A stretch of 64,000 nucleotides of DNA, taken from NCBI RefSeq assembly GCF_000158475.2, contig NZ_KI392030.1, positions 143,628-207,627 of the forward strand, read 5' to 3'. Below, piece by piece: positions 1 through 64,000 of the stretch. Made by a program: the position numbers and the translations under genes. The DNA is from Oxalobacter paraformigenes. GTDB lineage: Bacteria > Pseudomonadota > Gammaproteobacteria > Burkholderiales > Burkholderiaceae_D. Below the pieces are notes generated by a model. That model made no database searches. It saw only the letters and a list, made by a program, of their open reading frames with translations, and was not told the origin of the DNA. Positions within the stretch are counted from its first letter, which is position 1, and each line of letters starts with the position of its first letter.

Positions 1-220
1 ATGATCGTACAAAGTCGAAGGCCATCCGGAAGGAGACTACTGGACAGTAGGTATGCCGGTCAAGATGTCCGAAGGCATCGTAGACAAGATCACGCCGGCG
101 CCGATGTTGGGTGAACACACGGAAGAAATCCTGAAAGAAGTTTGCGGATTCTCGGCAGAGAAAATTTCCGAACTGAAAGCAGGTGGCGCTTTCGAAGTAC
201 CCGCGAAAAAGAAAAAATAA
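1..220 (+). CDS. CaiB/BaiF family CoA-transferase, C-terminal end (formyl-CoA:oxalate CoA-transferase-like)
   Basis: This is the last ~70 codons of a class III CoA-transferase; the start lies outside the window. The readable part has the family's C-terminal signature: WTVGMPVKMS followed by TPAPMLGEHTEEILKE, close in pattern to the end of the oxalate-degrading Frc enzyme. A lysine-rich tail (residues VPAKKKK) ends the protein. The open frame starts at base 5, because an in-frame TGA occupies 2-4. The bases before it read M-I-V in another frame, which would fit the expected family sequence if one base near position 10 were extra. This is either a frameshift at the window edge or a sequence error. 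A class III CoA-transferase is well supported; oxalate specificity is inferred. Confidence 0.75.
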
Positions 221-267
221 GGGTGGGCCAATTGTTTTAATGAAGTGATTCATTAGGCATTTAGCAG

Positions 268-299
268 GATGGGTGGCTTTGTCCACCCATCTTTTTTTT
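268..299 (+). terminator. Intrinsic terminator after the CoA-transferase gene
   Basis: A perfect 9-bp stem (GATGGGTGG at 268-276 with CCACCCATC at 283-291) and a 6-base loop are followed by eight T. It lies 48 bases after the stop codon and directly before the formyltransferase gene, so that gene should have its own promoter or depend on read-through. Confidence 0.9.
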
Positions 300-315
300 G
301 AACCAGGGTTTTTTC

Positions 316-1248
316 ATGCGTGTAGTTATTATTGGACAGAGAAGTTTTGGCAAGGCGGTACTCGAAGCGTTTCAGTCTCGCGGCGATGAAGTTGTCGGGG
401 TATTCATTGCACCGGAAAAAAGAAATTCACGTCCTGACGCTTTGAAAGTCCATGTTCTGGAAAACAATATCCGGCTGTTCCAGTTTGAGAATCTGGCCTC
501 CGACGAAGCGCTTTCCGCATTGAAGGATCTGAATGCTGATATTGCGGTCATGGCTTATGTCGTTCAATTCGTGCCTCGGGAATTCGCACAGATGCCCAAA
601 TTCGGAACCATTCAGTTCCACCCCTCTTTATTGCCCAAATATCGCGGCCCAAGTGCGATTAGCTGGGCAATTGTCTGTGGCGAACATGAAACGGGCGTCA
701 CTATTTTCCGTCCTACTGATGTTATGGACGAAGGTCCTGTCATTCTTCAAAAGACCGTGCCCATTCATCCCGACGAAACAGCGGGGGCATTGTATTACCA
801 TCATTTGTTTCCGCTGGGTGTGCAGGCTTTGCTCGAAGCGGCTGATCTGATCGTTTCCGGAAATTATGAGGAAAAACCGCAGGATGTTCATAAAGGCAGT
901 TATGAAAGCTGGCTTAAAGAACCGGAAGCGCGCATCAACTGGAACAATCATGTTGACCAGGTCTATGATCTGATCCGGGGATGCAATCCCAATCCGGGTG
1001 CCTGGACAACGTTTCGCGGTGAAAAGCTTGTCATGATGGAATGCCGGAAAATTCCGCATAATTCCTTTAAAAATGTGCGGGGAAAGGCCGGGACGATAAC
1101 GTCCCTGGATGGCGACAGTTTCATTGTGGGAGCGCAAGGCGGCGAGATTCGCGTTTTATCGGTCAGAACGGGCAAGGAAAAGAACATATCGGCAAGGGAA
1201 TACCAAAAGCGGGTTGGCCTGGATATCGGTATGAAATTTGGCGATTAG
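316..1248 (+). CDS. Formyltransferase family protein (10-formyl-THF hydrolase / Fmt-like)
   Basis: A 310-residue protein with an N-terminal formyltransferase fold (about residues 1-190) and an Fmt-type C-terminal domain (about 200-300). The opening VVIIGQRSFGKAV and the core HPSLLPKYRGPSAISWAI resemble the hydrolase domain of 10-formyltetrahydrofolate dehydrogenase (ALDH1L) more than Met-tRNA formyltransferase. The catalytic His (FHPSLLP) and Asp (TDVMDEG) are present, but the Asn that precedes His in true Fmt is Gln here. It probably transfers or hydrolyses the formyl group of 10-formyl-THF. Its place after a formyl-CoA-transferase-like gene suggests a role in formyl or C1 handling (inference). 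The ATG at 316 is chosen because homology begins there. Confidence 0.85.
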   Translation: MRVVIIGQRSFGKAVLEAFQSRGDEVVGVFIAPEKRNSRPDALKVHVLENNIRLFQFENLASDEALSALKDLNADIAVMAYVVQFVPREFAQMPKFGTIQFHPSLLPKYRGPSAISWAIVCGEHETGVTIFRPTDVMDEGPVILQKTVPIHPDETAGALYYHHLFPLGVQALLEAADLIVSGNYEEKPQDVHKGSYESWLKEPEARINWNNHVDQVYDLIRGCNPNPGAWTTFRGEKLVMMECRKIPHNSFKNVRGKAGTITSLDGDSFIVGAQGGEIRVLSVRTGKEKNISAREYQKRVGLDIGMKFGD

Positions 1249-1264
1249 GTACTCGTTACAGGCA

Positions 1265-1290
1265 GAAAATGGTTCCGGCCATTTTTCTTT
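1265..1290 (+). terminator. Weak terminator-like hairpin after the formyltransferase gene
   Basis: AAAATGG (1266-1272) can pair with CCATTTT from 1279, with a TTCCGG loop and a T-rich tail. The stem is mostly A:T. A competing pairing (TTCCGGC 1273-1279 with GCCGGAA 1294-1300) also exists, so termination here is only possible. Confidence 0.35.
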
Positions 1291-1302
1291 GCAGCCGGAA
1301 AT

Positions 1303-1331
1303 TTAACAATTTTCCCAATTTCATGTAATAT
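1303..1331 (+). promoter_or_regulatory. Sigma70-type promoter for the ahcY transcript
   Basis: TTAACA (1303-1308), a 17-base spacer and TAATAT (1326-1331) place the start near 1338. This is just ahead of the first paired base of the SAH riboswitch, and the agreement supports the call. Confidence 0.65.
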
Positions 1332-1340
1332 TGCCGCACG

Positions 1341-1440
1341 TCCGAGGAGCGTTGCGACAAAATGAACAGGCCCTGCCTTGCGCAGACATATTCTTGTTCT
1401 CTTTTTGCCAGGCTCGGATTTCCATCAAAACGGCGCTCAC
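1341..1440 (+). promoter_or_regulatory. SAH riboswitch upstream of ahcY
   Basis: The leader carries the conserved blocks of the S-adenosylhomocysteine riboswitch. CCGAGGAGCGTTGCGAC begins at 1342, GCCAGGCTCGG ends at 1417, and CGGCGCTCAC ends at 1440. CCGAG (1342-1346) pairs with CTCGG (1413-1417) to form the main stem, and GAGCG (1347-1351) pairs with CGCTC (1434-1438) as the pseudoknot. The element ends about 40 bases before the ahcY start. In this family SAH binding turns the gene on, so AhcY is made when its substrate builds up. Confidence 0.93.
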
Positions 1441-1478
1441 GTTACTTTTTTCTATCAATATCAGGAAAGGAGAGCGTG

Positions 1479-2891
1479 ATGAACGCTGTATCCAGACAAG
1501 AACAGGATTTTTATATTGCCGATCCCGGCCTGACGGCATGGGGCAACAAGGAAATCAGAATTGCCGAAACCGAGATGCCCGGTCTGATGGCGATTCGCGA
1601 AGAATATGCCGCCAGCAAGCCTTTGAAGGGCGCCCGTATCAGTGGTTCCCTTCATATGACCATCCAGACTGCCGTACTGATCCAGACGCTGGAAGCGCTT
1701 GGCGCACAGGTTCGCTGGGCTTCGTGCAATATTTATTCAACCCAGGATCATGCCGCAGCGGCTATTGCAGCCAATGGAACGCCTGTATTCGCTTTCAAGG
1801 GCGAATCGCTGGACGACTACTGGGAATTCACTCACCGGATTTTCGAATGGCCTGATGGCGCTTATTCCAACATGATTCTGGATGATGGTGGCGATGCGAC
1901 TTTGCTGCTGCATCTTGGCAACCGTGCCGAACAGGATATTTCCGTTCTGGACAATCCGGGTTCTGAAGAGGAAGTCTGTCTTTTCAATGCGATCCGGCGT
2001 CATTTGAAAACCGATCCGAACTGGTATTCGAAACGCATCCGGGAAATCAGGGGCGTGACTGAAGAAACGACAACCGGCGTTCACCGGCTGTACCAGATGC
2101 ATCAGGAAGGAAAACTGAAATTCCCCGCCATTAATGTGAATGATTCGGTAACCAAGTCCAAATTCGACAATCTCTACGGTTGTCGTGAATCGCTTGTGGA
2201 CGGGATCAAGCGTGCGACCGACGTCATGATTGCGGGAAAAATCGCCGTGGTTTGCGGGTATGGCGATGTCGGCAAGGGTTGCGCTCAGGCTTTGAGAGCG
2301 TTGTCAGCCCAGGTATGGGTGACCGAAATCGACCCGATTTGTGCCTTACAGGCGGCAATGGAAGGATATCGTGTCGTTACGATGGAATATGCCGCGGAAC
2401 AGGCCGATATCTTTGTGACCTGTACCGGCAATTATCATGTCATCACACACGATCACATGATAAAAATGAAAGATCAGGCCATCGTCTGCAATATCGGCCA
2501 TTTCGACAATGAAATCGACGTCGCCTCAATGAAACAGTACACCTGGGAAAACATCAAGCCCCAAGTCGATCACATTGTCTTGCCGAACGGCAACAGGATC
2601 ATATTGCTGGCCGAAGGCCGTCTGGTCAATCTGGGATGTGGAACGGGACACCCCTCATATGTGATGAGTTCTTCTTTTGCGAACCAGACGATCGCCCAGA
2701 TCGAACTGTTTACCAACAGGGAAGCCTACCCTGTCGGGGTGTATACCTTGCCAAAACATCTGGATGAAAAAGTGGCCCGGCTGCAGCTGAAAAAGCTGAA
2801 TGCCCAGTTGACGGAATTGACAGACGAACAGGCCGATTATATCGGGGTCAGGAAAGAAGGTCCCTACAAGCCTGATCACTACCGCTATTGA
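1479..2891 (+). CDS. ahcY: Adenosylhomocysteinase
   Basis: Cleaves S-adenosylhomocysteine to adenosine and homocysteine, removing the inhibitory by-product of methyl transfer; cytosolic and NAD-dependent. The 470-residue length is normal for beta-proteobacterial enzymes. Visible motifs are the substrate-domain [17 protein letters not shown], the [15 protein letters not shown] block, the NAD-binding [17 protein letters not shown] and the C-terminal KPDHYRY with the conserved Lys-Pro-x-x-Tyr-Arg-Tyr ending. The ATG at 1479 is preceded by AGGAAAGGAGAG, a strong ribosome site; a longer frame reaching 1362 would run through the riboswitch and is rejected. It heads the ahcY-holin-metF cluster. Confidence 0.98.
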
Positions 2892-2906
2892 GTTATATCA
2901 GGGAAA

Positions 2907-2936
2907 GACGCAGGGTTCATCCTGCGTCACTTTCGG
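2907..2936 (+). terminator. Hairpin after ahcY, without a proper T tract
   Basis: GACGCAGG (2907-2914) pairs perfectly with CCTGCGTC (2921-2928) across a 6-base loop, but only a short mixed tail (ACTTTCGG) follows. It may be a partial terminator or an mRNA-end stabiliser between ahcY and the next gene. Confidence 0.4.
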
Positions 2937-3020
2937 CCCGACGAAATTTCGTTATGATGGTGGCGTGGTTAACGTCGATTGAAATTCAAGCCGGTTTGCA
3001 CGCTTATAGTGGAGGAAATC

Positions 3021-3362
3021 ATGCGTATTCTTATCGTCTGGCTGATTAACACGGTTGCTTTGCTCGCCTTGCCGTATCTGATGAAGTCCATCCAGATTTC
3101 CGGTTTCTGGACGGCCTTGATCGCTGCACTGGTACTGGGACTGGTCAATGCGTTGATAAGACCCCTGCTGGTTTTGCTGACATTGCCGGTTACTTTGGTA
3201 ACGCTGGGATTGTTCATTTTTGTGATTAACGGCCTGATGTTCTGGCTGGTGTCCAAAATGGTAGATGGTTTTTACGTCAGCAGTTTTTGGGCAGCGGTAG
3301 GCGGGGCATTGCTTTACAGTATTATCTCGTGGGCTTTGTCCACCTTGTTATTCAAGAATTAA
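3021..3362 (+). CDS. Phage holin family protein, four-helix membrane protein
   Basis: A 113-residue, very hydrophobic protein with about four membrane segments (residues ~2-20, 27-47, 53-80 and 88-108) and short charged loops. It fits the small 'phage holin family 4' group (PF04020-like), which is widespread in bacterial chromosomes and is not a sign of a prophage here. The ATG at 3021 follows GTGGAGGAAATC, a strong ribosome site. It sits between ahcY and metF, an order common in Burkholderiales, and its stop touches the metF start. The cellular role of these proteins is not established. Confidence 0.88.
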   Translation: MRILIVWLINTVALLALPYLMKSIQISGFWTALIAALVLGLVNALIRPLLVLLTLPVTLVTLGLFIFVINGLMFWLVSKMVDGFYVSSFWAAVGGALLYSIISWALSTLLFKN

Positions 3363-4250
3363 ATGCCATCTCAAAAAAGTTTCAGTATTGAATTATTTCC
3401 GCCGAAAACGCCTGAGGCGATTGACGAACTGCGCGTAACGCGTACGCGGTTAGCCGAGTTGTCGCCGAAATATTTTTCCATTACTTTCGGTGCGGGTGGT
3501 TCGACTCAACAGGGAACCCATGATATTGCGCTTGAGATCCAGCAAGAAGGTTACGAAGCGGCGCCTCATGTTACCTGTATCGGTTCGACGCGGGAAACCG
3601 TACGCGAACGTCTGAATAAATACCGGTCATGCGGCATACGCCATATCGTGGCATTGCGTGGGGACTTGCCCAGTTCGTATGGTGTTTTGGGCGAATTCCG
3701 TTATGCTAATGAACTGGTTGAATTCATCCGTGCCGAGACAGGAGACTGGTTCAGGATTGATGTCGCGGCTTATCCCGAAATGCATCCGCAGGCAAAGTCA
3801 ATGACGGATGATGTCGATAATTTTGTGCGTAAAGTCAAAGCGGGCGCAGATGCAGCCATTACGCAGTATTTCTACAATCCAGCCGCCTATTTCCGGTTTA
3901 TGGAAAATGTTCAGGCAGCTAACGTGTCCATACCGGTTATCGCCGGCATTATGCCCATTACAAACTATACGCAACTGGCAAGATTTTCCGATATGTGCGG
4001 TGCGGAAATTCCGCGCTGGATACGTTTAAGGCTGGAAAGTTACGGAAATGACCTGGCCTCGATCCGTGCATTCGGACTGGATGTGGTGACCGAGTTATGT
4101 GAGCAGCTCTTGGCCGGTGGCGCTCCGGGCTTGCATTTTTACAGCCTTAATCGGGCCGCGATAACGTCTGAAATCTGGAAACGGCTTGGGCTGCACGAAA
4201 AAAAGGCGGCGTTGGAACCTGCTGAAGAAAAAGAAATCGTTTCTGCCTGA
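3363..4250 (+). CDS. metF: Methylenetetrahydrofolate reductase
   Basis: Reduces 5,10-methylene-THF to 5-methyl-THF, the methyl donor for methionine synthesis, with FAD as cofactor. At 295 residues it matches bacterial MetF. Recognisable blocks are the N-terminal FSIELFPPKTPEA, the TFGAGGST loop, VTCIGSTRE, HIVALRGDLP and the C-terminal GAPGLHFYSLNR. The ATG begins on the base right after the TAA of the preceding gene, so translation is probably coupled; there is no separate strong ribosome site. With ahcY it covers homocysteine formation and the methyl supply used to turn it back into methionine. Confidence 0.97.
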   Translation: MPSQKSFSIELFPPKTPEAIDELRVTRTRLAELSPKYFSITFGAGGSTQQGTHDIALEIQQEGYEAAPHVTCIGSTRETVRERLNKYRSCGIRHIVALRGDLPSSYGVLGEFRYANELVEFIRAETGDWFRIDVAAYPEMHPQAKSMTDDVDNFVRKVKAGADAAITQYFYNPAAYFRFMENVQAANVSIPVIAGIMPITNYTQLARFSDMCGAEIPRWIRLRLESYGNDLASIRAFGLDVVTELCEQLLAGGAPGLHFYSLNRAAITSEIWKRLGLHEKKAALEPAEEKEIVSA

Positions 4251-4252
4251 CA

Positions 4253-4293
4253 AAAACCGGTACCGTATCGGGCGGTACCGGTTTTCCTTTTGG
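4253..4293. terminator. Bidirectional terminator between metF and nusB
   Basis: A 12-bp perfect stem (AAAACCGGTACC at 4253-4264 with GGTACCGGTTTT at 4274-4285) has T on the right and A on the left. It can end both the metF transcript and the converging nusB transcript. Confidence 0.85.
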
Positions 4294-4298
4294 TCTTT

Positions 4299-4769
4299 TT
4301 ATTTGTTACGGTCGGCTTCGACTTCTGCCGGGCGCAATTTGGCGGCAATCTTGTCCAGAACGCCATTGACGAATTTATGGCCGTCTATTCCGCCGAAAGA
4401 TTTGGTAAGCTCGACGGCCTCGTTAATGACGACCCGATAGGGGATTTCAATATGATTCTTCAATTCATAGGCCCCCAGGAGAAGAATGGCATGTTCCACA
4501 GGCGAGAGTTCGTCCAGAGACCGGTCAATGTGAGGGACAATTTCCGAACGCAGTGTTTCGGCCTGATGAATGGTGCCGGAAACGAGCGTGACGAAATGTC
4601 CTGTGTCCGCTTTATCGAACCCGTGCGCCTGACGTATATGCTCGATAATGACGGGAGCGTCGTCTTTGTTCAGTAACCATTCGTAGAGTCCCTGTAACGC
4701 AAATTCCCGTGAACGATGCCGGGGAGAGCGGTTTTTGGAGGGATTTGCATGTACGGATTTGTTTTTCAT
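4299..4769 (-). CDS. nusB: Transcription antitermination factor NusB
   Basis: NusB binds boxA RNA with NusE (S10) and supports rRNA antitermination. The 156-residue protein contains [20 protein letters not shown] near the N-terminus, the conserved [19 protein letters not shown] block and the C-terminal [16 protein letters not shown] followed by [11 protein letters not shown], all typical of the family. The start at 4769 precedes a basic N-terminus; a longer frame from 4898 overlaps ribH and has no family similarity. It is the last gene of ribBA-ribH-nusB, 34 bases after ribH, a conserved order. Confidence 0.95.
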
Positions 4770-4803
4770 AAAAGTCAAAACAGGAAAATCGTTCCGTGAA
4801 ATC

Positions 4804-5289
4804 TTATTCGTTATCGGTTGCCGGTTCCAGCTCGTCGATTGCCAGAACCAGATTGGCCATTTCAACGGCAACACGTGCCGCTTCCGTTCCCTTTTCAATC
4901 ATGCGTGCTTCAGCCTGCTCATCGGTATAGGTCGTCAAGACGGCATTGGCAACCGGCATATCGAAATCGAGAGCGACACGCGAAATGCCGGCAGCCGATT
5001 CATTGGAAACGAGTTCGAAATGATAAGTCTCTCCCTTGATGACAGCGCCGACGGCAATCAACGCATCGAACTGTTGCGATTCCGCCATTTTCTGCAATGC
5101 AACCGGTATTTCAAGCGCGCCGGGAACAGTCGCTACCAGAATATCTTCATTGGCGACACCCAACCGTTTCAACTCCCCAAGGCAGGCGTTTAGCAAACCG
5201 CGGCATATTTCTTCGTTAAAACGCGACTGGACGATGCCGATTCTCAAGTCCTGCCCCTGAAGATCCACTTCGAAAGTATTGATGCTCAT
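4804..5289 (-). CDS. ribH: 6,7-dimethyl-8-ribityllumazine synthase
   Basis: Condenses 3,4-dihydroxy-2-butanone 4-phosphate with the ribityl-aminouracil intermediate, the penultimate step of riboflavin synthesis. The 161-residue protein shows [13 protein letters not shown] (substrate pocket), [28 protein letters not shown] with the catalytic His region, and [15 protein letters not shown]. It lies 24 bases after ribBA, which makes one of its two substrates, and is surely co-transcribed with it. Confidence 0.97.
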
Positions 5290-5313
5290 AACCGTTCTCC
5301 CCGATATAAATGA

Positions 5314-6426
5314 TTAAAAATCCCTGTTTTCCAGATAACCGACGATATCCAGATTGAAACCGGTCATGGAAGGCATTTTCCTGGGGTTGGCGAGCAACTT
5401 TATTTTGCCTGCGCCGATATCACGCAATATTTGCGCCCCGATACCGTAGTTTCGTAAGGTTTGGCTGGCAGCCGATGGCGTTTCGCCTGCCCTGTTTTTT
5501 CCCATTGTAACGAATTTTGCGAGAAATTCGCCGGATTGTTCGCTACAGTTCAGTAAAACCAGTATTCCCCGGTCGCTGGCCTGTATTTTATGCATGGCGT
5601 CAACCAAACTCCACGAATGCGAGGTGGTTTTGGTTTCAATAAAATCGACCAGTGAAACGGGTTGGTGTACTCTGACAAGCGTTTCCGTTTCAGGCGTAAT
5701 ACTTCCTTTGACCAGTGCCAGATGAATGGACTGGCTCGGTTTATCGCGATAAATAATGCCCTGAAACAGGCCCGCAGACGTATTGACCGCGTTTTCAGCG
5801 ATCCGTTCGACAATGCTTTCATGCCGGTTTCGGTAGCTGATCAGGTCGGCAATCGTCCCGATTTTGAGGCCGTGTTTTTCCGAGAATTCAAGCAGTTCGG
5901 GTAGCCGCGCCATTGAACCGTCTTCATTCATGATTTCACAAATGACTGAGGCTGGTGTCAAACCCGCAAGAGCGGTCAAATCGCATCCCGCTTCCGTGTG
6001 GCCCGCCCTTCTTAACACACCGCCCTGTTTGGCGGTAATGGGGAATATATGTCCCGGTTGAACGATATCTTCCGGTCTGGCGTTTTTCGCAACGGCGACC
6101 TGAACAGTCCGGGCGCGGTCAAACGCGGAGATGCCCGTCGTGACGCCTTCGGCCGCTTCAATGGAGGCAGTGAAAGCCGTATTGAAAGAACTGCGGTTGT
6201 CACGGGCCATCGGAGCCAGGCCGAGCTGATCGCAACGCTCCTGGGTCAACGTCAGGCAAACCAGTCCGCGGGCGTATTTCGTCATGAAGTTGATCGATTC
6301 AGGCGTGACAAAATCGGCCGCAATCATCAAATCGCCTTCATTTTCGCGATCTTCGTCATCGACCAGAATAACCATGCGGCCGGCACGCAAATCGTCAATA
6401 ATTTCTTGTGTGGAAGAAATGGACAT
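5314..6426 (-). CDS. ribB: 3,4-dihydroxy-2-butanone-4-phosphate synthase with degenerate GTP cyclohydrolase II-like domain
   Basis: The N-terminal half (about residues 1-205) is a complete Rib[21 protein letters not shown] with the metal-binding acidic loop, [21 protein letters not shown], and [13 protein letters not shown]. It makes the four-carbon unit of riboflavin from ribulose 5-phosphate. The C-terminal half (about 210-370) aligns with RibA but lacks the three zinc-binding cysteines (the C-x10-C-x-C set). The expected position reads [17 protein letters not shown] instead, so GTP cyclohydrolase II activity should be absent. This is the RibBX arrangement known from other proteobacteria. 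A separate ribA must lie elsewhere. First gene of ribBA-ribH-nusB. Confidence 0.93.
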
Positions 6427-6528
6427 AACTTAATTCCTCTGGAATCCGCTATTTTAAATGAAACTGTGCCGGACAGGCAGATTATCGGCATAGTGCCGCC
6501 GTAAACGAGATCGACGGGAAACGGCAGA

Positions 6529-6567
6529 ATAAAAAACCATAAAACCTGCCTTGTACAGGTTTTATGG
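6529..6567 (-). terminator. Intrinsic terminator after mnmE
   Basis: Read on the minus strand, a 12-bp perfect stem (CCATAAAACCTG with CAGGTTTTATGG, outer bases 6567 and 6537) and a 7-base loop are followed by a run of T. It lies 21 bases beyond the mnmE stop codon and separates mnmE from the riboflavin genes. Confidence 0.9.
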
Positions 6568-6588
6568 AAGTCGCTGAACAGGAAACGC

Positions 6589-7977
6589 TTATTTTCCGAT
6601 GCAAAAACGGGAAAATATCAGGCCGAGCAAATCGTCCGAAGTAAATTCACCCGTTATGCTGTTTAGGGCATCTTGCGCCAGTCTCAATTCTTCGGCGAGA
6701 AGGTCTAGCGATGGCGAACCCGACACGGCGTGTTCCGTCGCGATAGCCAGATGCGTATCAGCCATTTTCATCGCCGTCAGATGCCGTTCGCGGGCAAGAT
6801 AAGTGGATTCACCCGTCTGAACCCAACCCGCGATTTTAAGCAATTCCGTTTTCAGGAGATCAATGCCCTCACCGGTCTGTGTGGACAGATAAACCTGCGT
6901 GATGCCGAACATATTGTCTGTGGAAGGACGATGTCCCGAAATGTCGATTTTGTTCCAGATCTGGATAACCGGAATGTTGGGAGGAAAATCCGCAGCGATT
7001 TTTTCGTCAGAACGGGTAGGTCCCAGACTGGCGTCAAGCAGATGCAAAATAACGTCGGCTTTTTCGATTTCAGTCCATGCGCGTTCGATACCGATACGTT
7101 CGACTTCATCCTCGGCTGTACTGGGACGGATACCGGCGGTATCAATCAAGGTGACGGGAATGCCTTCCAGCTGGATGGTTTCGGTAATTTTGTCACGGGT
7201 AGTGCCGGCAACCGGCGTCACAATAGCGATATCGGAACCGGTGAGAACGTTGAGCAGCGAGGATTTTCCGACATTGGTTTGTCCTGCCAGGACAACATGA
7301 ATGCCTTCTCTCAAAAGGGCGCCTTGCGCAGCTTGCGAAATAATGCCGCGTAACGATTCACGAATGGAAATGATTTTTTCCTTGACATTTTCTTTTTTCA
7401 GAAAGTCGATGTCTTCTTCGGGAAAATCAAGCGAGGATTCCACCATCATCCTGAGCTGAATGATCGCGGAGGCAAGATCGCGGATTTCTTTTGAAAACAC
7501 GCCCGAGAGCGACCGTGACGCCGAACGGACAGCTTCTTCCGTAGTGGCGTCGATCAGATCGGCAATCGCTTCTGCCTGTGCGAGATCGATCCGGTCATTC
7601 AAAAATGCCCGCCGGGTGAATTCGCCCGGTTCGGCTATCCGTAACTGAATGGTTTTCCCGACCTGAAGACAGCGCTTTAGCACCATCTGCAACACAACCG
7701 GCCCGCCATGTCCCTGCAACTCGAGAACATCTTCTCCTGTAAAAGAATGAGGCGCCTTGAAATACAGGGCAATCCCTTCGTCGATAATATTGCCGTCGGC
7801 GTCCAGAAAAGGCAGAAAATGGGCGTAACGCGGTTTTAAGGGCAAGTCTTTGGAAGCCGCCCTGAAAAATTCGGAAATGAAAGGCTCCAGGTTTTTGCCT
7901 GAAATACGGACGATACCGACTCCACCGCGTCCGGGAGCGGTAGCGATGGCTGCAATAGGAGAAGAATCTGTATTCAT
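6589..7977 (-). CDS. mnmE: tRNA uridine-5-carboxymethylaminomethyl(34) synthesis GTPase
   Basis: MnmE works with MnmG to modify U34 of several tRNAs. The 462-residue protein has the N-terminal formyl-THF-binding domain starting [20 protein letters not shown], the helical middle, and an inserted G domain with [12 protein letters not shown] (G1), TRDKITE (G2), DTAGIRP (G3) and NKID (G4). It ends with the diagnostic C-terminal FCIGK, whose cysteine is needed for activity. All key elements are intact. It is transcribed alone, bounded by a terminator; the usual neighbours yidC and rnpA are not here. Confidence 0.98.
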
Positions 7978-7986
7978 TGTGAGGTA

Positions 7987-8015
7987 CGTTAAAAAACAGG
8001 TTTAATAGCTGTCAA
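7987..8015 (-). promoter_or_regulatory. Candidate promoter for mnmE
   Basis: On the minus strand a consensus TTGACA (8015-8010) is followed after 17 bases by TTAACG (7992-7987), a poor -10. The start would lie within a few bases of the mnmE ATG, giving a nearly leaderless mRNA; no ribosome site is visible there either. Confidence 0.3.
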
Positions 8016-8176
8016 TCATGTTTCTCATGCATTATCCTTGCTGTCGCGAAAAAATAAAAGCATTAGTCAGGGATATTGCGCGGGAAGCATGAATCCGGAG
8101 CCGGGTGTTTCCGAAAATGTCGGTTTGAATACACTGTGCCGTCTGGTTTTGTTTCGCTGCCGGTTGCGCAGGGTAT

Positions 8177-8204
8177 TTGATCGCCTGAAAAACAAGTATA
8201 GAAT
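8177..8204 (+). promoter_or_regulatory. Candidate promoter for the argD-like gene
   Basis: TTGATC (8177-8182), a 16-base spacer and TAGAAT (8199-8204) would start transcription near 8211, about 115 bases before the ATG. The match is moderate. Confidence 0.35.
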
Positions 8205-8326
8205 TTTTCAGGGACTAAATGAACGGTTTCCCGCCTGTTGTTTTTATCCGATAGGCCGCGGAAGCGTTTTTAGGGTATAAAATGGACGTGACAGTCCTTT
8301 TTTATTCATTGGTAGGGTGATTGGGA

Positions 8327-9574
8327 ATGAGTACATCTGCAAATACAGGGTTTGTGAAAAACGATGAGCCGGTAAACCGCCAGACTTTCGATGAAGTGAT
8401 GGTGCCTGTATTTGCGCCTGCCTCCTTTATTCCCGTCCGTGGTTCCGGGCTGGATTTATGGGATCAGGAAGGCCGCCATTATCTGGATTTGACCGGCGGT
8501 ATCGCGGTTTTGGGTCTGGGCCACACGCCCCGCGAAATCGTGGACGCGCTCGTGGAACAGGCCAACAATTTGTGGCATGTCAGCAATTATTTTACGAATG
8601 AGCCTGTCTTGAGGCTGGCCAGGGCTTTGACAGGCGCGACATTTGCCGAAAAGGTTTTTTTCTGCAACTCGGGCGGCGAAGCCAATGAAGCCGCTTTCAA
8701 ACTGGCAAGAAAGTGGGCCCACGACCGTTTCGGGGAGAAAAAGAACCGGATTGTTTCCTGTTTTCATGCTTTTCATGGACGCACCCTCTTTACCGTAACA
8801 GTCGGCGGACAATCGAAATATACAGAAGGGTTCGCGCCTTTGCCTCCGCAGATTGACCATATTCCGTTTAACGATATTGCCGCGGCGGAAGCGGCAATAG
8901 GAGATGACGTTTGTGCCGTGGTTGTCGAACCGATTCAGGGCGAAGGGGGCATTCTTCCGGCTGATCCGGAATATCTTGCAAGGCTGCGCCGTTTGTGCGA
9001 TGAAAAAAATGCCCTTCTTGTTTTCGACGAAATCCAGTGCGGAATGGGACGGACTGGCAAACTGTTCGCCTATATGGACTATGATGTGGTTCCCGATATC
9101 ATGACATCGGCAAAGGCGCTTGGAAATGGCTTTCCGATCGCGGCGATGTTGACGACCACCGAAATTGCCAACTCTTTTTCGGTCGGTTCCCACGGTACGA
9201 CATATGGGGGCAATCCTCTGGCCGCGGCCGTTGCCTGCAAGGTTTTCGAGACGATCAACCATCCGGATTTTCTGGCCCGTGTAGTCGATGCGGGCAAAAA
9301 ACTCAGAGCCAGCCTCGAATCGGTCGTCAGGGATTATCCCGATGTTTTTTCACAGGTAAGAGGAAAAGGCCTGATGCTGGGGCTGGTCATGTCGGAAAAA
9401 TATCATGGGAAAGCCGCGGAAATTACGGCAGAAGCCGGAAAACAGGGCCTGCTGTTATTGCTGGCCGGTTATGACGTCATTCGCTTCGTTCCCGCGCTCA
9501 TCGTGTCCGATGAGCACATCAGGCAGGGCGAAAAGCTGTTGAGACAATCCATTAACGCCTGGCTGAAAAAGTGA
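8327..9574 (+). CDS. argD: Acetylornithine / succinyldiaminopimelate-type aminotransferase
   Basis: A class III PLP aminotransferase of 415 residues. Motifs in order are YLDLTGGIAVLGLGHTP, FFCNSGGEANEAAFKLAR (phosphate binding), FHGRT, VVVEPIQGEGGI, LLVFDEIQCGMGRTGKLFAY and MTSAKALGNGFPIAAML, whose Lys should bind PLP. Such enzymes interconvert N-acetylglutamate semialdehyde and N-acetylornithine in arginine synthesis, and often also serve lysine synthesis. No other arg gene is adjacent, so ArgD versus a related omega-aminotransferase is not settled by context. The ATG at 8327 is preceded by GGTAGGGTGATTGGGA. Confidence 0.85.
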   Translation: MSTSANTGFVKNDEPVNRQTFDEVMVPVFAPASFIPVRGSGLDLWDQEGRHYLDLTGGIAVLGLGHTPREIVDALVEQANNLWHVSNYFTNEPVLRLARALTGATFAEKVFFCNSGGEANEAAFKLARKWAHDRFGEKKNRIVSCFHAFHGRTLFTVTVGGQSKYTEGFAPLPPQIDHIPFNDIAAAEAAIGDDVCAVVVEPIQGEGGILPADPEYLARLRRLCDEKNALLVFDEIQCGMGRTGKLFAYMDYDVVPDIMTSAKALGNGFPIAAMLTTTEIANSFSVGSHGTTYGGNPLAAAVACKVFETINHPDFLARVVDAGKKLRASLESVVRDYPDVFSQVRGKGLMLGLVMSEKYHGKAAEITAEAGKQGLLLLLAGYDVIRFVPALIVSDEHIRQGEKLLRQSINAWLKK

Positions 9575-9591
9575 TTTTTTCATTCACGTCA

Positions 9592-9633
9592 TTTGAAAAA
9601 GCCCGAAGTCGCAAGATTCCGGGCTTTTTCAAA
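9592..9633. terminator. Bidirectional terminator, argD / HTH gene
   Basis: A 14-bp stem (TTTGAAAAAGCCCG 9592-9605 with CGGGCTTTTTCAAA 9620-9633) carries T on one side and A on the other. It lies between two converging genes and can serve both. Confidence 0.85.
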
Positions 9634-9668
9634 TACGCCAAAGACCACGCGGCCGATCATGAAACGGC

Positions 9669-10007
9669 TCAGGCGTTTTCCTTTTCAACGGCTTTTTGAG
9701 GCTTGAACTGTTTGTCGCTGATGCGGAACTTGGCCCGGCGATCGCCCATCAGGCGCCGCAATTCCTTGATGCTCAAATCACTGACTTCATGCATACGAAT
9801 CAATAACGACGCCCCCACCGGCAGGCGGCGGTGTCTGATTTTGCTAATGACGGGAGGGGCGACTTCCAGGGCACGTGATAAAGCGGCATCGTTTTTCAGA
9901 TTCAAATGCTGAATTAATGTATCGAGAAGACGGTTCGGGTCATATACGCGATCTTCAAGTCGCTCTTCTGTCGCAGAATTCACCGGGCTTTTGGCTTTGT
10001 TCGTCAT
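9669..10007 (-). CDS. Small helix-turn-helix DNA-binding protein
   Basis: A 112-residue protein. Residues ~35-65 (LNLKNDAALSRALEVAPPVISKIRHRRLPVG) read as a Cro/cI-type helix-turn-helix: the helix containing DAALSRALEV, a turn, then a recognition helix starting PPVISKIRHR. The following ASLLIRMHEVSDLSIKELRRLMG forms the rest of the domain, and the tail RAKFRISDKQFKP is basic. Closely similar proteins occur in other Oxalobacteraceae as conserved hypotheticals (family recollection, not searched). No ligand-binding domain is present. The target is unknown; the gene stands alone between argD and mltB. Confidence 0.8.
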   Translation of the reverse strand: MTNKAKSPVNSATEERLEDRVYDPNRLLDTLIQHLNLKNDAALSRALEVAPPVISKIRHRRLPVGASLLIRMHEVSDLSIKELRRLMGDRRAKFRISDKQFKPQKAVEKENA

Positions 10008-10104
10008 TTTTCAAAGATCCTGTTTATAAAAATTCACCTGTCTTTGTTGTTTAAAGGCATGTTACCTGAAAATGGTCGATAAGGCGTATTTTAAACGTGA
10101 ATGG

Positions 10105-10242
10105 CTAAAGGATATACCGCAAGAATTCCACAGGACGCCTGCGCCTGTTGACGATATTTTTCCTGTCTTGTTCGTCCAGACCGGTTTGCAGTTTCAGCAT
10201 CTTCAGAAAATCACGTTTATTATGCGTCAGACTGAAATACAT
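10105..10242 (-). CDS. Possible 45-residue small protein
   Basis: An ATG at 10242 opens a 45-codon frame ending at TAG (10105-10107). The product is highly charged: MYFSLTHNKRDFLKML, then QTGLDEQDRKNIVNRRRRP. Codon choice looks like that of neighbouring genes, with few rare codons. There is no convincing ribosome site. It lies in the 314-base gap between the HTH gene and mltB, 97 bases upstream of the HTH gene on the same strand. It could be a small basic protein, a leader peptide or a chance frame. Confidence 0.25.
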   Translation of the reverse strand: MYFSLTHNKRDFLKMLKLQTGLDEQDRKNIVNRRRRPVEFLRYIL

Positions 10243-10321
10243 ACTAACCTGAATAGTTTAACAATTATACATAAAATGAAATAAACGCAAAATGCACGCG
10301 GCAACCTAAAAAACGGTTTTT

Positions 10322-11443
10322 TTAGGGGTTTATGGCAGCCTGTATTTCCTTATGAATTTCCCGGCCCAATAAAACAACCGACATGGCATAGAAATAGCTT
10401 CGGTTATAGTGCGTGATGGCAAAGAAATTGTCCGTGCCGATCCAGTACTCGTCGGGCAGGGATTCATTAGGCAGGTCTATCAGGCCGAAACGCAGGCCGT
10501 TTTCAGTGGCGAGGTCGGAAATGATGCATTGTCTGTTCAACTGGCCGATCGTAAAAGTTGCCCTAAGGCCCTGATTGAAAAGCGTTTCCGGTATGGCGCA
10601 GTCAAAGGCTGCCCTGACAGGAAAAGCGATGGGCATCTTTTCTTTCCATCCATGTTGCAAGAGGAAATTGGCAACACTGCCTATCGCATCGATGGCCGAA
10701 TTTTCCAGATCGATTTTCCCGTCACCGTCGAAATCGACAGCGTATTGACGGATACTGCCAGGCATGAATTGGGGAAATCCGATAGCGCCTGCGTAAGACC
10801 CATGCCAACTCATGGGATCGGAGCCGGTTTCGTGGGCGAGCAGCAAAAGGTTTTCCAGTTCCTGGCGGAAAAAAGCTTTTCTGGCAGTCTGGTTTGCAGC
10901 CTCGGGATAGTCGAAAGCCAGCGTTGCGAGAGTGTCCAGTGTACGGAAATGGCCGGTATTTCTGCCATAAACCGATTCAATGCCGAGAATGCCGACAATA
11001 ATGTGTGGCGGGACGCCGAATTGCTTTTCCGCCAGTTCCAGCGATTTTTCGTATTGCCTCCAGAACCGGATACCGGTCGCTATTCTTGCCGGTTCGATCA
11101 TTTTCCGGCGATACGCCTGCCAGTTCCGGTTTTTTTTCCCTGCCGGCGTCATCAGGCGAATCGCTGTCGAATTGATTTCGACCTGATCGAAAAGGCAAGT
11201 TAAGCGGGTTTTGTCAAAACGGTATTTTTCGGAAAATTCGTTGATGAACTGTTTGGCGTTTTCCGAAAAAGAAAGCGATTTGTCCGGGGCATTCCCATTG
11301 TCTGTCTCCGGCAGGGAAAGCGGACAGGAACAAGCCGGAGCCTTGCTGTCGGCCCCGGCCGTTTCTCCGGCACAGACAAGCGGAAAAAGAAACACAAGGA
11401 AAAAGAATAGTCCGGCTGTTTTGATTCTGAAGATGATCGGCAT
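10322..11443 (-). CDS. mltB: Lytic murein transglycosylase (MltB family)
   Basis: A periplasmic enzyme cleaving the MurNAc-GlcNAc bond of peptidoglycan with 1,6-anhydro product (GH103). The 373-residue protein has an N-terminal signal peptide (hydrophobic stretch AGLFFFLVFLFPLVCAG; the Cys near the cleavage site may be lipidated). The catalytic glutamate is in ILGIESVYGRNTG. Other family blocks are TLATLAFDYP, SYAGAIGFPQFMPGS and YAVDFDGDGKIDL, with GSVANFLLQHGW after them. The stop codon overlaps an A:T-rich hairpin (10305-10331) that may end transcription. No Tat or Rlp partner is adjacent. Confidence 0.93.
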   Translation of the reverse strand: MPIIFRIKTAGLFFFLVFLFPLVCAGETAGADSKAPACSCPLSLPETDNGNAPDKSLSFSENAKQFINEFSEKYRFDKTRLTCLFDQVEINSTAIRLMTPAGKKNRNWQAYRRKMIEPARIATGIRFWRQYEKSLELAEKQFGVPPHIIVGILGIESVYGRNTGHFRTLDTLATLAFDYPEAANQTARKAFFRQELENLLLLAHETGSDPMSWHGSYAGAIGFPQFMPGSIRQYAVDFDGDGKIDLENSAIDAIGSVANFLLQHGWKEKMPIAFPVRAAFDCAIPETLFNQGLRATFTIGQLNRQCIISDLATENGLRFGLIDLPNESLPDEYWIGTDNFFAITHYNRSYFYAMSVVLLGREIHKEIQAAINP

Positions 11444-11729
11444 AAACGGAACCTTTCAAGAACTTTTCCTTAAAAGCCAGCACCCAGTATAACAAGCCAT
11501 TGAAGCATGCCACACGAGGCGTGCAAAAAATAAGGCGCGGCACACCCGGCCATCATCCGGATACCGAAAAAAACAGGCCGGAAAGAAGGGATAAAAAGAC
11601 AGGTATCCGGCCAGCCTGTTTTATGTCCCGCCTGATCGGACGAATTCGTCATAAAAAGGCAAAATCTCTTGTTAAAAACGAACATGGAAACCGGGAAATG
11701 ATTCAGGGCCATACGCTGAACATGGCAAG

Positions 11730-11765
11730 CCTCCCCCGTCTTCAGGCAGGGCGTGAAACGTTTGC
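11730..11765 (-). mobile_element. Possible IS200/IS605-type right-end remnant
   Basis: On the minus strand the sequence CCCTGCCTGAAGACGGGGGA, and the residues it encodes (TPCLKTGEACHVQ in one frame), resemble the 3' end of IS605-type tnpB genes, where a hairpin overlaps a GIPCL-x-GED-like peptide. The clear tnpB remnant at 22 kb has the same arrangement in the same orientation. The hairpin here is imperfect and no tnpB body is readable upstream, so this is a weak call. Confidence 0.3.
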
Positions 11766-12445
11766 GCTCAAATGGCATGGACAGGGGAGGCGAGCGCGAC
11801 AGGACGCATTGCGCCTGGACGGACAAGACGCCCGGCCAGGCTGCCTTGCACGCGCCCAAAGGCAAACGCGCTTTGGTGGCGAGGCATACAGGCAGGAAAT
11901 AATCGCCCCTGTCAAACCGGCGACAGGCAGTTGAGCATCCGGCGTCAAAAAAGGCAGGGAATCAGGAGCGGTTTTTGTTTATCGTGCCACATCGCGGGCG
12001 CTACATCGCCGCGAGAGCGGCAACATGGAAAACATCAGGATAGCAGGCCATTGACCGGCATGACCGCACACCACCGCCGGTGGAGCCAGTGCGGCAGGCG
12101 ATCTGAAAGCCTGCCGCCAGCCGCCTCATGGCGTTTTTAGCCACGCTCCTGAAACCGGGCGACAGAAAGACGCCGGCAGATAAAAAGGGGAACGCTTCCG
12201 CTTTTTTCGCCCCCTCCGACAAAAAGCGGACCGGCATACCGGAACCGGAAACCGGCCCCTTTTTGAGGCCGGAGGACAAGTGCGGTGACATACTCGCCGC
12301 CATCGAAACAGTAACGCGCCGCATCAGCCCTGTCACCCGATAGGATCAGCCATCCCCCAAATCCATCCGGCAGGCCATCTGCCGGACGTCCGGTATGAAG
12401 AGGGCCTTTCAGCGCCTGTTGGGATTGCCCGGGCTTTTCATCTGC

Positions 12446-12516
12446 CGGAAAGAAGGAAAGAATATCGAAAAAAAGGAAAGAATAGCGGAAAGAAAGAATA
12501 GCGAAAAGAAGGAAAG
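12446..12516. repeat. Purine-rich degenerate tandem repeat
   Basis: About 70 bases consist almost only of A and G on the plus strand, with roughly three copies of a 17-19 base unit (GGAAAGAATATCGAAAA and variants with AGCG). It lies about 240 bases past the autotransporter stop codon, where the transcript would be pyrimidine-rich. A role is not evident. Confidence 0.6.
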
Positions 12517-12754
12517 GCGATCAAAACGCGACTGACCGAAACCCGCGGGATGGATGCGGAGTGCCCCGTCTTTGGCCGGGCGATACCGCAAAAAACCCTT
12601 TCCCGCCGTATCCCCCGCCTGACCGGACAAAGACGGACAGTGCGCGCTTTGCGCCCGCTCCGGATACGTCCCTGATCCGGAAAAAAGACACACACCGCCC
12701 CAAACCGCCCGGCGGGCGGCGTGAGAGGCGGGCGGGACGTTTTTCAGGCCGCCG

Positions 12755-15700
12755 TCAGAACCGCATCTGCCACTGGAGCTGTGCGCCGTGATCGGTGGCG
12801 GCCTCCCCGAAAGTGCCGTGATAACCCAGTTTCAGCGTCATGTCGCGAGCCGGGGCATATTCGACCCCGACCCCCACCAGCGCCGCGTTGCGATCCAGCT
12901 CCGTTCCCCGGATAACATATCTTCCGCTGCCCGGCAGGGACAGGGTCGATTCCGGATGGATGTTTCCGAAAGTATGCCGCCAGGAAATATCGGCCCAGGC
13001 CGCGCTGTTTTTCATGCCCAGTTCGCGGCGCACTTTCGTTCCCAGCGTGAAGAAACCGGCATGCTCCGTGGACGAGCGTCCCTTCAGAACCGTCGCCTCG
13101 CCTCCGCTTTCGCCCCGTTCGCCGAAAGCGTCCGTTTTCAGCCAGAGATAATCCAGTCCGGCATAGGGCGACACATCGGCCTTGTGCCCCCGGAAAGTGT
13201 GGCTGGCCCGGATGAACGCCTGCAACTGGTGCGCATGGTACGACGCCGTGTTTTTCGAGGCCAGACTGCCGACAGCCACCCGCCGTTCCGTATCGACATC
13301 CGTCAGGCTGTACCCTGCCCCGCCCTTCAGATCGACCGGCCCGATAGCGGAGCGCGCATACGCCAGCACATGAAAAGTATCGGTTTCCGCATCGGAGCGG
13401 CGGTTGCCGTCCGCCGACAGTTTCGCGTACTCATAGCCGGCGGCGAGGCCGAAGGCGTCCCGTCCGTTATCGTACAGGTCGATACCGGCCAGGAACCCCC
13501 ATCCGTGATTATCCAGACGCGACGCATTCCCGTCCGCCTTCAGGTGTCCGTCATGGCCCCATGTATCCACCCAGAGCAGGCGGGAAACATCGGCCGGTTC
13601 CGGCGCCGCGGCATGTTCCCCGGACTGCTGCCAGTGCAGGGAACCGTCCCGGTCGAGACGGGAGAGCACCGCCTGGCGGGCATGGAACGAATTGGCAAGC
13701 AGGGCGCTTTTCAGCGAACCGTGAATCTCGCCGGAAAGATTGTCGTAGGCGTCGCGCGCCTGTCCGGCCTCCATGCTGAGGATTTGTCCGTACAGGGCAT
13801 TGCCCGCGCCCGAACCGTCGATCGCCGCGGCCGTGCCGCGCTGGTTGAACGTTCGGGCCACGTCGGCAAAAGCGGCGGTCTTGTTAAAGGTTAGGATGAT
13901 GTTCGTCGGGTTGTAGGTGACATCCGGCGTCAGAAACGCCATCGGGGTGTCGGTATTCAGCGCAAATTCGCCTTGTCTGCTACCTGTCCACGTAAGGATG
14001 GCATACTCCTGATCCGCCTTCCAGATGCCGGCGCCGGCGTTCATGGTCAGTCTGGCGCCGGCATCCAGTATCGCGTCTGTCGCTGAAATACGATCCACCG
14101 ACCCGTCCGCGTAGCCGCTGACGGCATAAGTGCCGCCGGAAGCGATATGCAGCGACCCAACGGTCAGCTGCGCGTTTCCGATGGCGCCGCCACTTTCTAC
14201 CGTCACATCCCCGGCGGAACCGTAACCGCCCAGCAGGCCGCCTTTCACCGTCACATCCCCGACCGAGGCGCTGGCTGAATCGCGATCCCCGATCATCAGG
14301 CGGCCGTTAGAAAGCGTCGTCCCGCCCGTATAGGCATGGGCGCCGTTCAGTATCAGGGTGCCGGCGCCGTCCTTTTCCAGCGACCCGGTGCCGGTGATGG
14401 CATGGTCGAGCGTATAATCCGCCGTCTGTGTGAACCGGAATATACCGTCGTTGGTCAGGGAAGAGCCGCCTTGTATGACAGGATGGCCCGCGAATGTCGT
14501 CGTGCCGGAAAATACCGCATCGCCGGTGATGAGCGTGCCGCCCATAAACGTCGTATCGGCCAGCGTGCCGCCTTCCGCCTTCAGTATTCCCCGATCGCTG
14601 ACGGTCGTCTTGCTGGCCATGCCTCCGGTGACGACATGCTGGATACCGCCGGCAAGCTGCGTGTCGTGTGCCGTACCGCTGACGGTCTGGGTTCCGGCAT
14701 AAAGAACGGTTCCGCTGGCCGTTCCCCCGGTCTGTATGGCCTGTTCGCCACCCCACAGGGTGGTGTCGCCGGCCCTCCCGCCATCCTGAATGGTCTGCGT
14801 GCCGCCAAAGACAATCGCCCCTCCAGCGACAGCGCCGCTTTCCACCCGCTGTTCACCACCAAACAGGAGCGTGCCGACTGCCGACCCGCCTGTCGGGCCG
14901 GCGCCCGCTGATCCGACCGTCTGGACGCCATCGAAAACAGACGTTCCGCTGACCACCCCTCCCTGGCTGATATGCTGCGAACCTCCGGAAAGCGTCGTGT
15001 TCGAGACATTGGCGCCACTGTATACGTGTTGCATCCCGCCGGTATGGACGACCGTCGAACCGGAGAGGATCGCGCCGGCATGAACATACTGCACGCCGCC
15101 GCGGTTGATGGTGGTGTCCTGTGCCGTGCCGTCTACGTACTGCACGCCGCCGTTGTGGATGGTCGTGTCCTGCGCCGTGCCGCCATCCTCTACATATTGG
15201 GTGCCGTCGTTGATGGTGGTGCCGGTGGCCGTGCCACTGACATGTTGGGTTCCGTCTGTGATGACCGTACCGGCAGCCGTCCCGCCGGCTGAAATGTCCT
15301 GCATGCCGCCGCCGGAAAGGGTGGTGTCGCTGGCCAGTCCGCCGGCAGCGACACGTTGCGACCCGCCCTGGACAAGCGTGCCGGTGGCTGTCCCGTAAAC
15401 GTCCTGAGAGGCATGGCTCGTCGTGAGCGAGGTCCGATCCGCAGACCCGCCCTGCGAAACGGTTTGCCTGCCTGTCACGATTTCGGTCTGGCTGGCTTTT
15501 CCGCCCGCGAAAACGGTTTGCGACCCGGGATCGTCAGTTATGCCACCGCTGATGACGGTATGGATCGCTTCTCCGTAAACCTGTTGATCACCCCCGGAAA
15601 GCACGATACCCGAGACACGGGCGCCATCCAGCACGTTTTGCTTCCCGCCGGTACTGACGACTGTCGAACCGGTGAGGATCGCGCCGGCATGAACATTCTG

Positions 15701-18700
15701 CACGCCGTCTCCCTTGACGGTGGTGTCTTTCGCCGTGCCGCCATGTGATACGTTCTGGGTACCCCCGGCGGAGATGGTGGTGCTTATGGCCGTGCCCCCG
15801 AAGGAAATGTCCTGTGTGCCTCCTGACAGCTCGGCACGGCTCGCCAGGCCACCGCTAAAGACCGTTTGTTTCCCGGCACGGAAGTAAGTCCGGTCAGCGC
15901 TACCGTAAACGTTCTGCACCGCGTTATCAAGCTCGAGATAGGTCAAAAGCGAGGAACCGCCCTGCAAAACGGTTTGTGTGCCATCGAAGATCGTTGTATT
16001 GCTGGTTACCCCGCCGCGGGAAACGATTTGGCCGCCACTGGAAATATGTATATTCTCGGCCTTGCCGCCATCCTGCACGTACTGGGTGCCGCCGTGAATG
16101 TTAAAACTATATAGGCTCGCGCCGCTCATAATCTTCTGGATACCGCCTTCATTGAGGTAGGTGCTCATGCCCAGTGATGCTCCCTGATATATGTTCTGGG
16201 TGCCCCCGTTTGCTATGGTCACATCCCAGATAGAGCCGGAAACATCCTGCACGCCTGTCCCCGTGACGGTCACGTGGCTGACCTGAGCGCCGTTGTCAAT
16301 GATTTGCTGGCCATCCGAGACAGTCATATCCGACGCTGAGCCGCCTGCGAAAATACGCTGCGAGCCTCCGGAAAACACGGTGTTCGCGCCCGTGACATGG
16401 GCGCCATTGAGCACGTTTTGCATCCCGCCGCTCTGGACGACTGTCGAACCGGAGAGGATCGCGCCGGCATGAACATTCTGGACGCCGCTGCCACTGATCG
16501 TGGTATCGTGTGCGGTGCCTCCACTTGACACGTCCTGCACCCCCCCACGGATAGCGGTGCCGCTGGCATAGCCTCCACTTTGCACGTCCTGAACGCCGCC
16601 GTACAGGGTGGTACCCGCAGCCGACCCTCCGGAGTGTCCGCCACTGGTGGCGCGGATGACCTGTGAACCGCTGTGGATGGTGGCGCCGGAGGCTGTCGCG
16701 CCGGCATTAATGTCCTGAACGCCGCCGGAAAGGACGACGTGGTTGGCTGTCCCGCCAGCATAAATGATTTGCGTGCCGCTGTGATATATCGTGCCACCTT
16801 CGGCAATAGCGCCATTCTCCACGAACTGACGCCCGGCTGAGAAGATTGCCGTGTCATAGACCGTCGCGTTCTCATATACGTTCTGTGTCCCTCCCTCGAC
16901 GACCGTACCGCTGACATACGTGCCCGCAAAGACATGTTGTACAGCGCCACCGGAAAGATGCGTGTCAATGGCCGATCCGCCGACGGCGATGTTCTGGGTA
17001 CCGGCACTTCCCACATGCGTGCTGATGGCTTTCCCGCCGGCTTCGATGTTCTGGGAACCGTTGTCAAGTTGGGCGCCACTTACCACGCCACCGTTTTGGA
17101 TGGACTGCGTTCCGCCTGAAAACACGGTACTGATGGCAGTTCCCCCGTTGGAGACAACCTGCGTGCCACCGAGAGAGATAACGGTATTCGTGGCGCTTCC
17201 CTGTCCTCCCACCACCTGGCTGCCGCCATCCTTCAGGTGGGTCTGGTCAGCGATGCCATGATTGATGACTTCCTGCACATTGCCACTCCCGGCGACTGTG
17301 GTACTCGTGGCAAGGCCCCCGTCCCGGATGGTTTGTTTTCCGCTGTTGATCGTGGCGTTGCTGGCATGCCCGCTTGCGCCGATTGTCTGGCTGCCTCCAC
17401 GGTTGATTTCGGTACCGATGGCCGTACCACCGGAAGAAACCTGCTGTAAACCGCCCTCTATTCGGGTATTCTCGGCGGTGCCGCCTGTCAGTATGGTCTG
17501 TCTGCCATCTTGGTTGATCGTGGTGTCGATGGCACTTCCGTTTAAGAGTTGCGATCCGCTGCTGATCGTGGTGCCGGTAGCCGTGCCACCGGCAGAAACC
17601 CACTGTGTACCCGCACTTATCGTGGTGTGGTCGGCCTCGCCGCCCTTGAGTACAACCTGTTGGCCGCCGGAAATCGTGGTGCTGGTGGCCTTCCCTCCAT
17701 CACTCACGCGCTGGATACCGCTAGTGCCGCCGCCGCTGGTGATAAGCGTGCCGATTGCTTCACCTCCAAAAGAGATATGCTGCTGGCCGCGGGAGATCGT
17801 GGTGCTGTTGGCCTCGCCGCCATCAAGCACATGCTGGGCGCCGCCAAGGAGAGTGGCATGGCTTGTCTTCCCTCCATCGGACACAAACTGCTGGCCGCCC
17901 CCGCTGATGGTCGTGCCGGAGACCTCGCCGCCATCAAGCACATGCTGGCTTCCATTGGCGAGGATCGTGTCATCTATGGAAGAACCGCTATTGTACACAA
18001 ACTGCTGGCCGCCCCCGCTGATGGTGGTGGAAGTGGCACTTCCTCCGGAACTGACATGTTGCTCGCCGCCACTCGATATCATGGTATTTGTGGCATCACC
18101 GGTATTGACGACAATCTGTTTCCCGCCGCGGCTGATGCGCGTGTTGTCGGCATAGCCCCCGGAAACGTTCTGGACGCCGTCCTGTCGGATCGTTGTTTCG
18201 GATGCCGTACCCCATGATACATTCTGCGTGCCGCCGCTCGAGATGATGGCGCCGATTGTCTCCGCATTGGTACCATCGACGGTCAGGACGCCGCCGTTAT
18301 TCACGACCGTACCGCTCGCCTTGCCGCCGTCGGAGACAAGCTGCTCGCCGCCGCTCGAGATGATGGCGTTGATTGTCTCACCGCCGTTATTGACGGTCAG
18401 GACGCCGTATTCGTTCACGACCGTACCGCTCGCCGTGCCGCCGTCTTCGACATTCTGGTAGGCCTGCACATCGCTGGTGCCATCAAGCCTCGTTTCGTTC
18501 GCCCGACCACCACTGGACACGACCTGTGTGCCACCCTCGACTTTCGTGCCGCTCGTCACGCCGCCCATGGAAACATGCTGCTCGCCTCTCAGGCCGAGTA
18601 TGACGCCGGATACTTCCGCCTGCTTGATTACCGCGCTGCCATCTTCAGAGAGATCGCCCATCACGTTCTGGCGACCGCCATCATGGATGCGGGTGGAACC

Positions 18701-20227
18701 GGAAAGCAATCCGCCGCCATGAATGGTCTGGACGCCTCCGCTTATCACGACCGTATCCTGGGCGACACCGTTATCGTAAACATGCTGGGTGCCGCCGTCC
18801 GTTATGGTCGTATGGCTTGCCAGGCCTCCCGAGAAGATGTTCTGGGTACCGGCGACGCCGTCCGTGCCCGACACAAATTGGGTCTCTGAGGCAATCCCGC
18901 CGTCCATCACATTCTGGACGCCGCCTGAATAGAGTTGGGTGTTCGATGCCGATCCCTGATGATCGCCCGCCCCCTGTATCGTCTGGGTGCCCCCCTCGTA
19001 AACAGATGTTGTTTGGGCAACACCGCCTTGCACTACCTGCGAGCCGCCCGCGCTGATCCTGGCATGGTGCGCGTAACCCTGGGATTCTTCCGATCCGGAG
19101 ACAAGCTGCGTGCCGCCATTATTGACCGTCGTGGAAAAGGCGCTACCGTTCCCTTCGATTTCCTGAAGGCCGCCATTATTGACCGTCGTGGAAGTGGCCG
19201 TCCCGTTCTCATGAACGAGCTGTTTGCCGCTGTTGTTGATGGTCGTGTTGAAGGCGTCGCCACCACTGCTGACAGCCTGCAGGGAATTTATGCCGGCAAT
19301 GGTCGTGCCTGAAGCGACGCCTCCGCCCTTGATATGCTGGGCGCCAGCCTCCTGGAGATTGGTGCCGATGGCCAGTCCACCGCTGGATACATCCTGGACG
19401 CCTATGTGTGGAGTGTATACATAGTCGCCGACCCACCCTCCAGTTCCAGTTATTGGATCATCTACCCACTCACCCTCCCATTTGGACGTGTTACTACCAG
19501 ATACGGTGACGTTGCTGATAATCCCGCCAGCGCTCACATTCTGACGCCCGCCTGTCTCGATGAAAATAGTGCCTTTGACCGTCACCTTGCCCTCGATGTG
19601 CTGCACCCCACCGTTCTCGATTAAAACCGCATACTCAAGATCGTCAAAATTATGTATCGCCGAGGATGCCAGTGTCGTGCCGTCAGCGACAAACTGGTGG
19701 CCGTTATTCTTGATTACCGTCGCGATGGCCGAACCACCGGGTAAGACGTTCTGTCTGCCGCCCCAGTCGATCTCCGTCCATCTTGCATACGCTCCGCTCC
19801 TGATGTCCTGCTGGCCCCCGTTATAGATAGTTGTAAGATCGGCGTAAGAATATTGATTTTCTAGTATCTGAAGACCGCCCTCATAGATATGTATATCCTC
19901 GGTGTGTGCGGTTTGACCCAATAATGAACCTCCGGGTCTTCCGACCACTATCTGCTGGCCGTGCCATAGGTCTGCATTATGGTCGAAGTTCTGACCCATA
20001 CCCACATCCGGTGATACCATAGACATAGCCGCACTCCTCGCCATCGCAGGCGGCACGATATTCGGCGCCAGCACCGTCATCAGGGTGAACAGGGCGACGG
20101 TTTTTTTGAGGGCTGTTTTCAGGCGGGAACTGTCCGTTCCGGAACGGGCATAGCCTCTGGCCAGTTCCGATACCGCGCTCCATGTCTTTGTTTTTCGGTT
20201 GTAAACGGTCTTGAAGGTCCGGTTCAT
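12755..20227 (-). CDS. AIDA-type autotransporter adhesin, 2490 residues
   Basis: A type V secreted surface protein. The N-terminus MNRTFKTVYNRKTKTWSAV is an extended signal peptide region, followed by a hydrophobic core and a likely cleavage after AMA (residues 61-63). From about residue 105 to 1870 the passenger is a long array of ~19-residue strand-loop-strand repeats of AIDA type (pattern Q-x-V-x-x-G-G-x-A-x-x-T-x-I-x-x-G-G). A pertactin-like strand repeat follows near 1950 (GAGTLILNGAHAYTGGTTL), then a linker with two helices. A ~275-residue beta-barrel begins at LLWVDTWGHDG and ends in Phe. GAGGGAAAGCC precedes the ATG. It lies 82 bases after the heptosyltransferase gene, its likely modifier. 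Serine/threonine-Gly loops in the repeats are the expected glycosylation sites. Confidence 0.95.
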   Translation of the reverse strand: MNRTFKTVYNRKTKTWSAVSELARGYARSGTDSSRLKTALKKTVALFTLMTVLAPNIVPPAMARSAAMSMVSPDVGMGQNFDHNADLWHGQQIVVGRPGGSLLGQTAHTEDIHIYEGGLQILENQYSYADLTTIYNGGQQDIRSGAYARWTEIDWGGRQNVLPGGSAIATVIKNNGHQFVADGTTLASSAIHNFDDLEYAVLIENGGVQHIEGKVTVKGTIFIETGGRQNVSAGGIISNVTVSGSNTSKWEGEWVDDPITGTGGWVGDYVYTPHIGVQDVSSGGLAIGTNLQEAGAQHIKGGGVASGTTIAGINSLQAVSSGGDAFNTTINNSGKQLVHENGTATSTTVNNGGLQEIEGNGSAFSTTVNNGGTQLVSGSEESQGYAHHARISAGGSQVVQGGVAQTTSVYEGGTQTIQGAGDHQGSASNTQLYSGGVQNVMDGGIASETQFVSGTDGVAGTQNIFSGGLASHTTITDGGTQHVYDNGVAQDTVVISGGVQTIHGGGLLSGSTRIHDGGRQNVMGDLSEDGSAVIKQAEVSGVILGLRGEQHVSMGGVTSGTKVEGGTQVVSSGGRANETRLDGTSDVQAYQNVEDGGTASGTVVNEYGVLTVNNGGETINAIISSGGEQLVSDGGKASGTVVNNGGVLTVDGTNAETIGAIISSGGTQNVSWGTASETTIRQDGVQNVSGGYADNTRISRGGKQIVVNTGDATNTMISSGGEQHVSSGGSATSTTISGGGQQFVYNSGSSIDDTILANGSQHVLDGGEVSGTTISGGGQQFVSDGGKTSHATLLGGAQHVLDGGEANSTTISRGQQHISFGGEAIGTLITSGGGTSGIQRVSDGGKATSTTISGGQQVVLKGGEADHTTISAGTQWVSAGGTATGTTISSGSQLLNGSAIDTTINQDGRQTILTGGTAENTRIEGGLQQVSSGGTAIGTEINRGGSQTIGASGHASNATINSGKQTIRDGGLATSTTVAGSGNVQEVINHGIADQTHLKDGGSQVVGGQGSATNTVISLGGTQVVSNGGTAISTVFSGGTQSIQNGGVVSGAQLDNGSQNIEAGGKAISTHVGSAGTQNIAVGGSAIDTHLSGGAVQHVFAGTYVSGTVVEGGTQNVYENATVYDTAIFSAGRQFVENGAIAEGGTIYHSGTQIIYAGGTANHVVLSGGVQDINAGATASGATIHSGSQVIRATSGGHSGGSAAGTTLYGGVQDVQSGGYASGTAIRGGVQDVSSGGTAHDTTISGSGVQNVHAGAILSGSTVVQSGGMQNVLNGAHVTGANTVFSGGSQRIFAGGSASDMTVSDGQQIIDNGAQVSHVTVTGTGVQDVSGSIWDVTIANGGTQNIYQGASLGMSTYLNEGGIQKIMSGASLYSFNIHGGTQYVQDGGKAENIHISSGGQIVSRGGVTSNTTIFDGTQTVLQGGSSLLTYLELDNAVQNVYGSADRTYFRAGKQTVFSGGLASRAELSGGTQDISFGGTAISTTISAGGTQNVSHGGTAKDTTVKGDGVQNVHAGAILTGSTVVSTGGKQNVLDGARVSGIVLSGGDQQVYGEAIHTVISGGITDDPGSQTVFAGGKASQTEIVTGRQTVSQGGSADRTSLTTSHASQDVYGTATGTLVQGGSQRVAAGGLASDTTLSGGGMQDISAGGTAAGTVITDGTQHVSGTATGTTINDGTQYVEDGGTAQDTTIHNGGVQYVDGTAQDTTINRGGVQYVHAGAILSGSTVVHTGGMQHVYSGANVSNTTLSGGSQHISQGGVVSGTSVFDGVQTVGSAGAGPTGGSAVGTLLFGGEQRVESGAVAGGAIVFGGTQTIQDGGRAGDTTLWGGEQAIQTGGTASGTVLYAGTQTVSGTAHDTQLAGGIQHVVTGGMASKTTVSDRGILKAEGGTLADTTFMGGTLITGDAVFSGTTTFAGHPVIQGGSSLTNDGIFRFTQTADYTLDHAITGTGSLEKDGAGTLILNGAHAYTGGTTLSNGRLMIGDRDSASASVGDVTVKGGLLGGYGSAGDVTVESGGAIGNAQLTVGSLHIASGGTYAVSGYADGSVDRISATDAILDAGARLTMNAGAGIWKADQEYAILTWTGSRQGEFALNTDTPMAFLTPDVTYNPTNIILTFNKTAAFADVARTFNQRGTAAAIDGSGAGNALYGQILSMEAGQARDAYDNLSGEIHGSLKSALLANSFHARQAVLSRLDRDGSLHWQQSGEHAAAPEPADVSRLLWVDTWGHDGHLKADGNASRLDNHGWGFLAGIDLYDNGRDAFGLAAGYEYAKLSADGNRRSDAETDTFHVLAYARSAIGPVDLKGGAGYSLTDVDTERRVAVGSLASKNTASYHAHQLQAFIRASHTFRGHKADVSPYAGLDYLWLKTDAFGERGESGGEATVLKGRSSTEHAGFFTLGTKVRRELGMKNSAAWADISWRHTFGNIHPESTLSLPGSGRYVIRGTELDRNAALVGVGVEYAPARDMTLKLGYHGTFGEAATDHGAQLQWQMRF
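14610..19910 (-). repeat. Array of ~90 degenerate 57-base repeats encoding AIDA repeats
   Basis: The array lies inside the autotransporter gene. Units are about 57 bases (19 codons) and mostly divergent, but some segments are nearly identical. For example, the block GTCGAACCGG-[A/T]-GAGGATCGCG with its downstream GCCGGCATGAACAT occurs near 15055, 15667 and 16445. Blocks near 17890 and 18001 and near 18300 and 18420 also repeat. This is substrate for recombination and length change. The count is estimated from length divided by unit size. Confidence 0.9.
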
Positions 20228-20309
20228 GGCTTTCCCTCTTTCTTTCCCTGTTTTTTGTCTTTTCCTTTTTTCTCCGGCTTTCGCCTTTTTCTTTCGTTCG
20301 GGCTTTTTC

Positions 20310-21710
20310 CTATTGCCCTTCCTTGTTCGCTTCTTTTTTCACTTCCTTCCCCGAAAGGCCCCGGTCGTTCATCAGTCTTTTGATGTGCCCGATGACCTGT
20401 TGTCCTGTGATCAGGCGGGTGCATTCAAATTGCCGGTCTGTCCCTTTGTGTCTCGGACACCAGAAGTAGTCTTTGTGGTCGAAGTTTTCGTTGACGTCGT
20501 CCCAGCAACCGAAGCAGCCGTGGGTGTTGATGACCCGGTACGGGGTTTTGAATTCGCAGTTCGGCAGGCTGAATCCGCTTATCAGGACGACCGGTATTCC
20601 GCTTGCCCAGGCCAGCCAGGACAGGCCGCTTCCCAACCCGATGAAGAAGTCGGCGTGTTCGAGCAGTTCCACTCGCTCCTGCAAGGGACGGTTGCCTGTG
20701 TAGTCTTCCGCGCCATAGGGGATGTGGTTCCAGGTGAAGCCGCTTCCATAGGTGCTTTCCCGGTCGATGCAGAGTACCCGGTAGCCTTGTTCTTTCAGGT
20801 AGGCCACGACCTGTTTCCATCCGTATCCGTTGTTCCAGTATTTGGCCTGGGAAGAGGCTTGCGTCGCGATGCACACGTACGGTTCCATGACGCTTCTTGC
20901 CGAGCCCAGTTTCAGTCTCGGCCTCTCTTCTTCCGGATCGACGCCCAGTATGCAGCCCGCTGTCCGGTGCAGCCCCACTTGCCTGAAGTCGTAGGGCTGG
21001 TGGTTGCGGTCTCCTCCAAAGTACAGGCCTACCCGGTAGGTCGCGTAGGGGCTTTTGTTTTTGAGGTTTTCCGGGGTGTTGAAGGTGATGGCGGGGTATT
21101 GTTTTTCAAACAGTTCCTTGATTTCTTTTCCCAGTGTGCATTCCAGCCGGCAGCCGTGTTGTTCCCGGAAGCGTTCCGCGTAGTGGATCCAGCCGATCAG
21201 GTCGCCCAGTGTCCCGACCGGAAAGCTGATGAGTACGGGCCGGTCTTTGAGGTTGATGGTATGGCTGAAGCAGGGGTCTTTTTCTCCCCGCTTCCACACG
21301 TAAAGGGAAAAACGGACGAAGTATTTTTTGGTGCTGACGATCCAGCCTCCGTCGGAGTCGCAGGAAAAGAGGATGTTTCCCGAGTCGGCGTCCTGGATCT
21401 GCGCATGCCACTGGCCAGGAGGCAGGAAAAGGCGCGCCCCGTCGTTGAAGTCGTAGCGGATGTTTTCGGGGCCTTTCTGGCTCGGCAGGGCCGGCGGCGC
21501 GACCGAGTAGGCGCTGTCCTGTTTTGCGGCCTTGTCGTTTCCGGCTTTTTCTTCCGCGGCTTTTTCTTCTACCGCCTTGCCGTTTGCCGGTTTGTCTTCG
21601 GCTGCCTTGTCATGTACGGCGCTGTTTTCCGGGGGCGGGACGCCTGCCGTTTTTCCGTTTGCCTCTTCCCCGTTTTTGTTTTCCGCTTCTCCCATTCCTT
21701 TTTTTCGCAT
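20310..21710 (-). CDS. Autotransporter strand-loop-strand O-heptosyltransferase (Aah/TibC family)
   Basis: A cytoplasmic glycosyltransferase predicted to move heptose from ADP-heptose onto hydroxyl side chains of the AIDA-type passenger before export. The 466-residue protein has an unusual Ala/Lys/Glu-rich N-terminal extension (residues ~1-70). An N-terminal domain follows with LFLPPGQWHAQIQDADSG, then a GT9-like catalytic part including ISFPVGTLGDLIGWIHYAER, PYVCIATQASSQAKYWN and GLGSGLSWLAWASGIPVVLI. Cysteines 399, 402, 418 and 430 (C-x2-C-x15-C-x11-C) match the iron-binding set of TibC. Gene order, transferase then autotransporter, is that of aah-aidA and tibC-tibA. The start is uncertain: ATG 21710 or 21695, with no good ribosome site for either. 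Confidence 0.93.
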   Translation of the reverse strand: MRKKGMGEAENKNGEEANGKTAGVPPPENSAVHDKAAEDKPANGKAVEEKAAEEKAGNDKAAKQDSAYSVAPPALPSQKGPENIRYDFNDGARLFLPPGQWHAQIQDADSGNILFSCDSDGGWIVSTKKYFVRFSLYVWKRGEKDPCFSHTINLKDRPVLISFPVGTLGDLIGWIHYAERFREQHGCRLECTLGKEIKELFEKQYPAITFNTPENLKNKSPYATYRVGLYFGGDRNHQPYDFRQVGLHRTAGCILGVDPEEERPRLKLGSARSVMEPYVCIATQASSQAKYWNNGYGWKQVVAYLKEQGYRVLCIDRESTYGSGFTWNHIPYGAEDYTGNRPLQERVELLEHADFFIGLGSGLSWLAWASGIPVVLISGFSLPNCEFKTPYRVINTHGCFGCWDDVNENFDHKDYFWCPRHKGTDRQFECTRLITGQQVIGHIKRLMNDRGLSGKEVKKEANKEGQ

Positions 21711-21750
21711 GCAACTGAGGGTTTTTCTTGTTTGCTTGTTGGTGAATATG

Positions 21751-21794
21751 ATTAATGCTGATACGCGTTAATAAATCCGTTAATGCATATTAAC
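21751..21794. promoter_or_regulatory. Cluster of TTAAT motifs, candidate operator of the adhesin operon
   Basis: ATTAAT (21751-21756), GTTAAT (21767-21772) and the perfect inverted repeat GTTAAT-GCAT-ATTAAC (21779-21794) lie 40-85 bases before the heptosyltransferase start. The 11-mer ATGCATATTAA (21783-21793) recurs in reverse orientation at 21983-21993. The AT-rich block contrasts with its surroundings and suits a regulator-binding site; no clear -35/-10 pair was found. Confidence 0.4.
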
Positions 21795-22059
21795 AGACAT
21801 ATCCATTCTTTTCATTTTGACAAGAGAATAACGTAAGTCTATCAAATTTCAGGGAAAAACGGACGAAAACGGCAAACCGTCCGCGGGCAAGCGGGTGGCC
21901 ACTTCTTTCCGGCCGGGGAAGGTGAAAGAAAAAAGCGATAAAAATCATGCCTCTATGAAAAGACAAAAATACGGAATGTGTATTAATATGCATTTGCGGA
22001 CGCTGGCGGGAAACCGGCTCCTGTTTCTTTTCTGTAACGCGCCCTTGCCGCGTCGGGGA

Positions 22060-22525
22060 ATGTGGCATCTTCCCCCGCCTTTGGGCAGGGGATTCCTGCG
22101 GAGCCGGAGCACACGTGCGCTGACTCTTTAGCGGGTGCCCGCTGCTGGCGACCTGACTGCATCACTCACTTCACAGGCTGGCCGGGCGTGTCCCGCCTCC
22201 GGTGTGTTTATCGCTCCGGTTATATCGGCATTTTCCTCAAATCCACCTGTTTCACACCGGAATGTCGCCTGGGTCTTGCGGTTGTCCGCTGAAACATGGC
22301 CGCCACATGGGCAAGTGCGGCTTGTGTTCTGTGGCGGTATTGCAATCAGTATCCCGCCACGCCACGCCATGCCAGCTTGTATTCCGGTTGCCGCCTGAAC
22401 CCGTACTCTCCCTGATCGGGGTTGGATTTGTTCAGTCCTGACCTGGCTCGGACGTGTGTTCCAGGGGTTTCTTTTGTTCCCGATGCCGAACCGGACATGT
22501 TCATGACTTGCCAGTCTTCCAGCCG
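22060..22525 (-). pseudogene. IS200/IS605 family tnpB remnant (C-terminal part, frameshifted)
   Basis: Read on the minus strand, one frame gives LEDWQVMNMSGSASG, then GLNKSNPDQGEYGFRRQPEYKLAWRG. A second frame continues AWRGGILIAIPPQNTSRTCP, then HVSADNRKTQATFRC and NADITGAINT. This is the RuvC-like and zinc-ribbon end of TnpB. The frames join at a triple tandem CGCCA (22355-22369), explained by a 5-base duplication. The paired zinc-ribbon cysteines are altered (CPCGGH, CETGGF). A third shift leads to SAGIPCPKAGEDATFP over a GC hairpin (about 22068-22090), the usual element end. The N-terminal two thirds and tnpA are missing, so it is inactive. Confidence 0.88.
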
Positions 22526-23241
22526 CTTTTTCGCGCATCGTATTTGGCTTGCCGGCCGAAGGCAGGTGTTCTGGCGTATCCGGTCATCATGAGGGTTTCC
22601 GTTTTGCCGGTTTGTCCGGATTTTTAACGAAGCGCGTGTTGGAAACCCTGTTGTTGCGTTTTTTGGCGAAGCGGGACGCTTGTCGTCAGATCAGGGGCGT
22701 TTTTGGCATGACGGATTCTGTACAGGCGGATGGTTTGCTTCTGTTGAAGCCGGATGCCTTGAAAATGGCGCTTTCCCCGGAAAGGGACAGGGTTTTTGGC
22801 GGGAAAAGGGTTTCCGGAAAAATACGGTCGCGGTTTTCATGGGGGTGGCAAGTTGCCCGATACGGCGGATGTTGTCGGGTGAGTCCCGAAGGGGTAACAA
22901 GGCCGTTGTCGCTGGCCGGTCTGAAACGCGCGCTTTTCGGGCGTTTGGCGGCGGGAAGGGGGAAGGTTTCCGGGTGGATGAAGGGGATCTTGCGAAACGA
23001 TCAAGCGGATACCGGCAGATTCGCGTTATGATATGAAAGGAACGCTTCATTCGGAGAGAAAGCCGCTTTCTGTTCCGACAGGCGGGAAAACATGCCGAAC
23101 CGGTGCGGGATAACAATTTGTACTATTCCGGTTTCGACAGCCTGGAATGGGTAAAGTCCGGAGGTACCGGAGAAACATCGTAAGATCGGGTTTCCGGGGC
23201 GGGGTTCTGCAGGATCCGTTCCGGCAAGTTGTGTAAGGATA

Positions 23242-23270
23242 TTGCCGAGTTCGGCAGATTTCGATAAAAC
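23242..23270 (+). promoter_or_regulatory. Candidate promoter of the deacetylase-GTPase genes
   Basis: TTGCCG (23242-23247), a 17-base spacer and TAAAAC (23265-23270) would start transcription at about 23277, directly at the ATG (23279). No ribosome site is present between, which suggests a leaderless mRNA. Confidence 0.35.
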
Positions 23271-23278
23271 TGTTCATT

Positions 23279-24205
23279 ATGACTACTGCCATTTATTTTC
23301 ATCCGGTTTGTCAATTGCATGAAATGGGAGGGCACCATCCTGAATCGCCCGCACGCATGAAAACCATGCTGGCTGCCTTTAAAGAAAGCGGTATGGACCG
23401 CTTTCTGGAATATCGTCTTTCCCCGGAAGCGACCGAACAGGACATTCGTCGGGCACACACGCAAGATATGATCAACAAGGCGCGGGACAACATTCCAGAA
23501 CCCGGCGATTATTATCCGCTCGATGAAACGCCTCTGAATCACTACAGCTGGAAAGCGGCCTTGCGCACAAGCGGAGCGGCTGTCGCGGCGACCGATGCGG
23601 TTCTGGCTGGCGAGATTCAAAACGCGTTCTGCATTGAACGGCCTATCGGCCATCATTCGACCATTGGCGAAGCGATGGGATTTTGCGTGTTCAACAGTCT
23701 TGCCGTGGCGGCCATGCGGGCAATCAAGGTGCATAAGCTGGGTCGGGTGGCGATTGTCGATCTCGATGTCCATCACGGAAACGGAACTGAAGAGATTTTC
23801 TCGTATGATCCCAGTGTCATGATGGTCAGTTATTACCAGCAGTTTCTTTATCCGTTTTGCGGCAATGAAAGGGAACGGGCCCACATGGTCAATGTTCCTG
23901 TGCCTCCGGGAACCGGTGGGGAACGGATACGGCAGGTGGTGACCGAGCAATGGTTGCCCGCGCTTCACAGGCACAAGCCGGAGATGATTTTCATTTCCGC
24001 CGGATTCGACGCCCATCGCGATGATCCTTTGGGGGACATGAATCTGGTTGAGGAGGATTACGCCTGGATAACGAAGCAGGTGATGGGCATTGCCGGGCAA
24101 TATTCCCGGGGACGTATCGTCAGTTTTTCCGAAGGCGGCTATAACCTGAACGCATTGGCAGGCAGTGTTGTGGCACATGTGAAGGCTCTGGCGGGACTGG
24201 ACTGA
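23279..24205 (+). CDS. Histone deacetylase family protein
   Basis: A 308-residue zinc hydrolase of the arginase/deacetylase fold. Key blocks are HPESPARM near the N-terminus, ERPIGHHSTIGEAMGFC with the active-site His pair, VDLDVHHGNGTEEIF with the metal-binding Asp and His, ISAGFDAHRDDPLGDM with the second metal Asp, and FSEGGYNL. The usual RPPGHHA is RPIGHHS here. Bacterial members act on acetylated amines, polyamines or lysines; the substrate cannot be read from the sequence. The stop lies 9 bases before the next gene, so the two are probably co-transcribed. Confidence 0.92.
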   Translation: MTTAIYFHPVCQLHEMGGHHPESPARMKTMLAAFKESGMDRFLEYRLSPEATEQDIRRAHTQDMINKARDNIPEPGDYYPLDETPLNHYSWKAALRTSGAAVAATDAVLAGEIQNAFCIERPIGHHSTIGEAMGFCVFNSLAVAAMRAIKVHKLGRVAIVDLDVHHGNGTEEIFSYDPSVMMVSYYQQFLYPFCGNERERAHMVNVPVPPGTGGERIRQVVTEQWLPALHRHKPEMIFISAGFDAHRDDPLGDMNLVEEDYAWITKQVMGIAGQYSRGRIVSFSEGGYNLNALAGSVVAHVKALAGLD

Positions 24206-24214
24206 GGACAGGAC

Positions 24215-25093
24215 ATGGCAATTCAATGGTTTCCGGGGCACATGAATGCCGCCCGGAAAAAGGCGGCGGAAACGATGGAAATAACCGATCTGGTTATCGA
24301 GGTGCTGGACGCGCGGCTTCCGGGGGCCAGCAGTAATCCCATGGTTGAGGAATTGCGTCTCCACCGGCAGCGCCCCTGCCTGAAAATTCTGAACAAGAGC
24401 GATCTTGCCGATCCTCGCGTGACAGACGCATGGCTCGATTGTTTCAATGGCCGGTCCGGCGTCCATGCCGTTGCCGTGTCATGCCGGCATCCCGCCGAAG
24501 TCGCAAGAATTCCCGCGCTCTGCCAAAAACTGGTTCCTCATCGTACCGGGCCGGGAAAACCGGCCAGAATGATGATTATGGGAATTCCGAACGTCGGGAA
24601 ATCGACTTTGATGAACATGTTGCTGAAACGGCGTGTCGCTGCCGTTGGCGATGAGCCGGCAGTGACCAAAAGCCAGCAGCGTTTGTATCTGGACAGGCGT
24701 ATGGTGTTGACCGACACGCCCGGCCTGTTGTGGCCGAAGATCGTTTATCCGGACGACGGTTATATGCTGGCCGCCAGCCATGCTGTCGGGGTGAATGCGC
24801 TTGTTGAAGAAGAGGTTGCCGCTTTTTTGGGCGAAATACTGCTGAACCGGTATCCTGATCTGGTGAAGGCCCGGTATAAAATGCCTGTTGACGGTCTGGA
24901 CGGTATCGCGCTGGTGGAAGAAATTGCCAGAAAGCGCGGGTTCAAAATCAGGGGCGGCGAACTGGATGTGGAAAAGGGCGCTCATGCCCTTTTGCAGGAT
25001 TATCGTACGGGCGCGATCGGACGCGTCAGTCTTGAAACGCCCGATAGCCGTCGTGAAATGATCGGGTCTTTCGCCGAAAGCGACAAGGCGTAA
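24215..25093 (+). CDS. ylqF: Ribosome biogenesis GTPase (YlqF/RbgA family)
   Basis: A circularly permuted GTPase: the G4 motif ILNKSDLAD (residues ~57-66) precedes G1 GIPNVGKSTLM (~122-132), and G3 DTPGLLWPK follows. The opening IQWFPGHMNAARKKAAE and VLDARLPGASSNP are typical of YlqF, which in Bacillus acts in late 50S subunit assembly. At 292 residues the length is normal. The ATG at 24215 follows GGACAGGAC. Whether the beta-proteobacterial protein has the same essential role is not shown by the sequence. Confidence 0.94.
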   Translation: MAIQWFPGHMNAARKKAAETMEITDLVIEVLDARLPGASSNPMVEELRLHRQRPCLKILNKSDLADPRVTDAWLDCFNGRSGVHAVAVSCRHPAEVARIPALCQKLVPHRTGPGKPARMMIMGIPNVGKSTLMNMLLKRRVAAVGDEPAVTKSQQRLYLDRRMVLTDTPGLLWPKIVYPDDGYMLAASHAVGVNALVEEEVAAFLGEILLNRYPDLVKARYKMPVDGLDGIALVEEIARKRGFKIRGGELDVEKGAHALLQDYRTGAIGRVSLETPDSRREMIGSFAESDKA

Positions 25094-25137
25094 ATGATGC
25101 ATTTCTGTTACCGGCATAACGGCCTTTCCGATTTATA

Positions 25138-25875
25138 ATGTTTTCAATGAAACCTATCGCACCCGGAACTGTTATTTTTCATCGCTATCGTGGGTATGGC
25201 GTACTGACGGCCGTCAATTTGTTGACCGGCTGGGTTTCGGCGCGTTTCGGCAACGAACAGCGTTGTCTCGATCTGAATCTTTCCACTGATGAAGTCCGGC
25301 ATGCCGATGGCGAGCCCATTTTGTTCCGCCTGGCCGCTCCCGACCGTATGCCTCATGCAAGATTGATGGAGATGGTCGGAAAACTGCATGGCGCGGGGTA
25401 TCAGCGCCTGTATCTGCATGCATGGCCGAAAGAGTCGGGTTTGCACTGGCGATGGCATCTTTTCACGGGTTGCCGGAACTGGTTCCAGCGGCCCTGGCGT
25501 GAGGGCTGGTATGGTTCCGGGGCGGATTACATTTTCAATCCGGTCATGGGCTGGGGCGATTTGCCGGGCGCGACGGCAGATGAGCTGATCGGGGCCTTGT
25601 CCCGTTTCGATCCCGAAGGCCTTGCGCAGGCGCTGGGTGAGGATGAGGAACACGCGCTCTGGTTCGAGCGCGTGTCCAGGGCGCTGCTTCCGGGATATAT
25701 GTACAGTCTGGAGAAACGTCTGAATCCGGATGGCTCGTTTTCAGATGTGTTGCCGGTTTATCCTGTCCGACAGGGAATGCCGGCTTATGAGGGCCCTTCC
25801 CTGCCGTATCCACCGGGATGGAACAAACGGTACCGTACGGAGCCGGTTGTCAGGGATTATTTTTGCTGCTTTTGA
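25138..25875 (+). CDS. Unknown protein, 245 residues
   Basis: I do not recognise this family. The first ~65 residues (IAPGTVIFHRYRGYGVLTAV, then WVSARFGNEQRCLDLN) look like a small beta-barrel of the SH3/CarD type. The middle is rich in aromatic residues, especially Trp (HAWPKESGLHWRWHLFTGC, WFQRPWREGWYGSG), and the rest is mixed. There is no signal peptide or membrane segment, and four Cys are scattered. ATG 25138 overlaps a TATAAT sequence (25134-25139), and ATG 25147 is an alternative start. It follows ylqF by 44 bases and precedes the asparaginase-like gene by 11 bases, so it may share their transcript. Confidence 0.75.
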   Translation: MFSMKPIAPGTVIFHRYRGYGVLTAVNLLTGWVSARFGNEQRCLDLNLSTDEVRHADGEPILFRLAAPDRMPHARLMEMVGKLHGAGYQRLYLHAWPKESGLHWRWHLFTGCRNWFQRPWREGWYGSGADYIFNPVMGWGDLPGATADELIGALSRFDPEGLAQALGEDEEHALWFERVSRALLPGYMYSLEKRLNPDGSFSDVLPVYPVRQGMPAYEGPSLPYPPGWNKRYRTEPVVRDYFCCF

Positions 25876-25886
25876 CGGTCGTCGAA

Positions 25887-26381
25887 ATGACACTCCATAT
25901 TATCGCTACAGGCGGAACGTTTGAAAAACATTATGACGAAATCAGCGGCCGTCTGGTTTTCGGGGAAAGTCATATTCCTTCCCTGATGAAGCGGGCGCGC
26001 GTTTCTCTTCCCTACACGTTTGAAACGGTCTGTATGCTCGATTCGCTGGATATGCAGGAATCCGACCGGCTGAAAATACGGGAAGCCTGCGCGATGTCGC
26101 CAGCCGGGAAAATCGTCATTGTTCATGGGACCGATACGATGAGGGAGACGGCTGCCGTACTCGGCAAGGCCGCTTTTCAAAAGACCATCGTCTTGACGGG
26201 GGCGATGATACCGTGTGAATTCGATCATTCCGACGCCCTTTTCAATTTGGGATTCGCAACGGGCGCGGTGCAGTTATTGCCGAATGGAGTCTATGTGTTA
26301 ATGAATGGACGGGTTTTCGATTGGGAACGTGTCCGGAAAAATCGTCGTGAAGGTCTGTTTGAAGAGGCGGACAAGAGGTAG
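25887..26381 (+). CDS. Single-domain asparaginase-like protein
   Basis: A 164-residue protein covering only the N-terminal domain of L-asparaginase (normal enzymes are ~330 residues). It keeps both nucleophile regions: [10 protein letters not shown] with the first Thr and [14 protein letters not shown] with the Thr-Asp pair, then [23 protein letters not shown]. The C-terminal domain that completes the dimer active site is absent, and the frame ends cleanly in [12 protein letters not shown]. Similar short proteins are annotated in other beta-proteobacteria, so this is a distinct form rather than a truncation (family recollection). Substrate unknown. ATG 25887 chosen because similarity begins there. 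Confidence 0.85.
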
Positions 26382-26416
26382 GGAAATTACTGTTTAATTT
26401 TTGGAAGTCATTTTCA

Positions 26417-27775
26417 ATGAATATCGTTATTCTGGCTGCCGGCATGGGCAAACGCATGCATTCTTCTATACCCAAAGTGCTGCATTTACTGGCAGGAAAA
26501 CCTTTGCTGGAACATGTTGTTACCACAGCAAGAGCGCTGAATCCCGAAAAACTGATTGTGGTATACGGGCATGGCGGCGAGCAGGTCCGGCAAAGGATGG
26601 CAGGCGCGGATTTGACTTTCGTAAAACAGGAACCGCAAATGGGAACCGGTCATGCCGTGATGCAGGCGTTACCGGAACTGGATGAATCCGTTCCGACACT
26701 GATACTTTATGGCGATGTGCCCATGATTGGTGCGTCTTCACTGGCGCATCTGGCATCTCTGGCCGGCTCTGACAAGCTGGGTATTCTGACAGTCGACATG
26801 CAAAATCCGGCAGGCTATGGCCGGATCATTCGGGAGAATGGCAGGATCCGCCGCATTGTCGAACAAAAGGACGGTAATGAAAAGGAACTGGCTGTTACCG
26901 AAATCAATACAGGCATTATGGTGGCGCCGACGGTTCCGTTGAAGCGTTGGCTGTCTTCGCTGGGCAATGACAATGCCCAGGGCGAGTACTATCTGACGGA
27001 TATTGTGGCAAGGGCGGTTGACGATGGAATGGAAATCGTTTCGGGCCAACCGGATAAGGGGTGGGAAACGATGGGCGTCAACAGCAAGAAGCAACTGGCG
27101 GAACTGGAAAGGATTTATCAGGACAATATTGTCTCTTCCCTTCTGGAAAAGGGGGTCGGCCTGGCCGATCCGGCGCGTGTCGATGTACGGGGTTCTCTGC
27201 GGTGCGGCCGCGATGTCTTTATTGATGTCAATTGTGTTTTTGAAGGCGAGGTGGTACTGGGCGACGGGGTGACGGTTGGGCCAAACTGTGTGATCAGGAA
27301 CTGTTCCATTGAGGCGAACGCTGAAATTCGTCCTTTCTGCCATCTGGACGGGGCGAAAATCGGCGCCGGATCGCTTGTCGGCCCTTATGCCCGCCTTCGC
27401 CCGGGGGCCGATCTGGGCGAGGAAGTGCATATCGGCAATTTCGTCGAAATCAAAAACAGCCGTATTGCCTCGCAAAGCAAGGCCAATCATCTGGCCTATG
27501 TCGGTGACTCATCGGTAGGCAGCCGTGTCAATATCGGGGCGGGTGCCATCACCTGCAATTATGACGGCGCCAACAAACACAAGACCATTATTGAAGACGA
27601 CGTTTTTATCGGCACCAATTGCGAGCTGGTCGCTCCGGTCAGGGTGGGAAGCGGCGCCACGATCGGCGCAGGCACAACCTTGACCAAGGATGCCCCGCCC
27701 GGTTCGCTGACGGTTTCGCGAGCACGGCAAACGACGATAAATGACTGGAAAAGACCGGTAAAAACGAAAAAATAA
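26417..27775 (+). CDS. glmU: Bifunctional UDP-N-acetylglucosamine pyrophosphorylase / glucosamine-1-phosphate N-acetyltransferase
   Basis: Makes UDP-GlcNAc for peptidoglycan and lipopolysaccharide. The N-terminal uridylyltransferase (residues 1-~228) shows [33 protein letters not shown] and LYGDVPMI. The C-terminal left-handed beta-helix (about 250-440) has hexapeptide repeats and the acetyl-transfer block [19 protein letters not shown] followed by [11 protein letters not shown]. The full length of 452 residues is intact. It sits 35 bases after the asparaginase-like gene. Confidence 0.98.
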
Positions 27776-27816
27776 GGGCTTTTTTCCATAAAAATTGATG
27801 GATCGCAGTTTTTTCG

Positions 27817-27843
27817 AATTTGGCGCTGGCAAAGTGCCAAATT
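27817..27843. promoter_or_regulatory. Inverted repeat upstream of phosphoketolase
   Basis: AATTTGGC (27817-27824) and GCCAAATT (27836-27843) form an 8-bp inverted repeat around 11 bases, about 40 bases after glmU and 210 before the phosphoketolase gene. No T tract follows, so an operator is as likely as a terminator. Confidence 0.3.
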
Positions 27844-28056
27844 AGCGTATTTCCTGTTATATTGTTGATGAGGCCGCCTTTTCTGATAAAGGCAGGCATT
27901 CCCTATTTGAATGAAAGGTTTTGTCGCCGGAATTCTGTCGCCAGAGCGTTTTTATTTCAGTACGGTTAGTCGTTCACTCACCATTACCTAAAACACAGTC
28001 ATTCGGAGTTTGCCGTATTCGGCAGGCCGGATACGAAAAACAGAAAGGAAATGAAT

Positions 28057-30456
28057 ATGGGTATGAATGCGGAAAAGCTTGATCAGAACGCAAAGCCACT
28101 CTCTCCTGACATGCTGAAGAAAATAGATGCCTATTTCAATGCAGCCAATTATTTGTCGGTAGGCCAGATTTACCTGTACAACAATCCGTTGCTGAAGGAA
28201 CCCCTGACTGCTGACGATATCAAGCCGCGGCTTTTGGGGCACTGGGGAACGACGCCGGGCCTGAATTTTATTTACGTCCACATGAACCGGGTCATCAAAA
28301 AATACGATCTGGACATGATTTTCGTAACGGGACCGGGGCATGGCGGTCCGGCACTGGTTGCCAACACGTATCTGGAAGGAACCTATAGCGAGTTTTACCC
28401 GAATATTTCGGAAGATGAAGAAGGGATGAAGAAACTGTTTACGCAGTTTTCTTTCCCGGGCGGCATTCCCAGCCATACGGCCGCGGAAACGCCGGGGTCC
28501 ATCAATGAAGGCGGTGAACTGGGCTATGCGCTTTCCCATGCGTTCGGCGCGGCGTTCGACAATCCCGATCTGATCGTGACCTGTGTCGTGGGAGATGGGG
28601 AAGCGGAAACGGGGCCGCTGGCGACAGGGTGGCATTCCAACAAGTTTATCAATCCTGTTTATGACGGCGCGGTTTTGCCGATTCTTCACTTGAATGACGC
28701 GAAAATTGCCGGCCCGACAGTATTGGGGCGAATTCCGCCGCAGGAACTGGATGAACTGATGCGCGGTTACGGTTATGAGCCTTTTTATGTGGAAGGTTCC
28801 GATCCACTGGTCATGCATCAGAAAATGGCCGCCACTCTGGACGTGGTCGTCGAAAAAATCAGGCGGATTCAGTCGGACGCACGCCAGAACGGTTTTACGA
28901 CGCGCCCGCAATGGCCCATGATCGTGTTGCGCAGTCCGAAAGGATGGACGGGGCCGAAAGTGGTGGATGGCCAGCAGATTGAGGGAACGTTCCGGGCTCA
29001 TCAGGTGCCGGTCAATGAGGTCAAAAACAATCCGGCGCACCTGAAGGTTCTTAACGAGTGGTTGCTGAGTTACAAACCGCATGAACTTTTCGACGAAAAC
29101 GGGAAACTGAAGCCTGAACTGGCTGAACTGGCTCCACGGGGCGAAAGGAGAATGGGCGCCAATCCTCATGCCAATGGCGGGATTCTCTTGCGCGAACTGC
29201 GTATGCCGGATTTCCGCAAGTATGCGGTTGATGTGCCTTCGCCGGGGGTTGTCGTGGCTGAGAGCACCCGTGTTCAGGGCAATATGATCCGCGATGTTTT
29301 CGTCCTGAACGAAGAAGCGAAAAATTTCCGGGTGTTCAGTCCCGATGAAACCTCATCCAACCGGTGGAATGCCGTTTTCGAGGTAACGGAACGCGCTTCC
29401 ATGGACGAGATCAAGTCGACAGACGACAAGGTGTCGCCTACCGGCCGGGTCATGGAAATGCTGTCGGAACATCAGTGTGAAGGATGGCTGGAAGGGTATC
29501 TTCTGACTGGTCGCCACGGTTTCTTCCCCTGTTATGAAGCGTTCATTCATGTTGTCGATTCGATGTTCAACCAGCACGCGAAATGGCTGGAAGTCTGTCG
29601 GCATATCCCGTGGCGCCGTCCGATTGCGTCGTTGAATTATCTGTTGACTTCCCATGTCTGGCGTCAGGATCACAATGGCCTGAGTCACCAGAATCCGGGG
29701 TTCATCGATCTGGTCATGAACAAGAAAGCGGATATTACCCGTGTTTATCTGCCGCCCGATGCCAACTGCCTGTTGTCGGTAACCGATCACTGCATGCGCA
29801 GCCGTCACCGTATCAATGTGATTGTGGCAGGGAAGCAGCCGGCCTTGCAGTATCTGAACATGGATGAGGCCATCAAGCATTGTACGGCCGGTATCGGCAT
29901 CTGGGAATGGGCAAGTAATGACAAGGGGGCGGAACCCGATGTTGTCATGGCCTGTTGCGGTGACATTCCGACGCTGGAAACGCTGGCGGCGGTGAAAATC
30001 CTGCGGGAGCATATCCCGGAATTGAAGATCCGGGTCATCAACGTCGTCAATCTGATGACGCTGCAGCAGCCGGGCGAACATCCGAACGGTCTTTCCGACA
30101 GGGAATTCGATGTGTTGTTTACCAGGGACAAGCCTGTTATCTTCGCTTATCACGGTTATCCCTGGCTGATCCACCGGCTGACCTATCGCCGCACCAATCA
30201 CAGAAATTTTCATGTGCGCGGTTACAAGGAAGAGGGAACGACGACGACGCCTTTCGATATGGTCGTGATGAACGATCTGGATCGTTACCATCTGGCCGGC
30301 GACGTTATCGACCGTTTGCCGAATCTGGGTTCCAAGGCCGCCTACACGAAGCAGTATCTGCGTGACCGCTTGCTGGATCACAAGGCGTATGTTCATAAAT
30401 ATGGCGAGGATATGCCGGAAATCCGGGACTGGAACTGGGCTGACGGCAAGTCCTGA
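28057..30456 (+). CDS. xfp: Xylulose-5-phosphate/fructose-6-phosphate phosphoketolase
   Basis: A thiamine-diphosphate enzyme that splits xylulose 5-phosphate (and often fructose 6-phosphate) with phosphate into acetyl phosphate and an aldose phosphate. The ~800-residue length is that of the family. Visible are [44 protein letters not shown], the ThDP motif [31 protein letters not shown] and the C-terminal GHEGYPW-like block ([12 protein letters not shown]). ATG 28057 is preferred over 28051 because AAAGGAA ends at 28050, too close to the first ATG. Transcribed alone with a terminator. It offers acetyl phosphate without glycolysis, plausible for an organism with limited sugar metabolism (inference). 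Confidence 0.96.
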
Positions 30457-30503
30457 CCATGCCGGGATCGGGAGCGGCGTCTCTAAACCGCATCGTTTCA
30501 GGA

Positions 30504-30535
30504 AAATGCACGCCTTTTTAAAGGCGTGCATTTTT
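30504..30535. terminator. Terminator between phosphoketolase and queC
   Basis: AAATGCACGCCTT (from about 30505) pairs with AAGGCGTGCATTT across a short T-rich loop, and five T follow. It lies between converging genes and can act in both directions. Confidence 0.85.
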
Positions 30536-30557
30536 GCGAACACGGTACGGTCATGTG

Positions 30558-31298
30558 TTAAATCGGTTTTTTTTCCGATTGGTATTCCATAAATCCCCGT
30601 TTTCTCAACAGACAGGCAGGACATTTTCCGCAGCCGTATCCCCATTCATGCAAGCGGTTATGTTCTCCGATATAGCAGGTATGGGTTTCACTGACGATGA
30701 GTTCGATGAGCTTTTGTCCTCCCAGATCGAAAGCCATTTGCCAGGTTTCTTTTTTGTTTTTCCACATCAGCGGGGTAAGCAGCGCAAGCCGGGTGTCCAT
30801 GCCGATATTCAGGGCGACCTGAAGCGCCTTGACGGCATCGTCCCGGCAGTCCGGATAACCTGAAAAATCCGTTTCGCACATGCCGCCGACGAGGGTGTTC
30901 AGGTCGCGGCGGTAAGCGAGCATGGCCGCCGCGGTCAGAAACATCAGATTGCGTCCCGGAACGAACGTGTTCGGCAATCCGTTTTCCATCACCCTGATCT
31001 CCATTTCGGTTGTCATTGCCGTTTCGGATAAATGGCTGATCAGTGAAAGGTCGACAATGTGATCCGCTCCCAGCCGCCGGTTCCACTTTTCCGAAAACTG
31101 GCGGAGTTTTTCAAGAATTCTCGGACGTCCTTCCAGTTCAACGGCGTGCCGTTGACCGTAACTGAAGCCCACTGTCTCGACATGGTTGTAATGGGTCAAT
31201 GCCCAGGCGAGACAGGTCGTGGAATCCTGACCGCCGCTGAAAAGGACCAGTGCGTTTTTGTCTCGGGTTACCGGGGGGGGAAGGGAAGGAATGTTCAT
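30558..31298 (-). CDS. queC: 7-cyano-7-deazaguanine synthase
   Basis: Converts 7-carboxy-7-deazaguanine to preQ0 with ATP and ammonia, on the way to queuosine in tRNA. The 246-residue protein has the PP-loop [18 protein letters not shown] near the N-terminus, [14 protein letters not shown], and a C-terminal zinc site formed by [17 protein letters not shown] together with the preceding Cys in HTCYIGEH. The start at 31298 was chosen over an upstream frame because the family begins there. No other que gene is adjacent. Confidence 0.95.
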
Positions 31299-31495
31299 TT
31301 TGATATCAACAAAAAAGGAATGGGAAACCGGCAATACATTTCCCTGTTTGCCGGTCTCGTCACTGTGGGATAAAATGCCGGGCTTTTTTCTGTCTCTTGA
31401 AATAGGTTAAACGACTTGAACAATCATGCGCGAGAGTCCTGATAGTCGGCTAACATAGCCGTTAATCCAAACCAATAGCCCCGGCCGTTTTTTAA

Positions 31496-33307
31496 ATGAT
31501 CCCTTATGAAATGGAAAAAAATGGAAAAGACCGAACGGTTTTTTTAATCGTTCGTTATCGACGTTTCTGTTTCAAAAGCCTGATCCTGTTTTTTTTCATT
31601 CTCTATTCATCTCTGCTGTATGCGCGGCCGGTGTCATACGAGGTGGATATCGAAGCGCCGGCACCGATCGAAAGACTGCTAAAGGACAATCTTGAGCTGA
31701 TCCGGTGGAAAGGAAATGAGCAGATCGACACAGCCCAGCTCAGAAGGCTGTATCGTAATACGCCGGATGAAATACGGCAACTGGTTGAAACCGAAGGGTA
31801 TTATTCTCCGGTTATCAAAACGGAAATTCAAAAGCTCGCCGACAATGGCAGGCGTATCGTGATTCATGTCGATCCTGGCAAGCCGGTGAAAGTCGCCGCG
31901 GTCGATATCGAGTTCAAGGGAGCGATTACCACCCAGAAAAGCTCTTTGAAACCCGGCATCAAACAACTGAGAGAAGGCTGGCAAATGCCTGTCGGGTCGG
32001 TTTTCAGAATGGCTGACTGGGAAGCGGCGAAGATCGCCCTTTTAAAGCAGGTTACCAGGGTACGTTATCCCAGAGCCGAACTGGAAGATACCCGGGCAAT
32101 CGTCAATCCTGAAACAGATGAGGTGACGTTGAAGGTGGTCGTCAACAGCGGTGATCCGGTCAGATTCGGCCCCATCAGGATAATAGGCTTACACCGGTAT
32201 GGTGAAGATGTCATTATGGGCCAGCGTCCGGTCAAAGTCGGTTCCACTTTCCGTGAGAATGCATTGTTGAACTGGCAGTCGCGTATACAGGATACCGGCT
32301 ATTTCAGTTCAGTGGAAGTGACAGCCGATCTGGAATCGGGGCTTGAGGAGGTACCGATTACCGTGACGGTTGTCGAAAACCGGAAAAAACATGCTGCGGT
32401 AGGTGTCGGTTACAGTACCGATACGGGAGAGCGTATCAGTCTGACATACGACAATCTTCATTTTCTTGGAAAAGACTACAAATTGAAGAGTTCTGTCGTC
32501 TTGCAGTCGAAACAGCGAACGGCAAAAGCGGATGTCTATCTTCCGCCAAAACAGGATGGTACACGTGACAGTTTCGGCGTCATGTACGACCGTTCCGAAA
32601 TCGAGGGAGAAGACACTCGCGTGGCAGGCGCCAATTTCAGGCGGGCATGGGGAACGCCGCGTCTGGAAAAATACGTGAGCCTCGAATATCTGAACGAACA
32701 TACCCGGGTGGATGGAGCTGACAGTCAGCAAAGCCAGGCTTTGCCTGTGACGTTCGGCATGATTACGCGCCGTTTGAACAACCGCCTTTCACCGACGAAA
32801 GGATACGCGCTGGAGGCACAGGTCGGTGCGGCTGTCGAGCCGGTTTTGACAGATAAATCCTTTGTCAGGAGTTATCTGAAAGGGGTTCGTTTCCAGCCGG
32901 TCGGTGAAAAGGGCGATCTTATTTTGCGGGGCGAGCTGGGCGCGGTCTTTTCAAATGGCAAGGATGGGGTGCCTTCGACGATTCTTTTCCGGACCGGCGG
33001 CGACCAGTCAGTGCGGGGGTATGCCTACCAGAGTCTGGGCGTCAGGGAAGGAAATGCCATTGTCGGCGGCCGTTATCTGGCTGTTGCCAGCGTTGAATAT
33101 CAGTATTATTTCATCCGTAATTGGGGAGTCGCTTTTTTTGTCGATGCCGGTAACGCCGGGGATACGATCAAGGAACTTGATCCGGCTGTCGGGTATGGTA
33201 TCGGCGGTCGCTGGCGCAGTCCGGCAGGGCCCATAGGTGTCGATCTCGCCTATGGCGAAAGAACGGGCAGTTTCCGTTTACATTTTTCTCTGGGATTCAC
33301 TTTCTGA
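31496..33307 (+). CDS. tamA: Outer-membrane translocation and assembly module protein TamA
   Basis: A BamA-superfamily barrel protein which, with TamB, helps assemble autotransporters and other outer-membrane proteins. The 603-residue protein starts with a signal-like hydrophobic segment (SLILFFFILYSSLLYA), then three POTRA-type regions (about residues 45-290). The 16-strand barrel (about 300-603) contains the lid-loop motif SVRGYAYQSLG and ends in a C-terminal Phe (LGFTF). ATG 31496 or 31511 may be the start; no clear ribosome site. Its TGA overlaps the tamB ATG, so the pair is translationally coupled. Confidence 0.95.
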   Translation: MIPYEMEKNGKDRTVFLIVRYRRFCFKSLILFFFILYSSLLYARPVSYEVDIEAPAPIERLLKDNLELIRWKGNEQIDTAQLRRLYRNTPDEIRQLVETEGYYSPVIKTEIQKLADNGRRIVIHVDPGKPVKVAAVDIEFKGAITTQKSSLKPGIKQLREGWQMPVGSVFRMADWEAAKIALLKQVTRVRYPRAELEDTRAIVNPETDEVTLKVVVNSGDPVRFGPIRIIGLHRYGEDVIMGQRPVKVGSTFRENALLNWQSRIQDTGYFSSVEVTADLESGLEEVPITVTVVENRKKHAAVGVGYSTDTGERISLTYDNLHFLGKDYKLKSSVVLQSKQRTAKADVYLPPKQDGTRDSFGVMYDRSEIEGEDTRVAGANFRRAWGTPRLEKYVSLEYLNEHTRVDGADSQQSQALPVTFGMITRRLNNRLSPTKGYALEAQVGAAVEPVLTDKSFVRSYLKGVRFQPVGEKGDLILRGELGAVFSNGKDGVPSTILFRTGGDQSVRGYAYQSLGVREGNAIVGGRYLAVASVEYQYYFIRNWGVAFFVDAGNAGDTIKELDPAVGYGIGGRWRSPAGPIGVDLAYGERTGSFRLHFSLGFTF

Positions 33308-36300
33308 TGCGACATCGTTGGCTGATTTGGTTGTTGATTCCTTTTTTTCTGCTGGGAGGGTTTCTCTGGCTGGCAAGTCAGGAATGGACGCTGCAATGGA
33401 TCGCGCAGAAAGTCGTGCAGGCCGGTGGAGGCCGTGTTGAGGTCGAAGGGGTTTCCGGAACGCTGGTCAATTCGTTTGAAATTGAAAAAATAGTTTTTAC
33501 CAGTCGGGAAAAGGATATTGAAATAAACGATCTGAAAGTGGCGTGGAATCCCTGGCGGCTTTTGCACGGCCAGCTGGATATCGACCTGCTTTCGGTCGGC
33601 AGTCTGGGTGTCGACTTGAAAATGTCGTCAGATGAACCGTTTGTTTTGCCCCAATCGCTGGCTCCTCCGGTTTCTGTTGAGGTGGCCGGGGTCATTCTTG
33701 AGTCGGTATCGGTTTCAAAAGCCGGAGTGGGTATTACGCTGGAAAATGTGCATTTCGCGATTTCATCGGATGCGACCGCATGGCATTTGAAAAACCTGGG
33801 TTTCGACAGTCCTTTCGGCAATGCGGCAATCAACGTCGATCTGGGGACGGCGCGGCCATTCGCCATTGATGGAACGGTTCAGTTCGATAATGAACTGATG
33901 AAGGCCAGGGCGAACATGATGTTGAATGGCGATCTTGACAGGTTGGGCGTGTCAGGCAGTCTGGACGGTTATGGGGCGACAGGCAAGCTGGATGCACGGG
34001 TTACCCCGTTCGCTTCTTTCCCGTTCGAGTCTGTCTGGCTTGAGGCGAAGGGCATTGACCCTTCGAAGATGGAATCGGGTTGGCCAGTCGCGAATGTTGA
34101 TGCACAGATAGATATCAATGCGGAAAAAGACAAGTCCCTGAAAGGGTCGGTTTCGATCCATAACGGAAAACCGGGGCCTTTCGACCGGAATGCATTACCG
34201 GTTTATTTCGTGAACGCAAAAATCAGCGGCAGCATTGAACGGATCCATTTGAACGATCTTTTGCTGAATTTCGGGAAAGCCGGTCAATTCCGCGGAAATG
34301 GTCTGGTTTCTTCTGAAAAAACGGATATCACGCTTGAAACTTCGCGTTTTGATCTGCATAAGATTACGTCCCGTATTCGCCAGACACACATTGCCGGCAA
34401 AATAGGCTTCCATCAAACGGGAACGGATCAGGAATTTACGGTTGCACTTGGAGAAGACCATATCCGTTTGAACGCGCATTTGCTGAAAAAAGGCGATGCG
34501 CTTGTTCTGGAGGACATGTTGCTGAAGGCAGACCAGAGTGCACTTAGGATGACAGGACGCATGAGTCTGGAAGAACAGCAGGATTTCCGGTTTGAGGGGG
34601 AAGCAAGCCGTTTCAATTTTGCTTCGTTCGGCCGTTTTCCGGAGTCCGGTCTGAATGTCGGTTTTGACGTATCAGGCCGGCTGAAGCCCGAGAGGGATAT
34701 TCTTGTCCACTATTCATTTTTGCCCAGCCGCTTGTTCAATCAGGACTTGTCGGGTAAAGGCCAATTCCGGATCGGTGACAAGGAAGTACGCGATGCCCGC
34801 ATATTGCTGACATTGGGCGCCAACACGGTCAATGTGGATGGCAATCTGGGCAAACGCGGGGACAGGTTGGTCTGGGAGCTGAAAGCGCCTGATCTCGATT
34901 CTTTCGGGAAAGGTTATAAGGGTGCGTTATTCGGGAAAGGCGAATTGTTCGGTTCGTTGAAGGCATTGCGTGGCAGGATGAACCTTGCCGGAGGGGACTT
35001 CATGCTCATGGATCGGTATGGCGCCAGGAAAATGCAGGCAAATGTACAGTTTGGCACGGAATGGCAGGACAGGATCGAGGTGGACGTTCAACTGGATGAT
35101 GCTGTCTTCGGTTCTGGCAAGTGGAAAGCCATTCAGGCGCAGATTGATGGGACTTTGCGATCCCATACGATAAAGGCGTCAGCCAGAAATGATTCTTTCG
35201 ATCTGACGGCAGGGGCGTCTGGCGGTTTATCATCGAATGGGATATGGCAGGGCAAATTGGAAACGTTGGAAAATCGGGGAAAACTGGCTTTTTCACTGGA
35301 CGCTTCCGTTCCGGTAAAAATCGGAAAAGATGACGTTTCACTCGGGAATTTGACACTGAAATTGCCTGACGGCCAATTGACGGTAGAAAAGCTGGTAAAA
35401 AAAGGAACCTTGCTGGAAACGTCAGGGAATGCACGGGGTGTCCCGCTTGCTTATCTGCTTGCTGTTACTCAGGATTCAAAAAATACGGTGCACAGCACGC
35501 TGACGTTGGGCGCTGACTGGTCTGTCAAGGCAAACAGGAGCCTGGACGGGAATCTTCGTATTTACAGGGAACGGGGCGATGTGACCTTAGTCGGGGACAA
35601 CATCATTAAACTCGGATTGAAGACATTTGACATACAGGCTGTTTTATCCCGCAATACCGTGAATCTTAATGCGAAAATCGAAAGCGACAAGGCTGGCGAT
35701 ATTCAGGCGCAGGCCATGACAGGACTGGTTTTGCATAACGGAAGCTGGAGTCTGTCGAAAGACAGTCCGTTTAAAATGACGGTACAGGCCAATGTTCCAT
35801 CCCTGTCCTGGATCGGGCCTCTGACCGGCCAGCCGGATATGCAACTGGGGGGTTCGGTTACGCTTCAGATCAGTGGAAATGGTACGCTTGGCGATCCACG
35901 ATTGTCAGGCAGCGTAAACGGCAAGGATCTGGCGGTAAACTGGCTGAGTATGGGCGTCGATTTGTCCAAAGGGGAGTTGTCGGCTGTATTGGACGGTAAT
36001 CGCTTGCAAATCCGCAAGGGGATCATTTACGGCCCGGAAGGCAATCTGCAAATCAGCGGAGGGCTTCAGATGAAAAACGGACAACTCCTGACCAGTCTGT
36101 ATTTCAAAACCGACAAGTTGCTGATTCTGTCTAATGTCGACAGACAGCTTGCCATTACCGGGCAGGGACAGTTTTCTCTGGATGAGAACAGATTGCAATT
36201 GCTTGGAGAATGGCAGGTCAATCGGGCAATGATTATTTTGTCTGACAGCAGGAATGTCACGTATAGCAAGGATGTGGTCGTTCTTGGCCGTCCTGAAAAG

Positions 36301-37041
36301 AAAACCGGTGAGTCGGTTCCGGTCAGTTTCAATTTGAAGATCGATCTCGGCAACCAGTTCTATCTCAAGGGAAAAGGGCTGGATACAAGACTGGCTGGAC
36401 AGATTCAGGCGGTTTCCAGCCGGGATAACAAATTGCGTGTATTCGGAACGGTCAATACGGTCGATGGATCGTATAGCGCCTTTGGACAGAAACTGGCTAT
36501 CAAAAAAGGACAGGTCACTTTCAGCGGGCCGGTGGAAAATCCGACACTCGATATTCTGGCCGGACGGGATTTCCCGCCTTCTGACGATGTTACGGAAGTT
36601 GGCGTGTCTGTCACAGGCACGGCTCAATCGCCTAAGGTCAAACTGGTATCGACGCCTGAGGTTTCCGATACCGAAAAACTGTCATGGCTTGTATTGGGAT
36701 ATGGAGGAGGCGAAAATGGCGACGATCAGCAGCGTGCGCTGATAGCGACGGCGGCAGCGGCCATTTTAAGTACGGAACAGTCTGGCGGTTTCCCGACAAA
36801 ACTGGCCAGTACCATCGGTCTGGACGATATCGGCATTTCTTCATCGTCGGAGCTGGATGAAACCGTACTGTCCCTGACCAAACGTATCTCTTCCCGTTTG
36901 TATCTGACGTATGAGCAGGGCCTGACGGGGGCAACCAACCTGATCAAGCTGCGTTATATCATTTCCAGACGCTTGTCACTGGTGGGCCAGACCGGAACGA
37001 TTACCGCCGTGGACCTGCTTTATGACTGGAAGTTCGATTGA
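33307..37041 (+). CDS. tamB: Translocation and assembly module inner-membrane protein TamB
   Basis: A 1244-residue AsmA-like protein: one N-terminal membrane helix (LIWLLIPFFLLGGFLWLA), then a long periplasmic beta-rich body thought to span the periplasm as a hydrophobic groove. The C-terminal ~300 residues carry the DUF490 domain with NTVDGSYSAFGQKLAIKKG and the SWLVLGYGGG block, ending in a barrel-like strand. With TamA it supports outer-membrane protein insertion; TamB-like proteins are also linked to phospholipid transport between membranes. The start overlaps the tamA stop (TGATG). It converges on the next gene with only 4 bases between them. Confidence 0.95.
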   Translation: MRHRWLIWLLIPFFLLGGFLWLASQEWTLQWIAQKVVQAGGGRVEVEGVSGTLVNSFEIEKIVFTSREKDIEINDLKVAWNPWRLLHGQLDIDLLSVGSLGVDLKMSSDEPFVLPQSLAPPVSVEVAGVILESVSVSKAGVGITLENVHFAISSDATAWHLKNLGFDSPFGNAAINVDLGTARPFAIDGTVQFDNELMKARANMMLNGDLDRLGVSGSLDGYGATGKLDARVTPFASFPFESVWLEAKGIDPSKMESGWPVANVDAQIDINAEKDKSLKGSVSIHNGKPGPFDRNALPVYFVNAKISGSIERIHLNDLLLNFGKAGQFRGNGLVSSEKTDITLETSRFDLHKITSRIRQTHIAGKIGFHQTGTDQEFTVALGEDHIRLNAHLLKKGDALVLEDMLLKADQSALRMTGRMSLEEQQDFRFEGEASRFNFASFGRFPESGLNVGFDVSGRLKPERDILVHYSFLPSRLFNQDLSGKGQFRIGDKEVRDARILLTLGANTVNVDGNLGKRGDRLVWELKAPDLDSFGKGYKGALFGKGELFGSLKALRGRMNLAGGDFMLMDRYGARKMQANVQFGTEWQDRIEVDVQLDDAVFGSGKWKAIQAQIDGTLRSHTIKASARNDSFDLTAGASGGLSSNGIWQGKLETLENRGKLAFSLDASVPVKIGKDDVSLGNLTLKLPDGQLTVEKLVKKGTLLETSGNARGVPLAYLLAVTQDSKNTVHSTLTLGADWSVKANRSLDGNLRIYRERGDVTLVGDNIIKLGLKTFDIQAVLSRNTVNLNAKIESDKAGDIQAQAMTGLVLHNGSWSLSKDSPFKMTVQANVPSLSWIGPLTGQPDMQLGGSVTLQISGNGTLGDPRLSGSVNGKDLAVNWLSMGVDLSKGELSAVLDGNRLQIRKGIIYGPEGNLQISGGLQMKNGQLLTSLYFKTDKLLILSNVDRQLAITGQGQFSLDENRLQLLGEWQVNRAMIILSDSRNVTYSKDVVVLGRPEKKTGESVPVSFNLKIDLGNQFYLKGKGLDTRLAGQIQAVSSRDNKLRVFGTVNTVDGSYSAFGQKLAIKKGQVTFSGPVENPTLDILAGRDFPPSDDVTEVGVSVTGTAQSPKVKLVSTPEVSDTEKLSWLVLGYGGGENGDDQQRALIATAAAAILSTEQSGGFPTKLASTIGLDDIGISSSSELDETVLSLTKRISSRLYLTYEQGLTGATNLIKLRYIISRRLSLVGQTGTITAVDLLYDWKFD

Positions 37042-37045
37042 TCCT

Positions 37046-37780
37046 TTACTCTGGAAGAGGAGTGATTGCTTTTAGGGTTTGCAACAGCTGGAGGCCGCCA
37101 CGTTCATTGAAAAGAATCTGGACGGGATACCAGTTCTTTTCGGGAGCCAGCCAGACGTGCATTTCCTTATCTTTTTTCCCGTTCCGCGTTAACTGGACCG
37201 TTTTTATCTGTCCCATCGGGGTGGAAATACTGCCGGTTTTGACGACGCGGAAAGTCCAGGGTTCGATTTTGCTTCTTCCGGCAACAGGAAAAGTCCAGGT
37301 CGAATTGACGGCAAAACGTTCAGGATTGGCTCGCGCAACCGAGGCCAGTTGCCATACGATGCTGGCGCGATCCTGTACGGTTTCTTTCAGGGGCGCTGTC
37401 TTGTTTTCGCGAAAGGAAACGATATTTTCAGTGTAATTGAATGTGGTGGTGGTCTGTTCTTTCCGGATTCTTTTTTCCGTATATTTTTCAGGTACCAACC
37501 CATGGGCGTCGATTTTTCCATTGCTGTCGGCATCCAGCAGTTTGCCCAGTAAGGAAATTTTCGCCTCGTTTTGAAGCGAATAGGACTGTTTGCCGGCTTC
37601 CCAGCGGATAAAGGCATTTCCGTTTAGATCCAGTCCGTTGTACTGGGCTTTTACGGTATAGACAAGTTTGGCGGATGGCGGGACGTCGGCTTTGTCAGCA
37701 TTGCTGTTCTGGCTGGCGAAGGTGACGGAAGAAAAGACCAGCAGAGCCAGCCATACTATAAAGTGTTGGGCGTTTTTCAT
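37046..37780 (-). CDS. DUF3108 domain-containing exported protein
   Basis: A 244-residue protein with a signal peptide (FIVWLALLVFSSVTFASQ), followed by the DUF3108 region: KLVYTVKAQYNGLDLNGNA, SYSLQNEAKISLLGKLLDADSNG, ENIVSFRENK, and the C-terminal WLAPEKNWYPVQILFNERGG. DUF3108 proteins are periplasmic beta-rich proteins of unknown function, common in beta-proteobacteria and often near nucleotide-metabolism genes. ATG 37780 was chosen so that the signal peptide starts properly. It is divergent from the heptose adenylyltransferase gene. Confidence 0.88.
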   Translation of the reverse strand: MKNAQHFIVWLALLVFSSVTFASQNSNADKADVPPSAKLVYTVKAQYNGLDLNGNAFIRWEAGKQSYSLQNEAKISLLGKLLDADSNGKIDAHGLVPEKYTEKRIRKEQTTTTFNYTENIVSFRENKTAPLKETVQDRASIVWQLASVARANPERFAVNSTWTFPVAGRSKIEPWTFRVVKTGSISTPMGQIKTVQLTRNGKKDKEMHVWLAPEKNWYPVQILFNERGGLQLLQTLKAITPLPE

Positions 37781-37998
37781 TTCGGGCTTTCGTTCGGCAT
37801 GTGGTATAAACACTATGAAATATGAACAATTGTTTCTGTAAAGTCGATTGTTGATACAAATGGAAACAAAAGGAAAGGGACCCGTGGCGTTTCATGACAG
37901 TAAGACCCGGAAATCCTGTTTTTGTTCGCCAGGCTGCGCTTTTTCCGTTTTTGCCTGAAAATTATTTTATCAAACCGGTCTGGAGCCGGATTTTTCAA

Positions 37999-38478
37999 AT
38001 GGTATCTTTTTATAAAAAAATATGGGACCGTTTTGCGCTGCCTTTAAAGATGGCCCGTCTTCCAAAACCGGTTGTCTTTACCAATGGCGTTTTCGATATT
38101 CTGCACCGGGGCCATGTCACCTATCTGGCGCGGGCGCGCGAATTGGGTGCTTCGCTTGTTGTGGCCGTAAACACCGATGAATCGGTCAAACGGCTTGGAA
38201 AGGGAGACGACCGTCCCATCAATTCCTGTGAAGACCGGATGGCGGTTCTGGCGGCGCTGGAATCGGTCAGCGCGGTTGTGGCGTTCGATGAAGATACGGC
38301 ACAGTTTCTTGTCAGGGAATGCCGGCCTGATATCTACGTCAAGGGAGGGGATTACGATATGTCATCCATTCCCGAGGGTAAGGAAGTACTCGCTTACGGC
38401 GGGAAGGTGCTGGCAATTGATTTCGAATACGACAGGTCGACAACGGCGCTTCTGGATAAAGTGCGGCGGTCACGATAA
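37999..38478 (+). CDS. rfaE2: D-glycero-beta-D-manno-heptose 1-phosphate adenylyltransferase
   Basis: Makes ADP-D,D-heptose, precursor of the lipopolysaccharide inner core. The 159-residue single-domain nucleotidyltransferase shows VVFTNGVFDILHRGHVTYL (with HxGH), VVAVNTDESVKRLGKGDDRP, VVAFDEDTAQFLV, DIYVKGGDYD and TTALLDKVRR. The kinase half found fused in HldE is absent, so HldA must be encoded elsewhere. The frame is open back to 37894; ATG 37999 gives the usual N-terminus. ADP-heptose is also the expected donor of the autotransporter heptosyltransferase at 20.3-21.7 kb. Confidence 0.93.
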   Translation: MVSFYKKIWDRFALPLKMARLPKPVVFTNGVFDILHRGHVTYLARARELGASLVVAVNTDESVKRLGKGDDRPINSCEDRMAVLAALESVSAVVAFDEDTAQFLVRECRPDIYVKGGDYDMSSIPEGKEVLAYGGKVLAIDFEYDRSTTALLDKVRRSR

Positions 38479-38481
38479 CTT

Positions 38482-39300
38482 TCAGTCCCTGATAGAGCGA
38501 TCGGCAGCCAGACTGTTGAAATCGTGGAGTCTGTTGTCCATCAGATGTGACGGTACTATCGTGGAGAGGGAAGAGAAAATGTTTTCTATCCGTCCGGGAA
38601 ATTTCTTCTCCCATTCCCGGATCAGGGTTTTGATTTGCTGGCGTTGTACATTTTCCTTGGCGCCGCACAGGTTTTTCGGAAAAAGCGGGTATTGCTGAAT
38701 GTCGGCAAAACGTTCGATATCGGTTTCCTTAACGTAGACGAGCGGGCGGATCACAATGTGCTTTCCATCGTCTGTTTTCAGTTTGGGCGGCATGCTCTTG
38801 ATTTTCGAGCCGTAAAAAAGATTCAGGAAGAACGTTTCAAGTACGTCGTCACGATGGTGTCCCAATGCGATTTTGGTCGCGCCGAGCTCACTGGCAACGC
38901 GGTACAGAATGCCGCGCCGCAACCGTGAACAAAGAGAGCAGACCGGTTTGTTTTCGGGTATCAGGCGCCGGATAATGCTATAGGTATCCTGTGTTTCAAT
39001 ATGAAAGGGAATGCCTTTGTCTTTCAGGTAGGCCGGCAGGACATCGGTTGGGAATCCCGGCAGTTGCTGGTCGAGGTTGACGGCAACGAGTTCGAAATGA
39101 ATGGGAGCGCGTGCCTGTAATCCCAACAGGATATCCAGCAGCGCGAAGCTGTCTTTGCCTCCCGACAGGCAGACCATGACCCTGTCCTGATCCTCGATCA
39201 TTTTGAAGTCGCCAATGGCTTTTCCGGTCTGCCGGTAAAGCCGCTTCATCAATTTGTTGTTTTCGAAGCCGGTTTTGTGGAACTGTTTTCGGGTTGCCAT
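38482..39300 (-). CDS. ttcA: tRNA 2-thiocytidine(32) synthetase TtcA
   Basis: Thiolates C32 in a subset of tRNAs using an iron-sulfur cluster and ATP. The 272-residue protein has the PP-loop [18 protein letters not shown] and the CxxC pair in [12 protein letters not shown], then [28 protein letters not shown] and the third conserved Cys region [16 protein letters not shown] 39300 is used; the frame upstream overlaps folB. It follows folB by 19 bases and ends 3 bases from the converging rfaE2. Confidence 0.96.
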
Positions 39301-39319
39301 GTTACTGGAAAGAAGCCGG

Positions 39320-39715
39320 TCAATCGTTATCGCGAAACCGGAAAACCTCAACGCCAATGCTTTCGCAATCTTCATAAACGTCGGGTTTTTCCGATGAAAC
39401 GCGTACGGCAAAAACGTGAGGATGGGCCAGAAGCAAGCGGGCGACATCGTCGCACAGGGTTTCCTGAAGATTGATATGGCCTTTTGACGTGCGCTCGGAC
39501 AGGGTGTCGCGTATGAAAGAATAATCGACCACTTCGGCGAGTTGATCGTTAACCGGTGTCGACAGGGTGAGTGGAATATAGAGATCCACATTGATCAGCA
39601 GTCGCTGTGCCCCTTTTTTTTCAAAGTCGTGAACGCCGATTTTCACGGGGACTTCATAGTTGCGGAGAAAAAGGCGGCGGCAGTTTTTCAGTTTGGGATG
39701 AAGAAGTGTATGCAT
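39320..39715 (-). CDS. folB: Dihydroneopterin aldolase
   Basis: Converts 7,8-dihydroneopterin to 6-hydroxymethyl-dihydropterin in folate synthesis. The 131-residue protein contains [34 protein letters not shown], and [32 protein letters not shown] split over the conserved active-site Glu and Lys region. It stands between a pteridine-reductase-like SDR (4 bases upstream) and ttcA (19 bases downstream). This fits a small folate/pterin operon. Confidence 0.93.
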
Positions 39716-39719
39716 GAGA

Positions 39720-40508
39720 TCAAGAATTGTTTTGTGCGCTCATTTTGGCGATGAACATGACGTCCTGGGACAAGGGGATCAGATGTTGTCCCCCGTCGAC
39801 CATGATAGTGGTGCCGGTGATGGCCGGGGAATCCAGTATGAAGCAGACAGTCGAGGCAATGTCTTCCGGAGTGCTGGAACGGCCCAATGGCGTATTTTTA
39901 TGGGCGATCTGGAAATCCTGTTCTGTTTGTTCTCCTGAAACGAGTGTGATGCCGGGAGCGATTCCGACCACACGCAGTTTCGGCGCCAGCTCCTGGGCCA
40001 GCAGCGTCGTTGCCGTATTGAGAGCGGCTTTTGAAAGAGTATAAGAGAAAAAGCTGGGGTTGAGATTGTCCAGCTTCTGGTCAAGGAGGTTGATCACGAC
40101 AGATTGCGCATCGTCAGGCGTCATGGCGTGAAGGGCGCGAGAGAGCAAAACCGGGGCGGTCAGATTGGTGTGCATATGAAAGTCCAGCGATTGCGCGGAA
40201 AAATCGGTCACGCTGTCATGTTCGAAAACAGAGGCATTGTTGACAAGACAGGATGGCCTTCCCAGTGAGTCAGCTACCCGTTGCAGCAAACGGTTTACGG
40301 CATTTTCATCGGTCAGATCACAATGCAAGGCAACGGAGCGGCGTCCCAGTTTGCGAATATCCTCCGCTGTTGCCAGTGCGTCGGTTTCGGAAAAACGGTA
40401 ATGAACGGCAATATCCCAGCCCTGTCTGGCAAGAAACAGGGCGATAACCCGTCCGATACGTCTTGCCGCACCGGTTACCAAAGCGATTTTGGTTTGCTGT
40501 TCACTCAT
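39720..40508 (-). CDS. Short-chain dehydrogenase, pteridine reductase-like (FolM type)
   Basis: An NAD(P)H-dependent reductase of the SDR superfamily with 262 residues. The cofactor motif is VTGAARRIGRVIALFLA, with the Arg-rich TGxxRRIG seen in pteridine reductases. NNASVF, the catalytic Tyr-Lys in FSYTLSKAALNTAT, and the C-terminal GGQHLIPL are also present. The place just upstream of folB supports dihydrofolate or dihydromonapterin reduction. Sequence alone does not exclude another SDR substrate. Confidence 0.82.
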   Translation of the reverse strand: MSEQQTKIALVTGAARRIGRVIALFLARQGWDIAVHYRFSETDALATAEDIRKLGRRSVALHCDLTDENAVNRLLQRVADSLGRPSCLVNNASVFEHDSVTDFSAQSLDFHMHTNLTAPVLLSRALHAMTPDDAQSVVINLLDQKLDNLNPSFFSYTLSKAALNTATTLLAQELAPKLRVVGIAPGITLVSGEQTEQDFQIAHKNTPLGRSSTPEDIASTVCFILDSPAITGTTIMVDGGQHLIPLSQDVMFIAKMSAQNNS

Positions 40509-40661
40509 CTGAATGGTTCTTTTTTCTTTCTGGATGTGAAATTGTACGCGAAGCTTTCGTTTATGAGGAAATGGTATCGAAACAGAAAGGGAGTATCTGA
40601 TAATTTCCGTTTTGAAGGTAGACTGGCAGCCAGTTTTTTTACATTATCCGATTTTTATTTT

Positions 40662-41816
40662 ATGAATTGTCCAGAACCTTCACGCGAGGCCCGCTCCTCA
40701 TCTGTGGCCTTGAAAAACCGGATTGTCGCCCGTATTGAATCCCGTAGCGGGTGGATTTCGTTCGCCGATTACATGCAGCAGGTGTTGTATGAACCGGAAT
40801 ATGGTTATTACAGTGGAGGCGCTGCCAATTTTGGCGGACAGGGGGATTTTGTAACAGCCCCTGAAACAAGTCCCTTGTATGGACGGGCGATGGCGCATGC
40901 GTTGATCCCGTTAATAGAACAGACCCGGCCACAGATACTGGAAATCGGGGCCGGGACGGGAAGGCTGGCCCATGACATCCTGGCTGAACTGGCTTCAAAA
41001 GGAATATCTGTTGATTGTTACGATATCCTTGAACTGTCATCCGAATTGCGTGAACGGCAGCAAACAAGCTTATCGGCTTGTCCTCACGTAAACTGGCTTT
41101 CCGCTTTGCCGGAACGGTTCGACGGTGTGGTCATTGCCAATGAAGTGCTGGATGCCATGCCTGTGCAACTGGTCGTCAAGCGAAAAACAGGATGGCAGGA
41201 GCTGGGGGTTTGCCATTTAAACGGTGATTTTGTCCTGAGTGAACGCCCGTGCGATACGTTTCTCGCTGATGCCATAACCCGTCAAATACCGGATTCCGAT
41301 TCTTTGCCGGAAGGGTACGTCACTGAAATTCACACTCATGCATGCGGATTTGTCCGGACACTGGCTGAAATGCTGGCGTCCGGAAGCGGGGCGGCAGCGG
41401 TTTTTGTCGATTATGGATTTCCCGCACACGAGTATTACCATCGCGACCGGAGTTCGGGCACATTGATGTGCCACTATCGTCATCGCTTGCACACGGATCC
41501 TTTTTTTCTGCCCGGTCTTCAGGATATGACAGCCCATGTCGATTTTACGGCGCTTGCCAGAATCGCGGAAGCGGGTGGTCTGGATTTGCTGTGTTACGCC
41601 AGTCAGGCAAATTTTCTGATCGGCGCCGGCTTGATGGAACTGATGCAGGGCGTTTCCGCGGAAATGGATGCCAGACAATACTCTTTGCAGTCGCAGGCGG
41701 TTCAGAAGTTGCTGTCGCCAGCGGAAATGGGCGAACTCTTCAAGGTCATGATCCTGGGACATAATGTGATACCGCCCGCTTTTATGCTCGATGTCGATAA
41801 AAGCGGGCGTTTATAA
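40662..41816 (+). CDS. SAM-dependent methyltransferase, MidA/NDUFAF7 family
   Basis: A 384-residue protein of the family (PF02636) that includes mitochondrial NDUFAF7/MidA, a protein arginine methyltransferase for complex I assembly. Recognisable blocks are ISFADYMQQVLYEPEYGYYSG, GDFVTAPETSPLYG, the SAM loop ILEIGAGTGRLAHDIL, VIANEVLDAMPV and FVDYGFPAHEYYH with GTLMCHYRH. The bacterial target is not known, though complex I is a reasonable guess. ATG 40662 was selected since similarity starts near ALKNRIVARIES. Divergent from the SDR-folB-ttcA genes. Confidence 0.9.
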   Translation: MNCPEPSREARSSSVALKNRIVARIESRSGWISFADYMQQVLYEPEYGYYSGGAANFGGQGDFVTAPETSPLYGRAMAHALIPLIEQTRPQILEIGAGTGRLAHDILAELASKGISVDCYDILELSSELRERQQTSLSACPHVNWLSALPERFDGVVIANEVLDAMPVQLVVKRKTGWQELGVCHLNGDFVLSERPCDTFLADAITRQIPDSDSLPEGYVTEIHTHACGFVRTLAEMLASGSGAAAVFVDYGFPAHEYYHRDRSSGTLMCHYRHRLHTDPFFLPGLQDMTAHVDFTALARIAEAGGLDLLCYASQANFLIGAGLMELMQGVSAEMDARQYSLQSQAVQKLLSPAEMGELFKVMILGHNVIPPAFMLDVDKSGRL

Positions 41817-41834
41817 GCGGCGGATACGAAAAAT

Positions 41835-42437
41835 TTATTTTTTCGCGGAAGCCCGGACGATTTTTGCAGTCAGATCTTTTCGCGGTATGGGTTCCGACCA
41901 GACAAAATCGGTTTTTACCTTGTCGCGGCGCATATCCATGTTCCATCCGCCTCTGCCTGAAGAGGTTTCCGCCCACCCCGACATACTGACGGAGAGAGGT
42001 ATTCTGATGGTGGACATTTTTTTATCGTTCAACTGCATATAGGAACGGATGGCGATCTGTTCCATGATTTTCTGTGCCGGAGGCGAACAGTTGTCACGGA
42101 TATAGGCACGTGCGCCCGGATTTTGCAATACTTTTTTCCAGTCCGTTTCGCCGGGAACCGTGTTGTAGAGGCCCTTCATGAATTTGTAGGCGCCAGCTTG
42201 GCCTTCACGAAAACGGAGATTGAAATCATACTGGGCCACATATGTCCAGATGCCTGGAAGAGAATCGGTTTTTTCGTACGAATCGACTTTGATCCATTTG
42301 CATTGATAGGCTTTTGAAAGCATGTCGACCATGTCATCGTCATTGGGGCGGGCGCACCCTGTCAGGATTGCAGCGGCAGGCGCGATAAGAAGACAGATGA
42401 AAAACAACCTGTATTTTTTTAAGTCTTGAAAAGTCAT
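41835..42437 (-). CDS. Lipoprotein of unknown function
   Basis: A 200-residue protein with a lipoprotein signal: a basic N-terminus, a hydrophobic core (LFFICLLIAPAAAILTGC) and lipobox ILTGC, with Asp-rich residues after the Cys (ARPNDDD) that do not match the classical +2 Asp retention signal (Ala is at +2). The mature part has no domain I recognise; two further Cys (YQCKWIK and RDNCSPP) may form a disulfide. Probably anchored to the outer membrane facing the periplasm. It converges on the methyltransferase gene with 18 bases between. Confidence 0.8.
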   Translation of the reverse strand: MTFQDLKKYRLFFICLLIAPAAAILTGCARPNDDDMVDMLSKAYQCKWIKVDSYEKTDSLPGIWTYVAQYDFNLRFREGQAGAYKFMKGLYNTVPGETDWKKVLQNPGARAYIRDNCSPPAQKIMEQIAIRSYMQLNDKKMSTIRIPLSVSMSGWAETSSGRGGWNMDMRRDKVKTDFVWSEPIPRKDLTAKIVRASAKK

Positions 42438-42571
42438 TCGATAAGCCTATATGTCTCTTGATACAAAACCGGTTTGTCATTTTACTGAAAAATCGCCGTT
42501 TGGCGTACGCTGGAGATCCATAGCGTACACTAAACTGATACAGTTTAAACCGGTTTATTGTTTTTCCGGGT

Positions 42572-42967
42572 TCAAACCCCCCAGTAAATGTCTTTTTTCT
42601 TTTTGTTTGCCGCCTTCAGCAGTTGCAGAAACGGATAAGAACGTGCAGAAAAACTGACAGGCGGTTCCGGTTTGGGCGGTTCCTTTTTCCGGTCGTCAAA
42701 GGGATCCTTGTCTTTGTCTTCTTCCGCTTCTTTTTCCTTGCGTTCCTGTTCTTCCCTTTCCATTCTTTCCCGTTCGGCTTTTTCTTCTGCCTCGATTTGT
42801 TTGCGGCGTTTTATTTCTTTTTCCAGAGTGGTAATGGCAGCATCTGTCTGTTCGGCTGTGATAATGCCTTTTTCAATATCTTTGCCAAACAGGTCGAGAA
42901 TTTCTCTCGCGTTTTCTTCGAACATAATGATATCGGCACCCGCTTTGGATTTGAATATAACCAGCAT
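42572..42967 (-). CDS. DUF1840 domain-containing protein
   Basis: A 131-residue protein whose start MLVIFKSKAGADIIMFEENA and following REILDLFGKD with an ITAEQTDAAITTLEKEI segment are typical of DUF1840, a beta-proteobacterial family of unknown function. The middle is an extreme Glu/Lys/Arg coiled-coil (about residues 50-85), then a proline-rich linker (KKEPPKPEPPV) and the conserved end SARSYPFLQLLKAA. ATG 42967 follows CAGGAGAAAAAC, a good ribosome site. It ends the comM side of the cluster but is separated from comM by 48 bases. Confidence 0.85.
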   Translation of the reverse strand: MLVIFKSKAGADIIMFEENAREILDLFGKDIEKGIITAEQTDAAITTLEKEIKRRKQIEAEEKAERERMEREEQERKEKEAEEDKDKDPFDDRKKEPPKPEPPVSFSARSYPFLQLLKAANKKKKDIYWGV

Positions 42968-43015
42968 GTTTTTCTCCTGAATGAACGTTACCAACCGGAA
43001 GGATGATTTCCCGGT

Positions 43016-44533
43016 TCAAACTTCTTTCAAAGCTCTTCTGTATTGAATGGCTTCTGCAATGTGTTCTGGCCTGATTTTAACTGTCTGGGCCAGATCGGCA
43101 ATTGTTCTGGCGATCTTGAGTATCCGGTGGTAGGCCCGGGCCGACCACATCAAACGGATCATCGCTTCTTTAAGCAAACGCTCGCCGGATTCATCGGGTC
43201 TGCATAAATCGTCTATTTCTTTGGTGGTGAGCAAATTGTTGGGTTTGCCCTGCCTTTCTTGCTGAATGCGATAGGCTTTGTTGACACGGCTGGCAATCGC
43301 TTCGGAAGACTCGCCGTCGGATTGCTTGGACAGCTCTTCCTGTTTTAGGGCACTGATCTGTATCTGTATATCAATGCGATCGAGCAGAGGACCGGATATT
43401 TTCCCCTGATATCGGGCGATGGCGTCTGGTGTACAACGGCATTTCCCGGAAGGATGGCCGAAATAACCGCAGGGACAGGGATTCATCGCAGCAATCAACT
43501 GGAAACGTGCCGGAAAATCGGCTTGCCTTGCAGCGCGGGAAATAACGATATGTCCGGATTCCAGCGGTTCCCGCAAAACTTCCAGAACATGCCGGTTGAA
43601 TTCGGGCAGCTCATCCAGAAAAAGGACGCCATGATGGGCCAGCGAGACTTCACCCGGACGGGGTGAGCTTCCTCCACCAATCAGGGCAACGGCGGAAGCG
43701 CTATGGTGAGGGGCGCGAAAAGGGCGGGTTTTCCAGAGTGAGGAATTGAATTTGCCGCTTAAGGACTGAATGGCAGCGGTTTCAATCGCTTCTTTTTCCG
43801 TCATGGGGGGGAGTATTCCCGCAAAGCGGGACGCCAGCATGGTTTTGCCTGTACCGGGAGGCCCGCTCATCAGCACGCTGTGATTGCCTGCGGCGGCAAT
43901 TTCCAGGGCTCTTTTGGCTTTAAGCTGTCCTTTGACTTCACTGAAATCAGGATACAAGGGAAGGCCCTTTTCAAATTGCGGGATATGAGGTTTCAGCGCG
44001 GTGCCATCGGACGCAGTATTCAGATGTGCGCATACATCCAGTAGCGATCTGGCCGGCAGAATCTCCAGATTCTGTATAAAGGCCGCTTCATCGGCATTTT
44101 CAGCAGGAAGAATGAAGGCCTTTTCTTTTCCCTTTTTCGCCAGACTGATGGCAAAGGCCATGGCAAGGGCTCCGCGAATGGGCCTCAGTTCGCCGGATAG
44201 TGACAGTTCTCCGGCGTATTCGTAGCGATTTAACTGTTCTTTCCGGATTTGCCCGGATGCCGCCAGAATGCCCAGCGCGATCGGCAGATCGAAGCGTCCC
44301 GATTCCTTGGGAAGGTCGGCTGGCGCAAGATTGACGGTTATTCTTCTGGCCGGAAATTCGAACCGGGCGTTCTGGATGGCCGCCCGTACACGGTCTTTGG
44401 CTTCCTTGACTTCTGTTTCCGGCAGCCCGACGATGGTAAAAGCGGGCAAACCGTTTGCAAGATGAACTTCAACGGTTACTTCCGGAGCCTCCATGCCGGA
44501 GAGTGCACGACTTTTCAGAATCGCAAGGCTCAT
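43016..44533 (-). CDS. comM: YifB/ComM family Mg-chelatase-like AAA ATPase
   Basis: ComM is a hexameric helicase that promotes branch migration during natural transformation; it is found widely even in bacteria not known to be competent. The 505-residue protein has the N-terminal ChlI-like domain (SLAILKSRALSGMEAPEVTVEVH), Walker A in MSGPPGTGKTMLASRF, Walker B in GVLFLDELPEF, a zinc-ribbon-like cysteine set in AMNPCPCGYFGHPSGKCRC, and the C-terminal Mg-chelatase domain. Its ATG overlaps the ubiK TGA in an ATGA, so translation is coupled. Confidence 0.95.
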   Translation of the reverse strand: MSLAILKSRALSGMEAPEVTVEVHLANGLPAFTIVGLPETEVKEAKDRVRAAIQNARFEFPARRITVNLAPADLPKESGRFDLPIALGILAASGQIRKEQLNRYEYAGELSLSGELRPIRGALAMAFAISLAKKGKEKAFILPAENADEAAFIQNLEILPARSLLDVCAHLNTASDGTALKPHIPQFEKGLPLYPDFSEVKGQLKAKRALEIAAAGNHSVLMSGPPGTGKTMLASRFAGILPPMTEKEAIETAAIQSLSGKFNSSLWKTRPFRAPHHSASAVALIGGGSSPRPGEVSLAHHGVLFLDELPEFNRHVLEVLREPLESGHIVISRAARQADFPARFQLIAAMNPCPCGYFGHPSGKCRCTPDAIARYQGKISGPLLDRIDIQIQISALKQEELSKQSDGESSEAIASRVNKAYRIQQERQGKPNNLLTTKEIDDLCRPDESGERLLKEAMIRLMWSARAYHRILKIARTIADLAQTVKIRPEHIAEAIQYRRALKEV

Positions 44534-44802
44534 TTTCCGGTTTCAGATTTTGATGACACGTCTTTCTGATGCCGGATTTGATGTTCCAGTTCCGCAAGCC
44601 TTGTTTCAAGCGAGAGAATTTTGCTTTGCATCTGTACAAGAGTCAGTCTCTGGACTTCAAATTCTTCTTTGGTGACGACGTCAAGTTTGGCGACGGCCTG
44701 GGTTAGAATTGCCCGGATATTCCGTTCGATATCTTTGACAGGAGAATGTGCCATGATTTGTCCCAGTTTGGCCTGCAGATCGTCCAGTATCTTTTTGTTC
44801 AT
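44530..44802 (-). CDS. ubiK: Ubiquinone biosynthesis accessory factor UbiK
   Basis: A 90-residue protein of the BMFP family: an N-terminal amphipathic helix (ILDDLQAKLGQIMAHSP), DIERNIRAILTQAVAKLDVVT, and the C-terminal coiled coil EEFEVQRLTLVQMQSKILSLE with LEHQI after it. UbiK binds UbiJ and lipids and assists the aerobic ubiquinone complex. First gene of a ubiK-comM pair with a 4-base overlap. Confidence 0.92.
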   Translation of the reverse strand: MNKKILDDLQAKLGQIMAHSPVKDIERNIRAILTQAVAKLDVVTKEEFEVQRLTLVQMQSKILSLETRLAELEHQIRHQKDVSSKSETGK

Positions 44803-45321
44803 AATGTCTCCCGTGAATGGATGAAAAAGCTGCCTGATTCGGAAAGGGACAGATGAAGCAATATTAATGATTTTGATCGCTCAAGTCTATTTTACCTTTA
44901 CATTTTCCTTTCCCGTTTCCGTTAAAAGAAGATATTGGACAAGAAAATGATTCTTAAAAATACAAACTGAAATTGTCTTGAAAAAATGCATGGCAGGACA
45001 GGAATATCCGGTGGAATAGTTCGGATAATTGCGGATTGTTTCGTTTACTCCAGGCGGCACGGCAAAAATGCGTACAGGATAGGTAAAAAAAATTCCGGTT
45101 GAAGCAATCATTCTCATTAACAGGTAGTATATGTCTTGTGTAGCGTGCTGATCCTGAACAGGTGAAAAAGAAATGGCGAGCTGGCAAAAACAATCGATGT
45201 GCGTCTTGCTGACTTCTCCTGATAAAATGAGATTCGGCTTTACCTATCGGAAATCCGGAGATTGTCGCGCCTGCTGGCAACGGTCTCCGCTTTTTGTACA
45301 GAAATGCATCGAAGGATTTTT
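44803..45321. other. Intergenic region between ubiK and gshA
   Basis: A 519-base divergent region without a gene I can support. It is AT-richer than its surroundings. It contains a Fur-box-like sequence (45103-45121). In other Burkholderiales glnK and amtB often stand here (recollection); no trace of either is readable in any frame. Confidence 0.55.
45103..45121. promoter_or_regulatory. Fur-box-like 19-mer
   Basis: The minus-strand sequence GTTAATGAGAATGATTGCT agrees with the Fur consensus (GATAATGATAATCATTATC) at 13 of 19 positions by hand count. It is 200 bases before gshA and 300 before ubiK, far for a classical operator. Confidence 0.25.
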
Positions 45322-46614
45322 ATGGTTCCTCATTTAGTTACCGCATTGAACGGTCCCCTGCTTGAACTTGAAAAAACCATTATCAACTCCACACCGTCGA
45401 TTGAAAGATGGTTCAGACTGGAATGGCAGGATCACACGCCGCCGTTCTACTGTTCGGTGGACTTGAGAAATGCCGGGTTCAAACTGGCGCCAGTCGATAC
45501 CAACCTGTTTCCCGGCGGATTTAACAATCTGTCGGTCGAAATGCTTCCTCTGGCCGTTCAGGCAACAATGGCGGCGATTGAAAAGTATTGTCCTGATGCA
45601 AAAAATCTTCTCCTGATTCCTGAAAGCCATACACGGAATATTTATTATCTTCAGAATATTGCAAGATTGATCAAAATTCTCCGTCAGACAGGGCTGAACG
45701 TCAGGCTCGGCTCGCTTTCGGCAGACATCAGGGTGCCGACGCCTTTCACCTTGCCGGACGGCACAACGCTGATGCTGGAACCGCTCGAACGGATCAATAA
45801 CGGTCGTCGTGTAGGCGTGGGCGATTTTAATCCGTGTACGATACTGCTGAATAACGACTTGAGTTCCGGAACCCCCGAAATTCTCAAAAACGTTTATGAA
45901 CAAAGCCTTTTCCCGCCATTGCATGCGGGCTGGACCGTTCGTAGAAAGAGCAACCATTTTTCTGCTTACGACGATGTTGCCAGGCGTTTCTCGAAAATGC
46001 TGGGGATCGATCCATGGCTCTTGAATCCGTATTTTTCAAAGTGCAGTCACGTCAATTTTGGGGAACATGAAGGAGAGGAATGTCTTGCGGCCAGTGTTCA
46101 TTCCGTACTGGTCAGAATACGGAGAAAGTACAAGGAATACGGCATCAAGGAAAAACCGTTTGTTATCGTGAAAGCGGATGCAGGCACTTACGGTATGGGC
46201 ATCATGACAGTGACAGACGCCAGCGAGGTCAGGGAACTGAATCGCAAGCAACGCAACAAAATGTCGGTTGTCAAGGAAGGATTGCCTGTTCGCGACGTCA
46301 TCATTCAGGAAGGAGTTCATTCTTTCGAAAGGGTGGACGATGCGGTGGCCGAACCGGTTGTTTATATGATCGACCGGTATGTCATCGGCGGTTTTTACCG
46401 GGTCAATGAAAAACGGGATATCAATGAAAACCTGAATGCGCCGGGTGCGCATTTTGTGCCGCTGGCGTTCGCGCAGCAGCATACCTTGCCGGACAGAAGT
46501 GCCGAGCCGGGCACGGCGGCGCCTAACCGTTTTTACATGTACGGAGTGGTGGCGCGTCTGGCTTTGCTTGCCGCTTCTGTCGAACTGGAAAAGACCGATC
46601 CGGATATGCAGTAA
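45322..46614 (+). CDS. gshA: Glutamate-cysteine ligase (proteobacterial GshA, second type)
   Basis: First step of glutathione synthesis, joining glutamate and cysteine with ATP. The 430-residue protein belongs to the beta-proteobacterial GshA group, which is unlike the E. coli enzyme. Conserved blocks are FYCSVDLRNAGFKLAPVDTN, LFPGGFNNLS, LLIPESHTRNIYYL, KPFVIVKADAGTYGMGIMTV (an ATP-grasp-like glycine loop) and VYMIDRYVIGGFYRVN. ATG 45322 has GAAGGATT 4 bases ahead; the frame's earlier ATG is rejected. It is followed after 16 bases by gshB. Confidence 0.95.
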   Translation: MVPHLVTALNGPLLELEKTIINSTPSIERWFRLEWQDHTPPFYCSVDLRNAGFKLAPVDTNLFPGGFNNLSVEMLPLAVQATMAAIEKYCPDAKNLLLIPESHTRNIYYLQNIARLIKILRQTGLNVRLGSLSADIRVPTPFTLPDGTTLMLEPLERINNGRRVGVGDFNPCTILLNNDLSSGTPEILKNVYEQSLFPPLHAGWTVRRKSNHFSAYDDVARRFSKMLGIDPWLLNPYFSKCSHVNFGEHEGEECLAASVHSVLVRIRRKYKEYGIKEKPFVIVKADAGTYGMGIMTVTDASEVRELNRKQRNKMSVVKEGLPVRDVIIQEGVHSFERVDDAVAEPVVYMIDRYVIGGFYRVNEKRDINENLNAPGAHFVPLAFAQQHTLPDRSAEPGTAAPNRFYMYGVVARLALLAASVELEKTDPDMQ

Positions 46615-46630
46615 ACAGTGAAAGGCGAGT

Positions 46631-47572
46631 ATGGAACTGGCTTTTTATGCGGACCCGCTTGAAACATTCAAGGTTCAAAAGGATTCGACATTTGCCATCA
46701 TGGCAGAAGCGGTGAAGAGAGGTCACCGGATTTTTTCCTTTTGCCAGCACGATATGGCGCTGGATGGCAACAAGGTTGTGGCGACTGTCAAACGCATTGA
46801 ATTGACAGGCAGGGAAAACCCGGACTGGTTCGAAATTGAGCAGACGGAAGAACGCGAACTGGAAACGTTCGGTGCCGTTATTGTGCGAAAAGATCCGCCT
46901 TTCGATACAGAGTACATCAATTCGACTTATTTGCTTGAGCTTTCCGAAAGAAAAGGGGCACGGATTTTCAACCGGCCTGCTGCCATTCGAAGTCACAATG
47001 AAAAACTGACCATTGCACAGTTTCCGGAGTTCACAGTGCCCACTCTGGTAACGGCCGATGGGGAACGCTTGCGTTCTTTTCATGCCGAATATGGCGACAT
47101 TATTCTGAAACCGCTGGACGCCATGGGAGGGACAGGTGTTTTCCGGGTGGAAAAGAAAGGTCTGAATTTGGGCGCCATCATCGAAATGTTGACGGATAAC
47201 GGCAGCAGAACCGTTATGGCCCAGAAGTACATCCCCGAGATTGCCGACGGCGACAAACGGGTTTTGTTGGTAAACGGTCAGGTTGTTCCGTTTGCATTGG
47301 CGCGCATTCCGCAAAACGGAGAGGTCAGGGGAAATCTTGCGGCAGGAGGTATTGGAAGAGCGCAGCCTTTATCGAAAAGAGACCGGGAAATTGCCGAAAC
47401 ACTGGCGCCGGTACTTTCCGGCAGGGGACTGTTCCTTGTCGGACTCGATATTATCGGAAACTGGTTAACCGAAGTAAATGTCACCAGTCCCACCTGTTTC
47501 AGGGAGATTGAGCGTCAAACCGGGTTCAATGTGGCCGGGCTGTTCATGGACGAGCTGGAAAAAACGGTTTGA
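46631..47572 (+). CDS. gshB: Glutathione synthetase
   Basis: Adds glycine to gamma-glutamylcysteine. The 313-residue ATP-grasp enzyme has MELAFYADPLETFKVQKDST, VIVRKDPPFDTEYINSTYLL, the ATP site block DIILKPLDAMGGTGVFRV, KYIPEIADGDKRVLLVNG and the metal-binding end LTEVNVTSPTCFREI. All key features are intact. AAAGGCGAG stands before the ATG. Directly downstream of gshA, as in other Burkholderiales. Confidence 0.97.
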   Translation: MELAFYADPLETFKVQKDSTFAIMAEAVKRGHRIFSFCQHDMALDGNKVVATVKRIELTGRENPDWFEIEQTEERELETFGAVIVRKDPPFDTEYINSTYLLELSERKGARIFNRPAAIRSHNEKLTIAQFPEFTVPTLVTADGERLRSFHAEYGDIILKPLDAMGGTGVFRVEKKGLNLGAIIEMLTDNGSRTVMAQKYIPEIADGDKRVLLVNGQVVPFALARIPQNGEVRGNLAAGGIGRAQPLSKRDREIAETLAPVLSGRGLFLVGLDIIGNWLTEVNVTSPTCFREIERQTGFNVAGLFMDELEKTV

Positions 47573-47652
47573 CCGATTGGCTGAATTTATTACAATGCCG
47601 TTTGAAAGCCCGTTTTCGGGTAGCGTTATTCATTTTTTACTGGCTGGATTAT

Positions 47653-48042
47653 ATGGTAGGCATATTACTTCTCATGCATGAGCCGTTGGCGGAAGCGTTC
47701 ATGACTACCGCAATGCACCTTTTTGAAGGTGAGCAGGAACGCATCGAAGCGATCGATGTCAAGGCTGACCAGGATATATGCGACGTCAACAGGATGGCGC
47801 TGGAGGCGATCAGGCGGCTTGACGACGGTTCAGGTGTTCTTGTACTGACCGATGTTCTGGGAGGCACGCCTTCCAATTGCTGCCATCAACTGAGTGCGGG
47901 AAACAAGGTACAGGTCATTGCCGGAGTCAGTCTGCCGATGCTGTTGAGGGCGATTACTTACCGGCGAAGCGATCTGGAAACGGTTATAGAAAAAGCGCTT
48001 TCCGGCGGGAAAAACGGTGCAGTCCGCATTGATCCCTGTTGA
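47653..48042 (+). CDS. PTS EIIA component, mannose family (ManX-like)
   Basis: A 129-residue EIIA-Man domain. The predicted phosphorylated His is residue 9 in LLLMHEPLAEAF; LVLTDVLGGTPSNCCHQL is the other signature. No IIB, IIC or IID follows, so it is unlikely to serve sugar uptake and more likely passes or reads a phosphorylation signal. In other Burkholderiales the same gene precedes ptsH and ptsI. The frame is open from 47569, overlapping gshB, but similarity starts at ATG 47653. Confidence 0.92.
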   Translation: MVGILLLMHEPLAEAFMTTAMHLFEGEQERIEAIDVKADQDICDVNRMALEAIRRLDDGSGVLVLTDVLGGTPSNCCHQLSAGNKVQVIAGVSLPMLLRAITYRRSDLETVIEKALSGGKNGAVRIDPC

Positions 48043-48149
48043 AAGAAAATGGGCTGGAACTGAACGTATTTTGACACTTGTTGAAACAGGCTTGTTTATG
48101 CACATCACTTCTTGTCGTTTGCCGCTTTAATCTCGATACTTTATAAAAC

Positions 48150-48419
48150 ATGGTACAAACGGAACTGGAAATCATCAACAAATTGGGACTGCATGCCCGT
48201 GCTTCGGCAAAATTGACGCAACTGGCTTCCAGATATGCCTGTGAAGTGTGGATGACGCGCAATAACCAGCGTATCAACGCCAAGTCGATTATGGGAGTCA
48301 TGATGCTGGCCGCCGGCAAGGGATCGAAAATTCTGCTGGAAACGGAGGGCGACGATGAGGTTGAATGCATGAAAGCGCTGACGGAACTGATCAATAACCG
48401 GTTTGGTGAAGCTGAATAG
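48150..48419 (+). CDS. ptsH: Phosphocarrier protein HPr
   Basis: HPr takes phosphate from enzyme I on His15 (KLGLHARASAKLTQLA) and hands it to EIIA proteins. The 89-residue protein also has the region around Ser46 (RINAKSIMGVMMLAAGKGS), a possible target of HPr kinase. It lies 107 bases after the EIIA gene and 21 before ptsI. No clear ribosome site precedes the ATG. Confidence 0.95.
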   Translation: MVQTELEIINKLGLHARASAKLTQLASRYACEVWMTRNNQRINAKSIMGVMMLAAGKGSKILLETEGDDEVECMKALTELINNRFGEAE

Positions 48420-48440
48420 GTAAAGCCCGCTGGAAAAACT

Positions 48441-50219
48441 ATGGCATCTTTTGCACTCTTCGGAATTTCGGTATCGCGCGGTATATCAATCGGCCGCGCT
48501 CATTTGATCGCGCATGCGGCAATGGATACCAAACATTATCTGGTTCCGCAGGAAAAAGTGGAAGCGGAAGTGGAGCGGTTGCAGCAGGCATTAAGTACCG
48601 TACAGAAAGAACTGGAGACAATCTGGTCGAATTTGCCTCAGGATGCGCCGGTGGAACTGGGCGCCTTTCTGGATGTACATGCCATGATTCTTGCGGATTC
48701 AGCGATATCGAAAGAACCGTTCAATATCATACGGACACGCCGTTACAATGCCGAGTGGGCACTGCTGACCCAGATTGAAGAACTTTCCACCAAATTCGAA
48801 CGGATCGAGGATCCCTATTTAAGGGAGCGCAAGGCCGATATCCAGCAGGTTGCGGAACGGATCATGAAGGTTCTGACCGGTACGCCGACGAATTATCATC
48901 ATCCTGTCGCGGCAGAGCCGGACAGCGAACGGGTCGATATGATTGTGGTCGCTTATGATATTTCCCCGGCCGACATGCTTCAGTTTCGCGATGATACGTT
49001 CAGCGGTTTCGTATCGGAAATAGGCGGCAGGAATTCGCATGCGGCCATTGTCGCCAGAAGTATCGATACACCCGCTGTTTTCGGATTGGCCGGTGCCTTG
49101 TCGCTGATCAGGCAGGATGACTGGCTGATCGTGGATGCCGATGCCGGAATCGTTATCGTCAATCCGACTCCGCTCGTTCTGGAACAATATCGCGCCAGAC
49201 AGGCCGCTCAGGCAAAAGCCAGAAAAAAATTGTCCAGACTCAAAAAGACGCCAACGGTAACCATTGATGGTACACCCGTTGCGCTGCTTGCCAATATCGA
49301 ATTTCCGGATGACTGTACCGTGGCGCTTGAAAACGGCGCGACTGGCATCGGATTATTCCGCTCCGAGTTTCTGTTTATGGGACGTAGCGGCAGTATCAGC
49401 AAAATACCGAGTGAGGAAGAGCAGTTTGAAGCCTACAAAAAAGCGGTAACGCTGATGAAAGGGCGCCCTGTTACTATCCGGACACTGGATATCGGTGCGG
49501 ACAAACCGATCGGGACGCCGGAATCCGGTACACTGAATCCGGCATTGGGGAAACGGGCCATCCGTTATTGTCTCGCCGAACCGGATCTGTTCCTTGCGCA
49601 GTTGAGGGCCATATTGAGGGCTTCGGCTTTCGGTCCGGTTAAATTGATGATTCCCATGCTGGTTCATGCTTTCGAGATCGATCAGACACTGGCATTGATT
49701 GAGGAGGCGAAATCCCAACTCAGGGCGGCTAACAGAAAATTCGATGAAGCTATCAAGATCGGTGCCATGGTAGAAGTGCCGGCGGCCATACTGGGTTTGC
49801 CGATGTTTACCTCAAGGCTCGATTTCATTTCAATTGGTACGAACGATCTCATTCAGTACACACTGGCGATTGATCGCGTCGATCCGGAAGTAGCCCATCT
49901 TTACAATCCGCTGCATCCTGCCATTTTATCCATGCTTTCGATGACGATCTGGGCAGCCGGCAAAGCGGGAATTCCCGTGTCGGTTTGTGGCGAAGTAGCG
50001 GGCGATCCTCATTTGACAAGGCTTTTGCTCGGTATGGGGCTTCGGGAGTTTTCGATGCATCCCGCACAGCTTTTAAACGTCAAACAGGAAATCCTGGCCA
50101 GCGATCTGAAAGTGCTGAAACCGAAAGTGGATAAAATTCTGGTCTTGGTGGAAGAAGACGCTATCGAAAAGGCAGTAAATGACCTGCAACTCGATGAAGC
50201 GCCGGTTGTCGATGCATAA
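48441..50219 (+). CDS. ptsI: Phosphoenolpyruvate-protein phosphotransferase (enzyme I)
   Basis: Enzyme I starts the PTS phosphorelay by taking phosphate from PEP. The 592-residue length is normal. The active-site His is in VSEIGGRNSHAAIVARS (the usual Thr-Ser-His-Thr is varied). The PEP-binding C-terminal domain shows GATGIGLFRSEFLFMGR, TIRTLDIGADKP, GMVEVPAAI-like GAMVEVPAAILGLP, FISIGTNDLIQYTLA and PVSVCGEVAGD. It forms a minimal relay with the two preceding genes. Confidence 0.96.
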   Translation: MASFALFGISVSRGISIGRAHLIAHAAMDTKHYLVPQEKVEAEVERLQQALSTVQKELETIWSNLPQDAPVELGAFLDVHAMILADSAISKEPFNIIRTRRYNAEWALLTQIEELSTKFERIEDPYLRERKADIQQVAERIMKVLTGTPTNYHHPVAAEPDSERVDMIVVAYDISPADMLQFRDDTFSGFVSEIGGRNSHAAIVARSIDTPAVFGLAGALSLIRQDDWLIVDADAGIVIVNPTPLVLEQYRARQAAQAKARKKLSRLKKTPTVTIDGTPVALLANIEFPDDCTVALENGATGIGLFRSEFLFMGRSGSISKIPSEEEQFEAYKKAVTLMKGRPVTIRTLDIGADKPIGTPESGTLNPALGKRAIRYCLAEPDLFLAQLRAILRASAFGPVKLMIPMLVHAFEIDQTLALIEEAKSQLRAANRKFDEAIKIGAMVEVPAAILGLPMFTSRLDFISIGTNDLIQYTLAIDRVDPEVAHLYNPLHPAILSMLSMTIWAAGKAGIPVSVCGEVAGDPHLTRLLLGMGLREFSMHPAQLLNVKQEILASDLKVLKPKVDKILVLVEEDAIEKAVNDLQLDEAPVVDA

Positions 50220-50264
50220 AGGATAAGCTCGGGCATGATTGTCAAAATGCCGGCCGGTCCCAAT

Positions 50265-50293
50265 TTGACGATATCTGGCGACTTCGTTATGCT
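50265..50293 (+). promoter_or_regulatory. Strong sigma70 promoter for metX-metW
   Basis: TTGACG (50265-50270), a 17-base spacer and TATGCT (50288-50293) put the start at about 50300, exactly where the riboswitch begins. One of the best promoter matches in the window. Confidence 0.8.
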
Positions 50294-50300
50294 AGCGACA

Positions 50301-50366
50301 TTGCGCCGATTTGAACGAAACAGCTTGCGGGCGCAGAGGTTACCCTGAATAAATGCGGCTAAAGCG
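50301..50366 (+). promoter_or_regulatory. SAM-II (SAM-alpha) riboswitch upstream of metX
   Basis: The sequence follows the SAM-II pattern: TGCGCC (50302-50307) pairs with GGCGCA (50330-50335). The long loop begins GATTTGAAC. TTGCG (50325-50329) pairs with TGCGG (50354-50358) as the pseudoknot, and AATAAATG plus GGCTAAA are the conserved downstream parts. This mirrors the known SAM-II structure base for base in layout. It senses S-adenosylmethionine and represses methionine synthesis. A terminator follows 13 bases later. Confidence 0.88.
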
Positions 50367-50378
50367 AGCTTGAACGAC

Positions 50379-50411
50379 AAGCCCGATTTGCTGATGCTTT
50401 CGGGCTTTTTT
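50379..50411 (+). terminator. Terminator between the SAM-II riboswitch and metX
   Basis: AAGCCCGA (50379-50386) pairs with TCGGGCTT (50400-50407) and six T follow. It lies 60 bases before the metX ATG on the same transcript. It is the natural expression platform for the riboswitch, which would act by premature termination. Confidence 0.8.
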
Positions 50412-50471
50412 ATTTTGAATTCCAGAATGTGCCGGTTGCCAAAAGCGGCCGCTTCATAAAGCAGAATATTC

Positions 50472-51614
50472 ATGACATCAGTTGGAATCGTTTCACCACA
50501 GTCCATGCATTTTACGGAACCGCTTGTTCTGCAAAGCGGCGCCAGTATTGCCAATTACACCCTGGTTTATGAAACGTATGGCGAATTGAATGCGGATCGT
50601 TCCAATGCCGTGCTGATATGCCATGCGTTAAATGCGTCCCATCATGTGGCCGGTCTGTATGAGGGCGATCCCAGAAGTACGGGATGGTGGGATAATATGG
50701 TCGGTCCGGGCAAAGCAGTCGATACCGATCGTTTTTTCGTTATTGGCGTGAACAATCTCGGTTCCTGTTTCGGTTCAACCGGGCCAATGAATACCAACCC
50801 GGAAACGGGCAAGCCTTATGGCGCCGATTTTCCGGTGCTGACGGTGGAAGACTGGGTGAACGCACAGGCGCGGCTGGCGGATGTATTGGGCATAGAGAAG
50901 TTTGCAGCGGTTATGGGCGGCTCGCTTGGCGGAATGCAGGCGCTGGCCTGGAGCATGCAGTATCCGGACAGGGTCCGTCATGCTGTCGTCATCGCTTCGA
51001 CAGCCCGGTTGTCCGCACAGAATATCGCGTTTAACGATGTAGCGCGTCAGGCGATATTGTCCGATCCCGATTTTCACGGCGGCGATTTTTACGCGTATGG
51101 CGTTGTGCCGAAAAACGGTTTGCGTGTCGCGCGCATGATCGGGCATATCACGTATCTGTCGAACGATGACATGTCGGAAAAATTCGGACGTGAGCTGCGT
51201 TCCGGCGAGTACAAGTTCGGCTATGGTGTCGAATTCGAGATTGAATCCTATTTGCACTATCAGGGCGAAAAGTTTTCCGCTTATTTTGACGCAAACACGT
51301 ATCTGCTGATTACACGGGCACTGGATTATTTCGATCCGGCGGCACAGTACGGGGGCGATCTGGACAAGGCGCTGGCTGGCACCAGGGCGCAGTATCTGCT
51401 CGTTTCGTTTACGACGGACTGGCGTTTTTCACCGGAATGCAGCCGGGCTATCGTCCGTTCCCTGATCAGCAATGGACGGCAAGTGACGTATGCGGAAATA
51501 GATGCTCCCCACGGTCACGATGCTTTTTTGCTGGATGACGAGCGTTATCATGAAGTCGTTCGCGCCTATTACGAGCGCATCTGGCATGAAATCGGAAAGG
51601 ATGGCCGCTCATGA
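50472..51614 (+). CDS. metX: Homoserine O-acyltransferase MetX
   Basis: Acylates homoserine (acetyl or succinyl) as the first committed step of methionine synthesis. The 380-residue alpha/beta-hydrolase shows [41 protein letters not shown], the nucleophile elbow [11 protein letters not shown], the late Asp region [13 protein letters not shown] and the His in [10 protein letters not shown]. Acyl specificity cannot be fixed by eye. It overlaps metW by four bases (ATGA). Both are governed by the SAM-II riboswitch upstream. Confidence 0.96.
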
Positions 51615-52231
51615 ATGTGCCGAAGCTGAAGAAATTGCGGGCCGATCTCGCGTTTATTGCAAATTGGGTGGAAAATGGCGCCCATGTACTCGATCTCGGA
51701 TGCGGCGACGGGGCATTGCTGGAATATCTGCAGACCACGAAAGCCTGCACCGGCTACGGTGTCGAACTCGACGACCTGAAAATTCCCGGATGCGCACGCC
51801 GGGGAGTCAGTGTGATTCAGCACGATCTCGAAAGAGGCCTTCCCTTTTTCAAAAACGATTCGTTCGATTCGGTTTTATGCCTGTCGGCATTGCAGATGAT
51901 GAAAAATGTGGAAGACTTGCTGCGCGAGATCGTTCGCGTGGGAAACGAAGCGATTGTTTCATTTCCCAATTTCGCCTATTGGCCGCATCGTTTCGCCTTG
52001 CTGAACGGTCATATGCCGGTTTCGACGGAATTGCCGTTTGAGTGGTACGACACGCCCAATCTGCGATGCGCCACCATACGGGATTTCGAAAATCTGGCTG
52101 AACAGGTAGGCCTGAAAGTGATTGATTGCGTCGCGCTTCATGATGGCAAGCCGGTCAAACTGGCGCCGAACTGGCGCGGCAGTCTTGCCATTTTCAGACT
52201 GCAGAAGAAAAATACCCTGATCCGCTCATAA
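51611..52231 (+). CDS. metW: Methionine biosynthesis protein MetW
   Basis: A 206-residue SAM-methyltransferase-fold protein that pairs with MetX; in several proteobacteria MetX needs MetW for activity. The SAM-type loop is [16 protein letters not shown], followed by [27 protein letters not shown] and [12 protein letters not shown], all typical. The start overlaps the metX stop and its own stop overlaps the ampG start by one base, giving a tight metX-metW-ampG run. Confidence 0.95.
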
Positions 52232-53469
52232 TGGCACTCTCGAAAAAATGGAAAGCCATGTTCGATCCGCGTTTGCTGATCTGTGTTTTTCTTGGTTTTT
52301 CTTCAGGTCTGCCCTTATTCATTCTGCTGACCTTGTTGCAGGCATGGCTGACAAAATCGGGGCTCAATGTCCAGGCGCTCGGTCTGTTCGCTCTGGTCAT
52401 GTTCCCCTATACCTGGAAATTTCTCTGGGCTCCGTTGATGGACAGGTATGCTTTTCGCTGGCTGGGCCGTCGCCGGGGATGGATGGCGCTGACCCAGGTC
52501 GGCTTGTTCGTTTCAATCGGCTTGCTGGGGATGCTCGATCCCCGTGAACAGCTCGTTTTGGTCGGTTTACTGACCACGTTCATCGCGTTTCTTTCTTCCA
52601 GCCAGGACATTGTCGTTGACGCCTATCGGAGGGAATTGTTGCCGGATGAGGAGCAGGGATTGGGAAGCGCCATTCATGTCAACGCTTATCGGGTATCGGG
52701 CATGGTTCCAGGCGCTTTGTCCCTGATTCTGGCCGATATGATGAGTTGGCAGGCGGTATTCTGGATCACGGCCGCTTTCATGCTCCCGGGACTGGTCTGT
52801 ACGCTGGTGATCCGGGAACCGGTAATTCATGGCGCTCCTCCGAAAACGATCCGGGAAGCGGTCGTTTTGCCTTTCACCGAATTTATCGGTCGTGCGGGCT
52901 GGAAAAGCGCTCTTTTGATTTTGACATTCATTTTTCTGTACAAACTGGGCGACAGTCTGGCGACGGCGCTGGCGACCAAGTTTTATCTCGATCTGGGTTT
53001 TACCATGACCCAGATCGGGGTGATCGCCAAAACGACCGGTTTCTGGGCCAGTTTGATCGGCGGTCTTCTTGGTGGCGTCTGGATTATCGGTCTGGGAATC
53101 AATCGGGCCTTGTGGGTTTTCGGGGCGGTTCAGGCGCTGGCCATTCTGGGGTTTTCATGGCTTTCTATGGGTAAAGCCGATCCGGTGCTGCTGGCGTTCG
53201 TGATCGGTTTCGAGGCGTTTGGCGTTGGCTTGGGCACGGCGGCTTTCGTCGCCTATATCGCGAAAACAACGGATGAACGCTACACGGCCACGCAATTTGC
53301 GTTATTTACCAGTCTGGCTGCTGTTCCGCGGACCTTCATCAATGCGTCAGCCGGTTATATTGTCGATATGACGGGCTGGTTCATGTTCTTCAACCTGTGT
53401 TTTATCCTTGCCTTGCCAGGTATGTTGTTGTTACCGAAGATTGCGCCCTGGCGGCAAAAACAAGAATAA
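52231..53469 (+). CDS. ampG: AmpG-type muropeptide permease (MFS)
   Basis: An inner-membrane major-facilitator transporter of 412 residues with about 12 predicted membrane helices. AmpG imports anhydro-muropeptides released by lytic transglycosylases such as MltB. Family features are FLGFSSGLPLFILLTLLQAWL at the N-terminus, WKFLWAPLMDRYAFRWLGRRRGW between helices 2 and 3, and SSQDIVVDAYRRELL. The link to metW is positional only. The exact cargo is inferred from family. Confidence 0.9.
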   Translation: MALSKKWKAMFDPRLLICVFLGFSSGLPLFILLTLLQAWLTKSGLNVQALGLFALVMFPYTWKFLWAPLMDRYAFRWLGRRRGWMALTQVGLFVSIGLLGMLDPREQLVLVGLLTTFIAFLSSSQDIVVDAYRRELLPDEEQGLGSAIHVNAYRVSGMVPGALSLILADMMSWQAVFWITAAFMLPGLVCTLVIREPVIHGAPPKTIREAVVLPFTEFIGRAGWKSALLILTFIFLYKLGDSLATALATKFYLDLGFTMTQIGVIAKTTGFWASLIGGLLGGVWIIGLGINRALWVFGAVQALAILGFSWLSMGKADPVLLAFVIGFEAFGVGLGTAAFVAYIAKTTDERYTATQFALFTSLAAVPRTFINASAGYIVDMTGWFMFFNLCFILALPGMLLLPKIAPWRQKQE

Positions 53470-53531
53470 ATGCAGGAACATCGAAAAAAATCTCCGGTTG
53501 AGTGTAAAATTTTCGTCTTTGAAAGGATTGC

Positions 53532-53569
53532 TTATTGTCCGTTCGCAGGACATGAGTTATTGACAATAA
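53532..53569. promoter_or_regulatory. Inverted repeat upstream of trpB
   Basis: TTATTGTC (53532-53539) and GACAATAA (53562-53569) form a perfect 8-bp inverted repeat around 22 bases, 66 bases before the trpB ATG. No T tract follows, so it suits an operator better than a terminator. Confidence 0.35.
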
Positions 53570-53634
53570 AATGACACCCTGTTCATGGCGCAATGGTTCG
53601 GGTGCTTTGGGATAAGCGGCAAATGGGAGAATGT

Positions 53635-54837
53635 ATGGCGCAGAAGTTTTTGGAAATGCCTGACAAGGACGGCTATTTCGGCGAATATGGCGGACAGATC
53701 GTTTCACCGGAGCTGAAAGCGGTAATGGATGAAATTGCCGCAGCCTATGAGGAAGTCAGTGAAACAAAAGAGTTTCAGGACGAATTGCAGGAACTGTATG
53801 CCGATTTTGTCGGCCGTCCAAGCCCCATTTTCTATGCAAAAAGACTGTCCGAAAAACAGGGTGGCGCGCGTATTTTTCTCAAACGGGAAGATCTGAATCA
53901 TACGGGAGCGCACAAGATCAATCATTGCCTGGGACAGGCGCTTCTGGCCAAGCACATGGGCAAAACCAAAGTGCTCGCCGAAACGGGCGCAGGGCAGCAT
54001 GGCGTGGCGTTGGCGACAGCTTGTGCGCTGGTAGGTATTCCCTGTGAAATTCACATGGGCGAAATCGATATCAAGAAAGAGCACCCGAATGTTACCAAGA
54101 TGAAAATTCTGGGATGCAATCTGATTCCGGTTACACGTGGGGGGAAAACGCTGAAAGATGCGGTCGACAGTGCTTTCGAAGAATACCTGAAAGACCCTGA
54201 AAATTTCCTCTATGCCATCGGTTCGGTGGTCGGACCCCATCCATTTCCGAAGATGGTACGCGATTTCCAGAGCATTGTCGGAAGAGAAGCGCGTGCGCAA
54301 TTTCTGGCGCGGGAAAACAAATTGCCGGATGTTGTGACCGCCTGTGTGGGCGGCGGTTCGAATGCTATCGGCATTTTTACCGAGTTTTTGCCTGATGAAT
54401 CCGTCAGGCTGGTCGGTATCGAACCGGCAGGGAAGGGGCTCGATACTCCCGATAATGCCGCGACATTGAGTCTGGGCAAGAAGGGAACGCTCCACGGCTT
54501 CAAATGTTATACCTTGCAGGACGATAAAGGCGAACTGTTGCCGGTTTACTCCATCGCTTCCGGTCTTGATTATCCGGGTGTCGGTCCACAGCACTGTTAT
54601 CTCAAGGACATCGGGCGCGTCGAATACGAAGCCATTACTGACAAGGAATGTCTCGACGCTTTCCTGACATTGTCGCGGGTTGAAGGCATTATTCCGGCAC
54701 TGGAAAGTTCCCATGCGGTTGCCTATGCGATGAAAATCGCCAAAGAACTGGGGCCTGACAGGACTATTCTGGTCAACCTGTCGGGAAGAGGTGACAAGGA
54801 CGCGGACTTTATCGCCAATTATCTGGGCATCAACTGA
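53635..54837 (+). CDS. trpB: Tryptophan synthase beta subunit
   Basis: A PLP enzyme joining indole and serine to tryptophan. The 400-residue protein shows [35 protein letters not shown] with the PLP Lys, [31 protein letters not shown] and [10 protein letters not shown]-like [13 protein letters not shown]. It looks catalytically complete and of the TrpB1 type. Unusually, no trpA follows: the gene converges with xthA with no bases between the two stops. ATG 53635 has GGGAGA 5 bases ahead. Confidence 0.94.
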
Positions 54838-55620
54838 TCAGATCGGGATATCGTACCAGATGGTCAGGGGCGCATGGTCAGAGAACCGTGTCTCCTTGTA
54901 GATACTGGCTGAAACGGCTTTTCCCGCTATACCGGGGGTGGCGATCTGATAGTCGATCCGCCATCCCACATTTTTTTGCCATGCCTGTCCGCGGTTGCTC
55001 CACCACGTGTACGATGCGTCTGTCGTGTCGGGGTGGAGGCATCTGTAAACATCGATCAGGCCCAGTTCATCCAGAATGCGGGACAGCCATGCCCGTTCTT
55101 CCGGCAGGAATCCCGAGTTTTTCTGATTGCTTTTCCAGTTTTTCAGATCGATTTCCTTGTGGGCGATATTCCAGTCGCCGCAAATAATGAATTCCCGTTC
55201 GCTTTCTTTCAGTTTTTCCAGAAAGGGAAAGAAGTGATCCATGAAGCGGAATTTCGCTTCCTGGCGTTCAGGAGAGGAAGAGCCGGATGGCGCATACAGC
55301 GACACCAGACTGAAGTCTTTATAGTCACATTGCAAATACCGGCCTTCGGCATCGAATTCGGGGCAACCGAAACCGCGGATGACCTTGTCCGGTTTGGTTT
55401 TGCTGTAAATGCCGACTCCTGAATATCCTTTTTTTTCTGCGCAACCGAAGTGTCCGTGGAAGAGGTCGGGGCTGGCGATGGCCGGTACAATATCATCAGG
55501 TTGCGCCTTGATTTCCTGCACGCAGACGAAATGCGAACCGGATTGGTGCATCCATTCCAGAAATCCTTTTCTGACAGCGGATCGGATACCGTTAAGATTG
55601 GCTGTAGTGATGGAAAACAT
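54838..55620 (-). CDS. xthA: Exodeoxyribonuclease III
   Basis: An AP endonuclease and 3' exonuclease in base-excision repair. The 260-residue EEP-fold enzyme has TANLNGIRSAVRKGFLEWM, VCVQEIKAQPDD with the metal Glu, GVGIYSKTKPD, ICGDWNIAHKEIDLKN with the catalytic Asp and Asn, and the C-terminal SDHAPLTIWYD with the catalytic Asp-His. Complete and normal in length. Its stop abuts the trpB stop. Confidence 0.96.
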   Translation of the reverse strand: MFSITTANLNGIRSAVRKGFLEWMHQSGSHFVCVQEIKAQPDDIVPAIASPDLFHGHFGCAEKKGYSGVGIYSKTKPDKVIRGFGCPEFDAEGRYLQCDYKDFSLVSLYAPSGSSSPERQEAKFRFMDHFFPFLEKLKESEREFIICGDWNIAHKEIDLKNWKSNQKNSGFLPEERAWLSRILDELGLIDVYRCLHPDTTDASYTWWSNRGQAWQKNVGWRIDYQIATPGIAGKAVSASIYKETRFSDHAPLTIWYDIPI

Positions 55621-55741
55621 AATATTCCCGCATGTAAAACCGGAATCATACTAGAAATAAAAGTCATTCGTGTGCTCTACCTGTTGCCTTCAGGGCAAGT
55701 TACAATAGCGCCATTCTTTTTTCAAAAACCGAGGTTAAAAA

Positions 55742-56410
55742 GTGAGTGCATTAAGAGAAGAATTCATCCGTTTCGCTGTCGATTGCGGTGTTTTGCGTTT
55801 TGGAGAATTTGTGACGAAGGCGGGCAGGACTTCTCCCTATTTTTTCAATGCCGGTTTGTTCAATGACGGCCAGTCGCTCGGAAAATTGGCCGATTATTAT
55901 GCCGAGACCCTGCTTCAGTCCGGCACCGGTTTCGATATGCTGTTCGGACCGGCTTATAAAGGTATCCCTCTTGTGGCTGCTGTCGCCATCTCGCTGGCCC
56001 GGAAAGGACGTAACGTTCCATTTGCCTATAACCGCAAGGAAGCCAAGGATCATGGGGAAGGCGGGGTCATTGTCGGGGCTCCTCTGAAAGGTCGTGTTGT
56101 CATTGTTGACGATGTGATTTCCGCCGGCACGTCGGTTAACGGATCGGTTGGGATTATCCGGAAGTCCGGAGCCACGCCGGGGGCCGTACTGATTGCCCTG
56201 GACCGCATGGAGCGTTCCGGAAAAGACGATGCGCTATCGGCGTTTTCAGCCGTTCAGGAAGTCCAGCGGACTTACGATATGCCGGTTATTTCCATTTCCA
56301 ACCTGGACGACCTTCTCGGTTATCTCGAAAAGGCGCGCGCCTCCGAAGAGATGGTTCAGTACGGAAAAGCGGTCAAGGCTTATCGGGATAAATACGGTGC
56401 GATAAACTAA
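55742..56410 (+). CDS. pyrE: Orotate phosphoribosyltransferase
   Basis: Converts orotate and PRPP to OMP in pyrimidine synthesis. The 222-residue protein shows GRTSPYFFNAGLF, GPAYKGIPLVAAVA, FAYNRKEAKDHGEGG and the PRPP-binding VVIVDDVISAGTSVNGS. It starts with GTG, with GAGG 7 bases before. Divergent from xthA; a terminator follows. Confidence 0.97.
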   Translation: MSALREEFIRFAVDCGVLRFGEFVTKAGRTSPYFFNAGLFNDGQSLGKLADYYAETLLQSGTGFDMLFGPAYKGIPLVAAVAISLARKGRNVPFAYNRKEAKDHGEGGVIVGAPLKGRVVIVDDVISAGTSVNGSVGIIRKSGATPGAVLIALDRMERSGKDDALSAFSAVQEVQRTYDMPVISISNLDDLLGYLEKARASEEMVQYGKAVKAYRDKYGAIN

Positions 56411-56413
56411 TTG

Positions 56414-56437
56414 AAAAGCCCCGTTCAGGGGCTTTTT
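56414..56437 (+). terminator. Terminator after pyrE
   Basis: AAAAGCCCC (56414-56422) pairs with GGGGCTTTT across a 5-base loop, and a T run follows. The A run on the left lets it act also for the converging moeB transcript, whose stop is 10 bases away. Confidence 0.88.
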
Positions 56438-56447
56438 TCAGGTGAAT

Positions 56448-57203
56448 TCAGGGTCTTTTTGAACAGACCGGGCAGTCAGGATTCCGTTCTATGCCGATTT
56501 TTGTCCACTCCATAGTCAATGCGTCCAGAATCAGGAGCGAACCGGCCAGCGACTGGCCGATTCCTGAAGCCAGTTTAAGCGTTTCAGCCGCCTGCATGGT
56601 ACCGATAATGCCGACCAGAGGTGCAAAAACACCGATTTGGGCGGCTCTGATATCTTCAAAATGCTGATCTTCCGGAAACAGGCAGGCATAGCAGGGCGAA
56701 TTGTCCCGACGTGGGTCGTATACCGAAATCTGTCCATCGAAGCCGACAACCGCGCCGGAAACAAGCGGTTTCCCTTGACTCATGCAGGTACGGTTGATGG
56801 AAAGTCTCGTTTTGAAATTGTCGGTGCAATCCAGAACGACATCGGCCGTTTCAACCAGTGCCGGAAGACAGTCTTCATCCATGCGTTGGGTAACAGTCAC
56901 GATATCGATTGTCGGATTGATCCGTTCAAGCGTCGTTTTTCCCGATTCCGCCTTGTTCATGCCGATCCGGTCGGTTGTATGCAGAATCTGGCGCTGGAGA
57001 TTGGTCAATTCGACCCGGTCGTTATCCACCAGCGTGATTTTCCCGCATCCTCCAGAGGCCAGATAAAGCGAGGCCGGAGAGCCCAAACCGCCTGCGCCAA
57101 TAACCAGTACATGCGACCGGGCGATTTTTTCCTGACCTTCATATCCGAGTTCGCCAAGAAGAATATGACGGGAATAGCGCTGCTCCTGCTCGTCATTCAT
57201 CAT
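56448..57203 (-). CDS. moeB: MoeB/ThiF family adenylyltransferase
   Basis: An E1-like enzyme that adenylates the C-terminal Gly-Gly of MoaD or ThiS, for molybdopterin or thiamine synthesis. The 251-residue protein has RYSRHILLGELGYEGQEKI, the nucleotide loop VLVIGAGGLGSPASLYLA, DNDRVELTNLQRQ, DCTDNFKTR and the zinc-binding pairs CYAC and CPVC. MoeB versus ThiF cannot be settled without their partner genes, which are not here. Its ATG overlaps the ctpA stop in an ATGA. Confidence 0.92.
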   Translation of the reverse strand: MMNDEQEQRYSRHILLGELGYEGQEKIARSHVLVIGAGGLGSPASLYLASGGCGKITLVDNDRVELTNLQRQILHTTDRIGMNKAESGKTTLERINPTIDIVTVTQRMDEDCLPALVETADVVLDCTDNFKTRLSINRTCMSQGKPLVSGAVVGFDGQISVYDPRRDNSPCYACLFPEDQHFEDIRAAQIGVFAPLVGIIGTMQAAETLKLASGIGQSLAGSLLILDALTMEWTKIGIERNPDCPVCSKRP

Positions 57204-58663
57204 TTGCTTTTTTCGACCGGATCACTGGATTTCTTGTTATCAGTACTGGCGTCTTTCACTTCCGTTTTCCTGTCTTCGATTTTGGTTTTGGACAGTTTGA
57301 CCGGTTTCCCTTTCAGATGATTGATGGCCTGCATCAGCTGAAAATCTTTTTTCGTGCCGTATTCAATAGGTTTGTAGTTCTTGGCATTTTCCAGCAACCT
57401 GATTTCTTCCGCGGTATCGAGACGGTCTTCCGGTTTCGCTTCTTCTTCTCCATTGGTCAAATGTTTGGTCAGGTCGGCTTCACGGATTCTCAGACCATTG
57501 ATGCCATCGCCTTCAGGCGTTTCATCCACCAGCAGATCCGGCACGATACCCTTGGCCTGTATGGAGCGGCCACTTGGGGTGTAATAGCGGGCTGTCGTCA
57601 GTTTGACTGCCGTATCCGGTGAAATCTGGCGAATGGTTTGCACCGAACCTTTTCCGAATGTCTGAGTTCCCATGATGGTGGCACGCTTGTGATCCTGCAA
57701 AGCACCCGCCACGATTTCGGATGCGGAAGCGGAACCGATGTTGACGAGAACCACTACGGGAACGGTTTTGATGGAAGCGGGAAGTTTTGCAAGCGGGTCG
57801 TTAATCGTTCTGCCGGCGTAGTACTCTGGACGCGCATAAAAAGTCGCTTTCGATTCCGGCAATTGGCCATTTGTGGAAACGATCAGCGAATCTTTCGGCA
57901 AAAATATCGAGGCGACTCCAATAGCGCCGGGAAGGATTCCGCCCGGGTCGTTTCGCAAATCCAGAACAATACCTTTGATGTTCGGATTTTTGGCATAAAT
58001 GCGGTTGATATGAGTCACCAGATCTTCCACAGTCGGTTCCTGGAACTGGGCGACACGCAACCATGCATATCCAGGTTCGATAATTTTCGACTTGACGCTT
58101 TTTACCTGGATTTCTTCTCTGACGAGGGTGAGAACGATCGGTTTCGTCATGTTTTTGCGGGCAATCGTCAGGGTGATTTTGGTGTTGGGATCGCCTCGCA
58201 TGATTTTGACCGCTTCATCCAGTGACAGTCCCTTGACTGATGTGCTGTCCAGTTTGGTGATCAGATCGCCGGGTTTGATACCGGCGCGATAAGCAGGCGT
58301 ATCTTCAATAGGAGAAATGACCTTGACGTAGCCGTCTTCCATGCCGACTTCGATTCCCAGTCCCCCGAAGCGGCCCTGAGTGCCTTCTTTCAATTCCTGA
58401 AAGGCTTTTTTGTCGAGATAGGCGGAATGGGGATCAAGTGAGGAGACCATGCCCGAAATGGCTTCGGTCAACAGTTTTTTGTCTTCTACCGGTTCGACGT
58501 AATCCGACTTGATCAATCCGAATACATCAGCTAGCTGCCGCAATTCCTCAAGCGGCAATGGTGCTGTCTGTTTCTGGGCCATGGCGGAAAACTGGACTGA
58601 GGCGACCACGCCGACCACAATGCCCAGTCCAACCAGCAAAATATTCCGAAATTTGTTACCCAT
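57200..58663 (-). CDS. ctpA: S41 family C-terminal processing peptidase
   Basis: A periplasmic serine protease of the tail-specific type, anchored or secreted by an N-terminal segment (ILLVGLGIVVGVVASV). Of the 487 residues, a PDZ domain lies at about 85-170 (GIEVGMEDGYVKVISPIEDTPA). The catalytic core has the Ser in NIGSASASEIVAGAL and the Lys in TFGKGSVQTIRQ. The C-terminal ~60 residues are a charged Lys/Asp tail. It stands between envC and moeB, an order kept in Burkholderiales, and may act on cell-wall enzymes (inference). Confidence 0.95.
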   Translation of the reverse strand: MGNKFRNILLVGLGIVVGVVASVQFSAMAQKQTAPLPLEELRQLADVFGLIKSDYVEPVEDKKLLTEAISGMVSSLDPHSAYLDKKAFQELKEGTQGRFGGLGIEVGMEDGYVKVISPIEDTPAYRAGIKPGDLITKLDSTSVKGLSLDEAVKIMRGDPNTKITLTIARKNMTKPIVLTLVREEIQVKSVKSKIIEPGYAWLRVAQFQEPTVEDLVTHINRIYAKNPNIKGIVLDLRNDPGGILPGAIGVASIFLPKDSLIVSTNGQLPESKATFYARPEYYAGRTINDPLAKLPASIKTVPVVVLVNIGSASASEIVAGALQDHKRATIMGTQTFGKGSVQTIRQISPDTAVKLTTARYYTPSGRSIQAKGIVPDLLVDETPEGDGINGLRIREADLTKHLTNGEEEAKPEDRLDTAEEIRLLENAKNYKPIEYGTKKDFQLMQAINHLKGKPVKLSKTKIEDRKTEVKDASTDNKKSSDPVEKSK

Positions 58664-58666
58664 GTA

Positions 58667-60046
58667 TCACCTTATCCAGTCCAGAGGATTATAGGCACGT
58701 CCATTGTGCCGTATTTCGAAGTATAACCCGGTTTCCGTATTCTCACCGCTGTTGCCGGCGCTGGCAATCGTGTCGCCGCCGGAGACATTATCGCCGACCC
58801 GTTTGTTTAGCGATTGAGCATTTCCGTATATGGTCATGTATTGATTGCCGTGATCGACAATTATCAGATTGCCGAAGCCGCGAAGAAAATCCGCAAAAAC
58901 GACACGGCCGTTTGCGACAGAACGAACAGGAGCGCCTGCCGTCGTCTTGATGAAAATGCCTTTCCAGCTCGGGCCTTCCGCACGTTTCATGCCGTAATGG
59001 GCCGTTACGGTACCGGAAACAGGCATTTTCAGACGTCCGCGCATCTTTCCGAATGCACTGGCTGTATCCGGCTGGTAAGGCGCTTCTTTGACAAACCCGG
59101 TCTCGTATTCGGCCGGTCGGGATTTTTGGCCTCTTTTTGTTTTTCCAGGCTGTTTTCTTGCATTTTTTGCCGCAAGACGTCTTTCGGCTTCCTGTTTTGC
59201 TGCAGCTTTTCGTTGCGCTTCAATAGCCCGTGCGAGACGGCCGACAAGTCCTGCAAGCCGTTTTTCATCTTGCGCCAGCCGTTCAGCCTGTTTTTTCTGG
59301 GCATTCAGTTTTTTGGAAAGCTGGGCCAGCAGGATAGCGTGCTGGGCTTTTTCCTTTTCCAGCGCGTTTTTTTGCTGATGGGTCTTTGCAACTATTTTTT
59401 CCAGTTCCTGTTTGGATTGTGCGGTTTGCAGGCGTTTTGTATCGACAGTTTTCAGATTCTTTTTTAAGGCATTGATCAGTTCGGCGTAAGAGACGGAAAA
59501 ATAGTTCATGTATTGCAACTCGCGACTGATCCTGTTGGGATTGTCGCCGGAAAAGAGCAGTTTCATCCGGTCTTCACTGCCGGTTATGTATTGCTCCCGC
59601 AGGATGTTTGCGAGCTGGCTTTGTTGCCGGGATACGGTTGCCAGGAGTTGACCCTGTTCCAGCGCAAGCTGCGAAAGCCTGTTTTCGGTTTGTGTTTTCT
59701 GTTTTCCGAGCTCGGAAAGGGAACGTTCGGTCGTGGAAATGGCTTTTTGGGATTGGGCAAGTTCTTCGGTGACCTTGTCTTTCGCTTTTTCTGTCCGGTT
59801 GATTTCCTTTTTGAGCGTAGCCAGCTGGCGGTTCAGATTTTTCTGTTTTGCCTCGGCTGCCTGTTTCTGCTTTGTCTTGTCCTGTGATTGGGTTGAAGCC
59901 GTTTTCTTGCTGTTATTTTTCCCGGAAGTTTTTTGGGCAGACTTTTTCTGTGGTCTGGATGCACCGGGTTTTGGCGCGGTCTGTGCGGCATGAACGGTCA
60001 CAGAAGTGAAGACGAGCAGAAAAAAAAGAAAGATGACCTTTTTCAT
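58667..60046 (-). CDS. envC: Murein hydrolase activator EnvC
   Basis: A periplasmic activator of amidases in septum splitting. The 459-residue protein has a signal peptide (FLFFLLVFTSVTVHA), a Lys/Gln/Ala-rich linker, a long coiled coil (about residues 60-290) and a C-terminal LytM/M23 domain beginning GTVTAHYGMKRAEGPSW. The metal ligands of active M23 peptidases are not intact: the HxH pair reads YFEIRHNG, so the first His is lost. This fits EnvC, which binds rather than cuts. Spacing to ctpA is 3 bases. Confidence 0.93.
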   Translation of the reverse strand: MKKVIFLFFLLVFTSVTVHAAQTAPKPGASRPQKKSAQKTSGKNNSKKTASTQSQDKTKQKQAAEAKQKNLNRQLATLKKEINRTEKAKDKVTEELAQSQKAISTTERSLSELGKQKTQTENRLSQLALEQGQLLATVSRQQSQLANILREQYITGSEDRMKLLFSGDNPNRISRELQYMNYFSVSYAELINALKKNLKTVDTKRLQTAQSKQELEKIVAKTHQQKNALEKEKAQHAILLAQLSKKLNAQKKQAERLAQDEKRLAGLVGRLARAIEAQRKAAAKQEAERRLAAKNARKQPGKTKRGQKSRPAEYETGFVKEAPYQPDTASAFGKMRGRLKMPVSGTVTAHYGMKRAEGPSWKGIFIKTTAGAPVRSVANGRVVFADFLRGFGNLIIVDHGNQYMTIYGNAQSLNKRVGDNVSGGDTIASAGNSGENTETGLYFEIRHNGRAYNPLDWIR

Positions 60047-60106
60047 GCGTTTTGCAGAGCAAAAAATAGGTATGGTTTTGCCCGAACGTTAATTTATGCC
60101 GCAAAG

Positions 60107-60853
60107 TCAGCTTGCGCTACCCTGCGCTTCTACTTCCTGCAAGGCTTCGGCTATCTGTGCCGGATCGCCGAGGTAGTAGTGGCGAACCGGTTTCAGCTCG
60201 TCGTCCAGTTCGTAAACCAGCGGCTGTCCGGTGGGTATGTTCAGCAAGGCGATATCCTTGTCGCTGATATTGTCCAGTTCCTTGATCAGGGCGCGCAAAC
60301 TGTTTCCATGTGCAGCGATCAGGATACGTTTTCCCTTGCGAATTTCAGGGGCGATCGATTCAAACCATAAAGGCTTCACCCTCGCCACTGTATCTTTGAG
60401 ACTTTCCGTCAAAGGGATCCGTTCTTTTGATAAAGAAGCATACGCGGGATCGTTGTAGGAGGTTCGCGGATCATTGGGAAGGAGCGGTTCTGCCGCTACT
60501 TCGTAGCTTCTGCGCAACATATGAACCTTGTGCTCGCCATATTTTCTGGCTGTTTCGGCCTTGTTAAGGCCCTGAAGCGCGCCATAATGGCGTTCGTTCA
60601 GCCGCCAGTCACAGACAACGGGTACCCACATTTCGTCCATTTCATCGAGTACAATCCATAGGGTTCTGATCGCTCTTTTCAGTACGGAAGTGTAAGCCAG
60701 ATCGAATTCGAAACCGGCTTCCCGCAGTATGCGCCCGGCCGCTTTGGCTTCTTTTTTGCCACGTTCTGTCAGGTCGACATCGGTCCAGCCGGTAAAGCGG
60801 TTTTCATAGTTCCAGATGGATTGGCCGTGCCGCATGAAAACTATTTTATGCAT
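60107..60853 (-). CDS. gpmA: 2,3-bisphosphoglycerate-dependent phosphoglycerate mutase
   Basis: Interconverts 3- and 2-phosphoglycerate. The 248-residue protein has the catalytic [49 protein letters not shown] and the second His in [16 protein letters not shown]. All residues expected for a dPGM are present. It is first in the minus-strand run gpmA-envC-ctpA-moeB and divergent from the yibN operon. Confidence 0.97.
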
Positions 60854-60878
60854 AATCGAAATGAAAATAAGTTAACCC

Positions 60879-60907
60879 GAATGTCTCGTGTCTTTCTATT
60901 TTATAAT
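60879..60907 (+). promoter_or_regulatory. Candidate promoter of yibN-grxC-secB-gpsA
   Basis: A perfect TATAAT (60902-60907) lies 41 bases before the GTG start. The -35 position (GAATGT, 60879-60884) is poor, so the call rests on the -10. Confidence 0.4.
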
Positions 60908-60947
60908 GTATCGGTTTGTTATCGTTGACTTCTAGCAGGATAAACTC

Positions 60948-61346
60948 GTGAATTTTATTAGAGACAACATTTTTCTTATCTGCGTGGCCCTTTATTGTAT
61001 CGGTGCACTGGCATGGCCCTACATTCGCAAAGGCGCAAAAATTACCAATTCCCAGGCGACAAAAATCATCAATAAGGGAAAAACCGCCATTATCGATATA
61101 CGGGACCAGAAGCAGTATCAGGCCGGCCATATTCTGAATGCCATTCATGTTCCTTTCTCCAATTTGGAGCAGCGGGTTTCAAAACTGGAAAAATTCAAGG
61201 GACAACCTGTTATTATCGTCGACGAATCCGGGAAAGAATCGGACAAGGCTGCCGCTATCCTGAAAAAGGAAGGGTTCAGTCAGGTAAACATTTTAAAGGG
61301 TGGTATGTCGTCGTGGGTGGGTGAAGGCCTGCCCGTCACCAAATGA
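60948..61346 (+). CDS. yibN: Membrane-anchored rhodanese-like protein without the catalytic Cys (YibN-like)
   Basis: One N-terminal membrane helix (IFLICVALYCIGALAWPYI), then a rhodanese fold (about residues 30-130) with AIIDIRDQKQYQAGHILNAIHVPF and the C-terminal LKGGMSSWVGEGLPV. The active-site loop, normally C-x-S-G-x-R, reads VDESGKESD: the Cys is Asp, so sulfur transfer of the usual kind is not possible. E. coli YibN also departs from the canonical site and stands in the same yibN-grxC-secB-gpsA order. It starts at GTG 60948 with AGCAGGA 7 bases before. Confidence 0.9.
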   Translation: MNFIRDNIFLICVALYCIGALAWPYIRKGAKITNSQATKIINKGKTAIIDIRDQKQYQAGHILNAIHVPFSNLEQRVSKLEKFKGQPVIIVDESGKESDKAAAILKKEGFSQVNILKGGMSSWVGEGLPVTK

Positions 61347-61358
61347 AAGGATATGGAT

Positions 61359-61622
61359 ATGACAGCTCGTGTGGTGATGTACAGTACTGCTGTTTGCCCT
61401 TATTGCAGAATGGCGGAGCAGCTTCTGAAGTCCCGTGGCGTAACGGATATTGAAAAAATCCTGATCGATGCCAACGAAAATCTTCGTGCCGAGATGATCG
61501 GGAAAACGAACCGCCGTACGGTGCCCCAAATATTCATCGGGGATACGCATGTAGGGGGGTTCGACGATTTGTCCGCTTTGGATAAAGAGGGAAAACTGTT
61601 GCCTCTTTTGCAATCTGCCTAA
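61359..61622 (+). CDS. grxC: Glutaredoxin 3
   Basis: A small glutathione-dependent redox protein of about 87 residues with the CPYC active site ([15 protein letters not shown]) and the glutathione-binding [21 protein letters not shown] 61359 is preferred to 61353: AAAGG ends at 61350, giving 8 rather than 2 bases of spacing. Glutathione is made by gshA/gshB elsewhere in the window. Second gene of the yibN operon. Confidence 0.96.
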
Positions 61623-61650
61623 TATTTTCATTAATTTTTTCGGAGTAACC

Positions 61651-62133
61651 ATGTCATCCGAGGTTTCACAACCCGTTTTTCAGATCCAGACCGTTTATCT
61701 TAAAGATATGTCGCTGGAACAGCCTCATTCGCCGGCTATCTTTCTCGAAAAGAAAATGCCGGAACTGGAAGTGTCCCTGAATGTCGGTTTCGAATCCCTG
61801 GCGGAAACCACTTTTGAATCGACTGTGACCATAACCGTCACGGCGAAAATCGGCGATAAAACCGCTTATCTTGTAGAAGGGAAACAGGCCGGTATTTTTG
61901 AAATAAGCGGATTTCCCAAAGAAGCCATGGATCAGGTATTGGCTATTACCTGTCCTACCATTGTGTATCCTTATCTTCGCGCCAATATTGCGGATATGAT
62001 TTTAAGAGCCGGTTTCCCACCGGCTCATCTGGCCGAGATCAATTTCGAAGCCTATTATCGTGATCGTATTCAGCAGAAAGCGCAAAAACAGGAAGCTGAA
62101 GCGCAAACGGATACGGCCAATGTCCCGCATTGA
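61651..62133 (+). CDS. secB: Protein-export chaperone SecB
   Basis: A tetrameric cytosolic chaperone that keeps exported proteins unfolded and delivers them to SecA. The 160-residue protein has [64 protein letters not shown] split over the conserved C-terminal helix, and a Gln/Glu-rich tail. TCGGAGTAACC precedes the ATG. It would serve export of the large outer-membrane proteins in this window. Confidence 0.97.
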
Positions 62134-62165
62134 GCGGGTTCTTTCCGTTTTTTGAACCACAAAAG

Positions 62166-63185
62166 ATGAATATTACTGTCCTCGGTGCGGGCGCCTGGGG
62201 CACCGCGATGGCCATCAATCTTGCATTGCGACATACCGTCGTCTTGTGGGATCGAAAAAGCAGTGTCATTGTTGAAGCCGGAAAGACCCGTCAGAACAAG
62301 GTAGGGCTGCCCGGCTTCACATTGCCGGAACCCTTGAAACTGACAACGGATTTCGATGCGGCGGTTTCGCATGCAAACGGACGGGACGGGATAGTGATAA
62401 TCGCGACTTCGGTGGCCGGTCTACGTGACGTTTCCCGAAATCTCCGGGATGAGGGAATCGTCAATCTGATCTGGCTTTGCAAAGGTTTTGAGGAAAATAC
62501 CGGCCTGATGCCTAATCAGGTCATTTCCGAGGTAACCGGTAACCGGATGAATACAGGCGTTCTTTCCGGGCCGTCTTTTGCGCAGGAAGTCGCAGCCGGT
62601 TTGCCATGCGCTTTGACGATTGCCTCAAAGTCTCCCACGCTTCGCCAGGTGGCAGTCGATGCCATCAATGGCGGTAACATGCGTATTTATTCAAGCGATG
62701 ATATAACCGGTGTGGAAGTCGGGGGTGCAGTCAAAAACATTCTTGCAATTGCCACTGGCATGTCAGATGGACTGGAGCTTGGCATGAACGCAAGAGCCGC
62801 GCTGATTACGCGTGGTCTGGCCGAAATCACCCGTTTGGGTGTCGCCCTGGGGGGCAGGCCGGAAACATTCATGGGCCTGACGGGCATGGGCGATCTCATA
62901 CTGACCTGTACTGGCGACCTGTCCCGCAATCGCAGGGTCGGACTTGGGCTTGCCAAGGGAAAATCCCTCGAGACGGTTATCGCCGAGCTGGGACACGTGG
63001 CAGAAGGTGTTCGCTGCGCACAAACCGTCAAGCTTCTGGCGGCCAGAATGGGAGTGGAAATGCCGATTGCCAATGCGGTTGCAGGCATTCTTTTCGATAA
63101 GGTTTCCATCAAGAGTACAGTATCCCAGCTGCTGTCGCGTCATGTGCGGGATGAGGCGGATGTTCTTTACAGCAAGGACAACTGA
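62166..63185 (+). CDS. gpsA: Glycerol-3-phosphate dehydrogenase (NAD(P)+)
   Basis: Reduces dihydroxyacetone phosphate to glycerol 3-phosphate for phospholipid synthesis. The 339-residue protein starts with the nucleotide-binding ITVLGAGAWGTAMAINLA and contains VLSGPSFAQEVAAGLP, GGAVKNILAIATGMSDGL with the catalytic Lys, LGMNARAALITRGLAE and GLTGMGDLILTCTGDLSRNR. ATG 62166 is used; the frame is open upstream into secB. Last gene of the yibN-grxC-secB-gpsA run. Confidence 0.97.
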   Translation: MNITVLGAGAWGTAMAINLALRHTVVLWDRKSSVIVEAGKTRQNKVGLPGFTLPEPLKLTTDFDAAVSHANGRDGIVIIATSVAGLRDVSRNLRDEGIVNLIWLCKGFEENTGLMPNQVISEVTGNRMNTGVLSGPSFAQEVAAGLPCALTIASKSPTLRQVAVDAINGGNMRIYSSDDITGVEVGGAVKNILAIATGMSDGLELGMNARAALITRGLAEITRLGVALGGRPETFMGLTGMGDLILTCTGDLSRNRRVGLGLAKGKSLETVIAELGHVAEGVRCAQTVKLLAARMGVEMPIANAVAGILFDKVSIKSTVSQLLSRHVRDEADVLYSKDN

Positions 63186-63236
63186 GCGCCGAAAAAAGTT
63201 TTTCATGGCTGAAGGCCGGTTCCTGCCAATCCGTTC

Positions 63237-64000
63237 CTATCCAAAAACCTGTTTCCACAGTTTTTTCACTTCATCGCTCTGTTCGATAACGCTTTCCGGC
63301 GTCACTTTCGCCTGTTCCGCTCCCTGCATGCGAATCTGATGCTGGAGTTTCCGGAAGTTGCGGTAAATGGCCGAGACTTTTTCGCCGGAATCTTTTGGAA
63401 TCAGACCCAATCCCTCGCTCATTTTCAATAGGGCGATATTGCCGAAGTTTTCTGTCAATTCAGGGTATTGCAACGAATACTCCAGGACAAGATATTGCAC
63501 GATGAATTCGATATCGATCATGCCTCCGGCATCGTGCTTCAGATCGAACAGGGCAGAACGGTTCGGATGGGCGTCATGAATTCTCTGCCGCATTTCAAGA
63601 ATTTTTTCCCTGAGCCAGGCCGGATCGCGGGGCTGGCGGAGAATACGGTTGCGCAAGGCTTCAAAGCGTTTGCCGATCGTTTCGTCTCCCGCACAAAAGC
63701 GGGCGCGTGTCAGGGCCTGATGTTCCCATGCCCAGGCGGATTCGTTCTGATACCGTTCGAACGACTCGAAGCTGGATACCATCAATCCGCTGGCTCCGTC
63801 CGGTCTCAAGGCAATGTCGATATCGAAAAGGATACCCGCTGAAGTAGGACTGGTCATCCAGGTAATGAAACGCTGGGCCAGACGGGCATATAACATGGGG
63901 GCATCGGCATGATCGTCTTCGTAAAGAAAGATGAGGTCAAGATCGGAGGCATAGCCCAGTTCTTTTCCGCCGAGCTTTCCGTAGGCGATGACTGCAAAGC
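63237..64000 (-). CDS. glnE: Glutamine synthetase adenylyltransferase, C-terminal part
   Basis: GlnE attaches AMP to, and removes it from, glutamine synthetase. Only the last ~254 residues are in the window; the gene enters from the right edge. The visible part belongs to the C-terminal adenylylating domain, with YGKLGGKELGYASDLDLIFLY (nucleotidyltransferase motif with the metal Asp pair), the second block DIDIALRPDGASG, and GGMIDIEFIVQYLVL, then a helical end. It converges with gpsA over 51 bases with no clear terminator. Confidence 0.94.
   Translation of the reverse strand, partial: FAVIAYGKLGGKELGYASDLDLIFLYEDDHADAPMLYARLAQRFITWMTSPTSAGILFDIDIALRPDGASGLMVSSFESFERYQNESAWAWEHQALTRARFCAGDETIGKRFEALRNRILRQPRDPAWLREKILEMRQRIHDAHPNRSALFDLKHDAGGMIDIEFIVQYLVLEYSLQYPELTENFGNIALLKMSEGLGLIPKDSGEKVSAIYRNFRKLQHQIRMQGAEQAKVTPESVIEQSDEVKKLWKQVFG

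Follow-up and report, generated by a model that had tools for sequence, protein, structure and literature searches.

A putatively phase-variable heptosyltransferase-autotransporter gene pair and a candidate multi-element inversion system in Oxalobacter paraformigenes

The HT1-AT1 gene pair and a second such locus

The window, i.e. the whole stretch of 64,000 nucleotides that was analysed, carries on its minus strand a gene for an autotransporter heptosyltransferase (HT1) and, 82 bases downstream (gap 20228-20309), a gene for a very long autotransporter (AT1). Both open reading frames had been described in an initial annotation made from the DNA letters, and their coordinates, their strand and the gap between them were confirmed. 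The features of the locus are listed in Table 1.

Table 1. Features of the HT1-AT1 locus (positions refer to the window).
Feature	Position	Strand	Basis
AT1, AIDA/TibA-type type Va autotransporter, 2490 aa	12755..20227	-	profile matches
Block common to HT1 and HT2 loci	20228..21733	-	249/249 and 118/119 identical at the readable HT2 ends
HT1, autotransporter heptosyltransferase, Aah/TibC family, 466 aa	20310..21710	-	profile and PDB matches
Codons of iron-finger cysteines C399, C402, C418, C430 (HT1)	20421..20516	-	alignment to TibC C339/C342/C358/C370
E1, invertible-promoter-like element upstream of HT1-AT1	21776..22000		inverted 22-bp sites; homologue flipped before HT2
E1 site 1, TCCGTTAATGCATATTAACAGA, 1 mismatch to genus consensus	21776..21797	+	inverted-repeat putative recombination site
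Extended -10 promoter candidate TGATAGACT, towards HT1	21836..21844	-	reverse complement of common 12-mer AAGYYTATCAAA; inferred
Degenerate IHF-like site of E1, AATCATGCCTCTA, 2 mismatches	21943..21955	+	position where most other elements carry WATCAANNNNTTR
E1 site 2, reverse complement TCCGCAAATGCATATTAATACA	21979..22000	-	inverted-repeat putative recombination site
TnpB-family protein, C-terminal remnant, just upstream of E1; probably not part of the system	22128..22538	-	profile matches

HT1 matched the NCBIfam model TIGR04414 (hepto_Aah_TibC) over its full length, with 610 bits at a cut-off of 200 (model positions 2-374 of 374), and contained the TibC N-terminal domain (Pfam TibC_1st, 2e-31). 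The match to the TibC structure 4RB4 in the PDB had an E-value of 4e-187, and identity to TibC was 65% over 384 aligned amino acids. The catalytic, sugar-binding and iron-finger residues of TibC were taken from PMC4358343. Aligned to these, HT1 retains all four iron cysteines, the catalytic aspartate (D170, corresponding to TibC D110) and three of the four sugar-binding residues (K290, R346 and W365 for TibC K230, R286 and W305), while T226 is replaced by serine. Compared with TibC, the N-terminus is extended by approximately 60 amino acids rich in lysine, alanine and glutamate. By sequence, HT1 clearly belongs to the Aah/TibC family, as had been proposed together with the iron-site cysteines, and heptosyltransferase activity is predicted for it.

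AT1 begins with an ESPR signal (residues 1-46, 8.9e-11), which is followed by strand-loop-strand repeats reaching to about residue 1900 and spaced mostly at 18-20 aa (TIGR04415, 743 bits in 34 stretches). In total, 91 strand starts of the type Q-x-V/I were counted. The passenger comprises 1886 residues, of which 415 are serine or threonine and none is cysteine. A PATR element (residues 1950-1977) and an AIDA match were also obtained in the profile search, and an autotransporter model matched residues 1947-2490 with the C-terminal barrel, which ends in ..LQWQMRF. The earlier designation as an AIDA-type autotransporter of 2490 residues thus holds, and the ESPR, the TIGR04415 repeats and the C-terminal barrel place AT1 in the strand-loop-strand group of AIDA-I, TibA and Ag43. 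Judged by these matches, HT1-AT1 is clearly a member of the described BAHT/strand-loop-strand system.

A second repeat autotransporter (AT2, 1460 aa) with a heptosyltransferase gene upstream (HT2) is encoded in the same genome. The interior of HT2 is an assembly gap of exactly 100 N, which explains its partial HMM match; HT2 was rejected as a truncated pseudogene, since the sequences flanking the gap are near-identical to HT1. The identity of the block common to both loci drops at the autotransporter start and directly upstream of the heptosyltransferase start. Most simply, the two near-identical genes would stem from a recent duplication or conversion and were collapsed in the draft assembly. 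Beside HT2-AT2, a gene for an AAA-type ATPase is followed by a gene of about 200 aa (L024:7930-9859), which we take to resemble an abortive-infection pair of the OLD/RloB type.

The host, which had tentatively been placed in Oxalobacteraceae, is an Oxalobacter; the best match among named genomes was O. formigenes HC-1 (77%). The proposed search for the pair was conducted in 13 Oxalobacter genomes. A heptosyltransferase above the cut-off was present in four genomes, and the repeats were found in the same four only. Gene order varies, with the heptosyltransferase preceding the autotransporter in O. paraformigenes and genome G147 and following it in G110. In O. formigenes HC-1 the two genes are about 338 kb apart; this distance implies action in trans in a species which has no inversion sites.

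Inverted-repeat elements upstream of surface genes

Upstream of HT1, the element E1 consists of an inner segment of 181 bp between two sites in inverted orientation, for which the 22-bp consensus is TCCGYTAATNNNNATTARCGGA. E1, the HT2-AT2 locus and the elements elsewhere in the genome had gone unnoticed in the initial annotation. Four mismatches make site 2 degenerate, and both sites carry the identical 8-bp core ATGCATAT (8/8). HT2 is preceded by a segment which is 80% identical to E1 and oppositely oriented. Inverted repeats, an identical core and a short segment upstream of a gene fit the anatomy of an invertible-promoter switch, in which the promoter itself is inferred. From the -10 candidate, transcription starting near 21829 on the minus strand and a leader of about 120 nt to the HT1 start codon (21710) are predicted. 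A strict sigma-70 scan of E1 found no promoter, and a competing TTGACA-N17-TATCAA reads away from HT1; hence, it is uncertain whether E1 is ON or OFF. Taken as the promoter, the competing motif would set the window OFF, and it was tentatively put aside because its -35 half is absent in the other elements and the extended -10 is present in nine. E1 of the window is therefore provisionally drawn ON, i.e. towards HT1, and the elements of HT2 and most other loci would be OFF.

With up to three mismatches to the consensus, 23 sites were detected in the O. paraformigenes genome compared to three for the reversed control. Sites were likewise enriched over the control in five genomes of the genus (G006, 7/2; G073, 9/2; G110, 5/0; G124, 4/1; G147, 3/1), and no enrichment was seen in O. 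formigenes HC-1 (2/3) and G093 (3/2). A looser site pattern, TTAAYGNNYATTAA, was rejected, as its counts (26/27) were barely above those of the control (23/22).

Within the searched stretches of the O. paraformigenes genome, at least 12 elements were delimited. The 8-bp cores of the two sites were identical in 11 of the 12 in the automatic register, a scoring which favoured matching cores, and for E12 the match was established by reading the sequence. All cores differ among the 12 elements and are shared within each pair of sites, as is expected of recombination sites which need to match only each other. Each 22-bp site is a near palindrome whose 4-base centre is element-specific and the same in both sites of the element. 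An inner 12-mer, whose distance from one of the sites hardly varies, is common to nine aligned elements; its reverse complement TTTGATARRCTT contains the extended -10 TGNTANNNT. Near the other end, a perfect IHF consensus was found in 9 of 21 elements, compared to 0.47 expected from shuffles.

The genes at nine of the 12 elements encode autotransporters or outer-membrane proteins; the remaining three elements belong to HT1-AT1, HT2-AT2 and a hldE-gmhA pair. An autotransporter barrel was confirmed behind five elements (871, 886, 788, 751 and at least 1085 aa). Four elements lie beside outer-membrane-like genes, recognised by a signal peptide or a terminal aromatic residue, two of which are interrupted by assembly gaps. 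The hldE-gmhA pair, the second of the genome, follows its element directly and is part of a sugar-gene cluster (L115:4491-6529; G000:C2:1264990-1267028), and through its element the heptose supply for some glycan may be phase-variable. A separate gene for an HldA-type kinase is present at C1:269295, so donor supply need not hinge on the switched hldE copy. In relatives, elements precede genes for a porin, autotransporter-type proteins and recombinases.

For two elements, E4 and E12 but not E1, both orientations are present in the draft assembly. At C2:418k, the scaffold runs from the left flank through the element in orientation A and the first bases of the right flank to a gap of 100 N, after which orientation B and the full right flank follow; the two copies are identical at 202/202 positions and reversed. 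At C2:1144k, the element is found reversed (202/202) before a flank identical at 119 of 122 positions. In L107:3731-4345 and L057 (G000:C2:1143500-1146500), the scaffold holds one element in both orientations across 100-N gaps. Such a trace is expected from an assembler if the culture holds both orientations, and in principle a tandem inverted duplication at gaps is the alternative.

A candidate recombinase and the competing explanations

The best candidate for the invertase is P0003, a Xer-like tyrosine recombinase of 331 aa (C2:457254-458246; L079:1153-2148). It scores best to Xer models, yet far below the XerC and XerD cut-offs, and with 34 bits against the tyrosine-type DNA invertase model (cut-off 221) it is no short invertase of the FimB/FimE type. 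Of the 13 Oxalobacter genomes, six bear the sites, and members of the P0003 subfamily (47-63% identity) are encoded in all of these six and in none of the seven others; Fisher's exact probability of this distribution, with kinship ignored, is 1/1716. Subfamily genes are located near an element in G006, G110 (three genes), G124 and G147, and no element lies beside the P0003 gene of O. paraformigenes itself. Plasmid relatives with about 45-48% identity are found in Gram-positive bacteria, the closest in Streptococcus and Staphylococcus, so a horizontal origin of P0003 is possible. A Hin-like serine invertase, suggested by the dyad sites and the small core, was rejected because the genome encodes no small serine invertase; its single serine recombinase is a large one of 538 aa.

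Conceivably, HT1 and AT1 form a constitutive BAHT/autotransporter pair, and the upstream repeat is an inert, MITE-like relic of a mobile element. Both proteins do stand alone as members of their families, the TnpB remnant adjoins E1, and O. formigenes HC-1 has a heptosyltransferase and a distant repeat autotransporter with no elements. However, a transposed relic would lose the paired cores specific to each element, and the elements lie just upstream of surface genes with matched private cores and common inner motifs. Since the recombinase also tracks the elements and the assembly contains both orientations at two loci, we regard an inert relic as unlikely.

Similarly improbable is inversion of the elements by another enzyme, i.e. 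by the housekeeping XerC/XerD or a prophage integrase, with P0003 being incidental. Further XerC/XerD-like and phage-type tyrosine recombinases are indeed encoded in the genome, and the arm layout of the 22-bp sites resembles that of dif. XerC/D-like matches, however, were also obtained in site-free genomes, whereas the P0003 subfamily is limited to the six site-bearing ones and lies near elements in four of them. That the segments are palindromic binding sites of a dimeric regulator, which near-palindromic sites could accommodate, or terminators, to which stems near the elements are similar, is very unlikely, because the 4-base centre varies from element to element, where a shared regulator would require the same one throughout, and because exact reversed copies occur before one flank.

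The reading preferred here, to which we assign a probability of roughly 0.8, is that HT1-AT1 is a phase-variable operon for a heptosylated autotransporter, switched through inversion of E1 by P0003 within a multi-element system. HT1, a cytoplasmic enzyme with a TibC-like iron finger, would transfer heptose from ADP-heptose to serine and threonine residues of the AT1 repeats before export, and AT1 would then display a long, glycosylated beta-helical stalk. P0003, probably helped by IHF, would recombine the two 22-bp sites of E1 and thereby flip the extended -10 promoter so that it points at HT1-AT1 or in the other direction. Its further substrates would be at least 11 elements located before genes for autotransporters and other outer-membrane proteins and before the second ADP-heptose pair, so that the surface coat of a cell would be drawn stochastically. 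Extended to the genus, it is probable that gut Oxalobacter outside O. formigenes possess a dedicated, genome-wide inversion regulon, in which a Xer-like recombinase flips about 12 promoters with private cores independently and makes surface display and glycosylation stochastic.

Known systems and wider distribution

TibC-TibA of ETEC and Aah-AIDA-I of DAEC resemble HT1-AT1 in enzyme family, catalytic and iron-finger residues, gene order and the strand-loop-strand acceptor. In contrast to these BAHT systems, AT1 has nearly twice the length of AIDA-I (NCBIfam model of 1287 positions), and O. paraformigenes has the ~60-aa extension of the heptosyltransferase, two heptosyltransferase/autotransporter loci with near-identical enzymes and an upstream element.

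Inversion of a ~260-bp promoter element by tyrosine recombinases controls one autotransporter in ipuS-UpaE of uropathogenic E. coli (PMC6083910). Inversion of a promoter element before an autotransporter is likewise proposed here from sequence features, but ipuS-UpaE involves one locus, 7-bp repeats and several FimB-like recombinases, whereas Oxalobacter has at least 12 loci, 22-bp sites and one Xer-like candidate. In fimS of E. coli, the tyrosine recombinases FimB and FimE perform inversion with IHF as accessory factor (PMC6083910). The IHF-like sites inside the Oxalobacter elements are a likeness to fimS, which differs in its single fimbrial operon, its sites and its recombinase. As proposed for Oxalobacter, one recombinase sets several surface-determining promoters in Bacteroides fragilis (Mpi) and Clostridioides difficile (RecV). 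Mpi is a serine recombinase which inverts multiple promoters. RecV is a tyrosine recombinase of a Firmicute and operates several switches (PMC7446863). Compared to both, Oxalobacter is a betaproteobacterium, and autotransporters are the main cargo.

Full-text literature searches returned nothing on phase variation in Oxalobacter; the inverton survey of Jiang et al. 2019, which may include some of the elements, was outside their scope. Both the switching of a single autotransporter by tyrosine recombinases and the operation of several switches by one recombinase are already known. The unexpected part is the location of a known kind of pair behind an apparently flippable promoter segment, one of at least 12 such segments in the genome which seem to switch its surface proteins. 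If true, this would be a betaproteobacterial multi-promoter inversion system devoted mainly to autotransporters, in which the glycosylation of an adhesin is switched together with the adhesin. Oxalobacter is under study as a live therapy for oxalate kidney stones, and an adhesin repertoire subject to phase variation could bear on the uneven colonisation of people by strains and on why a single sequenced culture may not be representative of its strain.

The expectation of the initial annotation that such pairs are mainly enterobacterial was not upheld: Laribacter and several Burkholderia are among the members in the paper defining BAHT (PMC4358343). The family of the pair is thus already known in betaproteobacteria, and the pair alone is no new kind. 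Relatives of the heptosyltransferase were also found in other phyla, with 52-64% identity in the best segment, namely in Selenomonas ruminantium, a Lentisphaeria MAG and Desulfovibrio, which suggests a wide horizontal spread of the pair. The acceptor array had been considered much longer than in described pairs; it is indeed very long, but long partners are not unique to the window, as a related MAG of Oxalobacter has one of 2125 aa and the ORFs that follow the S. ruminantium heptosyltransferases comprise 1858-1953 aa. Finally, divergent matches to TIGR04414 (272-274 bits, model positions 26-371) were detected in two genomes of another genus of the family.
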